From assembly GCA_944340905.1 (NCBI GenBank), contig CALVLT010000018.1, forward strand, positions 1-43,451: DNA of 43,451 nucleotides. Reading direction: 5' to 3'. A program made the translations under genes and the position numbers. Every line of letters begins with the position of its first letter. The first letter of the stretch is position 1. Shown here in pieces: positions 1 to 43,451 of this stretch. The notes under the pieces were generated by a model, which was not told the DNA's origin, did not search any database, and saw nothing but the letters and a program-made list of their open reading frames with translations. The stretch comes from an uncultured Clostridia bacterium. Its GTDB lineage: Bacteria > Bacillota > Clostridia > Christensenellales > Borkfalkiaceae.

Positions 1-3000
1 CCGTCGGGCGAGAGGATGCCCTCGATCGCCGCCGCCGAGCCGTTGGGGTTGAAGTGCACGTCCATCGTGGCGTTGTCCGAAAGATCGACGTACTGCGTCA
101 TGATCTGCCCGTTTTCGGCAAGCTTGCCGATGAGCGCAGGGCTTGCCACGAACTTGCCCTCGCCGTGCGAGATGGGAACGGAGAACACCTCCCCCGCCTC
201 CACAAGGGAGAGCCACGGCGACTTGACGCTCGCCACGCGCACGCGCACGATGCGCGACTGGTGCCGCGCAATGTCGTTATAGGTGAGCGTCGGGCAGGTC
301 TCGTCCGCATCGATGATCTTGCCGTAGGGCACAAGCCCCAATTTGATGAGCGCCTGGAAGCCGTTGCAGATGCCCCCCATCAGCCCCTGCCGTTCATCGA
401 GCAGGCGGCCGATCTCCTCGCGCACCCGTTCGCCGCGCAGGAACGCCGTGATGAACTTGCCCGAGCCGTCCGGCTCGTCGCCGCCCGAAAATCCGCCGGG
501 AAGGAATACGATCTGCGCCTGCGCCACCTTTTCGGCAAACGCATGCGCCGAGAGGGCGACCTCCTGCGCCGTGCGGTTGCGGATGACGAAAATTTCGGGC
601 TGCGCGCCCGCATCGGCAAACGCCTTGGCGGTATCGTATTCGCAGTTGGTGCCGGGGAACACGGGAATGAGCACGCGCGGCTTTGCGAACTTCACCTCGC
701 TCGCGCATGCGCTGCGGGTGCGGAAGGTGTAATTTTCCACGCTCTGTGCGGGCGTGGGAATGTTGCACGCATAGACGGGTTCGAGCTTTTCCTCGTAAAT
801 CTGCAAAAGATCGGTGAGGAGCAGCCGCTCGGAACCGAAGGAGATGGCGCCGACGGCGCTCGTCTCGCCCAGCGGCACGCCGATGGGAACGTCCTCCGAA
901 AGCTCTAAAATGAACGCGCCGTACTTGTAGGCAAATACCTCCTCCATGCTGACGCTGTCCGCATAGCGGAACCCCACCATGTTGCCGAAGCACATCTTCA
1001 TCACGCCCTCGGCAATGCCGCCGAACCCGGGCGTCCAGGCGGACACCGCCCTGCCCGTGGCGAGCAGCGACGTCACCCGCGCGTACACGCTCATCAAAGA
1101 CGCCGTGACGGGCAGCCCCGAAGTATCGTATTCGGGGGCGAGCAGCACGACCTTGTGCCCCGCCGCCTTGAACTCGGGGGAGACGACCTGCGAGGCCTTC
1201 CCCGTAGTGGCCGCAAAGGAGACGAGGGTGGGTGGAACGTCGATATGCTCGAAGGTGCCGCTCATGGAGTCCTTGCCTCCGATGGCGGCGACGCCCAGCC
1301 GCTTTTGCGCCTCGAACGCGCCGAGCAGGGCGGCGAGCGGCTGCCCCCAGCGCTTGGGATCGTGCCCGGGCTTCAAGAAATATTCCTGGAAGGAGAGATA
1401 GGTATCCTCCATGGAGGCGCCCGACGCGATGAGCTTGGAGACACTCTCCACCACCGCCAGATACGCCCCGTGATAGGGGCTTGCCTCGGTTACATAGGGA
1501 TTGCCCCCCCACGCCATGAAGGAGACGGTGTCCGTATGGCCCTTCTCCACCGATACGAGGTGCGCCATCGCCTGCGGCGGCGTGAGCTGATACCTGCCGC
1601 CGAAGGGCATGAGCACGGTGCCCGCGCCGATGGTGGAATCGAACCGCTCGGACAGGCCGCGCTTGGAGCAGACGTTCAGATCGCCCGCGAGCCGCCTGTA
1701 GTTGTCCGAAAAACTCCCCCTGACGGTGCGCCGCCAGTCTCCCCCGCTTGCCACCTGTACGCTGATATGTTTTTCCGCGCCGTTGGAGTTGAGGAAGGTG
1801 CGGGAAATATCCACGATGGTTTTGCCGTTCCAGCGCATGACGAGGCGGGGCGCCTGCGTGACGGTGGCAACGACTCTCGCCTCGAGATTTTCCTGTTCGG
1901 CGAGCGCGATGAATTCTTCCGCCTTGTCCGCCTCGACGACGACCGCCATGCGCTCCTGCGATTCGGAGATGGCAAGTTCGGTGCCGTCCAGCCCGTCGTA
2001 CTTCTTGGGCACGGCGTTGAGGTCGATGTCCAGTCCGTCCGCAAGTTCGCCGATGGCGACGCTCACGCCGCCCGCGCCGAAGTCGTTGCAGCGCTTGACG
2101 AGCAGCATCGCCTCCCGATTGCGGAACAGGCGCTGCAGCTTTCTCTCCTCGGGCGCGTTGCCCTTCTGCACTTCCGCGCCGCAGTGGGTGAGCGATTGGA
2201 GCGTGTGCGACTTGGAGGAACCCGTGGCGCCCCCGCAGCCGTCCCGCCCCGTTCTGCCGCCCAACAGGATGACCTTATCGCCGGGCGCGGGCACCTCGCG
2301 GCGCACGTTTTCGGCGGGCGTTGCCGCGATGACGGCGCCGATCTCCAGTCGCTTTGCCACATACCCGGGGTGATACAGCTCGTCCACCTGCCCCGTGGCA
2401 AGCCCGATCTGGTTGCCGTAGGAGGAATACCCCGCCGCCGCCGTCGTGCAGATCTTGCGCTGCGGGAGCTTGCCGGGCAAGGTGTCCCTGACGGGGACGA
2501 GCGGATCACCCGCGCCCGTCACGCGCATGGCGGCATAGACATAGCTCCTGCCCGAGAGCGGATCGCGGATGGCGCCGCCGATACAGGTGGCGGCGCCGCC
2601 GAACGGCTCGATCTCGGTGGGATGGTTGTGCGTCTCGTTCTTGAAGAGCAGCAGCCAGTCCTGCTCCTCCCCGTCCACGTTCACCTTGATTTTAACAGTG
2701 CAGGCGTTGATCTCCTCCGATTCGTCCAGCTTTTCCAGCATGCCCCGCTTTTTCAGGAGTTTGGCGGCGATCGTGCCCACGTCCATCAGGTTTATGGGCT
2801 TTTCGGTGCGCCCCGTCTCGATGCGCGCGGCAAGGTAGTCATCGTATGCCTTCTGCAAAATGCCGTCCTCGAACGTGACCGAATCGATGGTGGTCAGAAA
2901 GGTGGTGTGGCGGCAGTGGTCCGACCAATAGGTATCGAGCATGCGGATCTCGGTGAGCGTCGGGTCGCGCCCCTCCTTTCGGAAGTACTCCTGACAGAAG

Positions 3001-3578
3001 GCAACGTCGTCCGCGTCCATGGCGAGGTCGTACTTCTTGACGAAGTCCGAAAGCCCCTCCTCATCCATCTGCAAAAAGCCGGTGAGCGTGGGTACTTCGT
3101 CGGGAACGGGGTGGGCGAGCTTGAGCGTCTCGGGCAGGGCAAGGGAGGCCTCCCTGCTCTCCACGGGGTTGATGACGTATTTCTTGATCGCCTCCAGCTC
3201 CTCCTCGGTGAGGGCGCCGTACACCGCATACACCTTTGCCGTGCGGATGATGGGGCGCGGCTGCATGGAGATGAGCTGAATGCACTGCGCCGCCGAATCG
3301 GCGCGCTGGTCGAACTGCCCGGGAAGGTATTCCACCGCGAACACGCGCGCCCCCGCAAGATCGACGCACTCGCTCGCCCTGTCCATCTGCGGCTCGGAAA
3401 ACACCGTATGCACGCACTGGCGGAAGAGCGCCTCGTCGATCTCCTCCGCATCGTAGCGGTTGAGAAGGCGGATGCGCGAGACATTCGCAATGCCCAGAAG
3501 TTCGCGCACGTCCGCAAGAAGTGCGCGCGCCTCGTTGTCAAACCCCTCTTTTTTCTCTACGTACACTCTGTAGACCAT
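1..3578 (-). CDS. purL: Phosphoribosylformylglycinamidine synthase, single-chain (3' end beyond window)
   Basis: Converts FGAR, ATP and glutamine to FGAM, step 4 of purine synthesis, in the cytosol. The frame is open from an ATG at 3576-3578 to the window edge, about 1190 residues, so only a short C-terminal tail is missing. It is the large one-chain form: an N-terminal PurS-like domain, a linker with the family motif WSDHCRHTTF (about residue 215), two AIRS-like ATPase halves, and a fused class I glutaminase domain whose nucleophile Cys lies in GGICNGFQ, with the later HGEGKF. The start is supported by GGGAG nine bases upstream. It is last in the purH-purD-purL series, 19 nt after the purD stop. 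No separate purS or purQ is needed. Family assignment is certain. Confidence 0.97.
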   Translation of the reverse strand, partial: MVYRVYVEKKEGFDNEARALLADVRELLGIANVSRIRLLNRYDAEEIDEALFRQCVHTVFSEPQMDRASECVDLAGARVFAVEYLPGQFDQRADSAAQCIQLISMQPRPIIRTAKVYAVYGALTEEELEAIKKYVINPVESREASLALPETLKLAHPVPDEVPTLTGFLQMDEEGLSDFVKKYDLAMDADDVAFCQEYFRKEGRDPTLTEIRMLDTYWSDHCRHTTFLTTIDSVTFEDGILQKAYDDYLAARIETGRTEKPINLMDVGTIAAKLLKKRGMLEKLDESEEINACTVKIKVNVDGEEQDWLLLFKNETHNHPTEIEPFGGAATCIGGAIRDPLSGRSYVYAAMRVTGAGDPLVPVRDTLPGKLPQRKICTTAAAGYSSYGNQIGLATGQVDELYHPGYVAKRLEIGAVIAATPAENVRREVPAPGDKVILLGGRTGRDGCGGATGSSKSHTLQSLTHCGAEVQKGNAPEERKLQRLFRNREAMLLVKRCNDFGAGGVSVAIGELADGLDIDLNAVPKKYDGLDGTELAISESQERMAVVVEADKAEEFIALAEQENLEARVVATVTQAPRLVMRWNGKTIVDISRTFLNSNGAEKHISVQVASGGDWRRTVRGSFSDNYRRLAGDLNVCSKRGLSERFDSTIGAGTVLMPFGGRYQLTPPQAMAHLVSVEKGHTDTVSFMAWGGNPYVTEASPYHGAYLAVVESVSKLIASGASMEDTYLSFQEYFLKPGHDPKRWGQPLAALLGAFEAQKRLGVAAIGGKDSMSGTFEHIDVPPTLVSFAATTGKASQVVSPEFKAAGHKVVLLAPEYDTSGLPVTASLMSVYARVTSLLATGRAVSAWTPGFGGIAEGVMKMCFGNMVGFRYADSVSMEEVFAYKYGAFILELSEDVPIGVPLGETSAVGAISFGSERLLLTDLLQIYEEKLEPVYACNIPTPAQSVENYTFRTRSACASEVKFAKPRVLIPVFPGTNCEYDTAKAFADAGAQPEIFVIRNRTAQEVALSAHAFAEKVAQAQIVFLPGGFSGGDEPDGSGKFITAFLRGERVREEIGRLLDERQGLMGGICNGFQALIKLGLVPYGKIIDADETCPTLTYNDIARHQSRIVRVRVASVKSPWLSLVEAGEVFSVPISHGEGKFVASPALIGKLAENGQIMTQYVDLSDNATMDVHFNPNGSAAAIEGILSPD

Positions 3579-3597
3579 TTGTTACTCCCGAAATCGT

Positions 3598-4872
3598 TTA
3601 ATTTGCGTTCAGCGCTTTCAATGCTCTCGTTCCGATGTCGCGGCGCATATAGGCATTTTCAAAGTGAATTTTGTCGGCGAGCGCATAGGCGCGGGAAATC
3701 GCCTCTTTCAGTGTGTCCGCCGTGGCGACGGCGCCCAGCACCCTGCCGCCCGAGGTGACGAGCTGCCCGCCCTCGAGCTTTGCGCCCGCAATATAGATAT
3801 CCTCGTGCGCGCCGACCGCGGGCAAGGTGATGGGATAGCCCGTTGCGTACTTCTTCGGGTACCCGTCGGAGGCAAGTACCACGCAGCACGCCGCGCCCGA
3901 AGAAAAGCGCACCATGTCCGCATTCAGGCAGCCGCCGCGCACCGCAAGCATGATCTCGAGAAGGTCGCTCCTGAGCAGCGGCAGCACCACCTGCGTCTCG
4001 GGATCGCCGAACCGGCAGTTGTATTCGATGACCTTGGGGCCGTCCTTCGTCAGCATCAGGCCGAAGTACAGGCACCCCTTGAAGGTGCGCCCCTCGGCGT
4101 TCATTGCGCGGATGGTGGGCAGGAAAATTTTCTCCATGCACACGTCCGCGATCTCGGGCGTGTAGTACGGGTTGGGCGCGACCGTGCCCATGCCGCCCGT
4201 GTTCAGCCCCTCGTCGCCGTCCTTTGCGCGCTTGTGGTCCATGGAGGAGACCATGGGCACCACCGTCCTGCCGTCCGTGAAGGAGAGCACGGACACCTCC
4301 GGCCCCGTGAGGAATTCCTCGACGAGGATGCGCTCGCCGCTCGCGCCGAACACCTTGTCCACCATCATCTCTTGCACGGTGCGCCGCGCCTCGTCAAAGC
4401 TGTTCACGATGACGGCGCCCTTGCCCAGCGCCAGCCCGTCCGCCTTGATGACGGTGGGATAGCTTGCCGTGCGCAAGTATTCCACTGCCGCCGCAGGGTC
4501 GGTAAACGTCTCGCTCGCCGCCGTGGGAATGGAGTACTTCTTCATGAGGTTCTTGGAAAAGACCTTGCTGCCCTCGATGATCGCGGCGTCCTTGTTGGGA
4601 CCGAAACAGGGCACCCCCGCCGCCTCCAGCGCGTCCACACAGCCCAGAACGAGGGGATCGTCGGGCGTGACGACCGCAAAGTCCACCCTGCGGCTGCGCG
4701 CAAATTCCACGATGCCCGCGATGTCCGTCGCCTTGACGGGCACGCACTCGGCGTCTGCCGCAATGCCGCCGTTGCCGGGGAGTGCATAGATTTTCCCCGC
4801 ACGTGTGCTCTTTTTGAGTGCCTTGATGACGGCGTGCTCTCTTCCGCCGCCGCCCACTACCAGAATATCCAT
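3598..4872 (-). CDS. purD: Phosphoribosylamine-glycine ligase (GAR synthetase)
   Basis: Joins phosphoribosylamine and glycine using ATP, step 2 of purine synthesis. The 424-residue length is normal. The N-terminus reads MDILVVGGGGREHA, the nucleotide-like Rossmann start of PurD; the ATP-grasp core shows VIKADGLALGKG and, further on, the signature NTGGMGTVAPNPYY and EYNCRFGDPETQ. The frame is open further upstream, giving a possible 536-residue product, but that extension has no family likeness. The ATG at 4870-4872 is preceded by a purine-rich GAGG site and gives the canonical N-terminus. It lies 77 nt after purH and 19 nt before purL, so the three are probably co-transcribed. Confidence 0.97.
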   Translation of the reverse strand: MDILVVGGGGREHAVIKALKKSTRAGKIYALPGNGGIAADAECVPVKATDIAGIVEFARSRRVDFAVVTPDDPLVLGCVDALEAAGVPCFGPNKDAAIIEGSKVFSKNLMKKYSIPTAASETFTDPAAAVEYLRTASYPTVIKADGLALGKGAVIVNSFDEARRTVQEMMVDKVFGASGERILVEEFLTGPEVSVLSFTDGRTVVPMVSSMDHKRAKDGDEGLNTGGMGTVAPNPYYTPEIADVCMEKIFLPTIRAMNAEGRTFKGCLYFGLMLTKDGPKVIEYNCRFGDPETQVVLPLLRSDLLEIMLAVRGGCLNADMVRFSSGAACCVVLASDGYPKKYATGYPITLPAVGAHEDIYIAGAKLEGGQLVTSGGRVLGAVATADTLKEAISRAYALADKIHFENAYMRRDIGTRALKALNAN

Positions 4873-4949
4873 AGTCTGCCTCGCAACAAAAATGCTTGCG
4901 CGCAAACCCGCAATTTTCCTGCAGATTTGCGCGTCGGATCGTTCAAAGA

Positions 4950-6134
4950 TCAGTGATGGAACAGGCGCATGCCCGTGAACGCCATCACCATGTCGTGTGC
5001 GTCCGCCGCCGCGATGACGAGGTCGTCGCGCACCGAGCCGCCCGGCTCGGCGATATAGCTCACGCCGCTGCGGAAGGCACGCTCGATGTTGTCCGAGAAG
5101 GGGAAGAACGCATCGCTCCCCAGCGAGACCCCGCGGATGGTGGCAAGGTACGCCGCTTTTTCTTCCCGCGTGAAGGGCGCGGGGCGGACGGCGAAATTCT
5201 TGCGCCACTCCCCTTCGGCAAGCACCTCGTCCGCATCATCGGAGAGATACAAATCGATAATGTTGTTCTTTTCGGGCCTGCCCACCCCTTCCGCAAAGCG
5301 CAGGGAGAGCACCTTTTCATGCTGGCGCAGATGCCACAGGTCTGCCTTCTGCGCCGCCAGACGGGTGCAGTGGATACGGGACTGCTGCCCCGCGCCCACG
5401 CCGATCGCCTGCCCGTCCGCCGCAAAGCAGACGGAGTTGGACTGCGTATACTTGAGGGTGATGAGCGAGATAATGAGGTCGATCGCCTTGTCCTCGGGAA
5501 GATGCTTGTTCTTCGTGACGAGGTTGGCAAGCAGAGCGCGGTCGATCCTGAAATTGTTGCGTCCCTGCTCGAACGTGACGCCGAACACCTGCTTGCGCTC
5601 GATGGGCGCGGGAACGTAAGCGGGGTCGATCTTAACAATATTGTACCCGCCCTTGCGCTTTGTTTTGAGGATCTCCAGCGCCTTGGGCGAATAGGCGGGC
5701 GCAATGATGCCGTCCGAGACCTCGCGCGCGATGATGCGCGCCGTCACCTCGTCGCACTCGTCGGAGAGTGCGATCCAGTCGCCGAAGGAGGACATTCTGT
5801 CCGTTCCGCGCGCCCTTGCATAGGCGCAGGCGAGCGGGGAATCGTCCAATCCCTCGATATCGTCCACAAAACAGGAGCGTTTGAGCGCAGGCGAGAGCAG
5901 TTTGCCCACCGCCGCCGACGTGGGCGAGACGTGTTTGAAACTGGTGGCGGCGCACATGCCCGTCGCCTCCTTCAGCTCCTTGACGAGCTGCCAGGAGTTG
6001 AAGGCGTCGAGGAAGTTGATGTACCCCGGCCTGCCGTTCAAAATCTCCACGGGCAGTTCGCTGCCGTCCGCCATATAGATGCGGGCAGGTTTCTGATTGG
6101 GATTGCACCCGTACTTTAACTGAAATTCATTCAT
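4950..6134 (-). CDS. purH: AICAR formyltransferase, stand-alone (PurH without cyclohydrolase domain)
   Basis: Transfers a formyl group from 10-formyl-THF to AICAR, giving FAICAR. At 394 residues it is much shorter than bifunctional PurH (about 510). The missing part is the N-terminal MGS-like IMP cyclohydrolase domain. Transformylase motifs are intact: the catalytic Lys-His pair in SFKHVSP, the segments KYTQSNSV and GVGAGQQSRI, and a C-terminal block with SDAFFPF, EPGGSVRDD and FTGMRLFHH. The ATG at 6132-6134 has AGGAG eight bases upstream; the upstream in-frame extension runs into repeat DNA and is rejected. The absent cyclohydrolase is explained by the PurO-type gene at 7178-7897 in the same gene cluster. 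It is separated from purO by about 1 kb of repeats, so it may need its own promoter or read-through. Confidence 0.95.
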   Translation of the reverse strand: MNEFQLKYGCNPNQKPARIYMADGSELPVEILNGRPGYINFLDAFNSWQLVKELKEATGMCAATSFKHVSPTSAAVGKLLSPALKRSCFVDDIEGLDDSPLACAYARARGTDRMSSFGDWIALSDECDEVTARIIAREVSDGIIAPAYSPKALEILKTKRKGGYNIVKIDPAYVPAPIERKQVFGVTFEQGRNNFRIDRALLANLVTKNKHLPEDKAIDLIISLITLKYTQSNSVCFAADGQAIGVGAGQQSRIHCTRLAAQKADLWHLRQHEKVLSLRFAEGVGRPEKNNIIDLYLSDDADEVLAEGEWRKNFAVRPAPFTREEKAAYLATIRGVSLGSDAFFPFSDNIERAFRSGVSYIAEPGGSVRDDLVIAAADAHDMVMAFTGMRLFHH

Positions 6135-6473
6135 TGGTTTTCTCCTGTTGTGATTGTTACCTGTATTGCCATGGTTGTTGACCGTCTGGCGGATCATTCC
6201 TTCCGCCTCGCTTTGGGGGCTTGCCCTCCCTGTGCAAGGGAGGCAGCAGGCATCCTTGCATGGTACTGCGTCATTCAGAGGAGCCGAAGGCGACGAAGGA
6301 ATCCCCTGATAGGACGACACCGAGCACAATCCCCCCTGTCCTTGAGGGCTTCCCCCCTTAAAACGCTATCGCGTGTTAAAGGGGGCGGAACAGGCTCCCT
6401 CTCCGAGGGAGACTTTCCGTGTTTTCACGCCCGTAAGACAACGTAAGGGGGATTGCTCCGCTACGCTCCGTTC

Positions 6474-6535
6474 TGCTCGCCGCCGCAGGCGGCACACGAG
6501 CCTCGAAGAGGCGAAGTTATGACGATTGGCGAGCA
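6474..6535. repeat. Small folded element B, copy 1
   Basis: An outer stem TGCTCGCC (6474-6481) pairs with GGCGAGCA (6528-6535). It encloses two inner hairpins, GCCGC/GCGGC (6482-6493) and GCCTC-gaa-GAGGC (6500-6512), then the conserved single-stranded stretch GAAGTTATGAC. The same sequence recurs inverted at 15207-15268, and a diverged copy with a different but still pairing outer stem lies at 39502-39550. The sequence flanking it on the left (about 6442-6473) is also shared with the 15.2 kb copy. Confidence 0.75.
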
Positions 6536-6542
6536 TGGGGAA

Positions 6543-6836
6543 ACGTCATTCAGAGGAGCGGCGTAAGCCGCGACGAAGGAATCCCCTCGCAGAATGTGCA
6601 ATCCCCCCTGTCCTTTGGACATCCCCCCTTAAAACGCTATCGCGTGTTAAAGGGGGCGGAACAGGCTCCCTCTCCGAGGGAGCTGTCACCGAAGGTGACT
6701 GAAGGAGTACTCCTTCCGCCTCGCTCCGCTCGGCACCTCCCTCTTGGAGGGAGGCTGTTCGCGTTTTTGTGCCCGTAAGACAACGTAAGGGGGATTCTTC
6801 GCTCCGTTTCACTCCGCTCTGAATGACGGAAACAGG
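6543..6836. repeat. MITE-like inverted-repeat unit
   Basis: The left end reads GTCATTCAGAG, then purine-rich sequence ending GAATCCCCT. The right end reads AGGGGGATTCTTCG and ends CTCTGAATGAC. The ends are imperfect inverted repeats of about 40 nt around roughly 200 nt of other small repeats. Fragments of the same ends recur at 31123-31220 and 39440-39650. No transposase gene is present, so this would be a non-autonomous unit. Confidence 0.6.
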
Positions 6837-6840
6837 CTAC

Positions 6841-7177
6841 TGTCCTTGCTAAAATGATGTGGCAAAAGGCGTCACTGCGTTATGCCTTTTGCTCCCCTGT
6901 TTGCTGCTCACGCAGCTTTCGCGGAAAGGTGAATGCGCGGGCGTTATAACTGTTGCCACTGCCCGCGCAGAGGGTGAGGGTTGCGTCATGCCGATAAGCC
7001 CTGCGGGCTTTCGGCGCACGCCCGAACTGAGGTTTTTGCCATCGGTAGGGCAAAAACCGTGACCGAATTCCGGCCTACCCGTGTGAGACAAACCAAACGC
7101 AGAGCCGCAGGCGAACGTTGGGTTTTCTTTCCCCTCACGACTTTTTTCCGCGTCAGTTCACGGAAAAACGTGTGAAC
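6841..7177 (+). repeat. Multi-hairpin element A, copy 1 (candidate structured RNA or folded mobile element)
   Basis: Oriented so that it ends against the 3' end of purO. Hairpins in order: GCAAAAGGC/GCCTTTTGC (6862-6870/6884-6892); GCTGC-tcac-GCAGC (6903-6916); GCGCGGGC/GCCCGCGC (6935-6942/6961-6968) with loop containing CTGTTGC; AGCCC/GGGCT (6997-7009) inside a GCCGA/TCGGC stem; GGTTTTTGCC/GGCAAAAACC (7031-7058); AACCAAACG/CGTTGGGTT (7091-7124) enclosing GCC/GGC; and a terminal TTTTTCCG/CGGAAAAA (7143-7168) with loop CGTCAGTT. Related copies lie at 14830-15203 and 41029-41262. No coding capacity is evident. Confidence 0.8.
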
Positions 7178-7897
7178 TTATTTCGTGAATTTATTGATCA
7201 TCACGCTCTCTTCCTGCCATGTTCTGAGCGTGATGGCGCGGCAGTAGAGCGAGATTTTGTTGTCGGCGTCCAGATTTTCCCAGATCTCCCGCGCAAACTC
7301 GTGTACGTCGTTGGGAATGAGCACGCGCTCCGGCTCCCCCTCGAAGGTGGGCAGCGGCGAGCCGTCCCTTTCGTAGGTGTGCAGGAAGTGCCCCGTGCCG
7401 TTGACGGGTTCGTAGTCGAAGGTAAATCGGTTGCACTTTTCCCCCCTGCCGTCCGCACTCTTGAGAATGGACATCTCATAGGTGAACGCGCTCTTTTTCA
7501 GGTGGATGATGCCGCTGATGCGCGGCGTGTAGTTGGGCGCGTCCGGCTCGAACGTGCGCGTCTTTAAGGCGCAGCGGAAGCACTTGCCCATCTTCAGGTA
7601 TTCCTCGATGGTGTCCGTCTGGTCGCCGTTGGTGACGATGATGTCGTCCCCCACCCGCTTGACGGGCGAATAGATGATGAGGGAAGGATCGGAGACCTTG
7701 CTCTCGTCAAAGGGATAGATGGTGACGTTCTCCCCCTCCTCCACAAAGACGCGGTTGCGGGAATTTTCGCTCCTGCCCATGATGAAGTAGGCGAACATCG
7801 CCTTTCTCCCGTCCGAGGACTTGCCGATGACGATGCCGCGCCCGGGATAGGAATTGCCCGCAAGCGCGCGCTTCATGCTCTTTCTGACGTAACCCAT
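7178..7897 (-). CDS. purO: IMP cyclohydrolase, PurO type
   Basis: A 239-residue protein resembling the archaeal-type IMP cyclohydrolase family (PurO), which closes FAICAR to IMP, the last step of de novo synthesis. Support comes from the N-terminal segment NSYPGRGIVIG, the following FAYFIMGRSENSRNR, and length. The genomic logic agrees: the local PurH lacks its cyclohydrolase domain, and this gene sits inside the purine operon, 3 nt after the purN stop. The start ATG at 7895-7897 is the first in the frame and is tightly coupled to purN. The family is an NTN-hydrolase-like fold unrelated to the MGS domain of PurH. Immediately downstream lies element A copy 1, whose terminal hairpin probably acts as, or disrupts, the terminator. 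The exact catalytic residues are not identified here. Confidence 0.87.
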   Translation of the reverse strand: MGYVRKSMKRALAGNSYPGRGIVIGKSSDGRKAMFAYFIMGRSENSRNRVFVEEGENVTIYPFDESKVSDPSLIIYSPVKRVGDDIIVTNGDQTDTIEEYLKMGKCFRCALKTRTFEPDAPNYTPRISGIIHLKKSAFTYEMSILKSADGRGEKCNRFTFDYEPVNGTGHFLHTYERDGSPLPTFEGEPERVLIPNDVHEFAREIWENLDADNKISLYCRAITLRTWQEESVMINKFTK

Positions 7898-7900
7898 GGT

Positions 7901-8515
7901 TTACTCCTTTTGTTCGCTTAAAATGTGTGCGCAGACGGTCTCCACCGCCTGCGGAAGAATGACCCACTCCGCCTCGCGCATGACGCGCTTTTGCAGCGTC
8001 TCGGGCGTGTCGCCCTCCTCTACATTCACCGCCTTCTGCGCGATGATGGGGCCGCCGTCGCACACTTCGTTGACGAAGTGCACCGTTGCGCCCGTCACCT
8101 TGACGCCGCGCGCCAGCGCCGCCTCGTGCACCTTCAGCCCGTAAAATCCGGGGCCGCAGAAACTGGGGATGAGGGAGGGATGCACGTTGATGATGCGCAT
8201 CCCGTACCGCCTGGTGAACGCCTCGCTCAGAATGGTCATGAATCCCGCAAGGACGACCAGCCCGATGCCGTGCGCCTCCAGCGCGCCGAGAATGGCCTGC
8301 TCGCGCTGCGCGCGGTCGGGAATGCTCTTTTTGTCGGCGACGAATGTAGCAATGTGCGCCGCGCGCGCCCGCTCGAGGGCATAGGCGCCGGCGTTGTCGC
8401 TGACGACGAGCGCAAGCTCCCCCGAGGGGATGCCGCCCGCCGCGGCGCGGTCGATGATCGCCTGCAGGTTGGTGCCGCCGCCCGAACACAGGACGGCGAC
8501 GCGGACTTTGTTCAT
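7901..8515 (-). CDS. purN: Phosphoribosylglycinamide formyltransferase
   Basis: Transfers formyl from 10-formyl-THF to GAR (step 3). At 204 residues it has normal PurN length. The N-terminus [16 protein letters not shown] is the phosphate-binding loop of the family. The catalytic Asn-His pair lies in [10 protein letters not shown], and the later Asp in CDGGPIIAQ completes the triad. Its ATG overlaps the purM stop by four bases (ATGA), and its stop is followed after 3 nt by the purO start, so translation is probably coupled through this part of the operon. Nothing unusual. Confidence 0.97.
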
Positions 8516-9546
8516 ACCAGCTCCACCCCGTCGCCCTTCACGATCTCGCCGAGGACATAGGCGTCCTCGCCGTTTTCTTTGAGCACGGAGAGCGCCCTTG
8601 GCACGTCCTCCTTCGCCACGACGATGCTCATGCCCACGCCCATGTTGAAGGTGTTGAACATGTCGTGTTCGGAGATGCCCCCCGTCCTTTGAATGAGGCC
8701 GAATACGGGCAGCACGTTTACGTCCGCGCGGCGGATGCGCACGCCCAGTCCCTTGGGGATGGAGCGGGGCATGTTTTCATAGAACCCGCCGCCCGTGATG
8801 TGCGAGATGCCCTTGACGGCGACCTCCTTCAGAAGTGCCAGAACGGGCTTTACGTAAATTTTTGTGGGCGTCAGGAGCGTCTCGCCCAGCCCCTTGCCGC
8901 CCAGCTCTTTGACGGGCGATACAAGGTCGCAGTGCTCCACGTCGAACACCTTGCGCACGAGCGAAAAGCCGTTGGAATGCACGCCCGAGGAGGGCAGCGC
9001 AAGCATCACGTCCCCTGCCTTCATGGCGGTGTTGTCGATGACCTTGGACTTGTCCACCACGCCCACCGCAAAGCCTGCGAGGTCGTATTCCTCCTCGGGC
9101 ATCAGGCCGGGGTGTTCGGCGGTCTCGCCGCCGATGAGCGCGCAGCCCGCGCGCACGCAGCCCTCCGCCACGCCGCCCACGATGGCGGCGATCTTCTCGG
9201 GAAAGTTCCTGCCGCAGGCGATGTAGTCGAGGAAGAAGAGCGGCTTTGCGCCGCAGCAGATGATGTCGTTGACGCACATGGCAACGCAGTCGATGCCCAC
9301 CGTGTCGTGCTTGTCCAGAAGGAAGGCGAGCTTGATCTTGGTGCCCACGCCGTCCGTTCCCGAGACGAGCACAGGCTCCTTCATACCCGCCATGTCCAGG
9401 GGGAACAGTCCGCCGAAACCGCCGATGTCCGCCCTGCCCTCGGGCATGGTGCGGGCAACGTGCGCCTTCATCAGTTCCACCGCGCGGTAGCCAGCGGTGA
9501 TGTCCACCCCCGCCGCCTTGTAGCTGTCCGAATAACTCTTGTCCAT
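8512..9546 (-). CDS. purM: Phosphoribosylformylglycinamidine cyclo-ligase (AIR synthetase)
   Basis: Closes FGAM to AIR with ATP, step 5. The 344 residues match the family. Visible signatures are [12 protein letters not shown] near residue 65, [40 protein letters not shown] and [13 protein letters not shown], characteristic of AIRS-type enzymes. The start at 9544-9546 is 3 nt from the purF stop, and the stop overlaps purN by four bases. It belongs to the compact purE-C-F-M-N-O transcription unit. Confidence 0.97.
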
Positions 9547-9549
9547 GGC

Positions 9550-11016
9550 TCAGTTCTCCGCCTTCTTCCGGAACTTGGGATTTTCGCTGATGGGCCTGCC
9601 CGAGATGGGCCGTTCAAAGCGGTCCTTGCCCGGTTCCTTGGGGATCTCGGTGGGATAGTTGCCGTCAAAGCAGGCGCAGCAAAATCCCGAACCGTCGCCC
9701 CCCGTCAGATGCCTTGCATGTTCGATGTCCAGATACCCCACCGAATCGGCGCCGATGATCTTTGCGATCTCCTCCGTGGTGTGGTGGCAGGCGATGAGGT
9801 TTTCGCGCGAATCGATGTCCGTGCCGTAGTAGCAGGGGTTGAGGAACTTGGGCGCGGAGGAGAGGAAGTGCACTTCCACCGCCCCCGCCTCGCGCAGGAG
9901 ATGCACGATGCGCGCGCTCGTCGTGCCGCGCACGATGGAGTCGTCCACCAATACGACGCGCTTGCCGCGGATGGCAGAGGCGACCACATTGAGCTTGATG
10001 CGCACCCTGTCCTCGCGCACCTTCTGATCGGGCGCGATGAACGTTCTGCCGATATACTTGTTCTTGATCAGCCCGATGCCGTAGGGAATGCCGGACGCCT
10101 GCGCGTAGCCGAGCGCCGCATCCAGCCCCGAATCGGGCACGCCGATGACGATGTCGGCATCGATCTTGTATTTTTCGTAGAGGAAGGCGCCCGCGCGCTT
10201 TCTTGCCTCCTGCACGTGGCAGCCGTCGATCTCCGAATCGGGGCGGGCGGTGTAGAAAAATTCAAACACGCAGAACGCCTTCTTCCCGCCGCAGTGGGAG
10301 GTATCGCTCTTCACGCCGTCGCGGGTGATGACCACCATCTCGCCCGGCTCGATCTCGCGCACCTTGTGCCCGCCCACCGCATTGATCGCGCACGATTCGG
10401 AGGCGACGAGCCAGCTGCCGTCGTCCCGCTGCCCGAGGCAGAGCGGGCGGAACCCCAAGGGATCGCGCGCTACGATGAGTTTGGAGGGCGACATGACGAC
10501 GAGCGAATACGCTCCCTTGAGCTTGTCCATTGCGGAGAGCACCGCCTCCTCGATGGAGCGCACCCTGACGCGCTCGCGCGTGATGACGTAGGCGATGACC
10601 TCGGTATCCGAGGTGGTGTGGAAGATGCAGCCGTCGTTTTCCAGCTCCTCGCGCAGCTCCGTGGCGTTGATGAGGTTGCCGTTGTGGGCGAGCGCCATGT
10701 TCCCCTTCAGGTGGTTGACGACGATGGGCTGGGCGTTCTCCCTGCCGCTCGTGCCCGTGGTGCCGTAGCGCACGTGGCCGATCGCCATGTTCCCGAGCCC
10801 CAGCTTGTTGAGCACGTCGGGCGTGAATACGTCGTTGACCAGCCCCACGTCCTTGTAGGAGGAGAACACGCCGTCATTGTTGACGACGATGCCTGCCGAT
10901 TCCTGTCCCCTGTGCTGCAGGGCGAACAGGGCGTAATATGCGGTGGATGCGACATTCTGCGCCTCGGGGGCGAAGATGCCGAACACGCCGCATTCCTCGT
11001 GAACTTCGTGCCCCAT
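9550..11016 (-). CDS. purF: Amidophosphoribosyltransferase
   Basis: First committed step: PRPP plus glutamine gives phosphoribosylamine. The protein has 488 residues. A short N-terminal propeptide precedes the nucleophile in EECGVFGIF (Cys at about residue 9), as in the Bacillus-type enzyme. The glutaminase half shows ALQHRGQESAG and HNGNL; the transferase half carries the PRPP loop VVLVDDSIVRGTTS. Cysteines in KAFCVFEFF, LNPCYYG and the CxxC of GFCCACFDG match the four ligands of the [4Fe-4S] cluster known in B. subtilis PurF, so an oxygen-sensitive cluster form is expected. The frame is open further upstream, but the ATG at 11014-11016 gives the canonical propeptide and sits 1 nt after the purC stop. 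Confidence 0.97.
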   Translation of the reverse strand: MGHEVHEECGVFGIFAPEAQNVASTAYYALFALQHRGQESAGIVVNNDGVFSSYKDVGLVNDVFTPDVLNKLGLGNMAIGHVRYGTTGTSGRENAQPIVVNHLKGNMALAHNGNLINATELREELENDGCIFHTTSDTEVIAYVITRERVRVRSIEEAVLSAMDKLKGAYSLVVMSPSKLIVARDPLGFRPLCLGQRDDGSWLVASESCAINAVGGHKVREIEPGEMVVITRDGVKSDTSHCGGKKAFCVFEFFYTARPDSEIDGCHVQEARKRAGAFLYEKYKIDADIVIGVPDSGLDAALGYAQASGIPYGIGLIKNKYIGRTFIAPDQKVREDRVRIKLNVVASAIRGKRVVLVDDSIVRGTTSARIVHLLREAGAVEVHFLSSAPKFLNPCYYGTDIDSRENLIACHHTTEEIAKIIGADSVGYLDIEHARHLTGGDGSGFCCACFDGNYPTEIPKEPGKDRFERPISGRPISENPKFRKKAEN

Positions 11017-11017
11017 G

Positions 11018-11737
11018 TTACTCTCCCTTGGTGACGCGCTTGAAGATCTCGGCGTAGGCGGCCTCCACGCCGCCCATGTCGCGGCGGAACCTGTCCTTAT
11101 CCAGCTTTTCGCCCGTCTTTGCATCCCAGAAACGGCAGGTGTCGGGGGAAATTTCGTCCGCCAGCACGATGGTGCCGTCCGTGAGCCTGCCGAACTCCAG
11201 CTTGAAGTCGATGAGCCGCACGCCGAGGTGGGCAAAGTACGCCTTGAGCACCTCGTTCACCTTGAAGGCATACTTCTTGATGGTCTCGATCTCCTCCTTG
11301 GTGGCAAGCTTTAAGGCGAGTGCATGGTAGGAGTTGATGAGCGGGTCGCCCAGATCGTCGTTCTTGTAGGAAAATTCGATGGTCGGTTCGTCGAACACGA
11401 TGCCCTCCTGCACGCCGTAGCGCTTGGCGAAGGAGCCTGCTGACACGTTGCGGATGATGACCTCGAGCGGGACGATCTGCACTTTTTTGACGAGGGTATC
11501 CCTGTCCGAAAGTTCTTTGACGAAGTGGGTGGGCACGCCCGCCTGCTCAAGAAGCTGCATGAGCATGTTGGTCATGCGGTTGTTCACCACGCCCTTGCCC
11601 GCGATCGTGCCCTTTTTCAGGCCGTTGAACGCGGTTGCGTCATCCTTGTACGAGACAATGCACAGATCGGGGTCCGCCGTCGCGTACACCTTCTTTGCCT
11701 TGCCCTCATAGAGCTGAACGGTCTTTTCGGTTTGCAT
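11018..11737 (-). CDS. purC: SAICAR synthetase
   Basis: Condenses CAIR with aspartate (step 8). At 239 residues it is a typical bacterial single-domain PurC. Motifs: [12 protein letters not shown] at the N-terminus (nucleotide site), [19 protein letters not shown] in the middle, and DFKLEFGR with [14 protein letters not shown], the SAICAR-synthetase signature near the C-terminus. The start at 11735-11737 is preceded by AAGGAGA. It follows purE by 31 nt and precedes purF by 1 nt. Confidence 0.97.
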
Positions 11738-11768
11738 AGCTGTATCTCCTTTTCTTCCTGTAAAAAAT

Positions 11769-12263
11769 TTACTTGTTGTATTTTGCGGCGATCTCGGCGT
11801 CCTTTTTGAGCACCTTTTCCGTTGCCGCGCGGCGCGCGTTCATGAGTTTTTCGTGCAGTTCCGCGTCCGAGACGGCAAGGATCTGCACGGCGAGCAGCGC
11901 CGCATTCTGCGCGCCGTCGATGGCGACCGTCGCCACGGGAATGCCCGAGGGCATCTGCACGGTGGACAGCAGGGCGTCCAGCCCGTCCAGCGTGGAGCTT
12001 TTGACGGGAATGCCGATGACGGGCAGCACGGTGTTCGCCGCAAGCGAACCGGCAAGGTGCGCCGCCTTGCCCGCCGCCGCAATGATCGCGCCGAACCCGT
12101 TTTCCGCCGCGTTCTGTGCGAACACGCGCGCCTCGACGGGCGTGCGGTGGGCGGAATAGACGTGTACTTCATAGGGCACGCCGTATTCCTCCAGCACGGC
12201 AAATGCCTTCTCCACGACGGGCAGGTCGCTGTCGCTGCCCATGATGAGAGCAACTTTCTTCAT
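11769..12263 (-). CDS. purE: N5-carboxyaminoimidazole ribonucleotide mutase (class I PurE)
   Basis: Rearranges N5-CAIR to CAIR. The protein has 164 residues with MGSDSDLP at the N-terminus, the SAHRTP loop, and AGKAAHLAG followed by VLPVIGIPV. Class I PurE usually works with PurK, but no purK is found in this window; it may be elsewhere. First gene of the operon: the ATG at 12261-12263 has a near-perfect GGAGGT site seven bases upstream and a long structured leader before it. Confidence 0.96.
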
Positions 12264-12416
12264 GGTGTAAACCTCCGTATGCGGACAGCCTGTCCGCCTG
12301 TATTTTTGCGGAAAATGAAAAAGAGCAGTTTCTTTCTATGCGAAAAAAACGTACTCTGCCGTTCCTGCGATCATATCTGTCTGCCGAATGCGGCAGGAGA
12401 ACTCTGCCCTTTTCAT
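12264..12416 (-). promoter_or_regulatory. Structured 5' leader of the purine operon (possible attenuator)
   Basis: About 150 nt lie between the predicted transcription start and purE. One CTGCCG (12391-12396, read on the minus strand) can pair with either of two CGGCAG copies: the near one (12381-12386, loop CATT) or the far one (12356-12361), which is followed by TACG and a run of seven U. The alternatives exclude each other, as in an attenuator. A palindrome GCGGAC-aggct-GTCCGC (12281-12297) lies just before the ribosome site. It does not match the purine, PRPP, ZTP or THF riboswitch patterns as far as can be judged by eye. Confidence 0.45.
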
Positions 12417-12422
12417 GACATT

Positions 12423-12452
12423 ATTATAGCAAACGTTCCGCCCCCGCGTCAA
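12423..12452 (-). promoter_or_regulatory. Promoter of the purine operon
   Basis: On the minus strand a -35 TTGACG (12447-12452) and a perfect -10 TATAAT (12423-12428) are separated by 18 bp. A GTTCC-NN-GGAAC inverted repeat lies just upstream (12455-12466), a possible operator. The purE start is about 160 nt downstream. No B. subtilis-type PurBox was recognised. Confidence 0.8.
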
Positions 12453-12523
12453 GCGTTCCACGGAACATTTTTCCGTTTTTCGCAAGAGCGGAGAGCGGGG
12501 CGCCGCGCGCCCCGCCCGCACAC

Positions 12524-13399
12524 CTATTTCTGGTTGAACTTGCGCCGCACCGCCCAGTCGGTGACGCGTTCGGGCATCATGCGCGCGAGCGCGCGTACGA
12601 AGGCGTTCTTGGCGCCCGCCGCCATGACCGTGGGCGGATTGCGCCGCTCGGCCAGGCGCACGACGGCGTCCGCCACCACGGAGGGCAGCATGCCGCCCTG
12701 TTCGAGGTTGGCGAGCGCCGCACCGCTGCGCCGCAGCCCGAGATAGCTGCCGCCGCTCTCCTCCTCGCCGTAGACGGTGCGCTTGTCCGTAAAGCCCGTT
12801 GCCGTGCCGCCGGGCAGCAGCGCGCTCACCCGCACGCCGCGCCCCCGCCACTCCATGTCCGCCTCCCGCGCGAGCATCTCGAGCGCCGCCTTGGACGCAC
12901 AATAAAAGCCGTCGTAGGGAATGGGGAGTTCTCCGCCCATCGATCCGACGAGCACGGCGCGCCCGCCCCTCTTTTGCAGATGGGGCGCCGCCGCCTTCAG
13001 CGCCTCCACCGCGCCGAAATAGTTGACCTCGAACAGGTACCGGTAATCCTCGCTCTTGGCGCAGGCGACGGGCGCAAGGCAGGAATACCCCGCGCAGTAG
13101 ACGATGAGGTCCAGCCCGCCCGTCTCCTTGCAGATCTGCCCGATGGCGCGGGTGAGCGCGCCCTCCTCCGAGGCGTCTGCCGTCACCGTGCGCACGGGCG
13201 CCGCGGCGCCCGTGCGCGAGAGGTTGAACACCGTATCCCCGCGCGCGGTAAGGCGCAGCGCCGTCTCCTTTCCGATGCCCGACGACGCCCCAACGATGAT
13301 CGCACACCTCGCGCGTCTCCTTCCTTTGTCTTCCGCTTTTTCCGTTATTTTCCGCCCTTTCATGTCTGCAGTTTCTGCATACGTATGAAAATTATGCAT
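12524..13399 (-). CDS. Short-chain dehydrogenase/reductase
   Basis: An NAD(P)-dependent oxidoreductase of the classical SDR family, 291 residues, substrate unknown. The Rossmann dinucleotide loop VGASSGIGKETA lies near residue 37, the catalytic Ser in VGSMGGELP, and the Tyr-Lys pair in YCASKAALEML. The C-terminal third (after about residue 215) has no recognisable specificity signature. The start ATG at 13397-13399 directly abuts the stop of the ZIP transporter gene (TGAATG), implying translational coupling. A later ATG at 13361-13363 would remove a basic N-terminal extension but has no ribosome site. It reads toward the purine operon; a GGGGCGC/GCGCCCC hairpin lies after the stop (12497-12513) without a clear U-run. 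Confidence 0.9.
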   Translation of the reverse strand: MHNFHTYAETADMKGRKITEKAEDKGRRRARCAIIVGASSGIGKETALRLTARGDTVFNLSRTGAAAPVRTVTADASEEGALTRAIGQICKETGGLDLIVYCAGYSCLAPVACAKSEDYRYLFEVNYFGAVEALKAAAPHLQKRGGRAVLVGSMGGELPIPYDGFYCASKAALEMLAREADMEWRGRGVRVSALLPGGTATGFTDKRTVYGEEESGGSYLGLRRSGAALANLEQGGMLPSVVADAVVRLAERRNPPTVMAAGAKNAFVRALARMMPERVTDWAVRRKFNQK

Positions 13400-14182
13400 T
13401 CATCCGAGCGCAACGTCCAGCACCATCATCAGGCAGAACCCCGCCACCACGCCCGCCGTGGCGAGCGTCTTGTTGCCCGAAAAACATTCGGGAATGAGTT
13501 CGGAGCACACCACCGCGACCATTGCCCCCGCCGAGAAGGCGAGCGCCCACGGCAGGAGGCTGCCGATGGCGGAGGCGGCAAGGGCGCCCAGCACGCAGGC
13601 GGGCACTTCCACCGCGCCCGAGCCCTGCGCAAAGGCAAAACTGCGCGCGGCGGACATACCCCTTGCGCGCATGGGAAAGGCGACGCACATGCCCTCGGGA
13701 AAGTTCTGTACGGCGATGCCGAGCGCGAGCAGCAGCCCCGCAAGCGCGGCGCCCTCCGCCATGGCGACCCCCGCGCCCGCCGCGAACGCCACCCCCACCG
13801 CCATGCCCTCGGGCACGTTGTGCAGGGTGACGGCAAAGTACAACAGCGCCGTGCGCTTATCCCCGATGGCAGAAAAGGCGCGCTGCGTGCGCGAGAGCAG
13901 CAGATCACAGAATACGATGAACGCGCCGCCCAGCAAAAAGCCTGCCGTCACCGTAACGAAGGCGGGCAGCGCGCTCTCCGCCTCGATGGCGGGAAGGAGC
14001 AGGGAGAAGAAACTTGCGGCGATCATGATGCCTGCGGACGCGCCCAGGAGCACCGTCAGAACGCCCTGTGCGGGCCGCCGCGACAAAAAGACGCACGCCG
14101 CGCCCGCCGCCGTCATCGCATACATGAACAGGGAGGCGATGAGCGCCTGCAGCCATGTATCCAAAGCAAGGAACCATTGCAT
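13400..14182 (-). CDS. ZIP-family metal transporter
   Basis: Integral membrane protein of 260 residues with about eight hydrophobic segments, of the GufA/ZupT-like branch of the ZIP family, importing divalent metals such as zinc. The two metal-site motifs in the central helices are clear: HNVPEGMAVG in TM4 and QNFPEGMCVA in TM5, with a further SELIPE near the C-terminus. The short cytoplasmic loop between TM3 and TM4 is basic rather than His-rich. It is first in a two-gene unit with the SDR enzyme. Metal specificity cannot be read from the sequence. Confidence 0.93.
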   Translation of the reverse strand: MQWFLALDTWLQALIASLFMYAMTAAGAACVFLSRRPAQGVLTVLLGASAGIMIAASFFSLLLPAIEAESALPAFVTVTAGFLLGGAFIVFCDLLLSRTQRAFSAIGDKRTALLYFAVTLHNVPEGMAVGVAFAAGAGVAMAEGAALAGLLLALGIAVQNFPEGMCVAFPMRARGMSAARSFAFAQGSGAVEVPACVLGALAASAIGSLLPWALAFSAGAMVAVVCSELIPECFSGNKTLATAGVVAGFCLMMVLDVALG

Positions 14183-14306
14183 TCGTAAAACCCCCGTCCG
14201 CCCGTCAAGGGCGCTCGCCCCATCCTATGCAGGCGGCACAAAAGGCGTTCCGCCGCGCGGCAGGAGGCAAAGCGGCATTTTTTTCACGGAAATTTCACCA
14301 TGCGCC

Positions 14307-14335
14307 TTGACAAGCGGAAAAACCCGTATTATAAT
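14307..14335 (+). promoter_or_regulatory. Perfect consensus promoter
   Basis: TTGACA (14307-14312), 17 bp spacer, TATAAT (14330-14335): an exact match to the housekeeping consensus. It sits about 33 nt before the ATG of the small membrane protein at 14368, implying high constitutive expression. Confidence 0.92.
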
Positions 14336-14367
14336 AGAGAAAAGTCATCTTTTCGGGGGGAAATACA

Positions 14368-14829
14368 ATGGCTGCACTGGGCGTTATCACGCTGATCCTG
14401 TTGGTATTTGTGCTCATTTTCTACGCATATCTCGCCAACTACTCCGAGCGCGACGTCTCCTTTTTCCTGAGTGTCGGGCTGATCATGCTCGTCATGAACC
14501 TCTGCACGAATGCGGGCGGAACTTTCGGGCTTGCATGGCTGTACCTCGTCATCGCCGTGCTCTTTCTGGGGCTGGGTTTCGCGGTGGACGCGCACGAATC
14601 GGTGGAATTCTACAAGTCCATCGGGCCTTGGCTCAAGGCAACTTTTTCGGACGCCGCGCTGCTCGGCTGGAAAGCGCTCTCGCTGGTGGTGTTCCCGGCG
14701 GGCATGGTGTGTTTCTTTGTGATGTACAAAGATAAACCTGCCTTGGCGCGTGTGTGCGGCAAGTGCGGGCTGTGGGGACTGCTCCTGTGGGCGATCCTGC
14801 TGTGGGCGATTTTGGGATTGGCATTATAA
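14368..14829 (+). CDS. Small polytopic membrane protein of unknown function
   Basis: 153 residues with five predicted membrane segments (about residues 3-24, 31-49, 53-74, 96-118, 131-151) and short loops; no recognised domain. The ATG follows a GGGGGG site about seven bases upstream and an exact consensus promoter, so it is a genuine and probably strongly expressed gene. It is monocistronic: element A copy 2 begins within ten bases of the stop, and its terminal hairpin may act as terminator. A short Cys pair (VCGKCG) lies between TM4 and TM5. Confidence 0.8.
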   Translation: MAALGVITLILLVFVLIFYAYLANYSERDVSFFLSVGLIMLVMNLCTNAGGTFGLAWLYLVIAVLFLGLGFAVDAHESVEFYKSIGPWLKATFSDAALLGWKALSLVVFPAGMVCFFVMYKDKPALARVCGKCGLWGLLLWAILLWAILGLAL

Positions 14830-15203
14830 AAATTCACACGTTTTTCCGCAAACTGACGCGGAAAAACGTCGTGATGGGAAAGACAACCCGCGGGCACGCC
14901 TTTGGCTGACCGCGGGTTTTCTCACACGGGTAGACCCCGCGTTCGGTCACGGTTTTTGCCCTACCGATGGCAAAAACCTCAGTTCGGGCGTGCGCCGAAG
15001 CCACACCGTGGCTGTCGGCATGACGCACACCCTCACCTCTCGGCGGCGATAAATGGCAACAGTTATAGTCTCGCCGCCTTCACTCTTTCCGCATAAGCTG
15101 CGTGAGCAGCAAACAGGGGCGCAAAAGGCATAACGCAGTGACGCCTTTTGCAACGTAATTGTAGCAAGGGAAACTCTGCTTGCGTCATCATGATAGCAAG
15201 GAC
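14830..15203 (-). repeat. Multi-hairpin element A, copy 2
   Basis: Inverted relative to copy 1, so that its terminal hairpin again faces a gene 3' end (stop at 14829). In plus coordinates the terminal stem is CGTTTTTCCGC/GCGGAAAAACG (14839-14868); next AACCCGCGG/CCGCGGGTT (14885-14918) with inner GCC/GGC; the conserved GGTTTTTGCC/GGCAAAAACC (14951-14978); AGCCAC/GTGGCT (14999-15013); GGCGGCGA/TCGCCGCC (15042-15078) with a loop that keeps CTGTTGC on the minus strand; and the GCAAAAGGC stem near 15120-15150. Stem sequences differ from copy 1 but pair. The outer end carries a local duplication of a CCTTGCTA motif. Confidence 0.8.
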
Positions 15204-15206
15204 ACT

Positions 15207-15268
15207 TGCTCGCCAATCGTCATAACTTCGCCTCTTCGAGGCTCGTGTGCCGCCTGCGGCGGCGAGCA
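15207..15268. repeat. Small folded element B, copy 2
   Basis: Inverted, essentially identical copy of 6474-6535, with outer stem TGCTCGCC (15207-15214) and GGCGAGCA (15261-15268). The shared sequence continues to about 15302. It abuts the outer end of element A copy 2. Confidence 0.75.
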
Positions 15269-15341
15269 GAACGGAGCGTAGCGGAGCAATCCCCCTTACG
15301 TCGTCTTAGGGGCAGGAGAACGGGAAACGCAAAAAATCCGT

Positions 15342-15370
15342 TTTACTTTCGGGCGGTTTTCTGCTATAAT
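15342..15370 (+). promoter_or_regulatory. Promoter implying a leaderless transcript
   Basis: -35 TTTACT (15342-15347), 17 bp spacer, extended -10 TGCTATAAT with TATAAT at 15365-15370. The ATG of the downstream gene starts at 15377, only six bases after the -10, so the transcription start would fall on or next to the A of the start codon. There is no Shine-Dalgarno sequence. Confidence 0.75.
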
Positions 15371-15376
15371 ACGGAC

Positions 15377-16594
15377 ATGGCACACTATGAAGAACTCTCC
15401 CCCGAGGTGAGCGCGCGCATCGGCGAGCGGCTTGCCGCGCGCCTGCCCTCCCCCTATGCGGCGAAGGATGAGGACGCCCTGCGCCGCCTGAACAACCCGC
15501 ACGACGCGGCGAACGTCTGGCGGCCCGCCTACATCCGCGATGCAGACAAAATTCTCAACTGCCCCTACTACAACCGCTATTCGGACAAGACACAGGTGTT
15601 TTCCCTGTACAAGAACGACGACATCACCCGCCGCGGCCTGCACGTGCAGCTCGTTTCGCGCATCGCGCGCACGCTGGGCAGGGCGCTCGGGCTGAATGGG
15701 GAACTCATCGAGGCGATCGCGCTGGGACACGACATCGGGCACACCCCCTTCGGGCACACGGGCGAGCGCTTTCTGGACGAGCTTTCCCGCAGCCACACGG
15801 GGCTGTGTTTTGCGCACAATCTGCAGTCCGTGCGCGTGCTCGACGAAATTTTTCCGCTCAACCTGACCCTGCAGACGCTGGACGGCATTGCCGCGCACAA
15901 CGGCGAACTGGAAATGGACGAATACCGCCCCGCCCCCCTTGCGGACTTCGCCGCCTTCGACGCGGCGATAAACGCCTGCCGCCGCGACGCCGAGAACATC
16001 AAAAAGCTCGTCCCCTCCACCTTGGAGGGCTGCGTGGTGCGCATTGCGGACATCATTGCCTACCTGGGCAAGGACAGGCACGACGCACAAAAGAGCAAGA
16101 CGCTTGCAGATACGGCGTTCGAGGACACGGGCATCGGCACCATCAACGCCGAGATCGTCAACAATCTGATGGTCAACCTCATCGAAAACAGCTTTTCTCA
16201 ACCCTATCTGCGCCTGGACGGGCGCCACTTTGCCGCGCTGCGCCTTGCCAAGCAGGACAATTACAGGCTCATCTACCGCAGCGACAGCGTGCAGAATCCC
16301 GACGAGACCATCCGCACCATGATGGCGCAGCTCTACGAAAAACTGCTCGGCGACCTGCGGACGGGAAGGACGTCCTCCCCCGTGTTCACCCACCATATCG
16401 GCTATCTGGAAAAGCCCTACTACGCCAAACACCGCCGTCTGCCCTACCCCGAGACGGAGAAAAACCAGATCGTCATCGACTACATTGCGAGCATGACGGA
16501 CGACTACTTTGTCGATCTGTACGCCTATCTGTTCCCGAAAAGTTCCCTGAAACTGACATACGTCGGCTATTTTGACGGAAGGAGGGAGCCGTGA
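15377..16594 (+). CDS. HD-domain dNTP triphosphohydrolase (dGTPase-like)
   Basis: 405 residues. Hydrolyses dNTPs, classically dGTP, to nucleoside and tripolyphosphate. The metal-binding HD motif is in ALGHDIGHTPFGH (His-Asp at about residues 118-119), preceded by a His in HVQLVSRIART and followed by the Asp of RIADIIAYLGKD, as in the dGTPase/SAMHD1 fold. The N-terminal stretch (WRPAYIRDADKIL, TQVF) is also typical of this family. The in-frame sequence upstream of 15377 is repeat DNA, so this ATG is preferred; it lacks a ribosome site and lies right behind a -10 box, suggesting leaderless translation. The stop overlaps the GTG start of the Nudix gene (GTGA), so the pair probably works together in nucleotide-pool cleaning. 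Confidence 0.9.
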   Translation: MAHYEELSPEVSARIGERLAARLPSPYAAKDEDALRRLNNPHDAANVWRPAYIRDADKILNCPYYNRYSDKTQVFSLYKNDDITRRGLHVQLVSRIARTLGRALGLNGELIEAIALGHDIGHTPFGHTGERFLDELSRSHTGLCFAHNLQSVRVLDEIFPLNLTLQTLDGIAAHNGELEMDEYRPAPLADFAAFDAAINACRRDAENIKKLVPSTLEGCVVRIADIIAYLGKDRHDAQKSKTLADTAFEDTGIGTINAEIVNNLMVNLIENSFSQPYLRLDGRHFAALRLAKQDNYRLIYRSDSVQNPDETIRTMMAQLYEKLLGDLRTGRTSSPVFTHHIGYLEKPYYAKHRRLPYPETEKNQIVIDYIASMTDDYFVDLYAYLFPKSSLKLTYVGYFDGRREP

Positions 16595-16983
16595 CGCAGG
16601 TGGTTGCCGCGCTCATCGAACGGGATGGGAAACTGCTCATCTGCCAGCGCCCCGCCCACAAGGCGAGATCGCTCCTGTGGGAATTTGCGGGCGGCAAGGT
16701 GGAGGCGGGCGAAACCGCGCAGCAGGCACTCATCCGCGAGTGCCGCGAGGAGCTGGATGTGACGGTCTCGGTGGGAGAGCCATACATGCGCGTGGAGCAC
16801 GTCTACCCCGACATCTCCATCGAACTGACCCTCTTTCGGGCGGCGATCGAACGGGGCGAGCCACGCCCCCTCGAGCACGCGCAGCTGCGCTGGGTGACGC
16901 GCGAGGAGCTGCCCGCCTTCGACTTCTGCCCCGCGGACGAGGAGATCATCGCAAGCCTTACCAGGGGCTGCTCCGCATCATAA
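16591..16983 (+). CDS. mutT: MutT-type Nudix hydrolase (8-oxo-dGTP diphosphatase-like)
   Basis: 130 residues. A complete Nudix box is present: it starts with GGKVEAGET, continues through ALIRECREEL and ends in DV, matching Gx5Ex7REUxEExGU except in the last positions. The N-terminus VVAALIERDGKLLICQRP and the WEFAGGK stretch are typical of MutT proteins that remove oxidised dGTP. The start is GTG at 16591 with GGAGGGAG just upstream; the GTGA overlap with the dNTPase gene gives tight coupling. A strong terminator follows at once. Substrate preference is inferred from family and neighbour. Confidence 0.88.
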   Translation: MTQVVAALIERDGKLLICQRPAHKARSLLWEFAGGKVEAGETAQQALIRECREELDVTVSVGEPYMRVEHVYPDISIELTLFRAAIERGEPRPLEHAQLRWVTREELPAFDFCPADEEIIASLTRGCSAS

Positions 16984-16993
16984 AACACACAAA

Positions 16994-17028
16994 GCGCCCG
17001 CCGCGAATTCCCGCGGCGGGCGCCTTTT
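16994..17028 (+). terminator. Intrinsic terminator after mutT
   Basis: Perfect 12-bp stem GCGCCCGCCGCG (16994-17005) with CGCGGCGGGCGC (17012-17023), six-base loop, then CTTTT. It ends the dNTPase-mutT unit. Confidence 0.93.
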
Positions 17029-17057
17029 CATGAGTCGCGCGTCATCAGCCAAACGTG

Positions 17058-17400
17058 TTACAGCGTTTCAAACTTCTCCCCGCTCTTTTGCTCGTCGCTG
17101 TACAGCTCGCGCGGGAGAATGTTGGGGTAGGCGTGCCACTGCCTGACGGACATGGCGCCCCTTCCGCCCGTGAGCGTGCGCACCGTGCCGTCCTTTGCGG
17201 TGAACGTGCCCCGCACCCTGTTGAAGATGAGCACTGCCACGGGGTTATCGGGCACCTTGTAGGTGACGCCCCAGGTGCGCGCGTTGCCCACGTGCGCCTC
17301 TACCTCGTACTTTCACCGCCTCAAAATTCGCCCTGTCCACCTCGTGCTGCGCCTTGGCGCTCTCCTTCATGTCATGAAAGGGATGAAAATTGTTTGCCAT
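17058..17400 (-). pseudogene. Small hypothetical gene with a one-base frameshift
   Basis: An ATG at 17398-17400 with AGGAGG eight bases upstream opens a frame starting MANNFHPFHDMKESAK. After codon 30 (AAA at 17311-17313) it passes into an arginine-rich, out-of-frame tail and stops after about 51 residues. Removing one base (17310) restores a continuous protein of 113 residues that runs through YEVEAHVGNARTWGVTYKV to the C-terminus SGEKFETL at 17058. The joined protein is soluble and matches no family I recognise. The good ribosome site and protein-like sequence on both sides suggest a recent mutation, an assembly error, or, less likely, programmed frameshifting. It follows the gene at 17425-17781 on the same strand by 24 nt. 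Confidence 0.7.
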
Positions 17401-17424
17401 AATCGTTTCCTCCTGATTTGATTT

Positions 17425-17781
17425 TTATTCTTCGTGCAGCAATTCGTCGCTGACGGACAAAACTTTGTCCGCATACTTCTTCCTGCGCGATTTCAGAATG
17501 GCGCGGTAGATGAAATAGTTTGCCACCACCATCGCGATCCCCACGACGCCGACCGCCACGCCGACCGGCATGAGATCGCCGATGACCTCCATCGCCAGGC
17601 ACATTCCCACGCCGAGTACGAGCGTCCCGATAATGCCGAACGTCCACGTGAATACGTTGGCGGGACGGCGCGCCGCCCTGTCAAGCTGCCTGAGCTGCTC
17701 GAACTTGCTCTCCTGCGCGCTCTTGGGCGCATATGTCTCGCGCATCTTCTGCGCATACTTTCTTTCCTGTTCCCGCTCCAT
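17425..17781 (-). CDS. Small two-helix membrane protein (paralogue of 18827-19216)
   Basis: 118 residues: a charged N-terminal helix (about 1-40), two membrane segments (about 45-66 and 72-92), and a basic then acidic tail, SRRKKYADKVLSVSDELL. The tail and layout match the protein at 18827-19216 (KKKYGEEIVRLSEELL), so the two are paralogues on either side of the alarmone synthetase. Similar clostridial proteins are sometimes labelled dihydropteridine reductase in annotations, but nothing here supports an enzyme. Function unknown; insertion in the cytoplasmic membrane is inferred. GGAGGT lies upstream of the ATG. Confidence 0.8.
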   Translation of the reverse strand: MEREQERKYAQKMRETYAPKSAQESKFEQLRQLDRAARRPANVFTWTFGIIGTLVLGVGMCLAMEVIGDLMPVGVAVGVVGIAMVVANYFIYRAILKSRRKKYADKVLSVSDELLHEE

Positions 17782-17871
17782 GGTTAATTACCTCCTTTGA
17801 TTTACACCCATAGGATACCGCGGCAATGTTTCAGAATGTTTGCGCTTTTGTAAGCGAGCCGTAAATGATTT

Positions 17872-17921
17872 GTAAAAGAAATGTAAACGCCCGCCCCGCA
17901 GCGGCTGCTGCGGGGCGGGCG
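17872..17921 (-). terminator. Intrinsic terminator after the alarmone synthetase gene
   Basis: Perfect 15-bp stem CGCCCGCCCCGCAGC (17888-17902) with GCTGCGGGGCGGGCG (17907-17921) and a four-base loop. On the minus strand it is followed by TTTACATTTCTTTT. Confidence 0.92.
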
Positions 17922-17932
17922 GAAAAGATCGC

Positions 17933-18694
17933 CTACCCGATCTGAATATCCAGTTTGCGGAGCTTATCGAAGAGCACCTCGTCCTCCGAGGGCATGTCCT
18001 CCGCCGCCTCGATCTTGCGGCGCAGGGCGAGCATTTCCTCGTCCGTGCGGGCAATGACGTCGGCGCACTCCTTCAGGTGGGACACCACCTCCCGCTGTTC
18101 GGGAATGTTCTTCTTATACTTGATCTGATGCTCGAGGCTCGCCCAGAAGTCCATGGCGATGGTGCGGATCTGCACCTCCACGGTCACGTCCTTTTTCCGC
18201 TCGGCAAAGAACACGGGAACGCTCACGATGAGGTGCAGGCTCCTGTAGCCGTTGGGCTTGGGGTGCTCGATGTAGTCCTTTTTTTCGATGAGGCGCACGT
18301 CGTCCTGCTTTAAGAAGGCGTCGGCGATCTCATAGATGTCGTCGATATACGAACAGATCACGCGGATGCCTGCAATGTCGTAGATGTTCTTTTCAATGCT
18401 CTCGAGGGAAATGGGAAGATGCCTTGCAAGCAGCTTTCTTGCGGTGCTCTCCGTGCTCTTGAGGCGCGTCGAGACGGACGCGATGGGATTGCGCTTGTTT
18501 CTGATATTGAACTCCGTGCTCAGCACGTCGAACTTCGTCCTGATCTCCTTGAGCGCGCAGGAATACTCCATGCGCATCTCCTTGTAGCGCACGGCGGACC
18601 ACATCATCTGTCTGGTCCTGTCGTACAGTGCCTCGGGGGAGGACAACAGCCCGAGCGGCAGCTCCTCCCTTCCCTGCTCTTCGTCCTGCATCAT
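17933..18694 (-). CDS. Small alarmone synthetase (RelP/RelQ type)
   Basis: 253 residues carrying only the RelA/SpoT-type synthetase domain: no HD hydrolase, TGS or ACT domains. It would make (p)ppGpp from ATP and GDP/GTP in the cytosol. Motifs: YDIAGIRVICSYIDDIY, then KDYIEHPKPNGYRSLHLIV (acceptor-nucleotide loop with the essential Tyr), then VEVQIRTIAMDFWASLEHQ with the catalytic Glu and QIRT. A charged helical C-terminus, DEEMLALRRKIEAAE, resembles the tetramer-forming helix of RelQ. The first of two consecutive ATGs has AAGGAG at ideal spacing. Terminators lie on both sides, so it is probably transcribed alone, between two paralogous membrane-protein genes. Confidence 0.93.
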   Translation of the reverse strand: MMQDEEQGREELPLGLLSSPEALYDRTRQMMWSAVRYKEMRMEYSCALKEIRTKFDVLSTEFNIRNKRNPIASVSTRLKSTESTARKLLARHLPISLESIEKNIYDIAGIRVICSYIDDIYEIADAFLKQDDVRLIEKKDYIEHPKPNGYRSLHLIVSVPVFFAERKKDVTVEVQIRTIAMDFWASLEHQIKYKKNIPEQREVVSHLKECADVIARTDEEMLALRRKIEAAEDMPSEDEVLFDKLRKLDIQIG

Positions 18695-18735
18695 GGTTTT
18701 CTCCTTCCCTTATCGTACACGGCTGCCCGTGTCAC

Positions 18736-18762
18736 TATAAAAATACCCGCCCGCGGGGGCGG
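18736..18762 (-). terminator. Intrinsic terminator after 18827-19216 gene
   Basis: CCGCCC (18747-18752) pairs with GGGCGG (18757-18762); on the minus strand the hairpin is followed by GTATTTTTATAG. It ends the two-component operon just before the alarmone synthetase gene. Confidence 0.8.
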
Positions 18763-18826
18763 ATAAGCGTGAACTTTCTGAAAATCGCGTGAAACGTGCC
18801 GCAATGTTTCTCACAGGAAGGGGGCG

Positions 18827-19216
18827 TCATTCTCCTTCATCTTCATCGAGCAGCTCCTCCGAAAGGCGCACGATCTCCTCCCCGTACTTCTTTTTCCCGC
18901 GCCGCAGGATGAAATTGTAGGCGGGCGCGGTGAGCGCCATGGGCACGATGCCCGCGGCGGAGACCGCCACCCCCGCGGCGATCATGCCCCAGGAGAGCGT
19001 CATCGCCATGCCCAGCCCGAACACGAGCACGCCGACAACGCCGAGCGAGAGCGCGATGCTCATGGCGGCGTTCTTGACGCGCGCATTGAGGCGGCGCAGG
19101 CGCGCCAGTTTTTCCGCGCGCGGATTGCGTTCGTAGGCGGCGCGGATGCTCTCGATCTCCCGCCGCTCCTCCTGCGTCGGCGCACTGTAAGTGTATTTGA
19201 ATTTGTTTTCACTCAT
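18827..19216 (-). CDS. Small two-helix membrane protein in the two-component operon
   Basis: 129 residues: a charged N-terminal helix with IESIRAAYERNPRAEKLARL, two hydrophobic segments (about 50-72 and 78-100), and the tail RRGKKKYGEEIVRLSEELLDEDEGE. It is paralogous to 17425-17781. Its start overlaps the upstream membrane-protein gene by eight bases, and that gene in turn overlaps the histidine kinase, so it is the last gene of the response regulator-kinase-membrane protein operon. It may be a signalling partner or target of the two-component system; this is inference from position only. Confidence 0.8.
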   Translation of the reverse strand: MSENKFKYTYSAPTQEERREIESIRAAYERNPRAEKLARLRRLNARVKNAAMSIALSLGVVGVLVFGLGMAMTLSWGMIAAGVAVSAAGIVPMALTAPAYNFILRRGKKKYGEEIVRLSEELLDEDEGE

Positions 19217-20144
19217 CGCAAGATGCCTCCCCCGCGCCCTGCTGCCGCTCCCGTTTCATGCGGCCGAGCTTGCCGCCCGCGCGGATGATCATAAACAAAC
19301 CGAGCGCGATCGTGAGCGCGCATACCAGAAATCCCATGACGATGTTCATGACGCGCATGCTCTCGTCTGCCCCGCCGTTTGCCGCAACGAGGGTGATCTG
19401 CAACGCGAAGAGCGATACGAGCGCGTTGGACAGGTTGATGTTGCGCAGGGACTGCAGCAGCGGATCCCCCGTCTTACGCACCTTGAACACCTGCACGACG
19501 GCAACCGTCATTTTGTAAAAGGTGTACGCCGCCGAGGCGATCGCCATGACGATGGACGGCGTCTGGGGTCTGCCGAACAGCACCGTCTGCGTGACGAACG
19601 CCGTGAGGGCAAATTCCAGCACCAGCAGGGCGGCGCCGCAGGCGCGGAAGATGCGCCACTTGTATTCGAGCAGCTTTTGCGCATCCTCCCCCGCGCGCTT
19701 TTTGGCGCTCCTGCCGCACAGCAGCACGCCGCCGCGCATCAGGCTGAGCAGCAGGTAGTACCCCGCAAGCGCCCCGTACCAGACGGAGCGCCAGTAGATG
19801 GCAAGCCCCATGTGCACGAGCGCATAGCCCGCGTTGATGATAAAGGACAGCGTGGAAAACGCCACCGTGCGGAAGCCGTAATCGGCGAGCAGGTTGTTGG
19901 TAAAGGTGTGTTTGCTCGCGTGCAGCACAACGCCCGCCTTCATGCGGGGCGCGAGCCGCACGGCAAGATAGATGCCGTAGGCGAGAAAGAGCGCGGCGAG
20001 CACATAGACGGCATATACCCACAGCTGCGTATATTCGAGCGCGACGATGACGACGCTGCCCGCAACGCCTGCGAGCGTGCACAGCCAGACGACGGCGGCG
20101 AACCAGAGGGGCGGGTCCTTCAGAAAGCGGAAAAGACCGTTCAT
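19209..20144 (-). CDS. Polytopic membrane protein linked to a two-component system
   Basis: 311 residues with about eight hydrophobic segments distributed along the protein and basic loops (RSAKKRAGEDAQKLLEYKWR; a long C-terminal tail). No transporter or enzyme signature is recognised. Its ATG overlaps the histidine kinase stop (ATGA), so translation is coupled. In such operons the third gene is often the sensor's partner or an output such as a resistance transporter, but nothing in the sequence shows which. Unknown function. Confidence 0.82.
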   Translation of the reverse strand: MNGLFRFLKDPPLWFAAVVWLCTLAGVAGSVVIVALEYTQLWVYAVYVLAALFLAYGIYLAVRLAPRMKAGVVLHASKHTFTNNLLADYGFRTVAFSTLSFIINAGYALVHMGLAIYWRSVWYGALAGYYLLLSLMRGGVLLCGRSAKKRAGEDAQKLLEYKWRIFRACGAALLVLEFALTAFVTQTVLFGRPQTPSIVMAIASAAYTFYKMTVAVVQVFKVRKTGDPLLQSLRNINLSNALVSLFALQITLVAANGGADESMRVMNIVMGFLVCALTIALGLFMIIRAGGKLGRMKRERQQGAGEASCDE

Positions 20145-21220
20145 ATGCGCTCGGGCAGCGAAACGCGGAAGGTGCTGCCCTTTCCCTCCTCACTCTCCAC
20201 ACCGATCTCCCCGCCGAGAATGCCGATGACCTTTTTGACGAGCGCAAGCCCCAGCCCGTTCCCCTCGCCCGCGTGCGAGGTGTCGCCCTGATAGAACTGC
20301 TCGAAGATGTGCGCGCCCGTCTCGGCGGACATGCCGCAGCCCGTATCGGAGACGGTGACGACGGCGCGGCCGCCCTCCCGCCCGAGCGTGACGCGGATGC
20401 TGCCGCTGTCCGTAAACTTGACGGCGTTGGACAAAAGATTGTTCCACACCAGCTCCAGACAGCCCGCATCCGAAAAGACTCTCACTTCGTCCAGCTCGCA
20501 TACAAGCTCCAGCCCCTTGCTCTCGATGGCGTCCTCAAACTGTAAAATACAGCCCGCGAGCTGTTCGTCGAGGCGCACCTCGTCCGGCTGCGCCGCGAGC
20601 TTGCGGTGCTCCAGGCGGTTGAGCCGCAGTACGTTGTGCACAAGGGAGGCGAGCTTTTCCGCCGTGGCGCGCAGGACGGCAAGATATTCCGCGCGCGTCT
20701 CATCGCTCAGCCCGGGCTTTTCGAGCGCCTGCGCGTAGCTCTGGATGACGGCGAGCGGCGTCTTGAGTTCGTGCGACACATTGGAGATGAAGGAGAGGCG
20801 GGTCTTTTCCGCCTCGGCAAGTTCCGCCGCCGCCCGCCCGAGGTCGAGCAGGATGCAGTCATATTCGTCATAGTTGCCGTAGGGGTGCGACGGCTCCTGC
20901 CGCACCGTAAAATCCCCCGACGCGATGCTGTGCGCCATCTCCGCGATCCGCGAGACGGGGCGCTCCACCGTGACCTTGCGCACGAGCAGCTCGAACACCG
21001 TGAGCGCGAGCGACAAAAACACGACGGCGACCAGCATGACCGCCGCCACCGCGCCCGTATCCTCGCCGAACGCGCGGGATGCCGCCTGCTGCACGAACAC
21101 CGCCACCGTGATGATGGCGGCAACGATCAGAAAGCGCATCGCATAGGCAAGGAACATGAGCCATGCGCGCCGCCCCGCCGCGCGCATTCCGCCCTGTTTT
21201 TTGGCAGACGTCCCCTTCAT
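20141..21220 (-). CDS. Sensor histidine kinase
   Basis: 359 residues. Two membrane segments (about 22-45 and 57-80) enclose only a very short extracytoplasmic loop, so it is an intramembrane-sensing type. A HAMP-like linker follows (RKVTVERPVSRIAEMAHSI), then the H-box SNVSHELKTPLAVI with the phospho-accepting His near residue 149, the N-box NNLLSNAVKFT, and the G-boxes SDTGCGMS and NGLGLALVKK. All ATPase motifs are intact. It overlaps the response regulator stop by four bases and is itself overlapped by the membrane-protein gene. Short sensor loops are common in kinases that detect envelope stress or work with a membrane partner, which fits the neighbouring gene. Confidence 0.95.
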   Translation of the reverse strand: MKGTSAKKQGGMRAAGRRAWLMFLAYAMRFLIVAAIITVAVFVQQAASRAFGEDTGAVAAVMLVAVVFLSLALTVFELLVRKVTVERPVSRIAEMAHSIASGDFTVRQEPSHPYGNYDEYDCILLDLGRAAAELAEAEKTRLSFISNVSHELKTPLAVIQSYAQALEKPGLSDETRAEYLAVLRATAEKLASLVHNVLRLNRLEHRKLAAQPDEVRLDEQLAGCILQFEDAIESKGLELVCELDEVRVFSDAGCLELVWNNLLSNAVKFTDSGSIRVTLGREGGRAVVTVSDTGCGMSAETGAHIFEQFYQGDTSHAGEGNGLGLALVKKVIGILGGEIGVESEEGKGSTFRVSLPERI

Positions 21221-21888
21221 TTGAGGAACGCCTTGTAGCCCAGCCCGTGCACGGTGACGATCTCGAACCCCGTGCAGGCGGACGTCTTTTCGCGCAGTTT
21301 GGACATGTACACGTCCACCGTGCGCGAGGTCGCGGAGGAGTCGTAATCCCAGAACTCGTTCATGAGCTGCGCGCGCGTGAACGTGCGGCGCGGGAAGGAG
21401 AGCAGTTTGTAGAGCAGGTCGAATTCGCGCACCGTGAGGGAAAGTTCCTTCCCGCCGACGTACGCGGTGTGCTCGTCCTTGTTCATCACAAGGTCCCCCG
21501 CCGTGAGCGTGCGGCTGCGCTCGATGTTCGCACGGCGCAAAAGCGCCGCGACGCGCGCGAGCAGAATGTCCGTATCGAAGGGCTTGACCACATAGTCGTC
21601 CGCGCCGACGGAAAAGCCGCGCAGCTTGGCGGGCTTGTCGTCAAGCGCCGTCATGAAGAGGATGGGAACGTTCCCGTCCGCCTGCCGCACGCGCTCGGCG
21701 AGCGCAAAGCCGTCCATGACGGGCATCATGATGTCTGTGACGATCAGGTCCGCGCCGCCCTCTTCAAAGGCGACGAGCGCCTGCGCGCCGTCCGCGCAGG
21801 GCACGGCGAGATAGCCGCACGCCTCCAGCGCCTTGCTCACGAGCCTGCAAAGGTCCTTATCGTCCTCCGCCACAATGATCCTGACCAT
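21217..21888 (-). CDS. OmpR/PhoB-family response regulator
   Basis: 223 residues. Receiver domain with acidic pair AEDD, phospho-acceptor Asp52 in IVTDIMMPVMDG, Thr in MTALDD and Lys in VVKPFD, then a winged-helix DNA-binding domain with TVREFDLLYKLLS and SRTVDVYMSKLREK. Two in-frame ATGs exist. The first (21892-21894) touches the AGGAGG site, while the second (21886-21888) has ideal six-base spacing and starts MVRIIVAEDD, so it is chosen. First gene of a four-gene operon with the kinase and two membrane proteins. A promoter and a long inverted repeat upstream suggest autoregulation. Confidence 0.95.
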   Translation of the reverse strand: MVRIIVAEDDKDLCRLVSKALEACGYLAVPCADGAQALVAFEEGGADLIVTDIMMPVMDGFALAERVRQADGNVPILFMTALDDKPAKLRGFSVGADDYVVKPFDTDILLARVAALLRRANIERSRTLTAGDLVMNKDEHTAYVGGKELSLTVREFDLLYKLLSFPRRTFTRAQLMNEFWDYDSSATSRTVDVYMSKLREKTSACTGFEIVTVHGLGYKAFLK

Positions 21889-21962
21889 ACCCATCCTCCT
21901 CTCTTACCATATCACGTCCATGTTTGCGAATTGCTAAAAAGATGTTAAAATTTTGTAAAAGC

Positions 21963-22006
21963 GCGCGGCGCATGTTCAGTATACCATGCGCCGCGCCCGA
22001 ATGCAA
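21963..22006 (-). promoter_or_regulatory. Promoter of the two-component operon, embedded in a palindrome
   Basis: Minus-strand -35 TTGCAT (22001-22006), 17 bp spacer, -10 TATACT (21978-21983). The -10 lies in the loop of a perfect 12-bp inverted repeat, GCGCGGCGCATG (21963-21974) with CATGCGCCGCGC (21985-21996). Downstream, TTTACA and TTAACA lie 11 bp apart, a direct-repeat arrangement typical of OmpR-family sites. The palindrome could instead be a terminator for the lipoprotein gene, though that gene already has one. Confidence 0.6.
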
Positions 22007-22067
22007 CCGATTTTTCCGTTTCGCCTGTCCTATGCGGAGGATCGCGCCCGACGCGCTCATTCTACGG

Positions 22068-22094
22068 AAAAACCGCCGCCCGGTCGGGCGGCGG
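22068..22094 (-). terminator. Intrinsic terminator after the lipoprotein gene
   Basis: CCGCCGCCCG (22073-22082) pairs with CGGGCGGCGG (22085-22094), followed on the minus strand by TTTTTCC. It begins 14 nt past the stop. Confidence 0.9.
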
Positions 22095-22108
22095 TGTTTG
22101 CGCGCGGT

Positions 22109-24136
22109 TCAGTTCTGCGCTTCGGGCGGCAGATAGATCTTAAACGCCGCTTTTGCGGCGGCTTCCTGCCCCGTCAGATTGGAAGATTTCCTCTTGGCGA
22201 GATTGAACGCCCTGTATAAATACCCGTCCCACCATTCTTCGGTGATGACCAGATAACGGCAGAAGCTGTCGGCGGGGCGGCTGTCCTTGTCCTGCACGGC
22301 ATCCGTCTTCCACGCTTCGGGGCGGTACTTCCAGTCCTCCGCCACGACGATCACCGTGCCGACGGGCAGCTCTTCCTTGGTGAAGCGCTTGGTCGCAAAA
22401 AACTTGGAACTGAGCGACGAATTCGTTATGAGCGTTTTGAAATTCGCGCCGTCCTCACTGTTATAAAATCCCGAAAAAAGTTCATAATCCATCTCCTTAT
22501 AGCCCATCTCTTCCAATGTCTGCGTCTCTTTGGGGATGTAGATCTTTAACGCGTCGTACGCCGCCTGCTCCTCGTCTTCAATGACGGGCAGATTTGGCTT
22601 TGAAAGATTGAACGCGCGATACATATATCCGGACCACCACTCCGGCGTCACGGTGACGATGCGCGTGGTCACGTTGTCCGGACGGGAAGGCTGCCAAGCG
22701 TCCGTCTTCCAGGCTTCGGGGCGATACTGCCAGCCGCTCTTCAGCAGGATGACCGTACCGATCGGAAGATCTTCGGGCGTGAACCGCTCGGTCGCAAAAA
22801 ATTTGGGGCTGAGATTGGCATCCTCGGTGATGATGGAGCGATACTGTTCGCGATCGTTGGCGTTATAGAATCCCAACGTGAGCGTATACTCAAGCTCAGT
22901 ATACTTGCTCAGATCGATGGCAGGCTCCTGCGTATGAGCGGACTGCGTGACCTCAAAGGGCGTTTTGCATGCGTTCACCGCACTTTCGATCGCGATCGCC
23001 TTGTCCTCTGCCGACATGCCGGCAGGCGCAAACGCGATCTCTTCGACGGACAGCCCCGTCAGCGTCTGAAGGAAGGTCAGCCCCGCAATGTACCGCCCGA
23101 GATCCTTCGTCAGATGATAGCCGTCGCGGGTGAGCGCATCGCCGACTACGGAAGTACGGGCATTCTGGATCGCCGTACCGTTCGGAATGACTGCCGAAAA
23201 AGCGTCGTTGGTCAGGATCTTTTTCTGCACCGTCTGCACGATCATCTGATACATATTCTGCTGATCGCTGCCATAATTGGGAAAATCATCATGCGTGCTG
23301 TTCTGCTGATACGCCCACGTCATGTGCCAGACAAGCTGCGTGTGCGCATTGGCGGGGAGCTTCTTTCTGACGTAATCGATGAGCTCCTGCAGCCTTCCGT
23401 ACGTGCTCGCGATGCCGCTGCTGCCGCTTGCCTGCTGCAGAGAGACGAAGTCCCAATTCTGCGAAGCGATGGCGTCGCCCATCCTGTAATCAAGCGTCGT
23501 CTTCCACGTTCCGTCCTTATTAACATGGTATTTGTAGGCGGGCGCGTTGTTTGCGGCGTTTGTCGCATGGGTATCCAGCGAACAGCCGCCGATATACAGA
23601 TTGCCCAGATAGATCTCTTTGACGCCGAGACTGTCGGCGATCTGCCAGGCGTACTCCGTCATGTCGTCCGAAAAACTGTTGCCGATCGTCAGGATCTTCA
23701 GCGCGCCGTCCTCATCCCAGGTATGAACGGGTTCGGCGGCGACCGTTACCGTATAACTTGCCGATACGTCATAATCCTTCAGGCTGACCGTAACGGAATA
23801 CGTTCCCGCCGTGTCCGCGTCATATGCGGAAGCGTCCACGGTATATTCGCTCTCCGCCGCCTTGCGCTGCGTATCGTCGGACATGGTGACCGTGACCACA
23901 AGTCCTTCGTCGCTGAACGCTTCGCCGTAGGTAAACTGCGTCCGCATGCCGCTCAATGCAATTGTCTTGGGGATCACTTGTTCCTCCTGCCCCTGCTGTT
24001 CGTCCTGTCCGTCCTGCTCGTTCCGGCCGCCGTCCGTCCCATCGTCGGAAGCGGCGGGAGCGCACGCCGCAAACAGCAGCATACACGTCATCAGAAGCGC
24101 CATAAGAACGCTGAAAACCGTCTTTGTCCTTTTCAT
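22109..24136 (-). CDS. Secreted lipoprotein with Ig-like, SGNH/DUF4886-like and duplicated C-terminal domains
   Basis: 675 residues. A signal peptide ends in the lipobox LLFAACAP, so the mature protein is anchored to the membrane by Cys near residue 25. A Gly/Asp/Gln-rich linker follows, then a bacterial Ig-like domain (about 55-132). The next domain (about 145-380) starts LKILTIGNSFSDDM, includes DFVSLQQASGSSG and ends with DGYHLTKDLGRYI; these look like the Ser block and Asp-His block of SGNH hydrolases, as in DUF4886 proteins. The C-terminus holds two tandem repeats of about 130 residues sharing KFFAT-RFT, LP-GTVI, YRPEAWKTDA and EWW-GY-YRAFNL. Surface deacylation or deacetylation of glycans is a plausible role. 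The gene is divergent from an AraC regulator, sharing its -10 region. Confidence 0.85.
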   Translation of the reverse strand: MKRTKTVFSVLMALLMTCMLLFAACAPAASDDGTDGGRNEQDGQDEQQGQEEQVIPKTIALSGMRTQFTYGEAFSDEGLVVTVTMSDDTQRKAAESEYTVDASAYDADTAGTYSVTVSLKDYDVSASYTVTVAAEPVHTWDEDGALKILTIGNSFSDDMTEYAWQIADSLGVKEIYLGNLYIGGCSLDTHATNAANNAPAYKYHVNKDGTWKTTLDYRMGDAIASQNWDFVSLQQASGSSGIASTYGRLQELIDYVRKKLPANAHTQLVWHMTWAYQQNSTHDDFPNYGSDQQNMYQMIVQTVQKKILTNDAFSAVIPNGTAIQNARTSVVGDALTRDGYHLTKDLGRYIAGLTFLQTLTGLSVEEIAFAPAGMSAEDKAIAIESAVNACKTPFEVTQSAHTQEPAIDLSKYTELEYTLTLGFYNANDREQYRSIITEDANLSPKFFATERFTPEDLPIGTVILLKSGWQYRPEAWKTDAWQPSRPDNVTTRIVTVTPEWWSGYMYRAFNLSKPNLPVIEDEEQAAYDALKIYIPKETQTLEEMGYKEMDYELFSGFYNSEDGANFKTLITNSSLSSKFFATKRFTKEELPVGTVIVVAEDWKYRPEAWKTDAVQDKDSRPADSFCRYLVITEEWWDGYLYRAFNLAKRKSSNLTGQEAAAKAAFKIYLPPEAQN

Positions 24137-24166
24137 CTTTTTTCCTCCTGATCTTAGTTATGCGGC

Positions 24167-24195
24167 TTGACTTGCCGTTCTGCTTTGATTATAAT
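24167..24195 (+). promoter_or_regulatory. Promoter of the AraC-family gene
   Basis: TTGACT (24167-24172), 17 bp, TATAAT (24190-24195). The ATG of the regulator follows after about 70 nt, with an AGGA ribosome site. The -10 is part of the palindrome ATTATAAT shared with the opposing promoter. Confidence 0.85.
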
Positions 24196-24215
24196 GGAAA
24201 AAAAGATTTATTCAA
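24188..24215 (-). promoter_or_regulatory. Promoter of the lipoprotein gene, overlapping the AraC promoter
   Basis: Read on the minus strand: TTGAAT (24210-24215), 16 bp, TATAAT (24188-24193). It shares the ATTATAAT core with the plus-strand promoter, so the two -10 boxes overlap on opposite strands and polymerase binding should be mutually exclusive. Confidence 0.7.
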
Positions 24216-24266
24216 TGGAATAATGCAACAAAAAATTCGATAAAACAAACTTTTACAGGAAATTTT

Positions 24267-25121
24267 ATGCCGATCATTCAAAACGATTACTCCGTCCGCG
24301 AAGAAGGCAGCACCGTCTTCCACTATCTTGCCGTTCCGCAGAACAAGGAACTGTTCTATTATTCGACCAGCGCGGGGCGGGAGCTGTGGAAGCGCGATTA
24401 CTCCCTCGAGCGGAAGGACATCAACAATTATATGATCAACTATCTGCTGCGCGGACGGGCGACGCTGAGCGTCAACGGACAGGAACTGCCCCTCCGGCAT
24501 GGCGATCTGACCTTTCTGCACCTCGGCGGGCACTCTACGCTCTCCTGCTGCGAAGAAGGGACCGAGGTCATCTTTTTTCATGTGCTCGGCGCGCAGACGC
24601 AGGACATCTACAACACCTTCCGGGAAAAGGGCGGCTGCATCCTGCACAACGTCCCCGAAGACCTGATGACCAAGACCTTTCAGCGCTTTGCCGCGCTGGT
24701 CGGCGCCGCAGACGGGTTTTACGGACAGTCGCGCATCCTCTACGGGCTGCTGACGGAGATCCTGCGGCTGCGCGATCTGGAATCGCAGCCCGAATACCCA
24801 AAATTCATCGACAAGATCCTGTGCCATATTCTGTACAGCTGTCCGCCGCCCACGCCCGCGGAAGTGGCGGCGCACTTCGGCTTTTCCCCCATCTATCTGG
24901 AACGCCTGTTCAAGCGCTACGTGGGGGAATCCATGCGGTCCTATATCCTCCGTCAGAAATATGCGTTCGCATGCAGGTTTCTTGCGGATACCGACATGAC
25001 GGTGGACGAAGTCGCGCGCAGAGTCGGCTACAGCGACGCAAAGGGACTGATCGTCCTCTTCGCAAAATTCGGAAAGCTGACGCCCCTCGCCTACCGCAAA
25101 AAAGTACGCGGAAAACCGTGA
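24267..25121 (+). CDS. AraC-family transcriptional regulator
   Basis: 284 residues. The N-terminal half is a cupin-like sensing domain (INYLLRGRATLSVNG, ELPLRHGDLTFLHLG). The C-terminal 95 residues form the double helix-turn-helix of the family: AAHFGFSPIYLERLFKRYVG, then the second motif VDEVARRVGYSDAKGLIVLF. The ATG has AGGA at suitable spacing, and a good promoter lies upstream. It faces away from the SGNH-like lipoprotein gene and converges on the GH2 gene, so it is the likely regulator of this sugar-related locus; the inducer is unknown. Confidence 0.92.
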   Translation: MPIIQNDYSVREEGSTVFHYLAVPQNKELFYYSTSAGRELWKRDYSLERKDINNYMINYLLRGRATLSVNGQELPLRHGDLTFLHLGGHSTLSCCEEGTEVIFFHVLGAQTQDIYNTFREKGGCILHNVPEDLMTKTFQRFAALVGAADGFYGQSRILYGLLTEILRLRDLESQPEYPKFIDKILCHILYSCPPPTPAEVAAHFGFSPIYLERLFKRYVGESMRSYILRQKYAFACRFLADTDMTVDEVARRVGYSDAKGLIVLFAKFGKLTPLAYRKKVRGKP

Positions 25122-25128
25122 CGAAAAT

Positions 25129-25159
25129 ACGCCCCGCAGCGTTCTTTGCTGCGGGGCGT
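25129..25159. terminator. Bidirectional terminator between araC-type and GH2 genes
   Basis: Perfect 12-bp stem ACGCCCCGCAGC (25129-25140) with GCTGCGGGGCGT (25148-25159), seven-base loop. It separates two convergent genes; the T-rich tails are modest on both sides. Confidence 0.8.
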
Positions 25160-25169
25160 CCCTGTCTGT

Positions 25170-26912
25170 TTACCTGATCTCGGTGAGCGCGCGGATCGCT
25201 TCCAGATCGAACTTCGGCTTGTGGTCCTCGTCGAGCAGACCGTTGACTTCCTGCTGGACGTCGGTGAGCTGCGTGTAGCAGAACCCGTCAAAGGCGCACG
25301 CCGCCACGCCGCGCATCAGGCTCTCATAGCGCGCGAGGAATTCCTCTTCGTCCTTTGCCGCATCGTTGTAGCCCCAATTTCCGCCGCCCTCGTCCTTCTT
25401 CATGGCGATGCCGCCGAACTCGGTGAAGATGACGCTCTGCCCGCGGTACGCGCACCCCTCCTGCATGAGCCGCCTGTGCACGGGGTACACCGTGTCATAG
25501 TGCTCGGGGGTGTACTTTCGGGCAAACCCGTCGCCGAACTTGGCGTAGTCGTGAATGGAGATGATGTCCGTCTCGTCGGAATTTTCCCAGCCGTCGTTGG
25601 TGGATATGGGGCGGGTGGGGTCGATCGCCTTCGTCAGGCGGTAGAGCGCACGCGCGAAGTCCTGCTGACGCTCGTCCGATAAAATTTTACGCACGCCCCA
25701 GCTCTCGTTGAGCGGCACGTAGCACGTAACGCTCGTGAAATTCTGCGCCTCGGCGACGATCTCCTGCCACTGCGCCGTGAGCTCCGCCACCTCCTCCGCG
25801 CAATAGCAGTATGCCGAGGGCATCTCGCACCACGTGAGAAAGCCGAGCTCCTCCGCATAGTAGTAAAAGTACGGGTCCTCGAACTTCTGGTGCTTTCTCG
25901 CCCCGTTGAACCCCATCGCCTTGGCAAGTTCGATGTCCTCTTTGAGCGCCTGTGCGGAAGGGGGCGTCAGCCCGCTCTCCTTCCAGTACCCCTGGTCGAG
26001 GATGAGCCGCTGATAGTAGGGACGGTCGTTGAGCATGACGTGCCCGTCCGCAAGCGAGATCCTGCGCATACCGAAGCGGGTGTGCACCCTGTCCACCTGC
26101 TTTCCGTGCGCATACAGCGTGAAGTCCACATAGAACAGGTTGGGCCGCTCGGGCGTCCAGAAGTGCGATTCGTCCACGCTGTCCCCCTCGGTGAGGCGCA
26201 CGGTATAGGGCGTGCGTCTGCCGTCCAGCGAAAAGCGCACGCGCTTGATACATTTCCCCGCATAGCTGACGGAGAGTTCCGCCTCGTCCGCCCGCCCGTA
26301 CAGGGTGACGATCTCGCCCGAGAACGAGCAGCTGCGCGTATCGGGAATGAGCGAGCGGCGCGCAATGCAGTCCTCGCCGCAGAACTCCAGCCACACGCTC
26401 TGCCAGATGCCCGTGTTGGGCATGTACCAGCAGCCGAAGCGCTCCCCCGTCCAGCTCTGTTTGCCGCGCGGGGCGGCGGGATCGGGATAGTCGCGGCAGC
26501 GCACGACGATGACGTTTTCTCCGTTCTTGAGAAAATCGGTGACGTCCGCAAAGAAGGGTGCGAACGCGCCGCGGTGGAAGGCGGCATGGGCGCCGTTCAC
26601 CCACACGTCCGCATCGTAATCGCAGCCGTTGAAACAAAGCAGCGCGCGCCTGCCCCCCGAAAGGCGGGGCAACATGACGGTGCGGCGGTACCACACGACG
26701 GGGTGCTGCGCCGCATCCCCGATGCCGCTCGCCTCATATTCGTAGGTAAAGGGCACGTTGATGTGCATGCCGAGCGCCTTTTTTCCCGAAGGCAGCCCCC
26801 GCTTTTGCCCGTCGTCGGCATCGTCGTAGCAGAACTCCCACATGCCGTTCAGGCTCATCCAGTCCTCCCGCGCGAACTGCGGGCGCGGGTATTCGTTTCT
26901 TTCAGGCAGCAT
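25170..26912 (-). CDS. Glycoside hydrolase family 2 protein
   Basis: 580 residues with the GH2 layout: an N-terminal sugar-binding domain (SLNGMWEF, VWYRRTV, DADVWVNG), an immunoglobulin-like domain, and a TIM barrel. The acid/base Glu lies in VPLNESWGV (about residue 402) and the nucleophile Glu in VIFTEFGG (about residue 498). It is shorter than LacZ and similar in size to beta-glucuronidases and compact beta-galactosidases; the exact sugar cannot be told. No signal peptide, so the substrate is a small imported glycoside. AAGGAG precedes the ATG. The neighbouring AraC regulator and lipoprotein suggest a glycan-use locus. Confidence 0.93.
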   Translation of the reverse strand: MLPERNEYPRPQFAREDWMSLNGMWEFCYDDADDGQKRGLPSGKKALGMHINVPFTYEYEASGIGDAAQHPVVWYRRTVMLPRLSGGRRALLCFNGCDYDADVWVNGAHAAFHRGAFAPFFADVTDFLKNGENVIVVRCRDYPDPAAPRGKQSWTGERFGCWYMPNTGIWQSVWLEFCGEDCIARRSLIPDTRSCSFSGEIVTLYGRADEAELSVSYAGKCIKRVRFSLDGRRTPYTVRLTEGDSVDESHFWTPERPNLFYVDFTLYAHGKQVDRVHTRFGMRRISLADGHVMLNDRPYYQRLILDQGYWKESGLTPPSAQALKEDIELAKAMGFNGARKHQKFEDPYFYYYAEELGFLTWCEMPSAYCYCAEEVAELTAQWQEIVAEAQNFTSVTCYVPLNESWGVRKILSDERQQDFARALYRLTKAIDPTRPISTNDGWENSDETDIISIHDYAKFGDGFARKYTPEHYDTVYPVHRRLMQEGCAYRGQSVIFTEFGGIAMKKDEGGGNWGYNDAAKDEEEFLARYESLMRGVAACAFDGFCYTQLTDVQQEVNGLLDEDHKPKFDLEAIRALTEIR

Positions 26913-26956
26913 ATTTTTTCTCCTTATCGACGGCGCGTGCCGCGCCGCATATTCCT

Positions 26957-26985
26957 ATTTTACATGGTATTTCCCCCTTCGTCAA
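26957..26985 (-). promoter_or_regulatory. Promoter of the GH2 gene
   Basis: Minus-strand TTGACG (26980-26985), 17 bp, TAAAAT (26957-26962), about 45 nt before the ATG. A small GGCGCG-gca-CGCGCC hairpin lies in the leader. Confidence 0.8.
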
Positions 26986-27020
26986 TCGCTTTTCAAAATA
27001 TTTTCTCCATTATTTTTTAA

Positions 27021-27051
27021 GGGCGGGCGGCACATGACGTGCCGCCCGCCC
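27021..27051. terminator. Strong inverted repeat after the aldo/keto reductase gene
   Basis: Perfect 13-bp stem GGGCGGGCGGCAC (27021-27033) with GTGCCGCCCGCCC (27039-27051). On the minus strand only TTAAAAAA follows, while on the plus strand T-rich sequence precedes it. It is probably the terminator of the reductase operon despite a weak U-run. Confidence 0.6.
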
Positions 27052-27082
27052 AAGCAGGAGTGGATCGACGATACAGAGCGGT

Positions 27083-28045
27083 TCAGAGCGCGCCCACCAC
27101 GGCATGCGGGACATAGGGCGCATCGATGGATGCGATGTCCTCCGCCGTGAGCGAGAGCGCGAACGCTCCAGCCGCGTCGTCAAGATATTTTTCCTTCGTC
27201 GCGCCGATGATGGGCGCGGCGACGCCCTTGGCAAAGTGCCATGCAAGCGTCACCTGCGTCATGCTCGCGCCGTACCTGGCGGCGACGGCGGCGATCGCCG
27301 CGGCGATGTTTTTGTCGTGCTCCTCGGTGGAATCGTACTTGCCCATGGCGACCTTGTCCGTGTGGCTGCGCACGGTGTCCGCCGACCAATCGGGGCGGGC
27401 ACACCTGCCCGCCGCCAGCGGGCTGTAGGGCGTGAGCGACACGTGCATCTGGCGGCAGACGGGAATGAGCTCGCGCTCATCCTCGCGGTAGAGCGGATTG
27501 TAGTGGTTCTGCATGGAGACGAAGGGCGTAAAGCCGTTGTCCCGCGCCGCGAGCTGCATGTTGTAGAACTGATAGCCGTACATGGCGGACGCGCCCAGCG
27601 CGCGCACTTTGCCCGCCTTGACGAGCGCATGCAGCGCCTCCATCGTCTCCTCCACGGGCGTGGAGGCGTCAAAGCGGTGAATGATGTACAGATCGAGATA
27701 GTCCGTCCCCAGCCGCCTGAGCGTGCCGTCGATCTCCCGCGCGATCGCCCCTTTGGAGAGGTGCCCCTCGTTGAAATACACCTTGGAGGCGAGCACCACC
27801 TTGTCCCTTGCCACGTTCTTTCTGATCGCGGCGCCGAGGTATTCCTCGCTCGTGCCCGCGGAATAGCAGTTTGCCGTGTCAAAGAAATTGATGCCCAGAT
27901 CGAGCGCGTGGCGGATGATCGCCTCGCTCCTTTCCGGATCGAGCGTCCAGGCGTGCATCTTGCTTGCGGGGTCCCCGAAGCTCATGCACCCGAGGCACAG
28001 GCGGGAGACCTTGATCCCGCTGGTTCCAAGTTCAATATATTGCAT
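27083..28045 (-). CDS. Aldo/keto reductase (YghZ/Tas-like branch)
   Basis: 320 residues, NADPH-dependent reductase with a TIM-barrel fold. The catalytic tetrad is visible: Asp in NFFDTANCY, Tyr in the same segment, Lys in VVLASKVY and His in LYIIHRFD. The cofactor-phosphate end reads PIIGATKEKYLDDA. Substrate unknown. It is the last gene of the LysR-neighbour operon; the ATG has GGGGG seven bases upstream and lies 15 nt after the CMD-like gene. A second, different aldo/keto reductase is encoded at 28793-29638. Confidence 0.92.
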   Translation of the reverse strand: MQYIELGTSGIKVSRLCLGCMSFGDPASKMHAWTLDPERSEAIIRHALDLGINFFDTANCYSAGTSEEYLGAAIRKNVARDKVVLASKVYFNEGHLSKGAIAREIDGTLRRLGTDYLDLYIIHRFDASTPVEETMEALHALVKAGKVRALGASAMYGYQFYNMQLAARDNGFTPFVSMQNHYNPLYREDERELIPVCRQMHVSLTPYSPLAAGRCARPDWSADTVRSHTDKVAMGKYDSTEEHDKNIAAAIAAVAARYGASMTQVTLAWHFAKGVAAPIIGATKEKYLDDAAGAFALSLTAEDIASIDAPYVPHAVVGAL

Positions 28046-28060
28046 AACGTACCCCCTTTT

Positions 28061-28381
28061 TTATGCCTGTTCCATCGCCTTGCGCACGCATGAAAGGGCG
28101 TTCAGCGAGCGCGGATAGCCGATCCAGGGCAGCATGACGAGCACCGCCTCGCCCAGCGCCGCGCCGTCGTTGCCGACGCGGAAATTCCCCGCAACGTGGC
28201 CCGCGAGCTGTGCCTCGCAGCCGCCCTGCGCCGCAAGCAGGCAGAACGTGACCAGTTCGCGCTCGCGGAAGGAAAGTCCTTCGCGCACGTAGTAATCCCC
28301 GAAGCAGTTTTCGGAGAGCAGCGCGTTGACGGGGCGCGCAAGCGCATCGCCCGAGGCGCGCACAAGCTCAACCGTCTGCAT
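28061..28381 (-). CDS. Carboxymuconolactone decarboxylase-like protein
   Basis: 106 residues, all-helical, of the CMD/AhpD-like family. The core shows REGLSFRERELVTFCLLAAQGGCEAQLAGHVAGNFRVG, read here as three parts: the RELVT helix, the GGCEAQLAGH segment and the NFRVG turn. Only one Cys is present in this segment, so the CxxC of AhpD peroxidases is missing and a peroxidase role is unlikely. The start overlaps the cupin gene by 14 nt, with GGAGG in that gene's end. CMD-like and cupin proteins often sit with aldo/keto reductases in clostridia; their joint function is not established. Confidence 0.85.
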   Translation of the reverse strand: MQTVELVRASGDALARPVNALLSENCFGDYYVREGLSFRERELVTFCLLAAQGGCEAQLAGHVAGNFRVGNDGAALGEAVLVMLPWIGYPRSLNALSCVRKAMEQA

Positions 28382-28787
28382 GCTCCGCCTCCCGGTACTG
28401 TTCGTCCGTGACGGGTTTGCACCACTGCGTGCTCCCGCCCACTGTGGGCACCTCTACGGCGAGGTGGGCAAACCAGCTGTCGCTCGCCGCACCGTGCCAG
28501 TGTTTGACGCCCGCCGGAATGTTGACCACGTCCCCCTCTTTGAGCGCCCGCGCGGGCTTGCCCCATTCCTGGTACCAGCCCCTGCCGCGCACGCAGATGA
28601 GGATCTGTCCGCCGCCCTGCTGCGCATTGTGGATATGCCAGAAATTGCGGCAGCCCGGTTCAAACGTCACGTTGGCGATCAATACCTGCTCTTTGGAGAG
28701 CGGACACAGCCAGCTCTTTCCCGTGAAATACCGCGCATAGGCAGTATTTTCTTCCCCCATGGGGAACATCGTCCTTTCGTTTTCCAT
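28368..28787 (-). CDS. Cupin-domain protein
   Basis: 139 residues, a single beta-barrel cupin. The metal-site motif reads FWHIHNAQQGGGQILICVRG, and the second motif GDVVNIPAGVKHWHGA carries further His residues. The frame is open far upstream (434 residues), but that part overlaps the aldo/keto reductase gene in another frame. The ATG at 28785-28787 with GGAG eight bases upstream is preferred. It lies between the reductase and the CMD-like gene, with overlapping ends, so all three are co-expressed. Substrate unknown. Confidence 0.88.
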   Translation of the reverse strand: MENERTMFPMGEENTAYARYFTGKSWLCPLSKEQVLIANVTFEPGCRNFWHIHNAQQGGGQILICVRGRGWYQEWGKPARALKEGDVVNIPAGVKHWHGAASDSWFAHLAVEVPTVGGSTQWCKPVTDEQYREAEHADG

Positions 28788-28792
28788 GCTTT

Positions 28793-29638
28793 TTACTCCT
28801 TGGCGAACGTCATGAACCACTCGACCGTCGCGGGGTCGTAGTGGGAGAAGAACAGGCTCTTGCCCGTATCCAGGCCTTCGATGCGCGCCATCTCCTCCTG
28901 CGTGAGCGCAAAGCCGAACACGTCGAAGTTCTCCGCCATGCGCTCCTTTTTCACCGACTTGGGAATGACGACGACGCCGCTCTGCAGCAAGAACCTGAGC
29001 GCCACCTGCGCGACCGACTTTTGGTGCGCCGCGGCAATCTCTTTGAGCACCTCGTTGGTGAACAGGCCGTTCCTGCCCTCCGCGAACGGGCCCCACGATT
29101 CGATCTGCGCGCCGTGGCGCAGCATCACCTCGTGCGCCGCCTTCTGCTGGCAGAACACGTGCGTCTCCACCTGGTTGACGGCGGGCTTGACCTCCACGAA
29201 ATTGCACAGGTCGATAAAGCGGTCGGGGTAGAAGTTGGACACGCCGATGGCGCGCACCTTGCCCGCACGGTATGCCTGTTCCATCGCGCGGTATGTGCCG
29301 TAATAGTCGCCGAAGGGCTGATGGATGAGCAAAAGGTCGACATAATCGGTGCCCAGCTTTTTGAGCGACGCATCGATGGACGCCGCCGCGCGCGCCTCGC
29401 CCGCGTTGCTGATCCATACCTTGGTGGTGAGAAACAGCTCCTCCCGCGCGATGCCGCTCTTTTTCACGGCGCTGCCCACGCCTTCTTCGTTGTAATACGC
29501 CTGCGCCGTATCGATGGAGCGGTAGCCCACCGAGAGCGCGTCCAGCACGCACCGCTCGCATTCGGCGGGCGTGACCTGATAGACGCCGTAGCCGAGCTTG
29601 GGCATCTTCACGCCGTTGTTCAGGGTAACATATTCCAT
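28793..29638 (-). CDS. Aldo/keto reductase (2,5-diketogluconate reductase-like)
   Basis: 281 residues, the size of the AKR5-like group. The catalytic tetrad appears as Asp and Tyr in [17 protein letters not shown], Lys in LFLTTKVW and His in LLLIHQPFG; the NADPH-binding end reads [20 protein letters not shown]. The ATG at 29636-29638 has GGGAGG seven bases upstream. It follows the small unknown gene by 18 nt and precedes the cupin gene by 5 nt. Confidence 0.93.
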
Positions 29639-29656
29639 AAAAATTCCTCCCGTTCT

Positions 29657-29998
29657 CTATTTTTTGGGACACGGCATGCCGCCGCAGCCCTCATCGAGCT
29701 TGCGCAGAAGGCAGTCGATCTTGTCCACGCGCCGCTGTTCTTCGTGCGAGCGCTCGAGCGCCTGTGCGCGCAGACGGCGCAAAAGAATGCGCTGCGTTCT
29801 CCCGCCGTCCTGCGTCAGGAAGTATGCGGCGAGCGCGTCCTCCGCAAGGCCCGCCTCGTGCAGAAAACACGCAACGGCGGCGCGGCAGGCGTCCTCGTCC
29901 CCGAAGGCGTCCGCGCAGAACACCCCCCGCGCGGCGAGCCGTTCGATGAGCGCGCCGTCCAGGCGGTAGCGTTCGCAAGTTTCACGCAGCGTCGCCAT
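29657..29998 (-). CDS. Small protein of unknown function heading the reductase operon
   Basis: 113 residues from the ATG at 29996-29998, chosen because AAGGAG lies eight bases upstream; an upstream ATG (30020-30022) has no such site and lies in the leader hairpin region. It is mostly helical and charged, with four Cys residues including a C-terminal CGGMPCPKK tail, and a heptad-like stretch LRRLRAQALERSHEEQRRVDKID. No family recognised. First gene of the operon reading into both aldo/keto reductases. Confidence 0.75.
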   Translation of the reverse strand: MATLRETCERYRLDGALIERLAARGVFCADAFGDEDACRAAVACFLHEAGLAEDALAAYFLTQDGGRTQRILLRRLRAQALERSHEEQRRVDKIDCLLRKLDEGCGGMPCPKK

Positions 29999-30020
29999 AT
30001 CCCTTTCTCCTTCCGAAATC

Positions 30021-30050
30021 AAAGACGCACCCTGCTTTTCAGGTGCGTCT
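30021..30050 (-). terminator. Hairpin acting as LysR-gene terminator and leader of the next operon
   Basis: AGACGCACC (30023-30031 in plus coordinates) pairs with GGTGCGTCT (30042-30050); on the minus strand it is followed by TTTGATTTCGG. Because a promoter lies just upstream at 30053-30081, the hairpin is also at the extreme 5' end of the reductase operon mRNA. Confidence 0.65.
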
Positions 30051-30052
30051 CT

Positions 30053-30081
30053 ATCATACGATATGTCCGTTCAAAAGTCAA
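30053..30081 (-). promoter_or_regulatory. Promoter of the reductase operon
   Basis: Minus-strand TTGACT (30076-30081), 17 bp, TATGAT (30053-30058). It lies 12 nt past the LysR stop and drives the genes 29998 to 27083. Confidence 0.75.
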
Positions 30082-30092
30082 ATACCTGTTTT

Positions 30093-30983
30093 TCATGCGC
30101 CGTCATGCCGCACGAGCATGGCAATCTCGTCGATGAACGCCTGCACGGCGCGGGGGACGGGCTGATACTTCTTCCACACGAGGAAGGCGGACTGCCGCAG
30201 GTCGGGGGCGAAGGGGCGGAAACACAGCTCGGGCGCGCCGAAGTGGCGCAGCGTCCCCTCGATGGTAAAGACGTAGCCCACGTTCAGCCGCGCGAACCAG
30301 GCGGCATTGTTGACGAGGTTGAAGGTGGCGATGAAGTTCAGCCTGTCGAACGTTTCGCCGAGCGCGTTGCGGTAGAACTGCCGCACGCCCTCGCGCGCGG
30401 GGCCGACGACGGGCAGGCCCACGAGATCCTCCACCGTGACGCACTCCTTGCGCGCAAGGGGAGCGGCGGAATTCATGAGGATGCCGCACCTGTCGTCGAT
30501 GCCCAGGCGCAGAAAATCGTACTTGGCGATGTCGCCCGGCTCGATCAAAAGGCCCAGATCGAGCAGGCCGGCGTCGATGCGCTCCTTGACGTGGTCGGCA
30601 ATGCCCGCATCCAGCCGGAAGGTGACTTCGGGATATTTTTTGCGGAAACTGTCCACGGCGCGCACTAAAAGTTCCGCCGCCACCGTCTCCGCCGCCCCGA
30701 TGCTCACCGTGCCCGCGAGCCGTTCCGTGCGCTCGCGCAGCTCGCGCTCCGTCTTGTCGGCGAGTTCGGTCATCTCCTCCGCACGGCGGCGCAGCAGCAC
30801 CCCCTCCTCGGTGAGGGCGATCTTGCGCTTGCCGCGCTCGAACAACTTCACGCCCAGCTCCTCCTCCAATTCCGCAAGCTGGCGCGAGAGCGTGGGCTGG
30901 GTGATGAAGAGCGCCTCCGCCGCGCGGGAGATGCTCTCCTCGCGCACGACGGTGAGAAAGTAACGAAGGACCCGCAGTTCCAT
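30093..30983 (-). CDS. LysR-family transcriptional regulator
   Basis: 296 residues. The N-terminal winged helix shows LRVLRYFLTVVREESISRAA, read in two parts, then ALFITQPTLSRQLAELE and GVKLFERGKRKIALTEEG, the classic LysR signature. The remainder is a periplasmic-binding-protein-like effector domain. The ATG at 30981-30983 has a G-rich site eight bases upstream; the GTG at 30990-30992 lies too close to that site. It is followed by the reductase operon on the same strand and probably controls it. An inverted repeat around its own promoter suggests autoregulation. Confidence 0.93.
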   Translation of the reverse strand: MELRVLRYFLTVVREESISRAAEALFITQPTLSRQLAELEEELGVKLFERGKRKIALTEEGVLLRRRAEEMTELADKTERELRERTERLAGTVSIGAAETVAAELLVRAVDSFRKKYPEVTFRLDAGIADHVKERIDAGLLDLGLLIEPGDIAKYDFLRLGIDDRCGILMNSAAPLARKECVTVEDLVGLPVVGPAREGVRQFYRNALGETFDRLNFIATFNLVNNAAWFARLNVGYVFTIEGTLRHFGAPELCFRPFAPDLRQSAFLVWKKYQPVPRAVQAFIDEIAMLVRHDGA

Positions 30984-30997
30984 GGCAAACACCCCCT

Positions 30998-31042
30998 GAA
31001 AGGTATCGTAGCTATTGTATCATACCTTTCGGGCATATGCAA
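30998..31042 (-). promoter_or_regulatory. LysR-gene promoter with flanking inverted repeat
   Basis: Minus-strand TTGCAT (31037-31042), 17 bp, TACAAT (31014-31019). A perfect 9-bp inverted repeat, GAAAGGTAT (30998-31006) and ATACCTTTC (31022-31030), flanks the -10, a good candidate for the regulator's own binding site. Confidence 0.75.
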
Positions 31043-31119
31043 GCGGGAACGGAAAATTTTTTGCAGCGAAAACCATGCGCGCAAGAACAAACCCTTCCCA
31101 AAAAGGAAAGGCTTTTGTT

Positions 31120-31250
31120 TACCGTCATTCAGAGCGATAGCGAAGAATCCCCTCATAGGACGACGCCAAGTACAAAACCGCGTTCTTTTGCCCCTAAGAC
31201 GACGTAATAGGGGATTCTTACAGCGGCTACGCCTTGTGCGCTGCATCGTC
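31120..31250. repeat. Intergenic repeat fragment
   Basis: The left part reads GTCATTCAGAG and runs to GAATCCCCTCAT; an inverted partner, TAATAGGGGATTCTTA, lies near 31207-31222. It is the same repeat type as at 6543-6836. No gene is visible in the roughly 270 nt between the LysR promoter and the membrane-protein gene. Confidence 0.65.
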
Positions 31251-31278
31251 AAAATACTTCCGCAAGCGGGTATTTTTT
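31251..31278. terminator. Bidirectional terminator after the 31314-31922 gene
   Basis: AAAATAC pairs with GTATTTT around an inner CCGC-aa-GCGG stem; T-runs occur on both strands (six T on plus, four on minus). Confidence 0.75.
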
Positions 31279-31313
31279 CCTCGCATCGGGCGCTGCGGGC
31301 TGCGGCCGCACGT

Positions 31314-31922
31314 TCAGAGCTGGTACTTCGCCGTCAGTTTCAGCACGGAGGCGAGACAGTCGTTGAGGGTGTTCTTCTCCGCTTCGGTGAGCGCCCTGCC
31401 GCGCAGCGCGCGCACGCTGCGCCCGAGCACGTCCGTCTCCAGCCTGTCGGCGGCGGTGAGCTTTTGCTTGCGCAGCTTTTCGAGCAAGGCAAGGGCATGC
31501 GAGAGTTCGGGCGGCTCCGCCTCCTGTGCGGGCGGCTGTTCAAAACAGCACACCTTGGCAGGTTCCGCCGCGCGCGGCAAACCGGCGTTGAGCGGCTCTC
31601 CGCGAAAGCGCTCGTAGATGCGCTCCTCCCGCGTGCTCCCTTTCCGCCTATGCGGGCGCGGGAAAAAGAAGAGCAGCCGGCAGAGCGCGGCAAGGGCGGC
31701 GAACAGCCCCAGATAGACGAACGCCCGCGAAAGCTCCCCCATGCAGCACATCAGCGCAAAGCCCGCCGCCCCCAGCGCCGCGGCAATGAAAGGGTAGGCG
31801 CGCCTGCCGCCCAGCAGGGTAAAGAGCAGCGCCGCCGCGACCGTGGCTGCGGGGAGCGCGATGAGCGGCACCCATGCGGGGCAGCGCGCCAGTGCGCCGA
31901 TCAGTTCTTCAAACAGTTCCAT
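31314..31922 (-). CDS. Membrane protein of unknown function
   Basis: 202 residues. Three hydrophobic segments (about 15-39, 43-62, 66-88) are followed by a soluble, helical C-terminal half of about 110 residues with a basic patch (RPHRRKGSTREERIYERFRG) and no recognised domain. GGAGG lies eight bases before the ATG. It follows addA by 78 nt on the same strand and may be read through from it. Function unknown. Confidence 0.8.
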   Translation of the reverse strand: MELFEELIGALARCPAWVPLIALPAATVAAALLFTLLGGRRAYPFIAAALGAAGFALMCCMGELSRAFVYLGLFAALAALCRLLFFFPRPHRRKGSTREERIYERFRGEPLNAGLPRAAEPAKVCCFEQPPAQEAEPPELSHALALLEKLRKQKLTAADRLETDVLGRSVRALRGRALTEAEKNTLNDCLASVLKLTAKYQL

Positions 31923-32000
31923 AGCGATGACCTCCCATCAAGAATAGACGATTTGTGCGAAAATAATACCTCGCAGAAGGCGGAAAAAGCGCGAAAAAGC

Positions 32001-35000
32001 TCACATGACGATCTCGCGGCGGCGGGCAATGTTGATGATGCGCGCGCGCACCTCCCCCTCCGCCACGCCCATGACGCGCGCGACTGCCTTTTTGTAGAGC
32101 GCGATCTGCACCGCGTACTTCTCCTTCAGCGCCCCGTCGGCGAGGACGGAGTACTTGTAGTCGATGACCTCGTACCCGCCGTCTAAAACGAGCAGGTCGA
32201 TCGCGCCCTGGAAGATGACCTCGTCCGGCGGCGCGCCCTCCTTCATCTCGCACGCGGGAAGGCGCATGAGGAAGGTCTGCTCGCGCAGAACGCGCTTTCC
32301 CTCAAGCGAGGCAAGGCTCGGAAGGGCGAGGATGGCGCGCAGTTCGCCGACGTCGAGCAGGGCGCCCTGCTGTGCGCTCAGCTCCCCCTCGCGCAGCATG
32401 CGCGCGAGCTCTTCGCCCGCATCCGCGCCGTAGCGCACGTGCTGCAAAAAGGCGTGATAGGCGATGCCCGCCTCGATGCTCGTCCTGCCCGTGAACGGCT
32501 CGTCCTCGTCCAGAAAGCCGTACTCCGCCCCGGGCAGCAGCTCCCCCCTACGCTCGCGCAGAAGGTCGGTGGCGGAACTCTTGACGCGCAGGCGGGTGCT
32601 CGCCTCAAAGGCATACGGCTGTTCGTACACGGCGAGCACCGCATCGCGCAGCTGCGCATCGGGACGGTAGACAAAGGCACGGCGGGGCGGGGCATCGCGC
32701 ACCGCCTCCTGCTCGGGCGCGAACAGGGGGGCGCAGGCGGCAAAGTCGAAGAACTCCGCGCCGCGCATGGCGAACGCGGGCGAGAGCGCCCCGTTCTCCC
32801 GCTCGCGCAGCACGACGTGCAGGCGGTACTTGGCGCGCGTCATGCCCACGTAGAGCAGGTTGCGCTCCTGCCTGCGTTCCTCGGCGAGCGAGCAGACCGC
32901 AGACGCGCGTCGCACGAGAGTGGTGTAGGAGAGCTTGTTTTCCACGTCATACGCCTTGGGCGCGGCGAGGAATTCCTCCGTCCAGATGACCTCGTCCTGC
33001 TCGCCCGCACCGCGGAACTTCACGTCCGTGCCCGCGAGGATGACGACGGGATATTCCAGCCCCTTGGAGGCGTGCATGGTGACGATCTTCACCGAATCCT
33101 CGCCCCCGCTCTCCGAAAAACCGAGCGTAAAGCCCGTCGCCTTCAGGCGGGCGAGGAAGGCGTTCACGCTCACGTCCTCCCCCTCGGCGACCAGCCGCCG
33201 CACGCGCGCAAGGCGGCCCGTTCCGCCCGCTTTTGCGGCGATCTGCGCCTCCAGCCCGCACGAGAGCAGCTCGTTCATGACCTCCGCCGCCGTGCGGATG
33301 CGCGCATGCGCGCGCAGCTCGCGCGCCCGCTGTGCGAACGCGGCGAGCTTTTTTGCCGCGGGGTCGGCGGGGTGCGCCTGCACGAACGCCGCGCACGCCG
33401 CGCGAAAAGTCCCCTGCCTGCCCTCGGGGGAAAGGCGCACGCGGGCAAGCTCCCCCTCCGTCATGCCGCCCACGGCGGAGAGCAGCGCGGTGACAAGGGG
33501 GATGTCCTGTTCGGCATTGTCGAGGAAGGAGAGCCAGTCCAGAAGCAGGCGCGCCTCGAAGAAGTCGCACACGTTGACTTCCGCCGCCGTGGTGACGGGG
33601 ATGCCGCGCGAGAGCAGGGCGCGCGCGACGAGCTGCGCCTCCCCGCCCCTTCTGCGGGTGAGGACGGCAATATCCCCGAACGTCACCTGTTTTTCGCGCC
33701 CCTCGTCCGCATCGAACCACGTCTTTCCGAGTTCTTCTTCCACGAGCTGCGCCACCCTCTCCCCGAGTGCGTCGCGCGGCTCCTCGCCCGCGTGCTCGAG
33801 CACGGAATACACCCTGTCGGGCGGGGTACGCTCCGCCCGCTCCTTGGGCAGCAGATACAATTTGACCTCGCCGCGGTGCGCGCCGTAGCGTTCGCCGCCG
33901 CGCATAGGCACATACCCTTCGACGAGGGGCGCGAACACGAGGTTGACCGCCTCCAGCACAGCGGGCGCCGAGCGGAAGTTTTCCGAAAGGCGCAGCGAGA
34001 CGGGCAGGGTGCGCTCCTTTTCGATGAAATATTGTGAGCGGCTGCCGCGGAAGCCGTAGATGGCCTGCTTGGCGTCGCCCACCAAAAACACTTCGCCGCC
34101 CGAGAGGCGGGAGATGATCTCCTCCTGCACGGGGTTGACGTCCTGATATTCGTCCACGAACACGGCGCGGTAGCGCTCGGCAAGTTCGGCGCGCACCCGC
34201 TCGTCATCCAGAAGGCGCAGCGCAAAGTGCTCGAGGTCGTTGTAGTCGAGCACGCCCGCCTCCGCCTTCTCGCAGGCGTAGTGGCGGTCATAGGCGAGCA
34301 CGAGCCGCCCGAGCGCCCCCGCCGTGCGCGCCGCCTGAAGGCAGCGTTCGCGCTCCTCCTCCCGTTCCGAGAGGGAGGACAACTCCTCCGTCACCGTCCC
34401 GAGCAGCTTTTTGGCGGCGGAGAGACGGGCAAGGGCGGCGCGCTCCTCCTCCGAGGCATTGCGCTTGACGATCATGCGCGGAAGAGGGGGCAGGGCGAGC
34501 GCGGCGGCGCGCATGGCGAACAGGTCGCCCTGCGCGGCGATGCAGGCAAACGCCCCACGCACCTGCTGCAAAAGGGCAAGGGCCTTTTCGCCGAGTGCGG
34601 CATAGACATGTCCGTATTCGTCCAGCCCGCGCACCGCCATGTCCGCGCGCGCGGCGACGTCGGACATGATGACCGCGCACGCCTGTTCAAAGCGATCGGT
34701 GGCACCCATGTCCGCGAGCAGCGCCTCGTAACCGGACAGCCCGCGCGCACGCTTGTGCAGCTCGGCGACCAGCCTTCTGAGCGGCGCATCCCTGCGGCGG
34801 CGGAAGTAGACGGCGAGCAGGGAGGCAAACTCCCCGCCCCCGTCGCGGTACGCCTCCTCAAACGCGGCGTCCATCGCGCGGGAGGAAAGTTCCATGCCCT
34901 CGGCGTCCTCCGTGCCCGTGATGCGGAAAGCAGGATCGACGCCCGCCGCATAGAAGTAGGTGCGCACCAGCCGCCCGCAGAAGGCGTGGATGGTGCTGAT

Positions 35001-35291
35001 CTCGGCAAGGGGCAGGGCGGCGAGCTGCTCCTTGAGCCGCTCGCGCTCGGCGCCCTCCCGCTCGGCGATCCCTTTCAAAAGCGCCCGCCGCAGCCGTTCG
35101 CGCATCTGCGCTGCCGCCTTGTTGGTGAACGTGAGCGCAAGGATATGGCGCACGTCCTCGCCGCCGAGGATGAGCGAGACCAGCCGCTCGATCATGACAA
35201 AGGTCTTGCCGCTGCCCGCCGCGGCGGAGACAATGACCTGTCCGCGCGCCGTAACCGCCTCGCGCTGTTCGCGCGTCATCGTCACGCTCAT
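32001..35291 (-). CDS. addA: ATP-dependent helicase/nuclease subunit A
   Basis: 1096 residues. The motor and one nuclease of AddAB, which resects double-strand breaks for recombination. UvrD-type motifs: Walker A VSAAAGSGKTFVM (about residue 22-34), Walker B/DExx as VFVDEYQDVNP (about 380), motif V region TMHASKGLEYPVV (about 740) and motif VI LLYVGMTRAKYR (about 815). The C-terminal RecB-like nuclease shows GIAYHAFLQHV, GAIDLLVLDGG and EVIDYKYS (about 1045), so it is catalytically complete. The start ATG at 35289-35291 overlaps the addB stop (ATGA); the open frame upstream is out-of-family sequence. It forms a two-gene unit with addB. Confidence 0.96.
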   Translation of the reverse strand: MSVTMTREQREAVTARGQVIVSAAAGSGKTFVMIERLVSLILGGEDVRHILALTFTNKAAAQMRERLRRALLKGIAEREGAERERLKEQLAALPLAEISTIHAFCGRLVRTYFYAAGVDPAFRITGTEDAEGMELSSRAMDAAFEEAYRDGGGEFASLLAVYFRRRRDAPLRRLVAELHKRARGLSGYEALLADMGATDRFEQACAVIMSDVAARADMAVRGLDEYGHVYAALGEKALALLQQVRGAFACIAAQGDLFAMRAAALALPPLPRMIVKRNASEEERAALARLSAAKKLLGTVTEELSSLSEREEERERCLQAARTAGALGRLVLAYDRHYACEKAEAGVLDYNDLEHFALRLLDDERVRAELAERYRAVFVDEYQDVNPVQEEIISRLSGGEVFLVGDAKQAIYGFRGSRSQYFIEKERTLPVSLRLSENFRSAPAVLEAVNLVFAPLVEGYVPMRGGERYGAHRGEVKLYLLPKERAERTPPDRVYSVLEHAGEEPRDALGERVAQLVEEELGKTWFDADEGREKQVTFGDIAVLTRRRGGEAQLVARALLSRGIPVTTAAEVNVCDFFEARLLLDWLSFLDNAEQDIPLVTALLSAVGGMTEGELARVRLSPEGRQGTFRAACAAFVQAHPADPAAKKLAAFAQRARELRAHARIRTAAEVMNELLSCGLEAQIAAKAGGTGRLARVRRLVAEGEDVSVNAFLARLKATGFTLGFSESGGEDSVKIVTMHASKGLEYPVVILAGTDVKFRGAGEQDEVIWTEEFLAAPKAYDVENKLSYTTLVRRASAVCSLAEERRQERNLLYVGMTRAKYRLHVVLRERENGALSPAFAMRGAEFFDFAACAPLFAPEQEAVRDAPPRRAFVYRPDAQLRDAVLAVYEQPYAFEASTRLRVKSSATDLLRERRGELLPGAEYGFLDEDEPFTGRTSIEAGIAYHAFLQHVRYGADAGEELARMLREGELSAQQGALLDVGELRAILALPSLASLEGKRVLREQTFLMRLPACEMKEGAPPDEVIFQGAIDLLVLDGGYEVIDYKYSVLADGALKEKYAVQIALYKKAVARVMGVAEGEVRARIINIARRREIVM

Positions 35292-38200
35292 ACGTTCCCC
35301 TCCCCGCGCGCGATCGCCGCGATGTCGGCGCACCTGACGCCGCGCTCCCTGCGCGCCGCCCCCGCGAAGCCGCACGCGCCCTTGAAGGCGCACCAGTCAC
35401 AGCTCCCCTCATAGGGGGAGGGCGCAACGTTGCCCGCGCGCAGTTCCTCCCGCGCGCGCAGCGCGACCAACTTCGCATAGCGCAGGAAGTCGGCAAACTC
35501 CCCCTCCTTCATGCCGCGCGAGGCGGCGCTGTCAAAGAGCGCGCTCTTTTCCCCGCCCGCGTTGTCCAGCAGGGCGAGCACGCTCTCGTCGCTGTTGTAA
35601 AAGCCCTGCATGCGGAATTTGACGTCCTCGGGGGGCGTGAATTTATCTTCGGCGGGGAAGTAAAAGGCGCCCGCCGGCTTTGCGCCCTCGGAGGCGGCGA
35701 GCAGGTACAGCTCGAGCTGCAAACTCCTGCCCGTATAGTACGCCGCGGGCGAGGGGTCGAAACTGCCCGTCTTGTAGTCGATGACGCGCACGTAGTCCCC
35801 CGCCGCGTCCACCCTGTCCGCCTTGCCGCACAGTCCCAGTTCGGGCAGGCGCACGCTGCACTCCCCTCCGCGCACGCGGAAGGAGGAGTTCTTCAGCGCG
35901 CGGAACGCCGCCAGCGCGGCGGCGACGCACTCCTCCAACAGCCGTTCGCCCGCATACACGCCCGCGCCGGTATCCCCGAGCGCCGCATAGCGCGCATCGG
36001 CGAGCAGTTCCCTGCCCAGGCGCTCGGCGAGCGCGCGGCACTCCTCCTGCGAGGCGAGGTCGTTGAAGCGGGGGGCGAGCAGATCGAGCACCCTGTGCAC
36101 GAAGTCGCCCGCGTCCCGTGCGAGCACGGCGCGCTCCTCGCGCTCCTTCAGGCGCAGGACGTGTTTCATGAATCCCGCATACGGGCAGGCAAAATAGCTC
36201 TCCAGCAGCGTGGGCGAAATATCGCCCTCCGACAGCAGCTGCGCCGCCTCGGGCACCGGATGTTTTTCGCCGCCCTCGGTGAGCGCGCGCAGCGCCCCCT
36301 CCTCCCCGCGCGCACACAGCGCCGCCCAGAGGGAGGAAAACATGCGCCCGTCCGCCGCCCTGCCCTCCTCAAACTGCGTCCGCGCGCGCAGCAGCTCCAG
36401 CAGGGCGGGCACGCGCTCCGAACAGCTATAGGGAAAGAGCGCGGGCAGGGGCGCAGGCTCAAACGCGGCGGCGCACGAGGCGTACAGCTCGCCCGCGGCG
36501 GCCTCCTCCCCCCTTCTGCGCAGGGGACGGCTGACGTACAGCTCCCCCGAAAAGGCGCACACGTTGAGCGCAAGACGCTCCCTCGCGCGCGCGTTGACCA
36601 CCGCGATGGCGGGCTGGATATCCACCCCCCGCGCGGCAAGTTTGCCCATCTCCGCATCCGTGATGAGGGCGGTATCCTCGCCCGAGGCGGGCAGAGCGTC
36701 CGTCGCCCCCGTCACGAACAGCACGCGGGCGCGCGAAAAACAGCTCTGCGTCGCATCGCCCAGGAACACCGCGTCGGACAGGACGGGGATCATCGCCCGC
36801 TTGAGCGCATCGGCGCTGCTGGCAAAGAGCGCGGCAAATTCGCGCGCCGAAAAGGTCCTCTCGCCCGCCACCGCCTCCGTCTCCGCCAGCAGGTCCTCCA
36901 GCGCGCCGAGCGAGAGAAAATCGCGCTCCGCCCCCGCAAAATACTGCGCGAGCGCCTCCGATACGCCGTCGGCATCGACGAGGGAGCGCAGTTTGCGCAC
37001 GCCCTGCGTGAAGGCGCGCCCCGCGCCGCTGCGCGGAAAGCACTCCATGATCTGCACCATGCGTTCGCGGCAGGCCTGCAGCGCGGGAACGTCCCCCTCA
37101 AATCCGCGCGCGTCGGTGCGGATCTCGCGGCGGTACGCCCCCCGCCAGCCGCCGAATTTTGCCAGATAGTTGCGGTAGACGTCCCCCTCCCCGAAACAGA
37201 CGTTGGCAGCCACGGCGTCCACCGACGCGGGCAGCCCGCCGTCCGAAACGGCGCGCAGCACGGCGCCCACGAGGGCGCAGAAGGGATGGCGGGAGAAGGG
37301 GCGCTTGACGTCCGCAAAATAGGAGATATGCTGCGCGGCAAACACCTTTTCAAACGCGGCAAAGCTGCCCGCATCGGGCACGAGCACGGTGATGTCGCGA
37401 TAGCGCAGCCCCTCCCCGACATATCGCTTGATGAGCGCGGCGACCGCGCGCGCCTCCTCCGCCTCGTCCTGCGCGCAGAAGAGATGCACGTGCTCCGCCT
37501 GCACGGGCGGGGCGAGGTATGCCTCGGGCGAAAACAGGGTGCGGCGCAGGTGTTCCGCCTCGCCCGCAAGGGTGCACGGCACGCGCCCGAAGGTCACTTC
37601 GCCCTCTTCGCACGCCTCGCGGAAGGTGCGCATGCTCTCGTTGGTATAGAAGGATCCGCCGCCCGCAGGGAAGATGCCCGTCAGCGTCCTTGCGTGCAGC
37701 GCCGCGGCGCGGATGCCCTGCGCCGCCTGCCGCGTAAAGGAGGCAAAGCCGAAAAAGACGACGTTGACTTCCTCCAGCCCCCCCGCCGCCAGCTTTTCGG
37801 GCAGCAGGGCGAGGTAGCCGCTCTCATCCAGCCACCCCTTTTCGCGCAAAAATGCAGCATAGCGCTCCAGAATGAGGGCGAGGTCGGTAAGCTTTGCGCG
37901 CAGCATGCCCTCCGATTTGCGCGCACCCTCGCGCAGCATCGCCGCGTCCACGCGGGAGGCGCACAGCTGGGCGATGCTCTCGTACACCGCCTGCGCGGCA
38001 TTGGGCGAAAAGCATGCCAGCTCCCCCTCGCATGCCGATAAGATGGCGGACACCGCCGCCACGGAGCCCTGTTTGGAGAGCACCCGCCCACCCGAAAGGT
38101 AGCGCGCAAACGTGGTGACTTCGGTCAGGAAGGTCGCGCCCCGCCCGCTGAGCACGGCGCGCTCGGCGAGCAGCGTCAGGGAGTCCTCGCAAAAGACGAG

Positions 38201-38293
38201 CGTCCGCTCCCCGCGCGATTCAAAAAAAGACGTGCGGCGCGCAAGGGCGGCGAGCGCGTCGTCCAAGGTGGGTGCGCCGATGATATGCGCCAT
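35288..38293 (-). CDS. addB: AddB/RexB-like exonuclease subunit
   Basis: 1001 residues. The partner of AddA: an inactivated helicase-like scaffold with an Fe-S nuclease domain. The nuclease reads YVRVIDYKTGSFDPS (about residue 839). Four Cys that bind the [4Fe-4S] staple are visible: one in FACPYAGFMK (about 704) and three in SCDWCAFKGACGF (about 964-973). The N-terminus MAHIIGAPTLDDALAAL lacks the GxxGSGKS Walker A loop that B. subtilis AddB has, so it resembles the RexB-type, ATP-independent form. GGAGG lies before the ATG, with an extended -10 promoter upstream. Confidence 0.92.
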   Translation of the reverse strand: MAHIIGAPTLDDALAALARRTSFFESRGERTLVFCEDSLTLLAERAVLSGRGATFLTEVTTFARYLSGGRVLSKQGSVAAVSAILSACEGELACFSPNAAQAVYESIAQLCASRVDAAMLREGARKSEGMLRAKLTDLALILERYAAFLREKGWLDESGYLALLPEKLAAGGLEEVNVVFFGFASFTRQAAQGIRAAALHARTLTGIFPAGGGSFYTNESMRTFREACEEGEVTFGRVPCTLAGEAEHLRRTLFSPEAYLAPPVQAEHVHLFCAQDEAEEARAVAALIKRYVGEGLRYRDITVLVPDAGSFAAFEKVFAAQHISYFADVKRPFSRHPFCALVGAVLRAVSDGGLPASVDAVAANVCFGEGDVYRNYLAKFGGWRGAYRREIRTDARGFEGDVPALQACRERMVQIMECFPRSGAGRAFTQGVRKLRSLVDADGVSEALAQYFAGAERDFLSLGALEDLLAETEAVAGERTFSAREFAALFASSADALKRAMIPVLSDAVFLGDATQSCFSRARVLFVTGATDALPASGEDTALITDAEMGKLAARGVDIQPAIAVVNARARERLALNVCAFSGELYVSRPLRRRGEEAAAGELYASCAAAFEPAPLPALFPYSCSERVPALLELLRARTQFEEGRAADGRMFSSLWAALCARGEEGALRALTEGGEKHPVPEAAQLLSEGDISPTLLESYFACPYAGFMKHVLRLKEREERAVLARDAGDFVHRVLDLLAPRFNDLASQEECRALAERLGRELLADARYAALGDTGAGVYAGERLLEECVAAALAAFRALKNSSFRVRGGECSVRLPELGLCGKADRVDAAGDYVRVIDYKTGSFDPSPAAYYTGRSLQLELYLLAASEGAKPAGAFYFPAEDKFTPPEDVKFRMQGFYNSDESVLALLDNAGGEKSALFDSAASRGMKEGEFADFLRYAKLVALRAREELRAGNVAPSPYEGSCDWCAFKGACGFAGAARRERGVRCADIAAIARGEGNV

Positions 38294-38318
38294 GGTCTCC
38301 TCCCGTGCAAGTATTTTT

Positions 38319-38331
38319 TTTATTATAGCAT
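38319..38331 (-). promoter_or_regulatory. Extended -10 promoter of addB-addA
   Basis: On the minus strand TATGCTATAAT, with TATAAT at 38322-38327, about 30 nt before the ATG. No good -35 is seen, which fits an extended -10 promoter. Confidence 0.6.
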
Positions 38332-38370
38332 ACTTTTCATGAAAATTTCTCCTGATTTCGGCGATTATTT

Positions 38371-38399
38371 TTTACAAATGAAAAAAATTATGCTATAAT
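38371..38399 (+). promoter_or_regulatory. Promoter of the 38431 lipoprotein gene
   Basis: TTTACA (38371-38376), 17 bp, TATAAT (38394-38399) with an extended TGC. It drives the gene that starts 31 nt downstream and is divergent from the addB promoter. Confidence 0.85.
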
Positions 38400-38430
38400 G
38401 GGCAAAAGACTTTCCGTAACGGAGAACAGC

Positions 38431-39408
38431 ATGAAAAAAAGACGGCTCGCCTGCCTTGCCTTCGCCGCCCCCATGTTCGCGCTGGCGGCATGCACGGGGG
38501 GCACTTCCAGCCTTGCGCTCACATCCAACTGGTATGCACAGGTGGGTAGCGAAATTTCGCCAAACACCCATGAGACGCTCACATACTCCGTCGGATTTAC
38601 CGCGGCGGACGGCAACGACTTTCTCAGCTACGGCGAGGGAACGTACACGACCGAACTGACGGCGGAGACGACGCAGCTTGCAGACGGAAGTACGGAACTT
38701 TGTTACCGTCTCTGTGCCGAACTCACCATTCCCGTCACCTATACGGTGAACGGCGAGAGAGAGACGTTCACGGACAGCGTGACGTCCGACGTGTGGTTCC
38801 GCGACGTAGGCCGCTCCCTGCAGCCCGTGCGCAGCGAAAAGAGCGTGCTCTCGCACTCCCCGCTCTCGAGCGAGGCGCCCGAGACGCTGGAGAGCGCGTA
38901 TGCCGTGTACGAATACAAGGACGTGACGGTGTACGACGCATCCTGCGCAAACGCGCAGCTGACGCGCACCTTTACCCAGCCCACGGAGAGCGAAAACACC
39001 TACTCCATCGAGCTGACGGGCAGCGGAACGTACCTTGACAACGAACAGATCCTGTTCGCGATGCGCGGGGTGAGCACGTCCTCGGCGGCGAGTTTCCGTT
39101 CCATCAACCCCGCGAGCCGCGCGGTGGCAACGGTGGCGATGTCCGCGGCGCCCACCTCCGCATCCGGCGATCAGGCGCACTTTGCGATCGGCGAGGACGC
39201 GGAGCCTTCGGACCGCGAACTGACGACGTACTCCTTCTCGCTCGGCTACACCGGCTCCAACCCCGGCCAGCCGCAGACGCTGACCTACGCCGCCGTGACG
39301 AGCGCAAACGACAACACCTACCGCAGCGTTCTGCTCGAGATGGAAGTGCCCGTGCTCTATTCCCTCGGCACCCTGCGCTACCAACTGACGCGGGCAATCT
39401 TTTCATAA
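38431..39408 (+). CDS. Secreted lipoprotein of unknown function
   Basis: 325 residues from the ATG at 38431, which has GGAG seven bases upstream. The signal peptide begins MKKRRLACLAF and ends in the lipobox ALAACTGG, so the protein is lipid-anchored at Cys21. The mature part is rich in Thr and Ser and beta-strand-like (TYSVGFTAADGNDF, TYTVNGERETF, TYSFSLGYTG). It seems to hold related beta segments at the start and end, but no known domain is recognised. Monocistronic; repeats follow. Confidence 0.82.
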   Translation: MKKRRLACLAFAAPMFALAACTGGTSSLALTSNWYAQVGSEISPNTHETLTYSVGFTAADGNDFLSYGEGTYTTELTAETTQLADGSTELCYRLCAELTIPVTYTVNGERETFTDSVTSDVWFRDVGRSLQPVRSEKSVLSHSPLSSEAPETLESAYAVYEYKDVTVYDASCANAQLTRTFTQPTESENTYSIELTGSGTYLDNEQILFAMRGVSTSSAASFRSINPASRAVATVAMSAAPTSASGDQAHFAIGEDAEPSDRELTTYSFSLGYTGSNPGQPQTLTYAAVTSANDNTYRSVLLEMEVPVLYSLGTLRYQLTRAIFS

Positions 39409-39720
39409 CGGCACCCGCGTAGCAAGGAGCAAGAGCCCGCGTTGTCTTGCTCGCAAGACAACGTATGAGGGGACTCTTCGCTGCGCTCTGAGTGACGTGG
39501 AGCGGCGCACGAGGCCCGAAAGAGCGAAGTTGTGACCGGTTCTGCGCCGCGTCACTCCGAGGAGCCACAGGCGACGAAGGAATCCCCTCGGCCACCGCGT
39601 CATTCAGAGCGGAACGAAGTGGAGCGAAGAATCCCCTCGCAGAACGTGCCCCTCTTAAAACAAGTATTAAGGGGAAAACAAGGGTGCGCCATTGCTCTAC
39701 TCCGAACAACAGTCATGAAA
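39409..39720. repeat. Intergenic repeat cluster before the dnaJ terminator
   Basis: It holds GTCTTGC-tc-GCAAGAC hairpin sequence near 39442-39457, an AGGGGACTCTTCGC arm, folded element B copy 3 (39502-39550), two units of the TCATTCAGAG/AATCCCCT type (near 39550-39592 and 39598-39640) and a CCCCTCTTAA/TTAAGGGG hairpin near 39650-39675. No gene is supported. Confidence 0.75.
39502..39550. repeat. Small folded element B, copy 3 (diverged)
   Basis: The outer stem GCGGCGCA (39502-39509) pairs with TGCGCCGC (39543-39550); it differs completely from the TGCTCGCC/GGCGAGCA stem of copies 1 and 2. The inner core ACGAG, CGAAAGAG and GCGAAGTTGTGAC matches those copies. The first inner hairpin is missing. 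An additional flanking GAGTGAC/GTCACTC pairing extends the stem. Confidence 0.7.
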
Positions 39721-39723
39721 ATC

Positions 39724-39759
39724 AAAAAAGCCTTTCCCGCAAACGGGAAAGGCTTTTTT
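39724..39759. terminator. Bidirectional terminator after dnaJ
   Basis: Perfect 16-bp stem AAAAAAGCCTTTCCCG (39724-39739) with CGGGAAAGGCTTTTTT (39744-39759), four-base loop; U-runs on both strands. It ends the grpE-dnaK-dnaJ operon. Confidence 0.96.
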
Positions 39760-39774
39760 GATGAATCAATTCTG

Positions 39775-40908
39775 TCAATATGGATTCTTGCCGTACAGCG
39801 CGCTGACGTTGTCGGCATATTTCTTTGCCTTGTCGTACTGTTTCAGGTCCATGCCCTCGGCGGCGTCCTGGATCTTTTTCTTCTGTTCGCGCGTAAGCTT
39901 GGTGGGCACTTCCACAAAGACGCGGATATACAGATTGCCCGTCCCGTTGCGCGATCGGATGCCCTTGCCGCGCACCGTGAACGTCGTGCCCGTCTGCGTC
40001 CCCTCGGGGATCTGATAGTCGAAGGTATCGTCCAGCCCGGGCACCTTGACCGTTCCGCCCAGCGCCGCCGTCTTGAACGAGATGGGCAGATCGACATATA
40101 AATCCATCCCCTTGCGCTGGAAGATGCGGTGCGGCTCGACGCGCAGCACGACGATGAGATCGCCCGGCGCGCCGCCGTCCGTGCCCGCCTGCCCGAAGGC
40201 GTGCTTGCGGATATACGAATTGGTGTCCGCGCCCGCGGGAATATCCAGCGTGACGCGCGTTTCGCGGCGCACATAGCCCTTGCCCTTGCAGTCGGGGCAC
40301 TTTTCGGTGACGATCTTGCCCCTGCCGCCGCAGTCGGGGCACACGCCCACGCGGACGGTGCGCCCGAACATGGTCTCCTGTGCATACCGCACCTGCCCCC
40401 TGCCGCCGCACTTCTGGCAGGTGCGCATGGCGGAGGCATCCTTTGCGCCCGTCCCGCTGCAGGCAGGGCAGGGCATGTTGCGGTTATAGACGACCTCTTT
40501 CCGGCAGCCCTTCGCCGCGTCCATAAAGCTCAGGTTGAGCGTGATCTGAATGTCCTCGCCCGTCGTATCGCGCTGTACGGACGCACTTCCGCCGCCGAAA
40601 CCCTGGAAGATGCTCTCAAAGATGTCTCCGAATCCGGAAAAGCCTGAGAAGCCTGCGCCCCCCATACCGCCCATGCCTTCCATCTCGGGATGTTCCTGCG
40701 CATAGTCGTATGCGGCGCGCTTCTGCTTATCGGAGAGCACTTCGTTCGCCTCGTTGATCTCCTTGAATTTTTCGGCGGCGAGCTTGTCGTTCGGGTGGAG
40801 GTCGGGGTGATACTGCTTGACGAGCTTTTTGTAAGCCGCCTTGATCTCCTCCTCCGTCGCGTTCTTGCTGACGCCGAGAATTTCATAATAATTCTTTTTC
40901 TCTGCCAT
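39775..40908 (-). CDS. dnaJ: Molecular chaperone DnaJ
   Basis: 377 residues, full-length type I J-protein that delivers unfolded proteins to DnaK and stimulates its ATPase. J-domain with [17 protein letters not shown] and HPD in [11 protein letters not shown]; a Gly/Phe-rich linker (about 75-105); then four zinc-finger repeats [24 protein letters not shown] and CPDCKGKG; then the two client-binding barrels and a C-terminal dimer region. It is separated from dnaK by 354 nt containing element A copy 3 and a hairpin-rich leader, more than usual for this operon. Confidence 0.98.
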
Positions 40909-40925
40909 AATGTGTTACCTGATCT

Positions 40926-40969
40926 CCGCGCAAAAAAGCGCGGGGCTATGACGCCGACTGCGCTTTTTT
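40926..40969 (-). promoter_or_regulatory. Hairpin switch-like sequence in the dnaJ leader
   Basis: Read on the minus strand: AAAAAAGCGC (pairing with GCGCTTTTTT; plus 40960-40969 and 40932-40941) forms a terminator-like stem around a small GGC/GCC hairpin, and the same GCGC can instead pair in CCGCGC-tttttt-GCGCGG (plus 40926-40943). The two structures exclude each other, 18 nt before the dnaJ ATG. Confidence 0.5.
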
Positions 40970-41028
40970 CATTCAACCCGCCAATGCCGCCCCTATCCAT
41001 CGCCTGCGGCGGCACCAAGGGAAAGCCT

Positions 41029-41262
41029 GATTGTGCCCTTGCTACAATCACTCGCGCAAGCAAAATCGCATTTTGCGCCAGCGCCCTACATTTGCGCATA
41101 CCTGCGCTTTTGCGGAAAGAGTGAGCCGCCGCGGGTATACTGTTGCGAAAACAGCGGCGGCGAGAGAAAACCAATTGTCAGCCGCCTTGCGGCGTGCAAT
41201 GGGTTGTCTCTTAAAATCGGAAGATTTTCTCCCGTCAGTTCGGGAGAAAATCTCCGAGCGGG
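41029..41262 (+). repeat. Multi-hairpin element A, copy 3 (shortened)
   Basis: Lies between dnaK and dnaJ, again with its terminal hairpin against a gene 3' end (dnaK). Hairpins: GCAAAAT/ATTTTGC (41060-41076); GCGC/GCGC (41094-41107); CCGCCGC/GCGGCGG (41126-41160) with loop CTGTTGC; AACCAATTG/CAATGGGTT (41169-41205) around GCCGC/GCGGC; terminal AGATTTTCTCCCG/CGGGAGAAAATCT (41222-41253) with loop TCAGTT. The roughly 120-nt middle part of copies 1 and 2, with the GGTTTTTGCC hairpin, is absent. Confidence 0.75.
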
Positions 41263-43068
41263 TTATTGGTGGAATTCCGTATCCCCGCTGTCCGTGCCGC
41301 CCTGCGCACCCTGTGCGTTCTGCGCATCGGCAGCCTGCTGCTGATACAGCTTCTGGAAGATGGGCTGGACCTTCTGCGAGAGCGTCTCGACCGCCGCGTT
41401 GAACTTCTCCTCGTCGTCCGCCTCCAGCTCCTTCTTCGCCTCCTCGACGGCGGCACTGAGCTCATTTTTCTCTTCCTCGGTGAACTTGTCGCCGCTGTCC
41501 TTCATCGTCTGTTCGACGGAGAAGATGAGGCCGTCCAGCTTGTTGCGCGCCTCCACCTTGGACTTGCGTTTCTTGTCCTCTTCGGCGTATTGCTCCGCCT
41601 CCTTGACCGCCTTGTTGATCTCGTCCTCGGAGAGGTTGGTGGACGACGTGATGGTGATATCCGTCGACTTGCCCGTGCCAAGGTCCTTTGCCTCGACGTG
41701 CACGATGCCGTTGGCGTCCACGTCAAATGTGACTTCGATCTGCGGAATGCCGCGGGGCGCGGGCGCGATGCCCGTGAGCATGAACCTGCCCATCGTCTTG
41801 TTATCGCGGCAGAATTCACGCTCGCCCTGCAAAATGTGAATTTCAACGCTCGTCTGATTGTCCGCCGCCGTGGAGAACACCTGGCTCTTCTTGACGGGGA
41901 TGGTCGTATTTCTGTCGATGAGCCGCGTGAACACGCCGCCCAGCGTCTCGATGCCGAGCGACAGGGGCATGACGTCGAGCAGCAGGACGTCCTTGACTTC
42001 GCCCGTCAGCACGCCGCCCTGAATGGCTGCGCCGATGGCGACGCACTCATCGGGATTGATGCCCTTGAACGGCTCCTTGCCCGTGATCTGTTTGACCTTT
42101 GCAACGACGCAGGGAACACGCGTCGAACCGCCGACCAGAATGACCTTGTCGATATCGTTGTAGTTGAGGCCGGCGTCCTTCATGGCAAGGCGCATAGGCT
42201 CCGCCGTCTTTTCCACGAGGTCGGCGATGAGCGCCTCGAACTTCTGACGGGTGATCTCCATATCGAGGTGCACGGGGCCTGCGTCCGTCATGGAGATGAA
42301 GGGCAGCGAGACGGTCGTGGACATGGTGCCCGACAGCTCGATCTTCGCCTTCTCGGCGGCCTCCTTCAGGCGCTGCATCGCCATCTTGTCCTTCGTCAGG
42401 TCAACGCCGTGCGCCTTTCTGAACTCTTCCGCCATGTAGTCCATGAGCTTTTTATCGAAGTCGTCGCCGCCCAGCATGTTGTTGCCGTTGGTGGCGAGCA
42501 CCTCGAACACGCCGTCCGAAATTTCCAGAATGGAGACATCGAACGTGCCGCCGCCGAGGTCATAGATCATGACCTTGCTGTTTTCCTTTTCCTTGTCCAG
42601 CCCGTAGGAGAGCGCTGCCGCCGTCGGCTCGTTGATGATACGCAGCACGTTGAGGCCCGCGATCTTGCCCGCGTCCTTGGTCGCCTGGCGCTGCGCGTCG
42701 GTGAAGTACGCGGGGCAGGTGATGACGGCGTCCGTCACCTTGCTGCCCAGGTATGCCTCCGCATCCGCCTTGAGCTTGGAGAGGATCATTGCGGAAATTT
42801 CCTGCGGCGAATACGACTTGTCGTCGATCTTCACCTTATAGTCAGACCCCATCTTCCGCTTGATGGAGATGACCGTCTTTTCGGGGTTGGCGACCGCCTG
42901 GTTCTTCGCCACCTGTCCGACGACACGTGTGCCGTCCTTCTGGAACGCGACGACGGAAGGCGTCGTGCGCGAACCCTCTGCGTTGGGAATGACGACGGGC
43001 TCGCCGCCCTCCATCACCGCCACGCAGCTGTTTGTTGTACCAAGATCGATCCCGATTACCTTTGCCAT
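41263..43068 (-). CDS. dnaK: Molecular chaperone DnaK (Hsp70)
   Basis: 601 residues. The ATPase domain starts [18 protein letters not shown], with signature [14 protein letters not shown] and [11 protein letters not shown]; the substrate-binding domain begins near the linker [18 protein letters not shown] and ends in a helical lid. The C-terminus is Gln/Asp-rich and lacks a clear EEVD tail, as usual in bacteria. AAGGAG precedes the ATG, 45 nt after the grpE stop. The stop is about ten bases from the terminal hairpin of element A copy 3, which may reduce read-through into dnaJ. Confidence 0.98.
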
Positions 43069-43113
43069 ATGATTTTTCTCCTTCTATTCCCTTTCTGTAT
43101 TTTCTGTATTTGC

Positions 43114-43451
43114 TTATTTTGTGACCAGCACCTGCGCAAACCGCAGGATCTTGCCGTTCTGTTCATAGCCCTTGGCGTACACCTCTTTGACGATGCCGCT
43201 CTCCTCGCCCTCCTTGGCGTCCACCGCAAGGATCGCCTCGCAGCGGGCGGCGTCGAAAGGTTCGCCGACGGGCGCAATGGATGTGACGTGCTCGCCCTCG
43301 AGCAGCTTTTCAAAGTTCTTGAGCACCATCTCAATGCCCTGTTTGGTCTTTTCGTCCGCACAGGCGGCAAGGGCGCGCTCCAGACTGTCCGCAATGGGGA
43401 AGAGCTTGACGACAACGTCGCTGCGCCCCTCCGTATACGCCTGCGAACGGG
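43114..43451 (-). CDS. grpE: Nucleotide exchange factor GrpE (C-terminal part; 5' end beyond window)
   Basis: About 112 C-terminal residues are visible. They cover the end of the long helix (VVVKLFPIADSLERALAAC), the four-helix part (GIEMVLKNFEKLLEG) and the beta-wing domain with FDAARCEAILAV, EGEESGIVKEVYAKGY and GKILRFAQVLV. GrpE drives ADP release from DnaK. The gene continues past the right edge; hrcA and a CIRCE operator, if present, would be further upstream and are not visible. Confidence 0.95.
   Translation of the reverse strand, partial: RSQAYTEGRSDVVVKLFPIADSLERALAACADEKTKQGIEMVLKNFEKLLEGEHVTSIAPVGEPFDAARCEAILAVDAKEGEESGIVKEVYAKGYEQNGKILRFAQVLVTK

Follow-up and report, generated by a model that had tools for sequence, protein, structure and literature searches.

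In the pneumococcus, BOX elements are built of the modules boxA-boxB-boxC. The description of BOX in Streptococcus pneumoniae drawn on here presents it as modular and variable in length, with a strong predicted fold and a presence also within transcribed regions, and 36 of its copies supply the stop codon for the 3' end of a gene (PMC3049150). In the same partial account, MITEs are small, non-coding and strongly folding, with inverted-repeat ends (PMC3049150). A REP, in the excerpted description used, is a palindrome of 20-40 bp beside a GTAG or CGTC tag (PMC3733652), and REPIN/BIME elements, in the portion of the source covering them, are extragenic, non-autonomous and present in many copies and inverted pairs, with compensatory changes in their hairpins (PMC3116915).

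Here we describe a hairpin-packed non-coding repeat that is present in dozens of copies, tightly placed between genes of the gut genus Gallimonas. It is like REPIN/BIME in the traits just given for those elements, and differs in that each arm has five hairpins over about 200 bp, against one 20-40 bp REP (in the same excerpt, PMC3733652), and in that stop codons and ribosome-binding sites border its outer ends. It also differs from REP/REPIN with its RAYT, since 9 of the 13 carriers identified here have no Y1 gene. It resembles BOX, as well as RUP and SPRITE, in its modularity, variable length and strong predicted fold, a likeness of the descriptions, whereas a mirrored two-arm form and exchange of sequence at cross-species sites are absent from the BOX description as that source excerpt gives it (PMC3049150). 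The traits listed for MITEs apply too; in contrast to them, neither a target-site duplication nor a parent transposase was found here, and at its ends the stems vary and the loops are conserved, in place of conserved terminal DNA. By analogy, our best reading is that the repeat may work like REPIN/BOX-type repeats; we do not place it within REP/REPIN, most carriers being without RAYT. The explanation we prefer, with a probability of roughly 0.6, is a repeat of the REPIN/BOX/MITE kind, interspersed, non-coding and non-autonomous, with a full form of about 440 bp lodged between a stop codon and the ribosome-binding site or start that follows it; the hairpin arms would be recognised in trans. A literature search, mostly outside subscription journals and only partly aimed at the repeat, found no paper on this Gallimonas repeat.

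Single arms and the full mirrored element

The window, that is, the whole 43,451-nucleotide stretch of DNA analysed, contains three copies (c1, c2 and c3) at the places and with the common hairpin order that the original prediction had claimed (Table 1). That prediction had not given the strand of c2, which is minus, so that its 5' end is at 15203 and its terminal hairpin lies at the low-numbered end. The parts, read along the plus strand of the original prediction, are named M0 (an AT-rich start), M1, M2, M3, M5 and M6 (the terminal hairpin). The M4 insert of c1 and c2, about 115 bp between stems 3 and 5, is missing from c3 and from short copies. By eye, M4-like forms also occur alone in other spacers and within other repeats. 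At its inner end c2 has what seem to be the remains of an M0-M1 of a second subtype. At its outer end c1 touches the stop codon (7178-7180) of a minus-strand gene with a match to IMP cyclohydrolase below the cut-off (67.4 bits; cut-off 150), c2 ends a few nucleotides past the stop codon at 14827-14829, and c3 directly adjoins the dnaK stop codon (41263-41265).

Table 1. Positions of the three copies and their hairpins in the window
Feature	Positions	Strand	Remarks
Copy c1	6841..7177	+	one arm (M0-M6) with M4 insert
c1 M1	6862..6892	+
c1 M2	6903..6932	+	with conserved GCGGAAAGGTGA
c1 M3	6935..6968	+	loop TATAACTGTTGCCA
c1 M4	6974..7088	+	different two-hairpin repeat between M3 and M5, limits approximate
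c1 M5	7090..7128	+
c1 M6	7135..7177	+	terminal hairpin, loop GTCAGTT
Copy c2	14830..15203	-	one arm with M4 insert
c2 M6	14832..14874	-	terminal hairpin
c2 M3	15042..15078	-
c2 M1	15121..15151	-
Copy c3	41029..41262	+	one arm without M4, dnaK-dnaJ spacer
c3 M1	41054..41084	+
c3 M3	41125..41161	+
c3 M5	41162..41211	+
c3 M6	41217..41258	+	terminal hairpin, variant with TCGG/CCGA at base

All three are single arms, without a second arm matching our search model R1 (M3-M6) beside any of them, and arms of this kind commonly make up one half of a mirrored element. In the full form, of about 440 bp, five hairpins (M1, M2, M3, M5 and M6) make up an arm, and two such arms mirror each other around an AT-rich centre; the arms run outward from the centre and the M6 hairpins are the outer ends. 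Five complete units of 438-461 bp, drawn from the tightest outward pairs, read gene, M6-M5-M3-M2-M1, centre, M1-M2-M3-M5-M6, gene, and a sixth tight outward pair (426 bp) has a rearranged left arm. Among the matches listed, the terminal hairpins of neighbours less than 2.5 kb apart point outward in 21 pairs, inward in four and in tandem in 17, so the REPIN trait of two inverted hairpin units joined in one is found here, in these pairs and in the five complete forms. Two subtypes are told apart by the M3 loop, AAGCCC in A and TGTTGC in B; among the matches listed, 111 of the 178 arms are B, 29 are A and 38 unassigned. In one genome (G017) tandem arms of subtypes A and B alternate. In our reading the full element gave rise to single arms (c1-c3 among them), to terminal hairpins that stand alone and to arms in tandem.

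Other repeats lie close by. Two further dispersed repeats, at 6330-6530 and 6590-6830 of the window, the one with GAATGACGG ... CCCCTAAGACAACGTA and the other with GGCTCCCTCTCCGAGGGAGC..., occur twice in succession next to c1 and also next to other copies elsewhere. Another structured repeat (TCGCAAAAAAGATTTG... AGAGGAGGAACGAGCG...) sits within M1, M2 or M6 of several copies (L002, L012, L016 and L017), and by eye its stems differ on both arms between copies.

Covariation and the probable folded strand

Stem 3 reads GCGCGGGC/GCCCGCGC in c1, GGCGGCGA/TCGCCGCC in c2 and, at full length, GCCGCCGC/GCGGCGGC in c3 (first reported as CCGCCGC/GCGGCGG), with the loop CTGTTGC kept in all three copies. 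The terminal stem and its loop GTCAGTT are also as first described, and the terminal stem of c1 has one C-A and one T-C mismatch. Compared with shuffles, the fold energies give z values of -2.85 (c1), -6.55 (c2) and -6.56 (c3). The alignment took ten copies of the home genome that have no M4, including c3 but, on account of their insert, neither c1 nor c2; it was made by MAFFT without structure and then folded. The compensatory stem changes seen in the three copies, which were to be sought in further ones, are present: 31 of 52 pairs differ on both sides, against 20.0 in shuffles, none of 500 reaching 31. Pairing holds in 95.6% of cells, against 78.4% in shuffles, and the covariation score is 0.543, against 0.226, with 0/500 shuffles as high in either case. 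When partners are slid by 1-3 columns, pairing falls to 37.5-53.6%, a control that favours the structure because the structure was derived from the same alignment. The number of further pair types in this ten-copy set is not above shuffles (183/500). Departures from perfect pairing are themselves conserved: of 57 distinct type B terminal hairpins, 53 keep one or two extra bases in the 5' arm, and a purine-G mismatch is retained by 62 of 84 distinct M5 hairpins, both counts still including one partial duplicate (G000 C20 18306).

Covariation, the kept extra bases and the kept mismatch, together with an excess of G-T over A-C pairs that is weaker in parts, back the proposal that the repeat is selected to fold. 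Covariation could arise without selection if template switching or gene conversion between arms kept the palindromes perfect, the repeats being inert. Stems that are nearly perfect and change as blocks would be expected from this, as would the unlike sequences at shared sites (below), whereas such correction should erase the kept bulge and the kept mismatch and should give no strand bias. We consider it improbable, and place it below the host RNA family weighed in the last section.

The bias was counted in stems found under equal penalties for G-T and A-C, and the counts again include the partial duplicate G000 C20 18306. On the strand read from centre to end, stems have G-T in 62 and A-C in 23 distinct contexts (p 3e-5; raw 78:29), while control stems of neighbouring genes have raw counts of 257:247. 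The ratio is 28:16 in stop-side arms and 12:6 in start-side arms, in the same direction and significant in neither. With M1 and M2 added the bias weakens, to 112:83 overall and 56:57 in stop-side arms. These counts lend modest support to the idea that the centre-to-end strand folds on both arms, and an outward RNA would explain them; we infer that the repeat folds as RNA. A promoter at the element centre is only partly supported: a -10-like motif, from a list picked after the sequences had been viewed, lies near the inner end of 65 of 170 arms, against a shuffle mean of 12 and 10 on the other strand.

Host range and candidate movers

A search of the home genome and its relatives, as had been proposed, returned a dispersed repeat. 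There are 34 matches to R1 in the home genome, some overlapping, and 13 of 37 genomes of Candidatus Gallimonas, the home genome included, have matches, with 5-52 in each other carrier. None of the sample's 24 genomes of other families matched R1. Order-wide, R1 matched 3 of 248 sampled genomes, namely our own, one of another genus and one of another family, and the wider model R2 matched 9 of 396, which belong to two families and, counting the home genus, to four of 142 genera, so a distribution confined to the genus was rejected. Matches in the three other genera are weaker, and one R1 match (G284) was not recovered by R2. Those outside the genus retain the core M2-M3-M5, and for several of them a stop codon or ribosome-binding site was seen by eye at the end. 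Across 84,980 species, each represented by a single genome, the terminal-hairpin pattern was found in 48 stretches, of which we estimate that a few are expected by chance; 13 are titled Candidatus Gallimonas, 33 are Clostridia, and two others are Alkalibacterium and a Gemmatimonadetes MAG. Other hairpin elements occupy the same gene joints in further genomes of the genus; their kinship was judged by eye because R1 picks them up weakly if at all. The arms analysed come from nearly all regions of R1's best matches listed, together with further loci, and high-scoring copies are therefore over-represented. From 149 + 53 = 202 rows, removal of duplicates and of rows without a terminal motif left 179, and dropping the overlapping partial G000 C20 18306 left 178 arms, with conclusions unchanged.

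Our results suggest that the repeat moves, and several candidate identities and movers were considered. The original prediction had offered either a large structured RNA family, which it could match to no class, or a mobile element recognised as folded single-stranded DNA. A selected fold is supported, and the repeat is a dispersed one and not a single-function RNA gene; recognition by a Y1 enzyme finds no support in most carriers. In Rfam 15 there are no matches above the gathering score in the window, and a search of one full element and the c3 region at E up to 1 gave only sub-threshold matches of 15.5 and 11.2 bits. No tRNA or tmRNA was found in the window. Integron attC arrays, considered since genes flank the copies closely on both sides, were dropped because the copies are scattered, mirrored and found in either orientation. 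Viral spread was rejected, the terminal-hairpin pattern being absent from viral contigs, and a reverse transcriptase (PF00078, RVT_1) is not supported as mover, being present in 1 of 13 carriers and 6 of 37 genus genomes, which does not place the repeat with group II intron-type elements.

A derivative of a single-stranded-DNA transposon, mobilised by a hairpin-binding HUH/Y1 enzyme of the IS200/IS605 or RAYT type, would account for hairpins with kept extra bases and for inverted pairs as in REPINs, and Y1 genes are present in 4 of 13 carriers, among them the carrier with most matches. Y1_Tnp (PF01797) was found in 8 of 37 genus genomes, and nine carriers are without a match, for example the home genome (0 matches; 84% complete) and G004 (96% complete). 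By eye, the four Y1 loci read look IS200-like, and the hairpins around them look unrelated to the repeat. Since the arms are mirrored, one folded DNA strand should also give no pooled G-T excess, which we infer to speak against this alternative. Recognition by such an enzyme is not supported, and we hold it to be the least probable of the alternatives; if there is a single-stranded-DNA route, it may use another enzyme. A target-site duplication was not seen by eye in 18 two-ended examples. The outer ends are mostly GTTCAC/GTGAAC, and flanks of unoccupied sites are too diverged for base-by-base comparison.

Gene boundaries and sites shared between species

Among the matches listed, 173 arms have at least 200 nt of flank, and in 132 of them the outer end lies at a stop codon or at a ribosome-binding site with its start codon (41 have neither). 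The test asked for an in-frame stop no more than 7 nt from the outer end, or for a ribosome-binding site with a start codon after it, and the distances seen range from -1 to 6 nt and from 9 to 22 nt. It was passed by 118 of 1656 control positions shifted toward the neighbouring genes, which fall mostly inside genes, and by 12 of 162 inner-side positions. Arms occur in both orientations relative to the gene.

Gene joints with and without the repeat were compared at genes that we take, by eye, to be pheS/pheT and ruvC/ruvA (ilvN/ilvD being named in the same way), and at dnaK-dnaJ. Among 30 pheS-pheT loci from 40 matching genomes, 22 have a spacer of 9-19 nt as scored; in G018 the spacer of 453 nt contains a full element, in G011 there is an apparent relic of 65 nt, and G014 and G031 have other insertions; four (G013, G021, G022 and G026) could not be safely parsed. 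Core-gene operons such as pheS-pheT of Ca. Gallimonas merdigallinarum tolerate inserts of some 440 bp that separate a stop codon from the ribosome-binding site after it. The dnaK-dnaJ spacer is 67-181 nt in 23 of 30 loci; it has a type B arm in the home genome (G000), type A in G013, a truncated one in G029 and an apparent relic in G015. At ruvC-ruvA there are arms in G000, G018, G029 and G064, and a 12-nt spacer in G025.

Many sites are shared between species. Among the matches listed, 96 of the 178 arms have an end-anchored homologous flank in common with an arm of another species, in 36 groups, and G000 and G018 alone have 13 shared-site pairs, about one being expected by chance on our own rough estimate. 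The sequences at these sites are no more alike than elsewhere: median identity is 0.676 in 95 shared-site pairs and 0.680 in 566 random pairs from the same genomes (p 0.49), and 27 of the 95 join subtype A with B. The best match of the 96 arms is the ortholog in four, a copy in the same genome in 36 and a non-ortholog in another genome in 56. Shared flanks with unlike sequence indicate that positions are inherited or re-used and that the sequence is exchanged, although shared sites could instead reflect repeated insertion at favoured sites. Site and sequence come apart: species have positions in common, differ in the sequence found there, and preserve the ability to fold.

The number of sites common to species, outer ends that abut stop codons and ribosome-binding sites, and selection on the fold would also fit a host regulatory or processing RNA family, in which structured leaders or trailers at operon joints tune the flanking genes in the manner of a riboswitch or 3' stabiliser. 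Against such a family, the flanking genes, where identified, look like unrelated housekeeping genes (DnaK/DnaJ by a computed match, the others by eye), arms are found in either orientation with respect to the gene, many relatives are without the repeat at the same joint, and the sequence at a site is not inherited. We regard it as unlikely.

Under the preferred reading of an interspersed repeat recognised in trans, a trans-acting factor would recognise an arm in its single-stranded, folded form, on the strand that runs from the centre to the end. That strand would probably be RNA, transcribed outward from the centre. Through recombination, new copies would replace the old at sites already established, and in this way sites would persist as stems turned over. 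We speculate, in a wider form, on a selfish element that docks at gene boundaries, with two outward structured RNAs from a shared centre that are recognised and copying templated onto established sites, where it overwrites residents, the stems being free to change as long as they pair. The odds we give this extended form are low, if better than those of any of the three alternatives above. If the separation of site and sequence holds, the repeat would be a test system for how REPIN-like repeats persist in the absence of a recognisable transposase, and for the question whether RNA or DNA is their acting form.

Two further ruvC-ruvA joints have structures of their own. In G011 (L298:2087-2181) a terminal hairpin stands alone and seems to be what is left of a two-arm element after collapse. 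In G002 (L310:1054-1442) there are repeated hairpin units with a spacing of 176 nt, 90% alike over 143 nt, which look like a divergent relative of the repeat.
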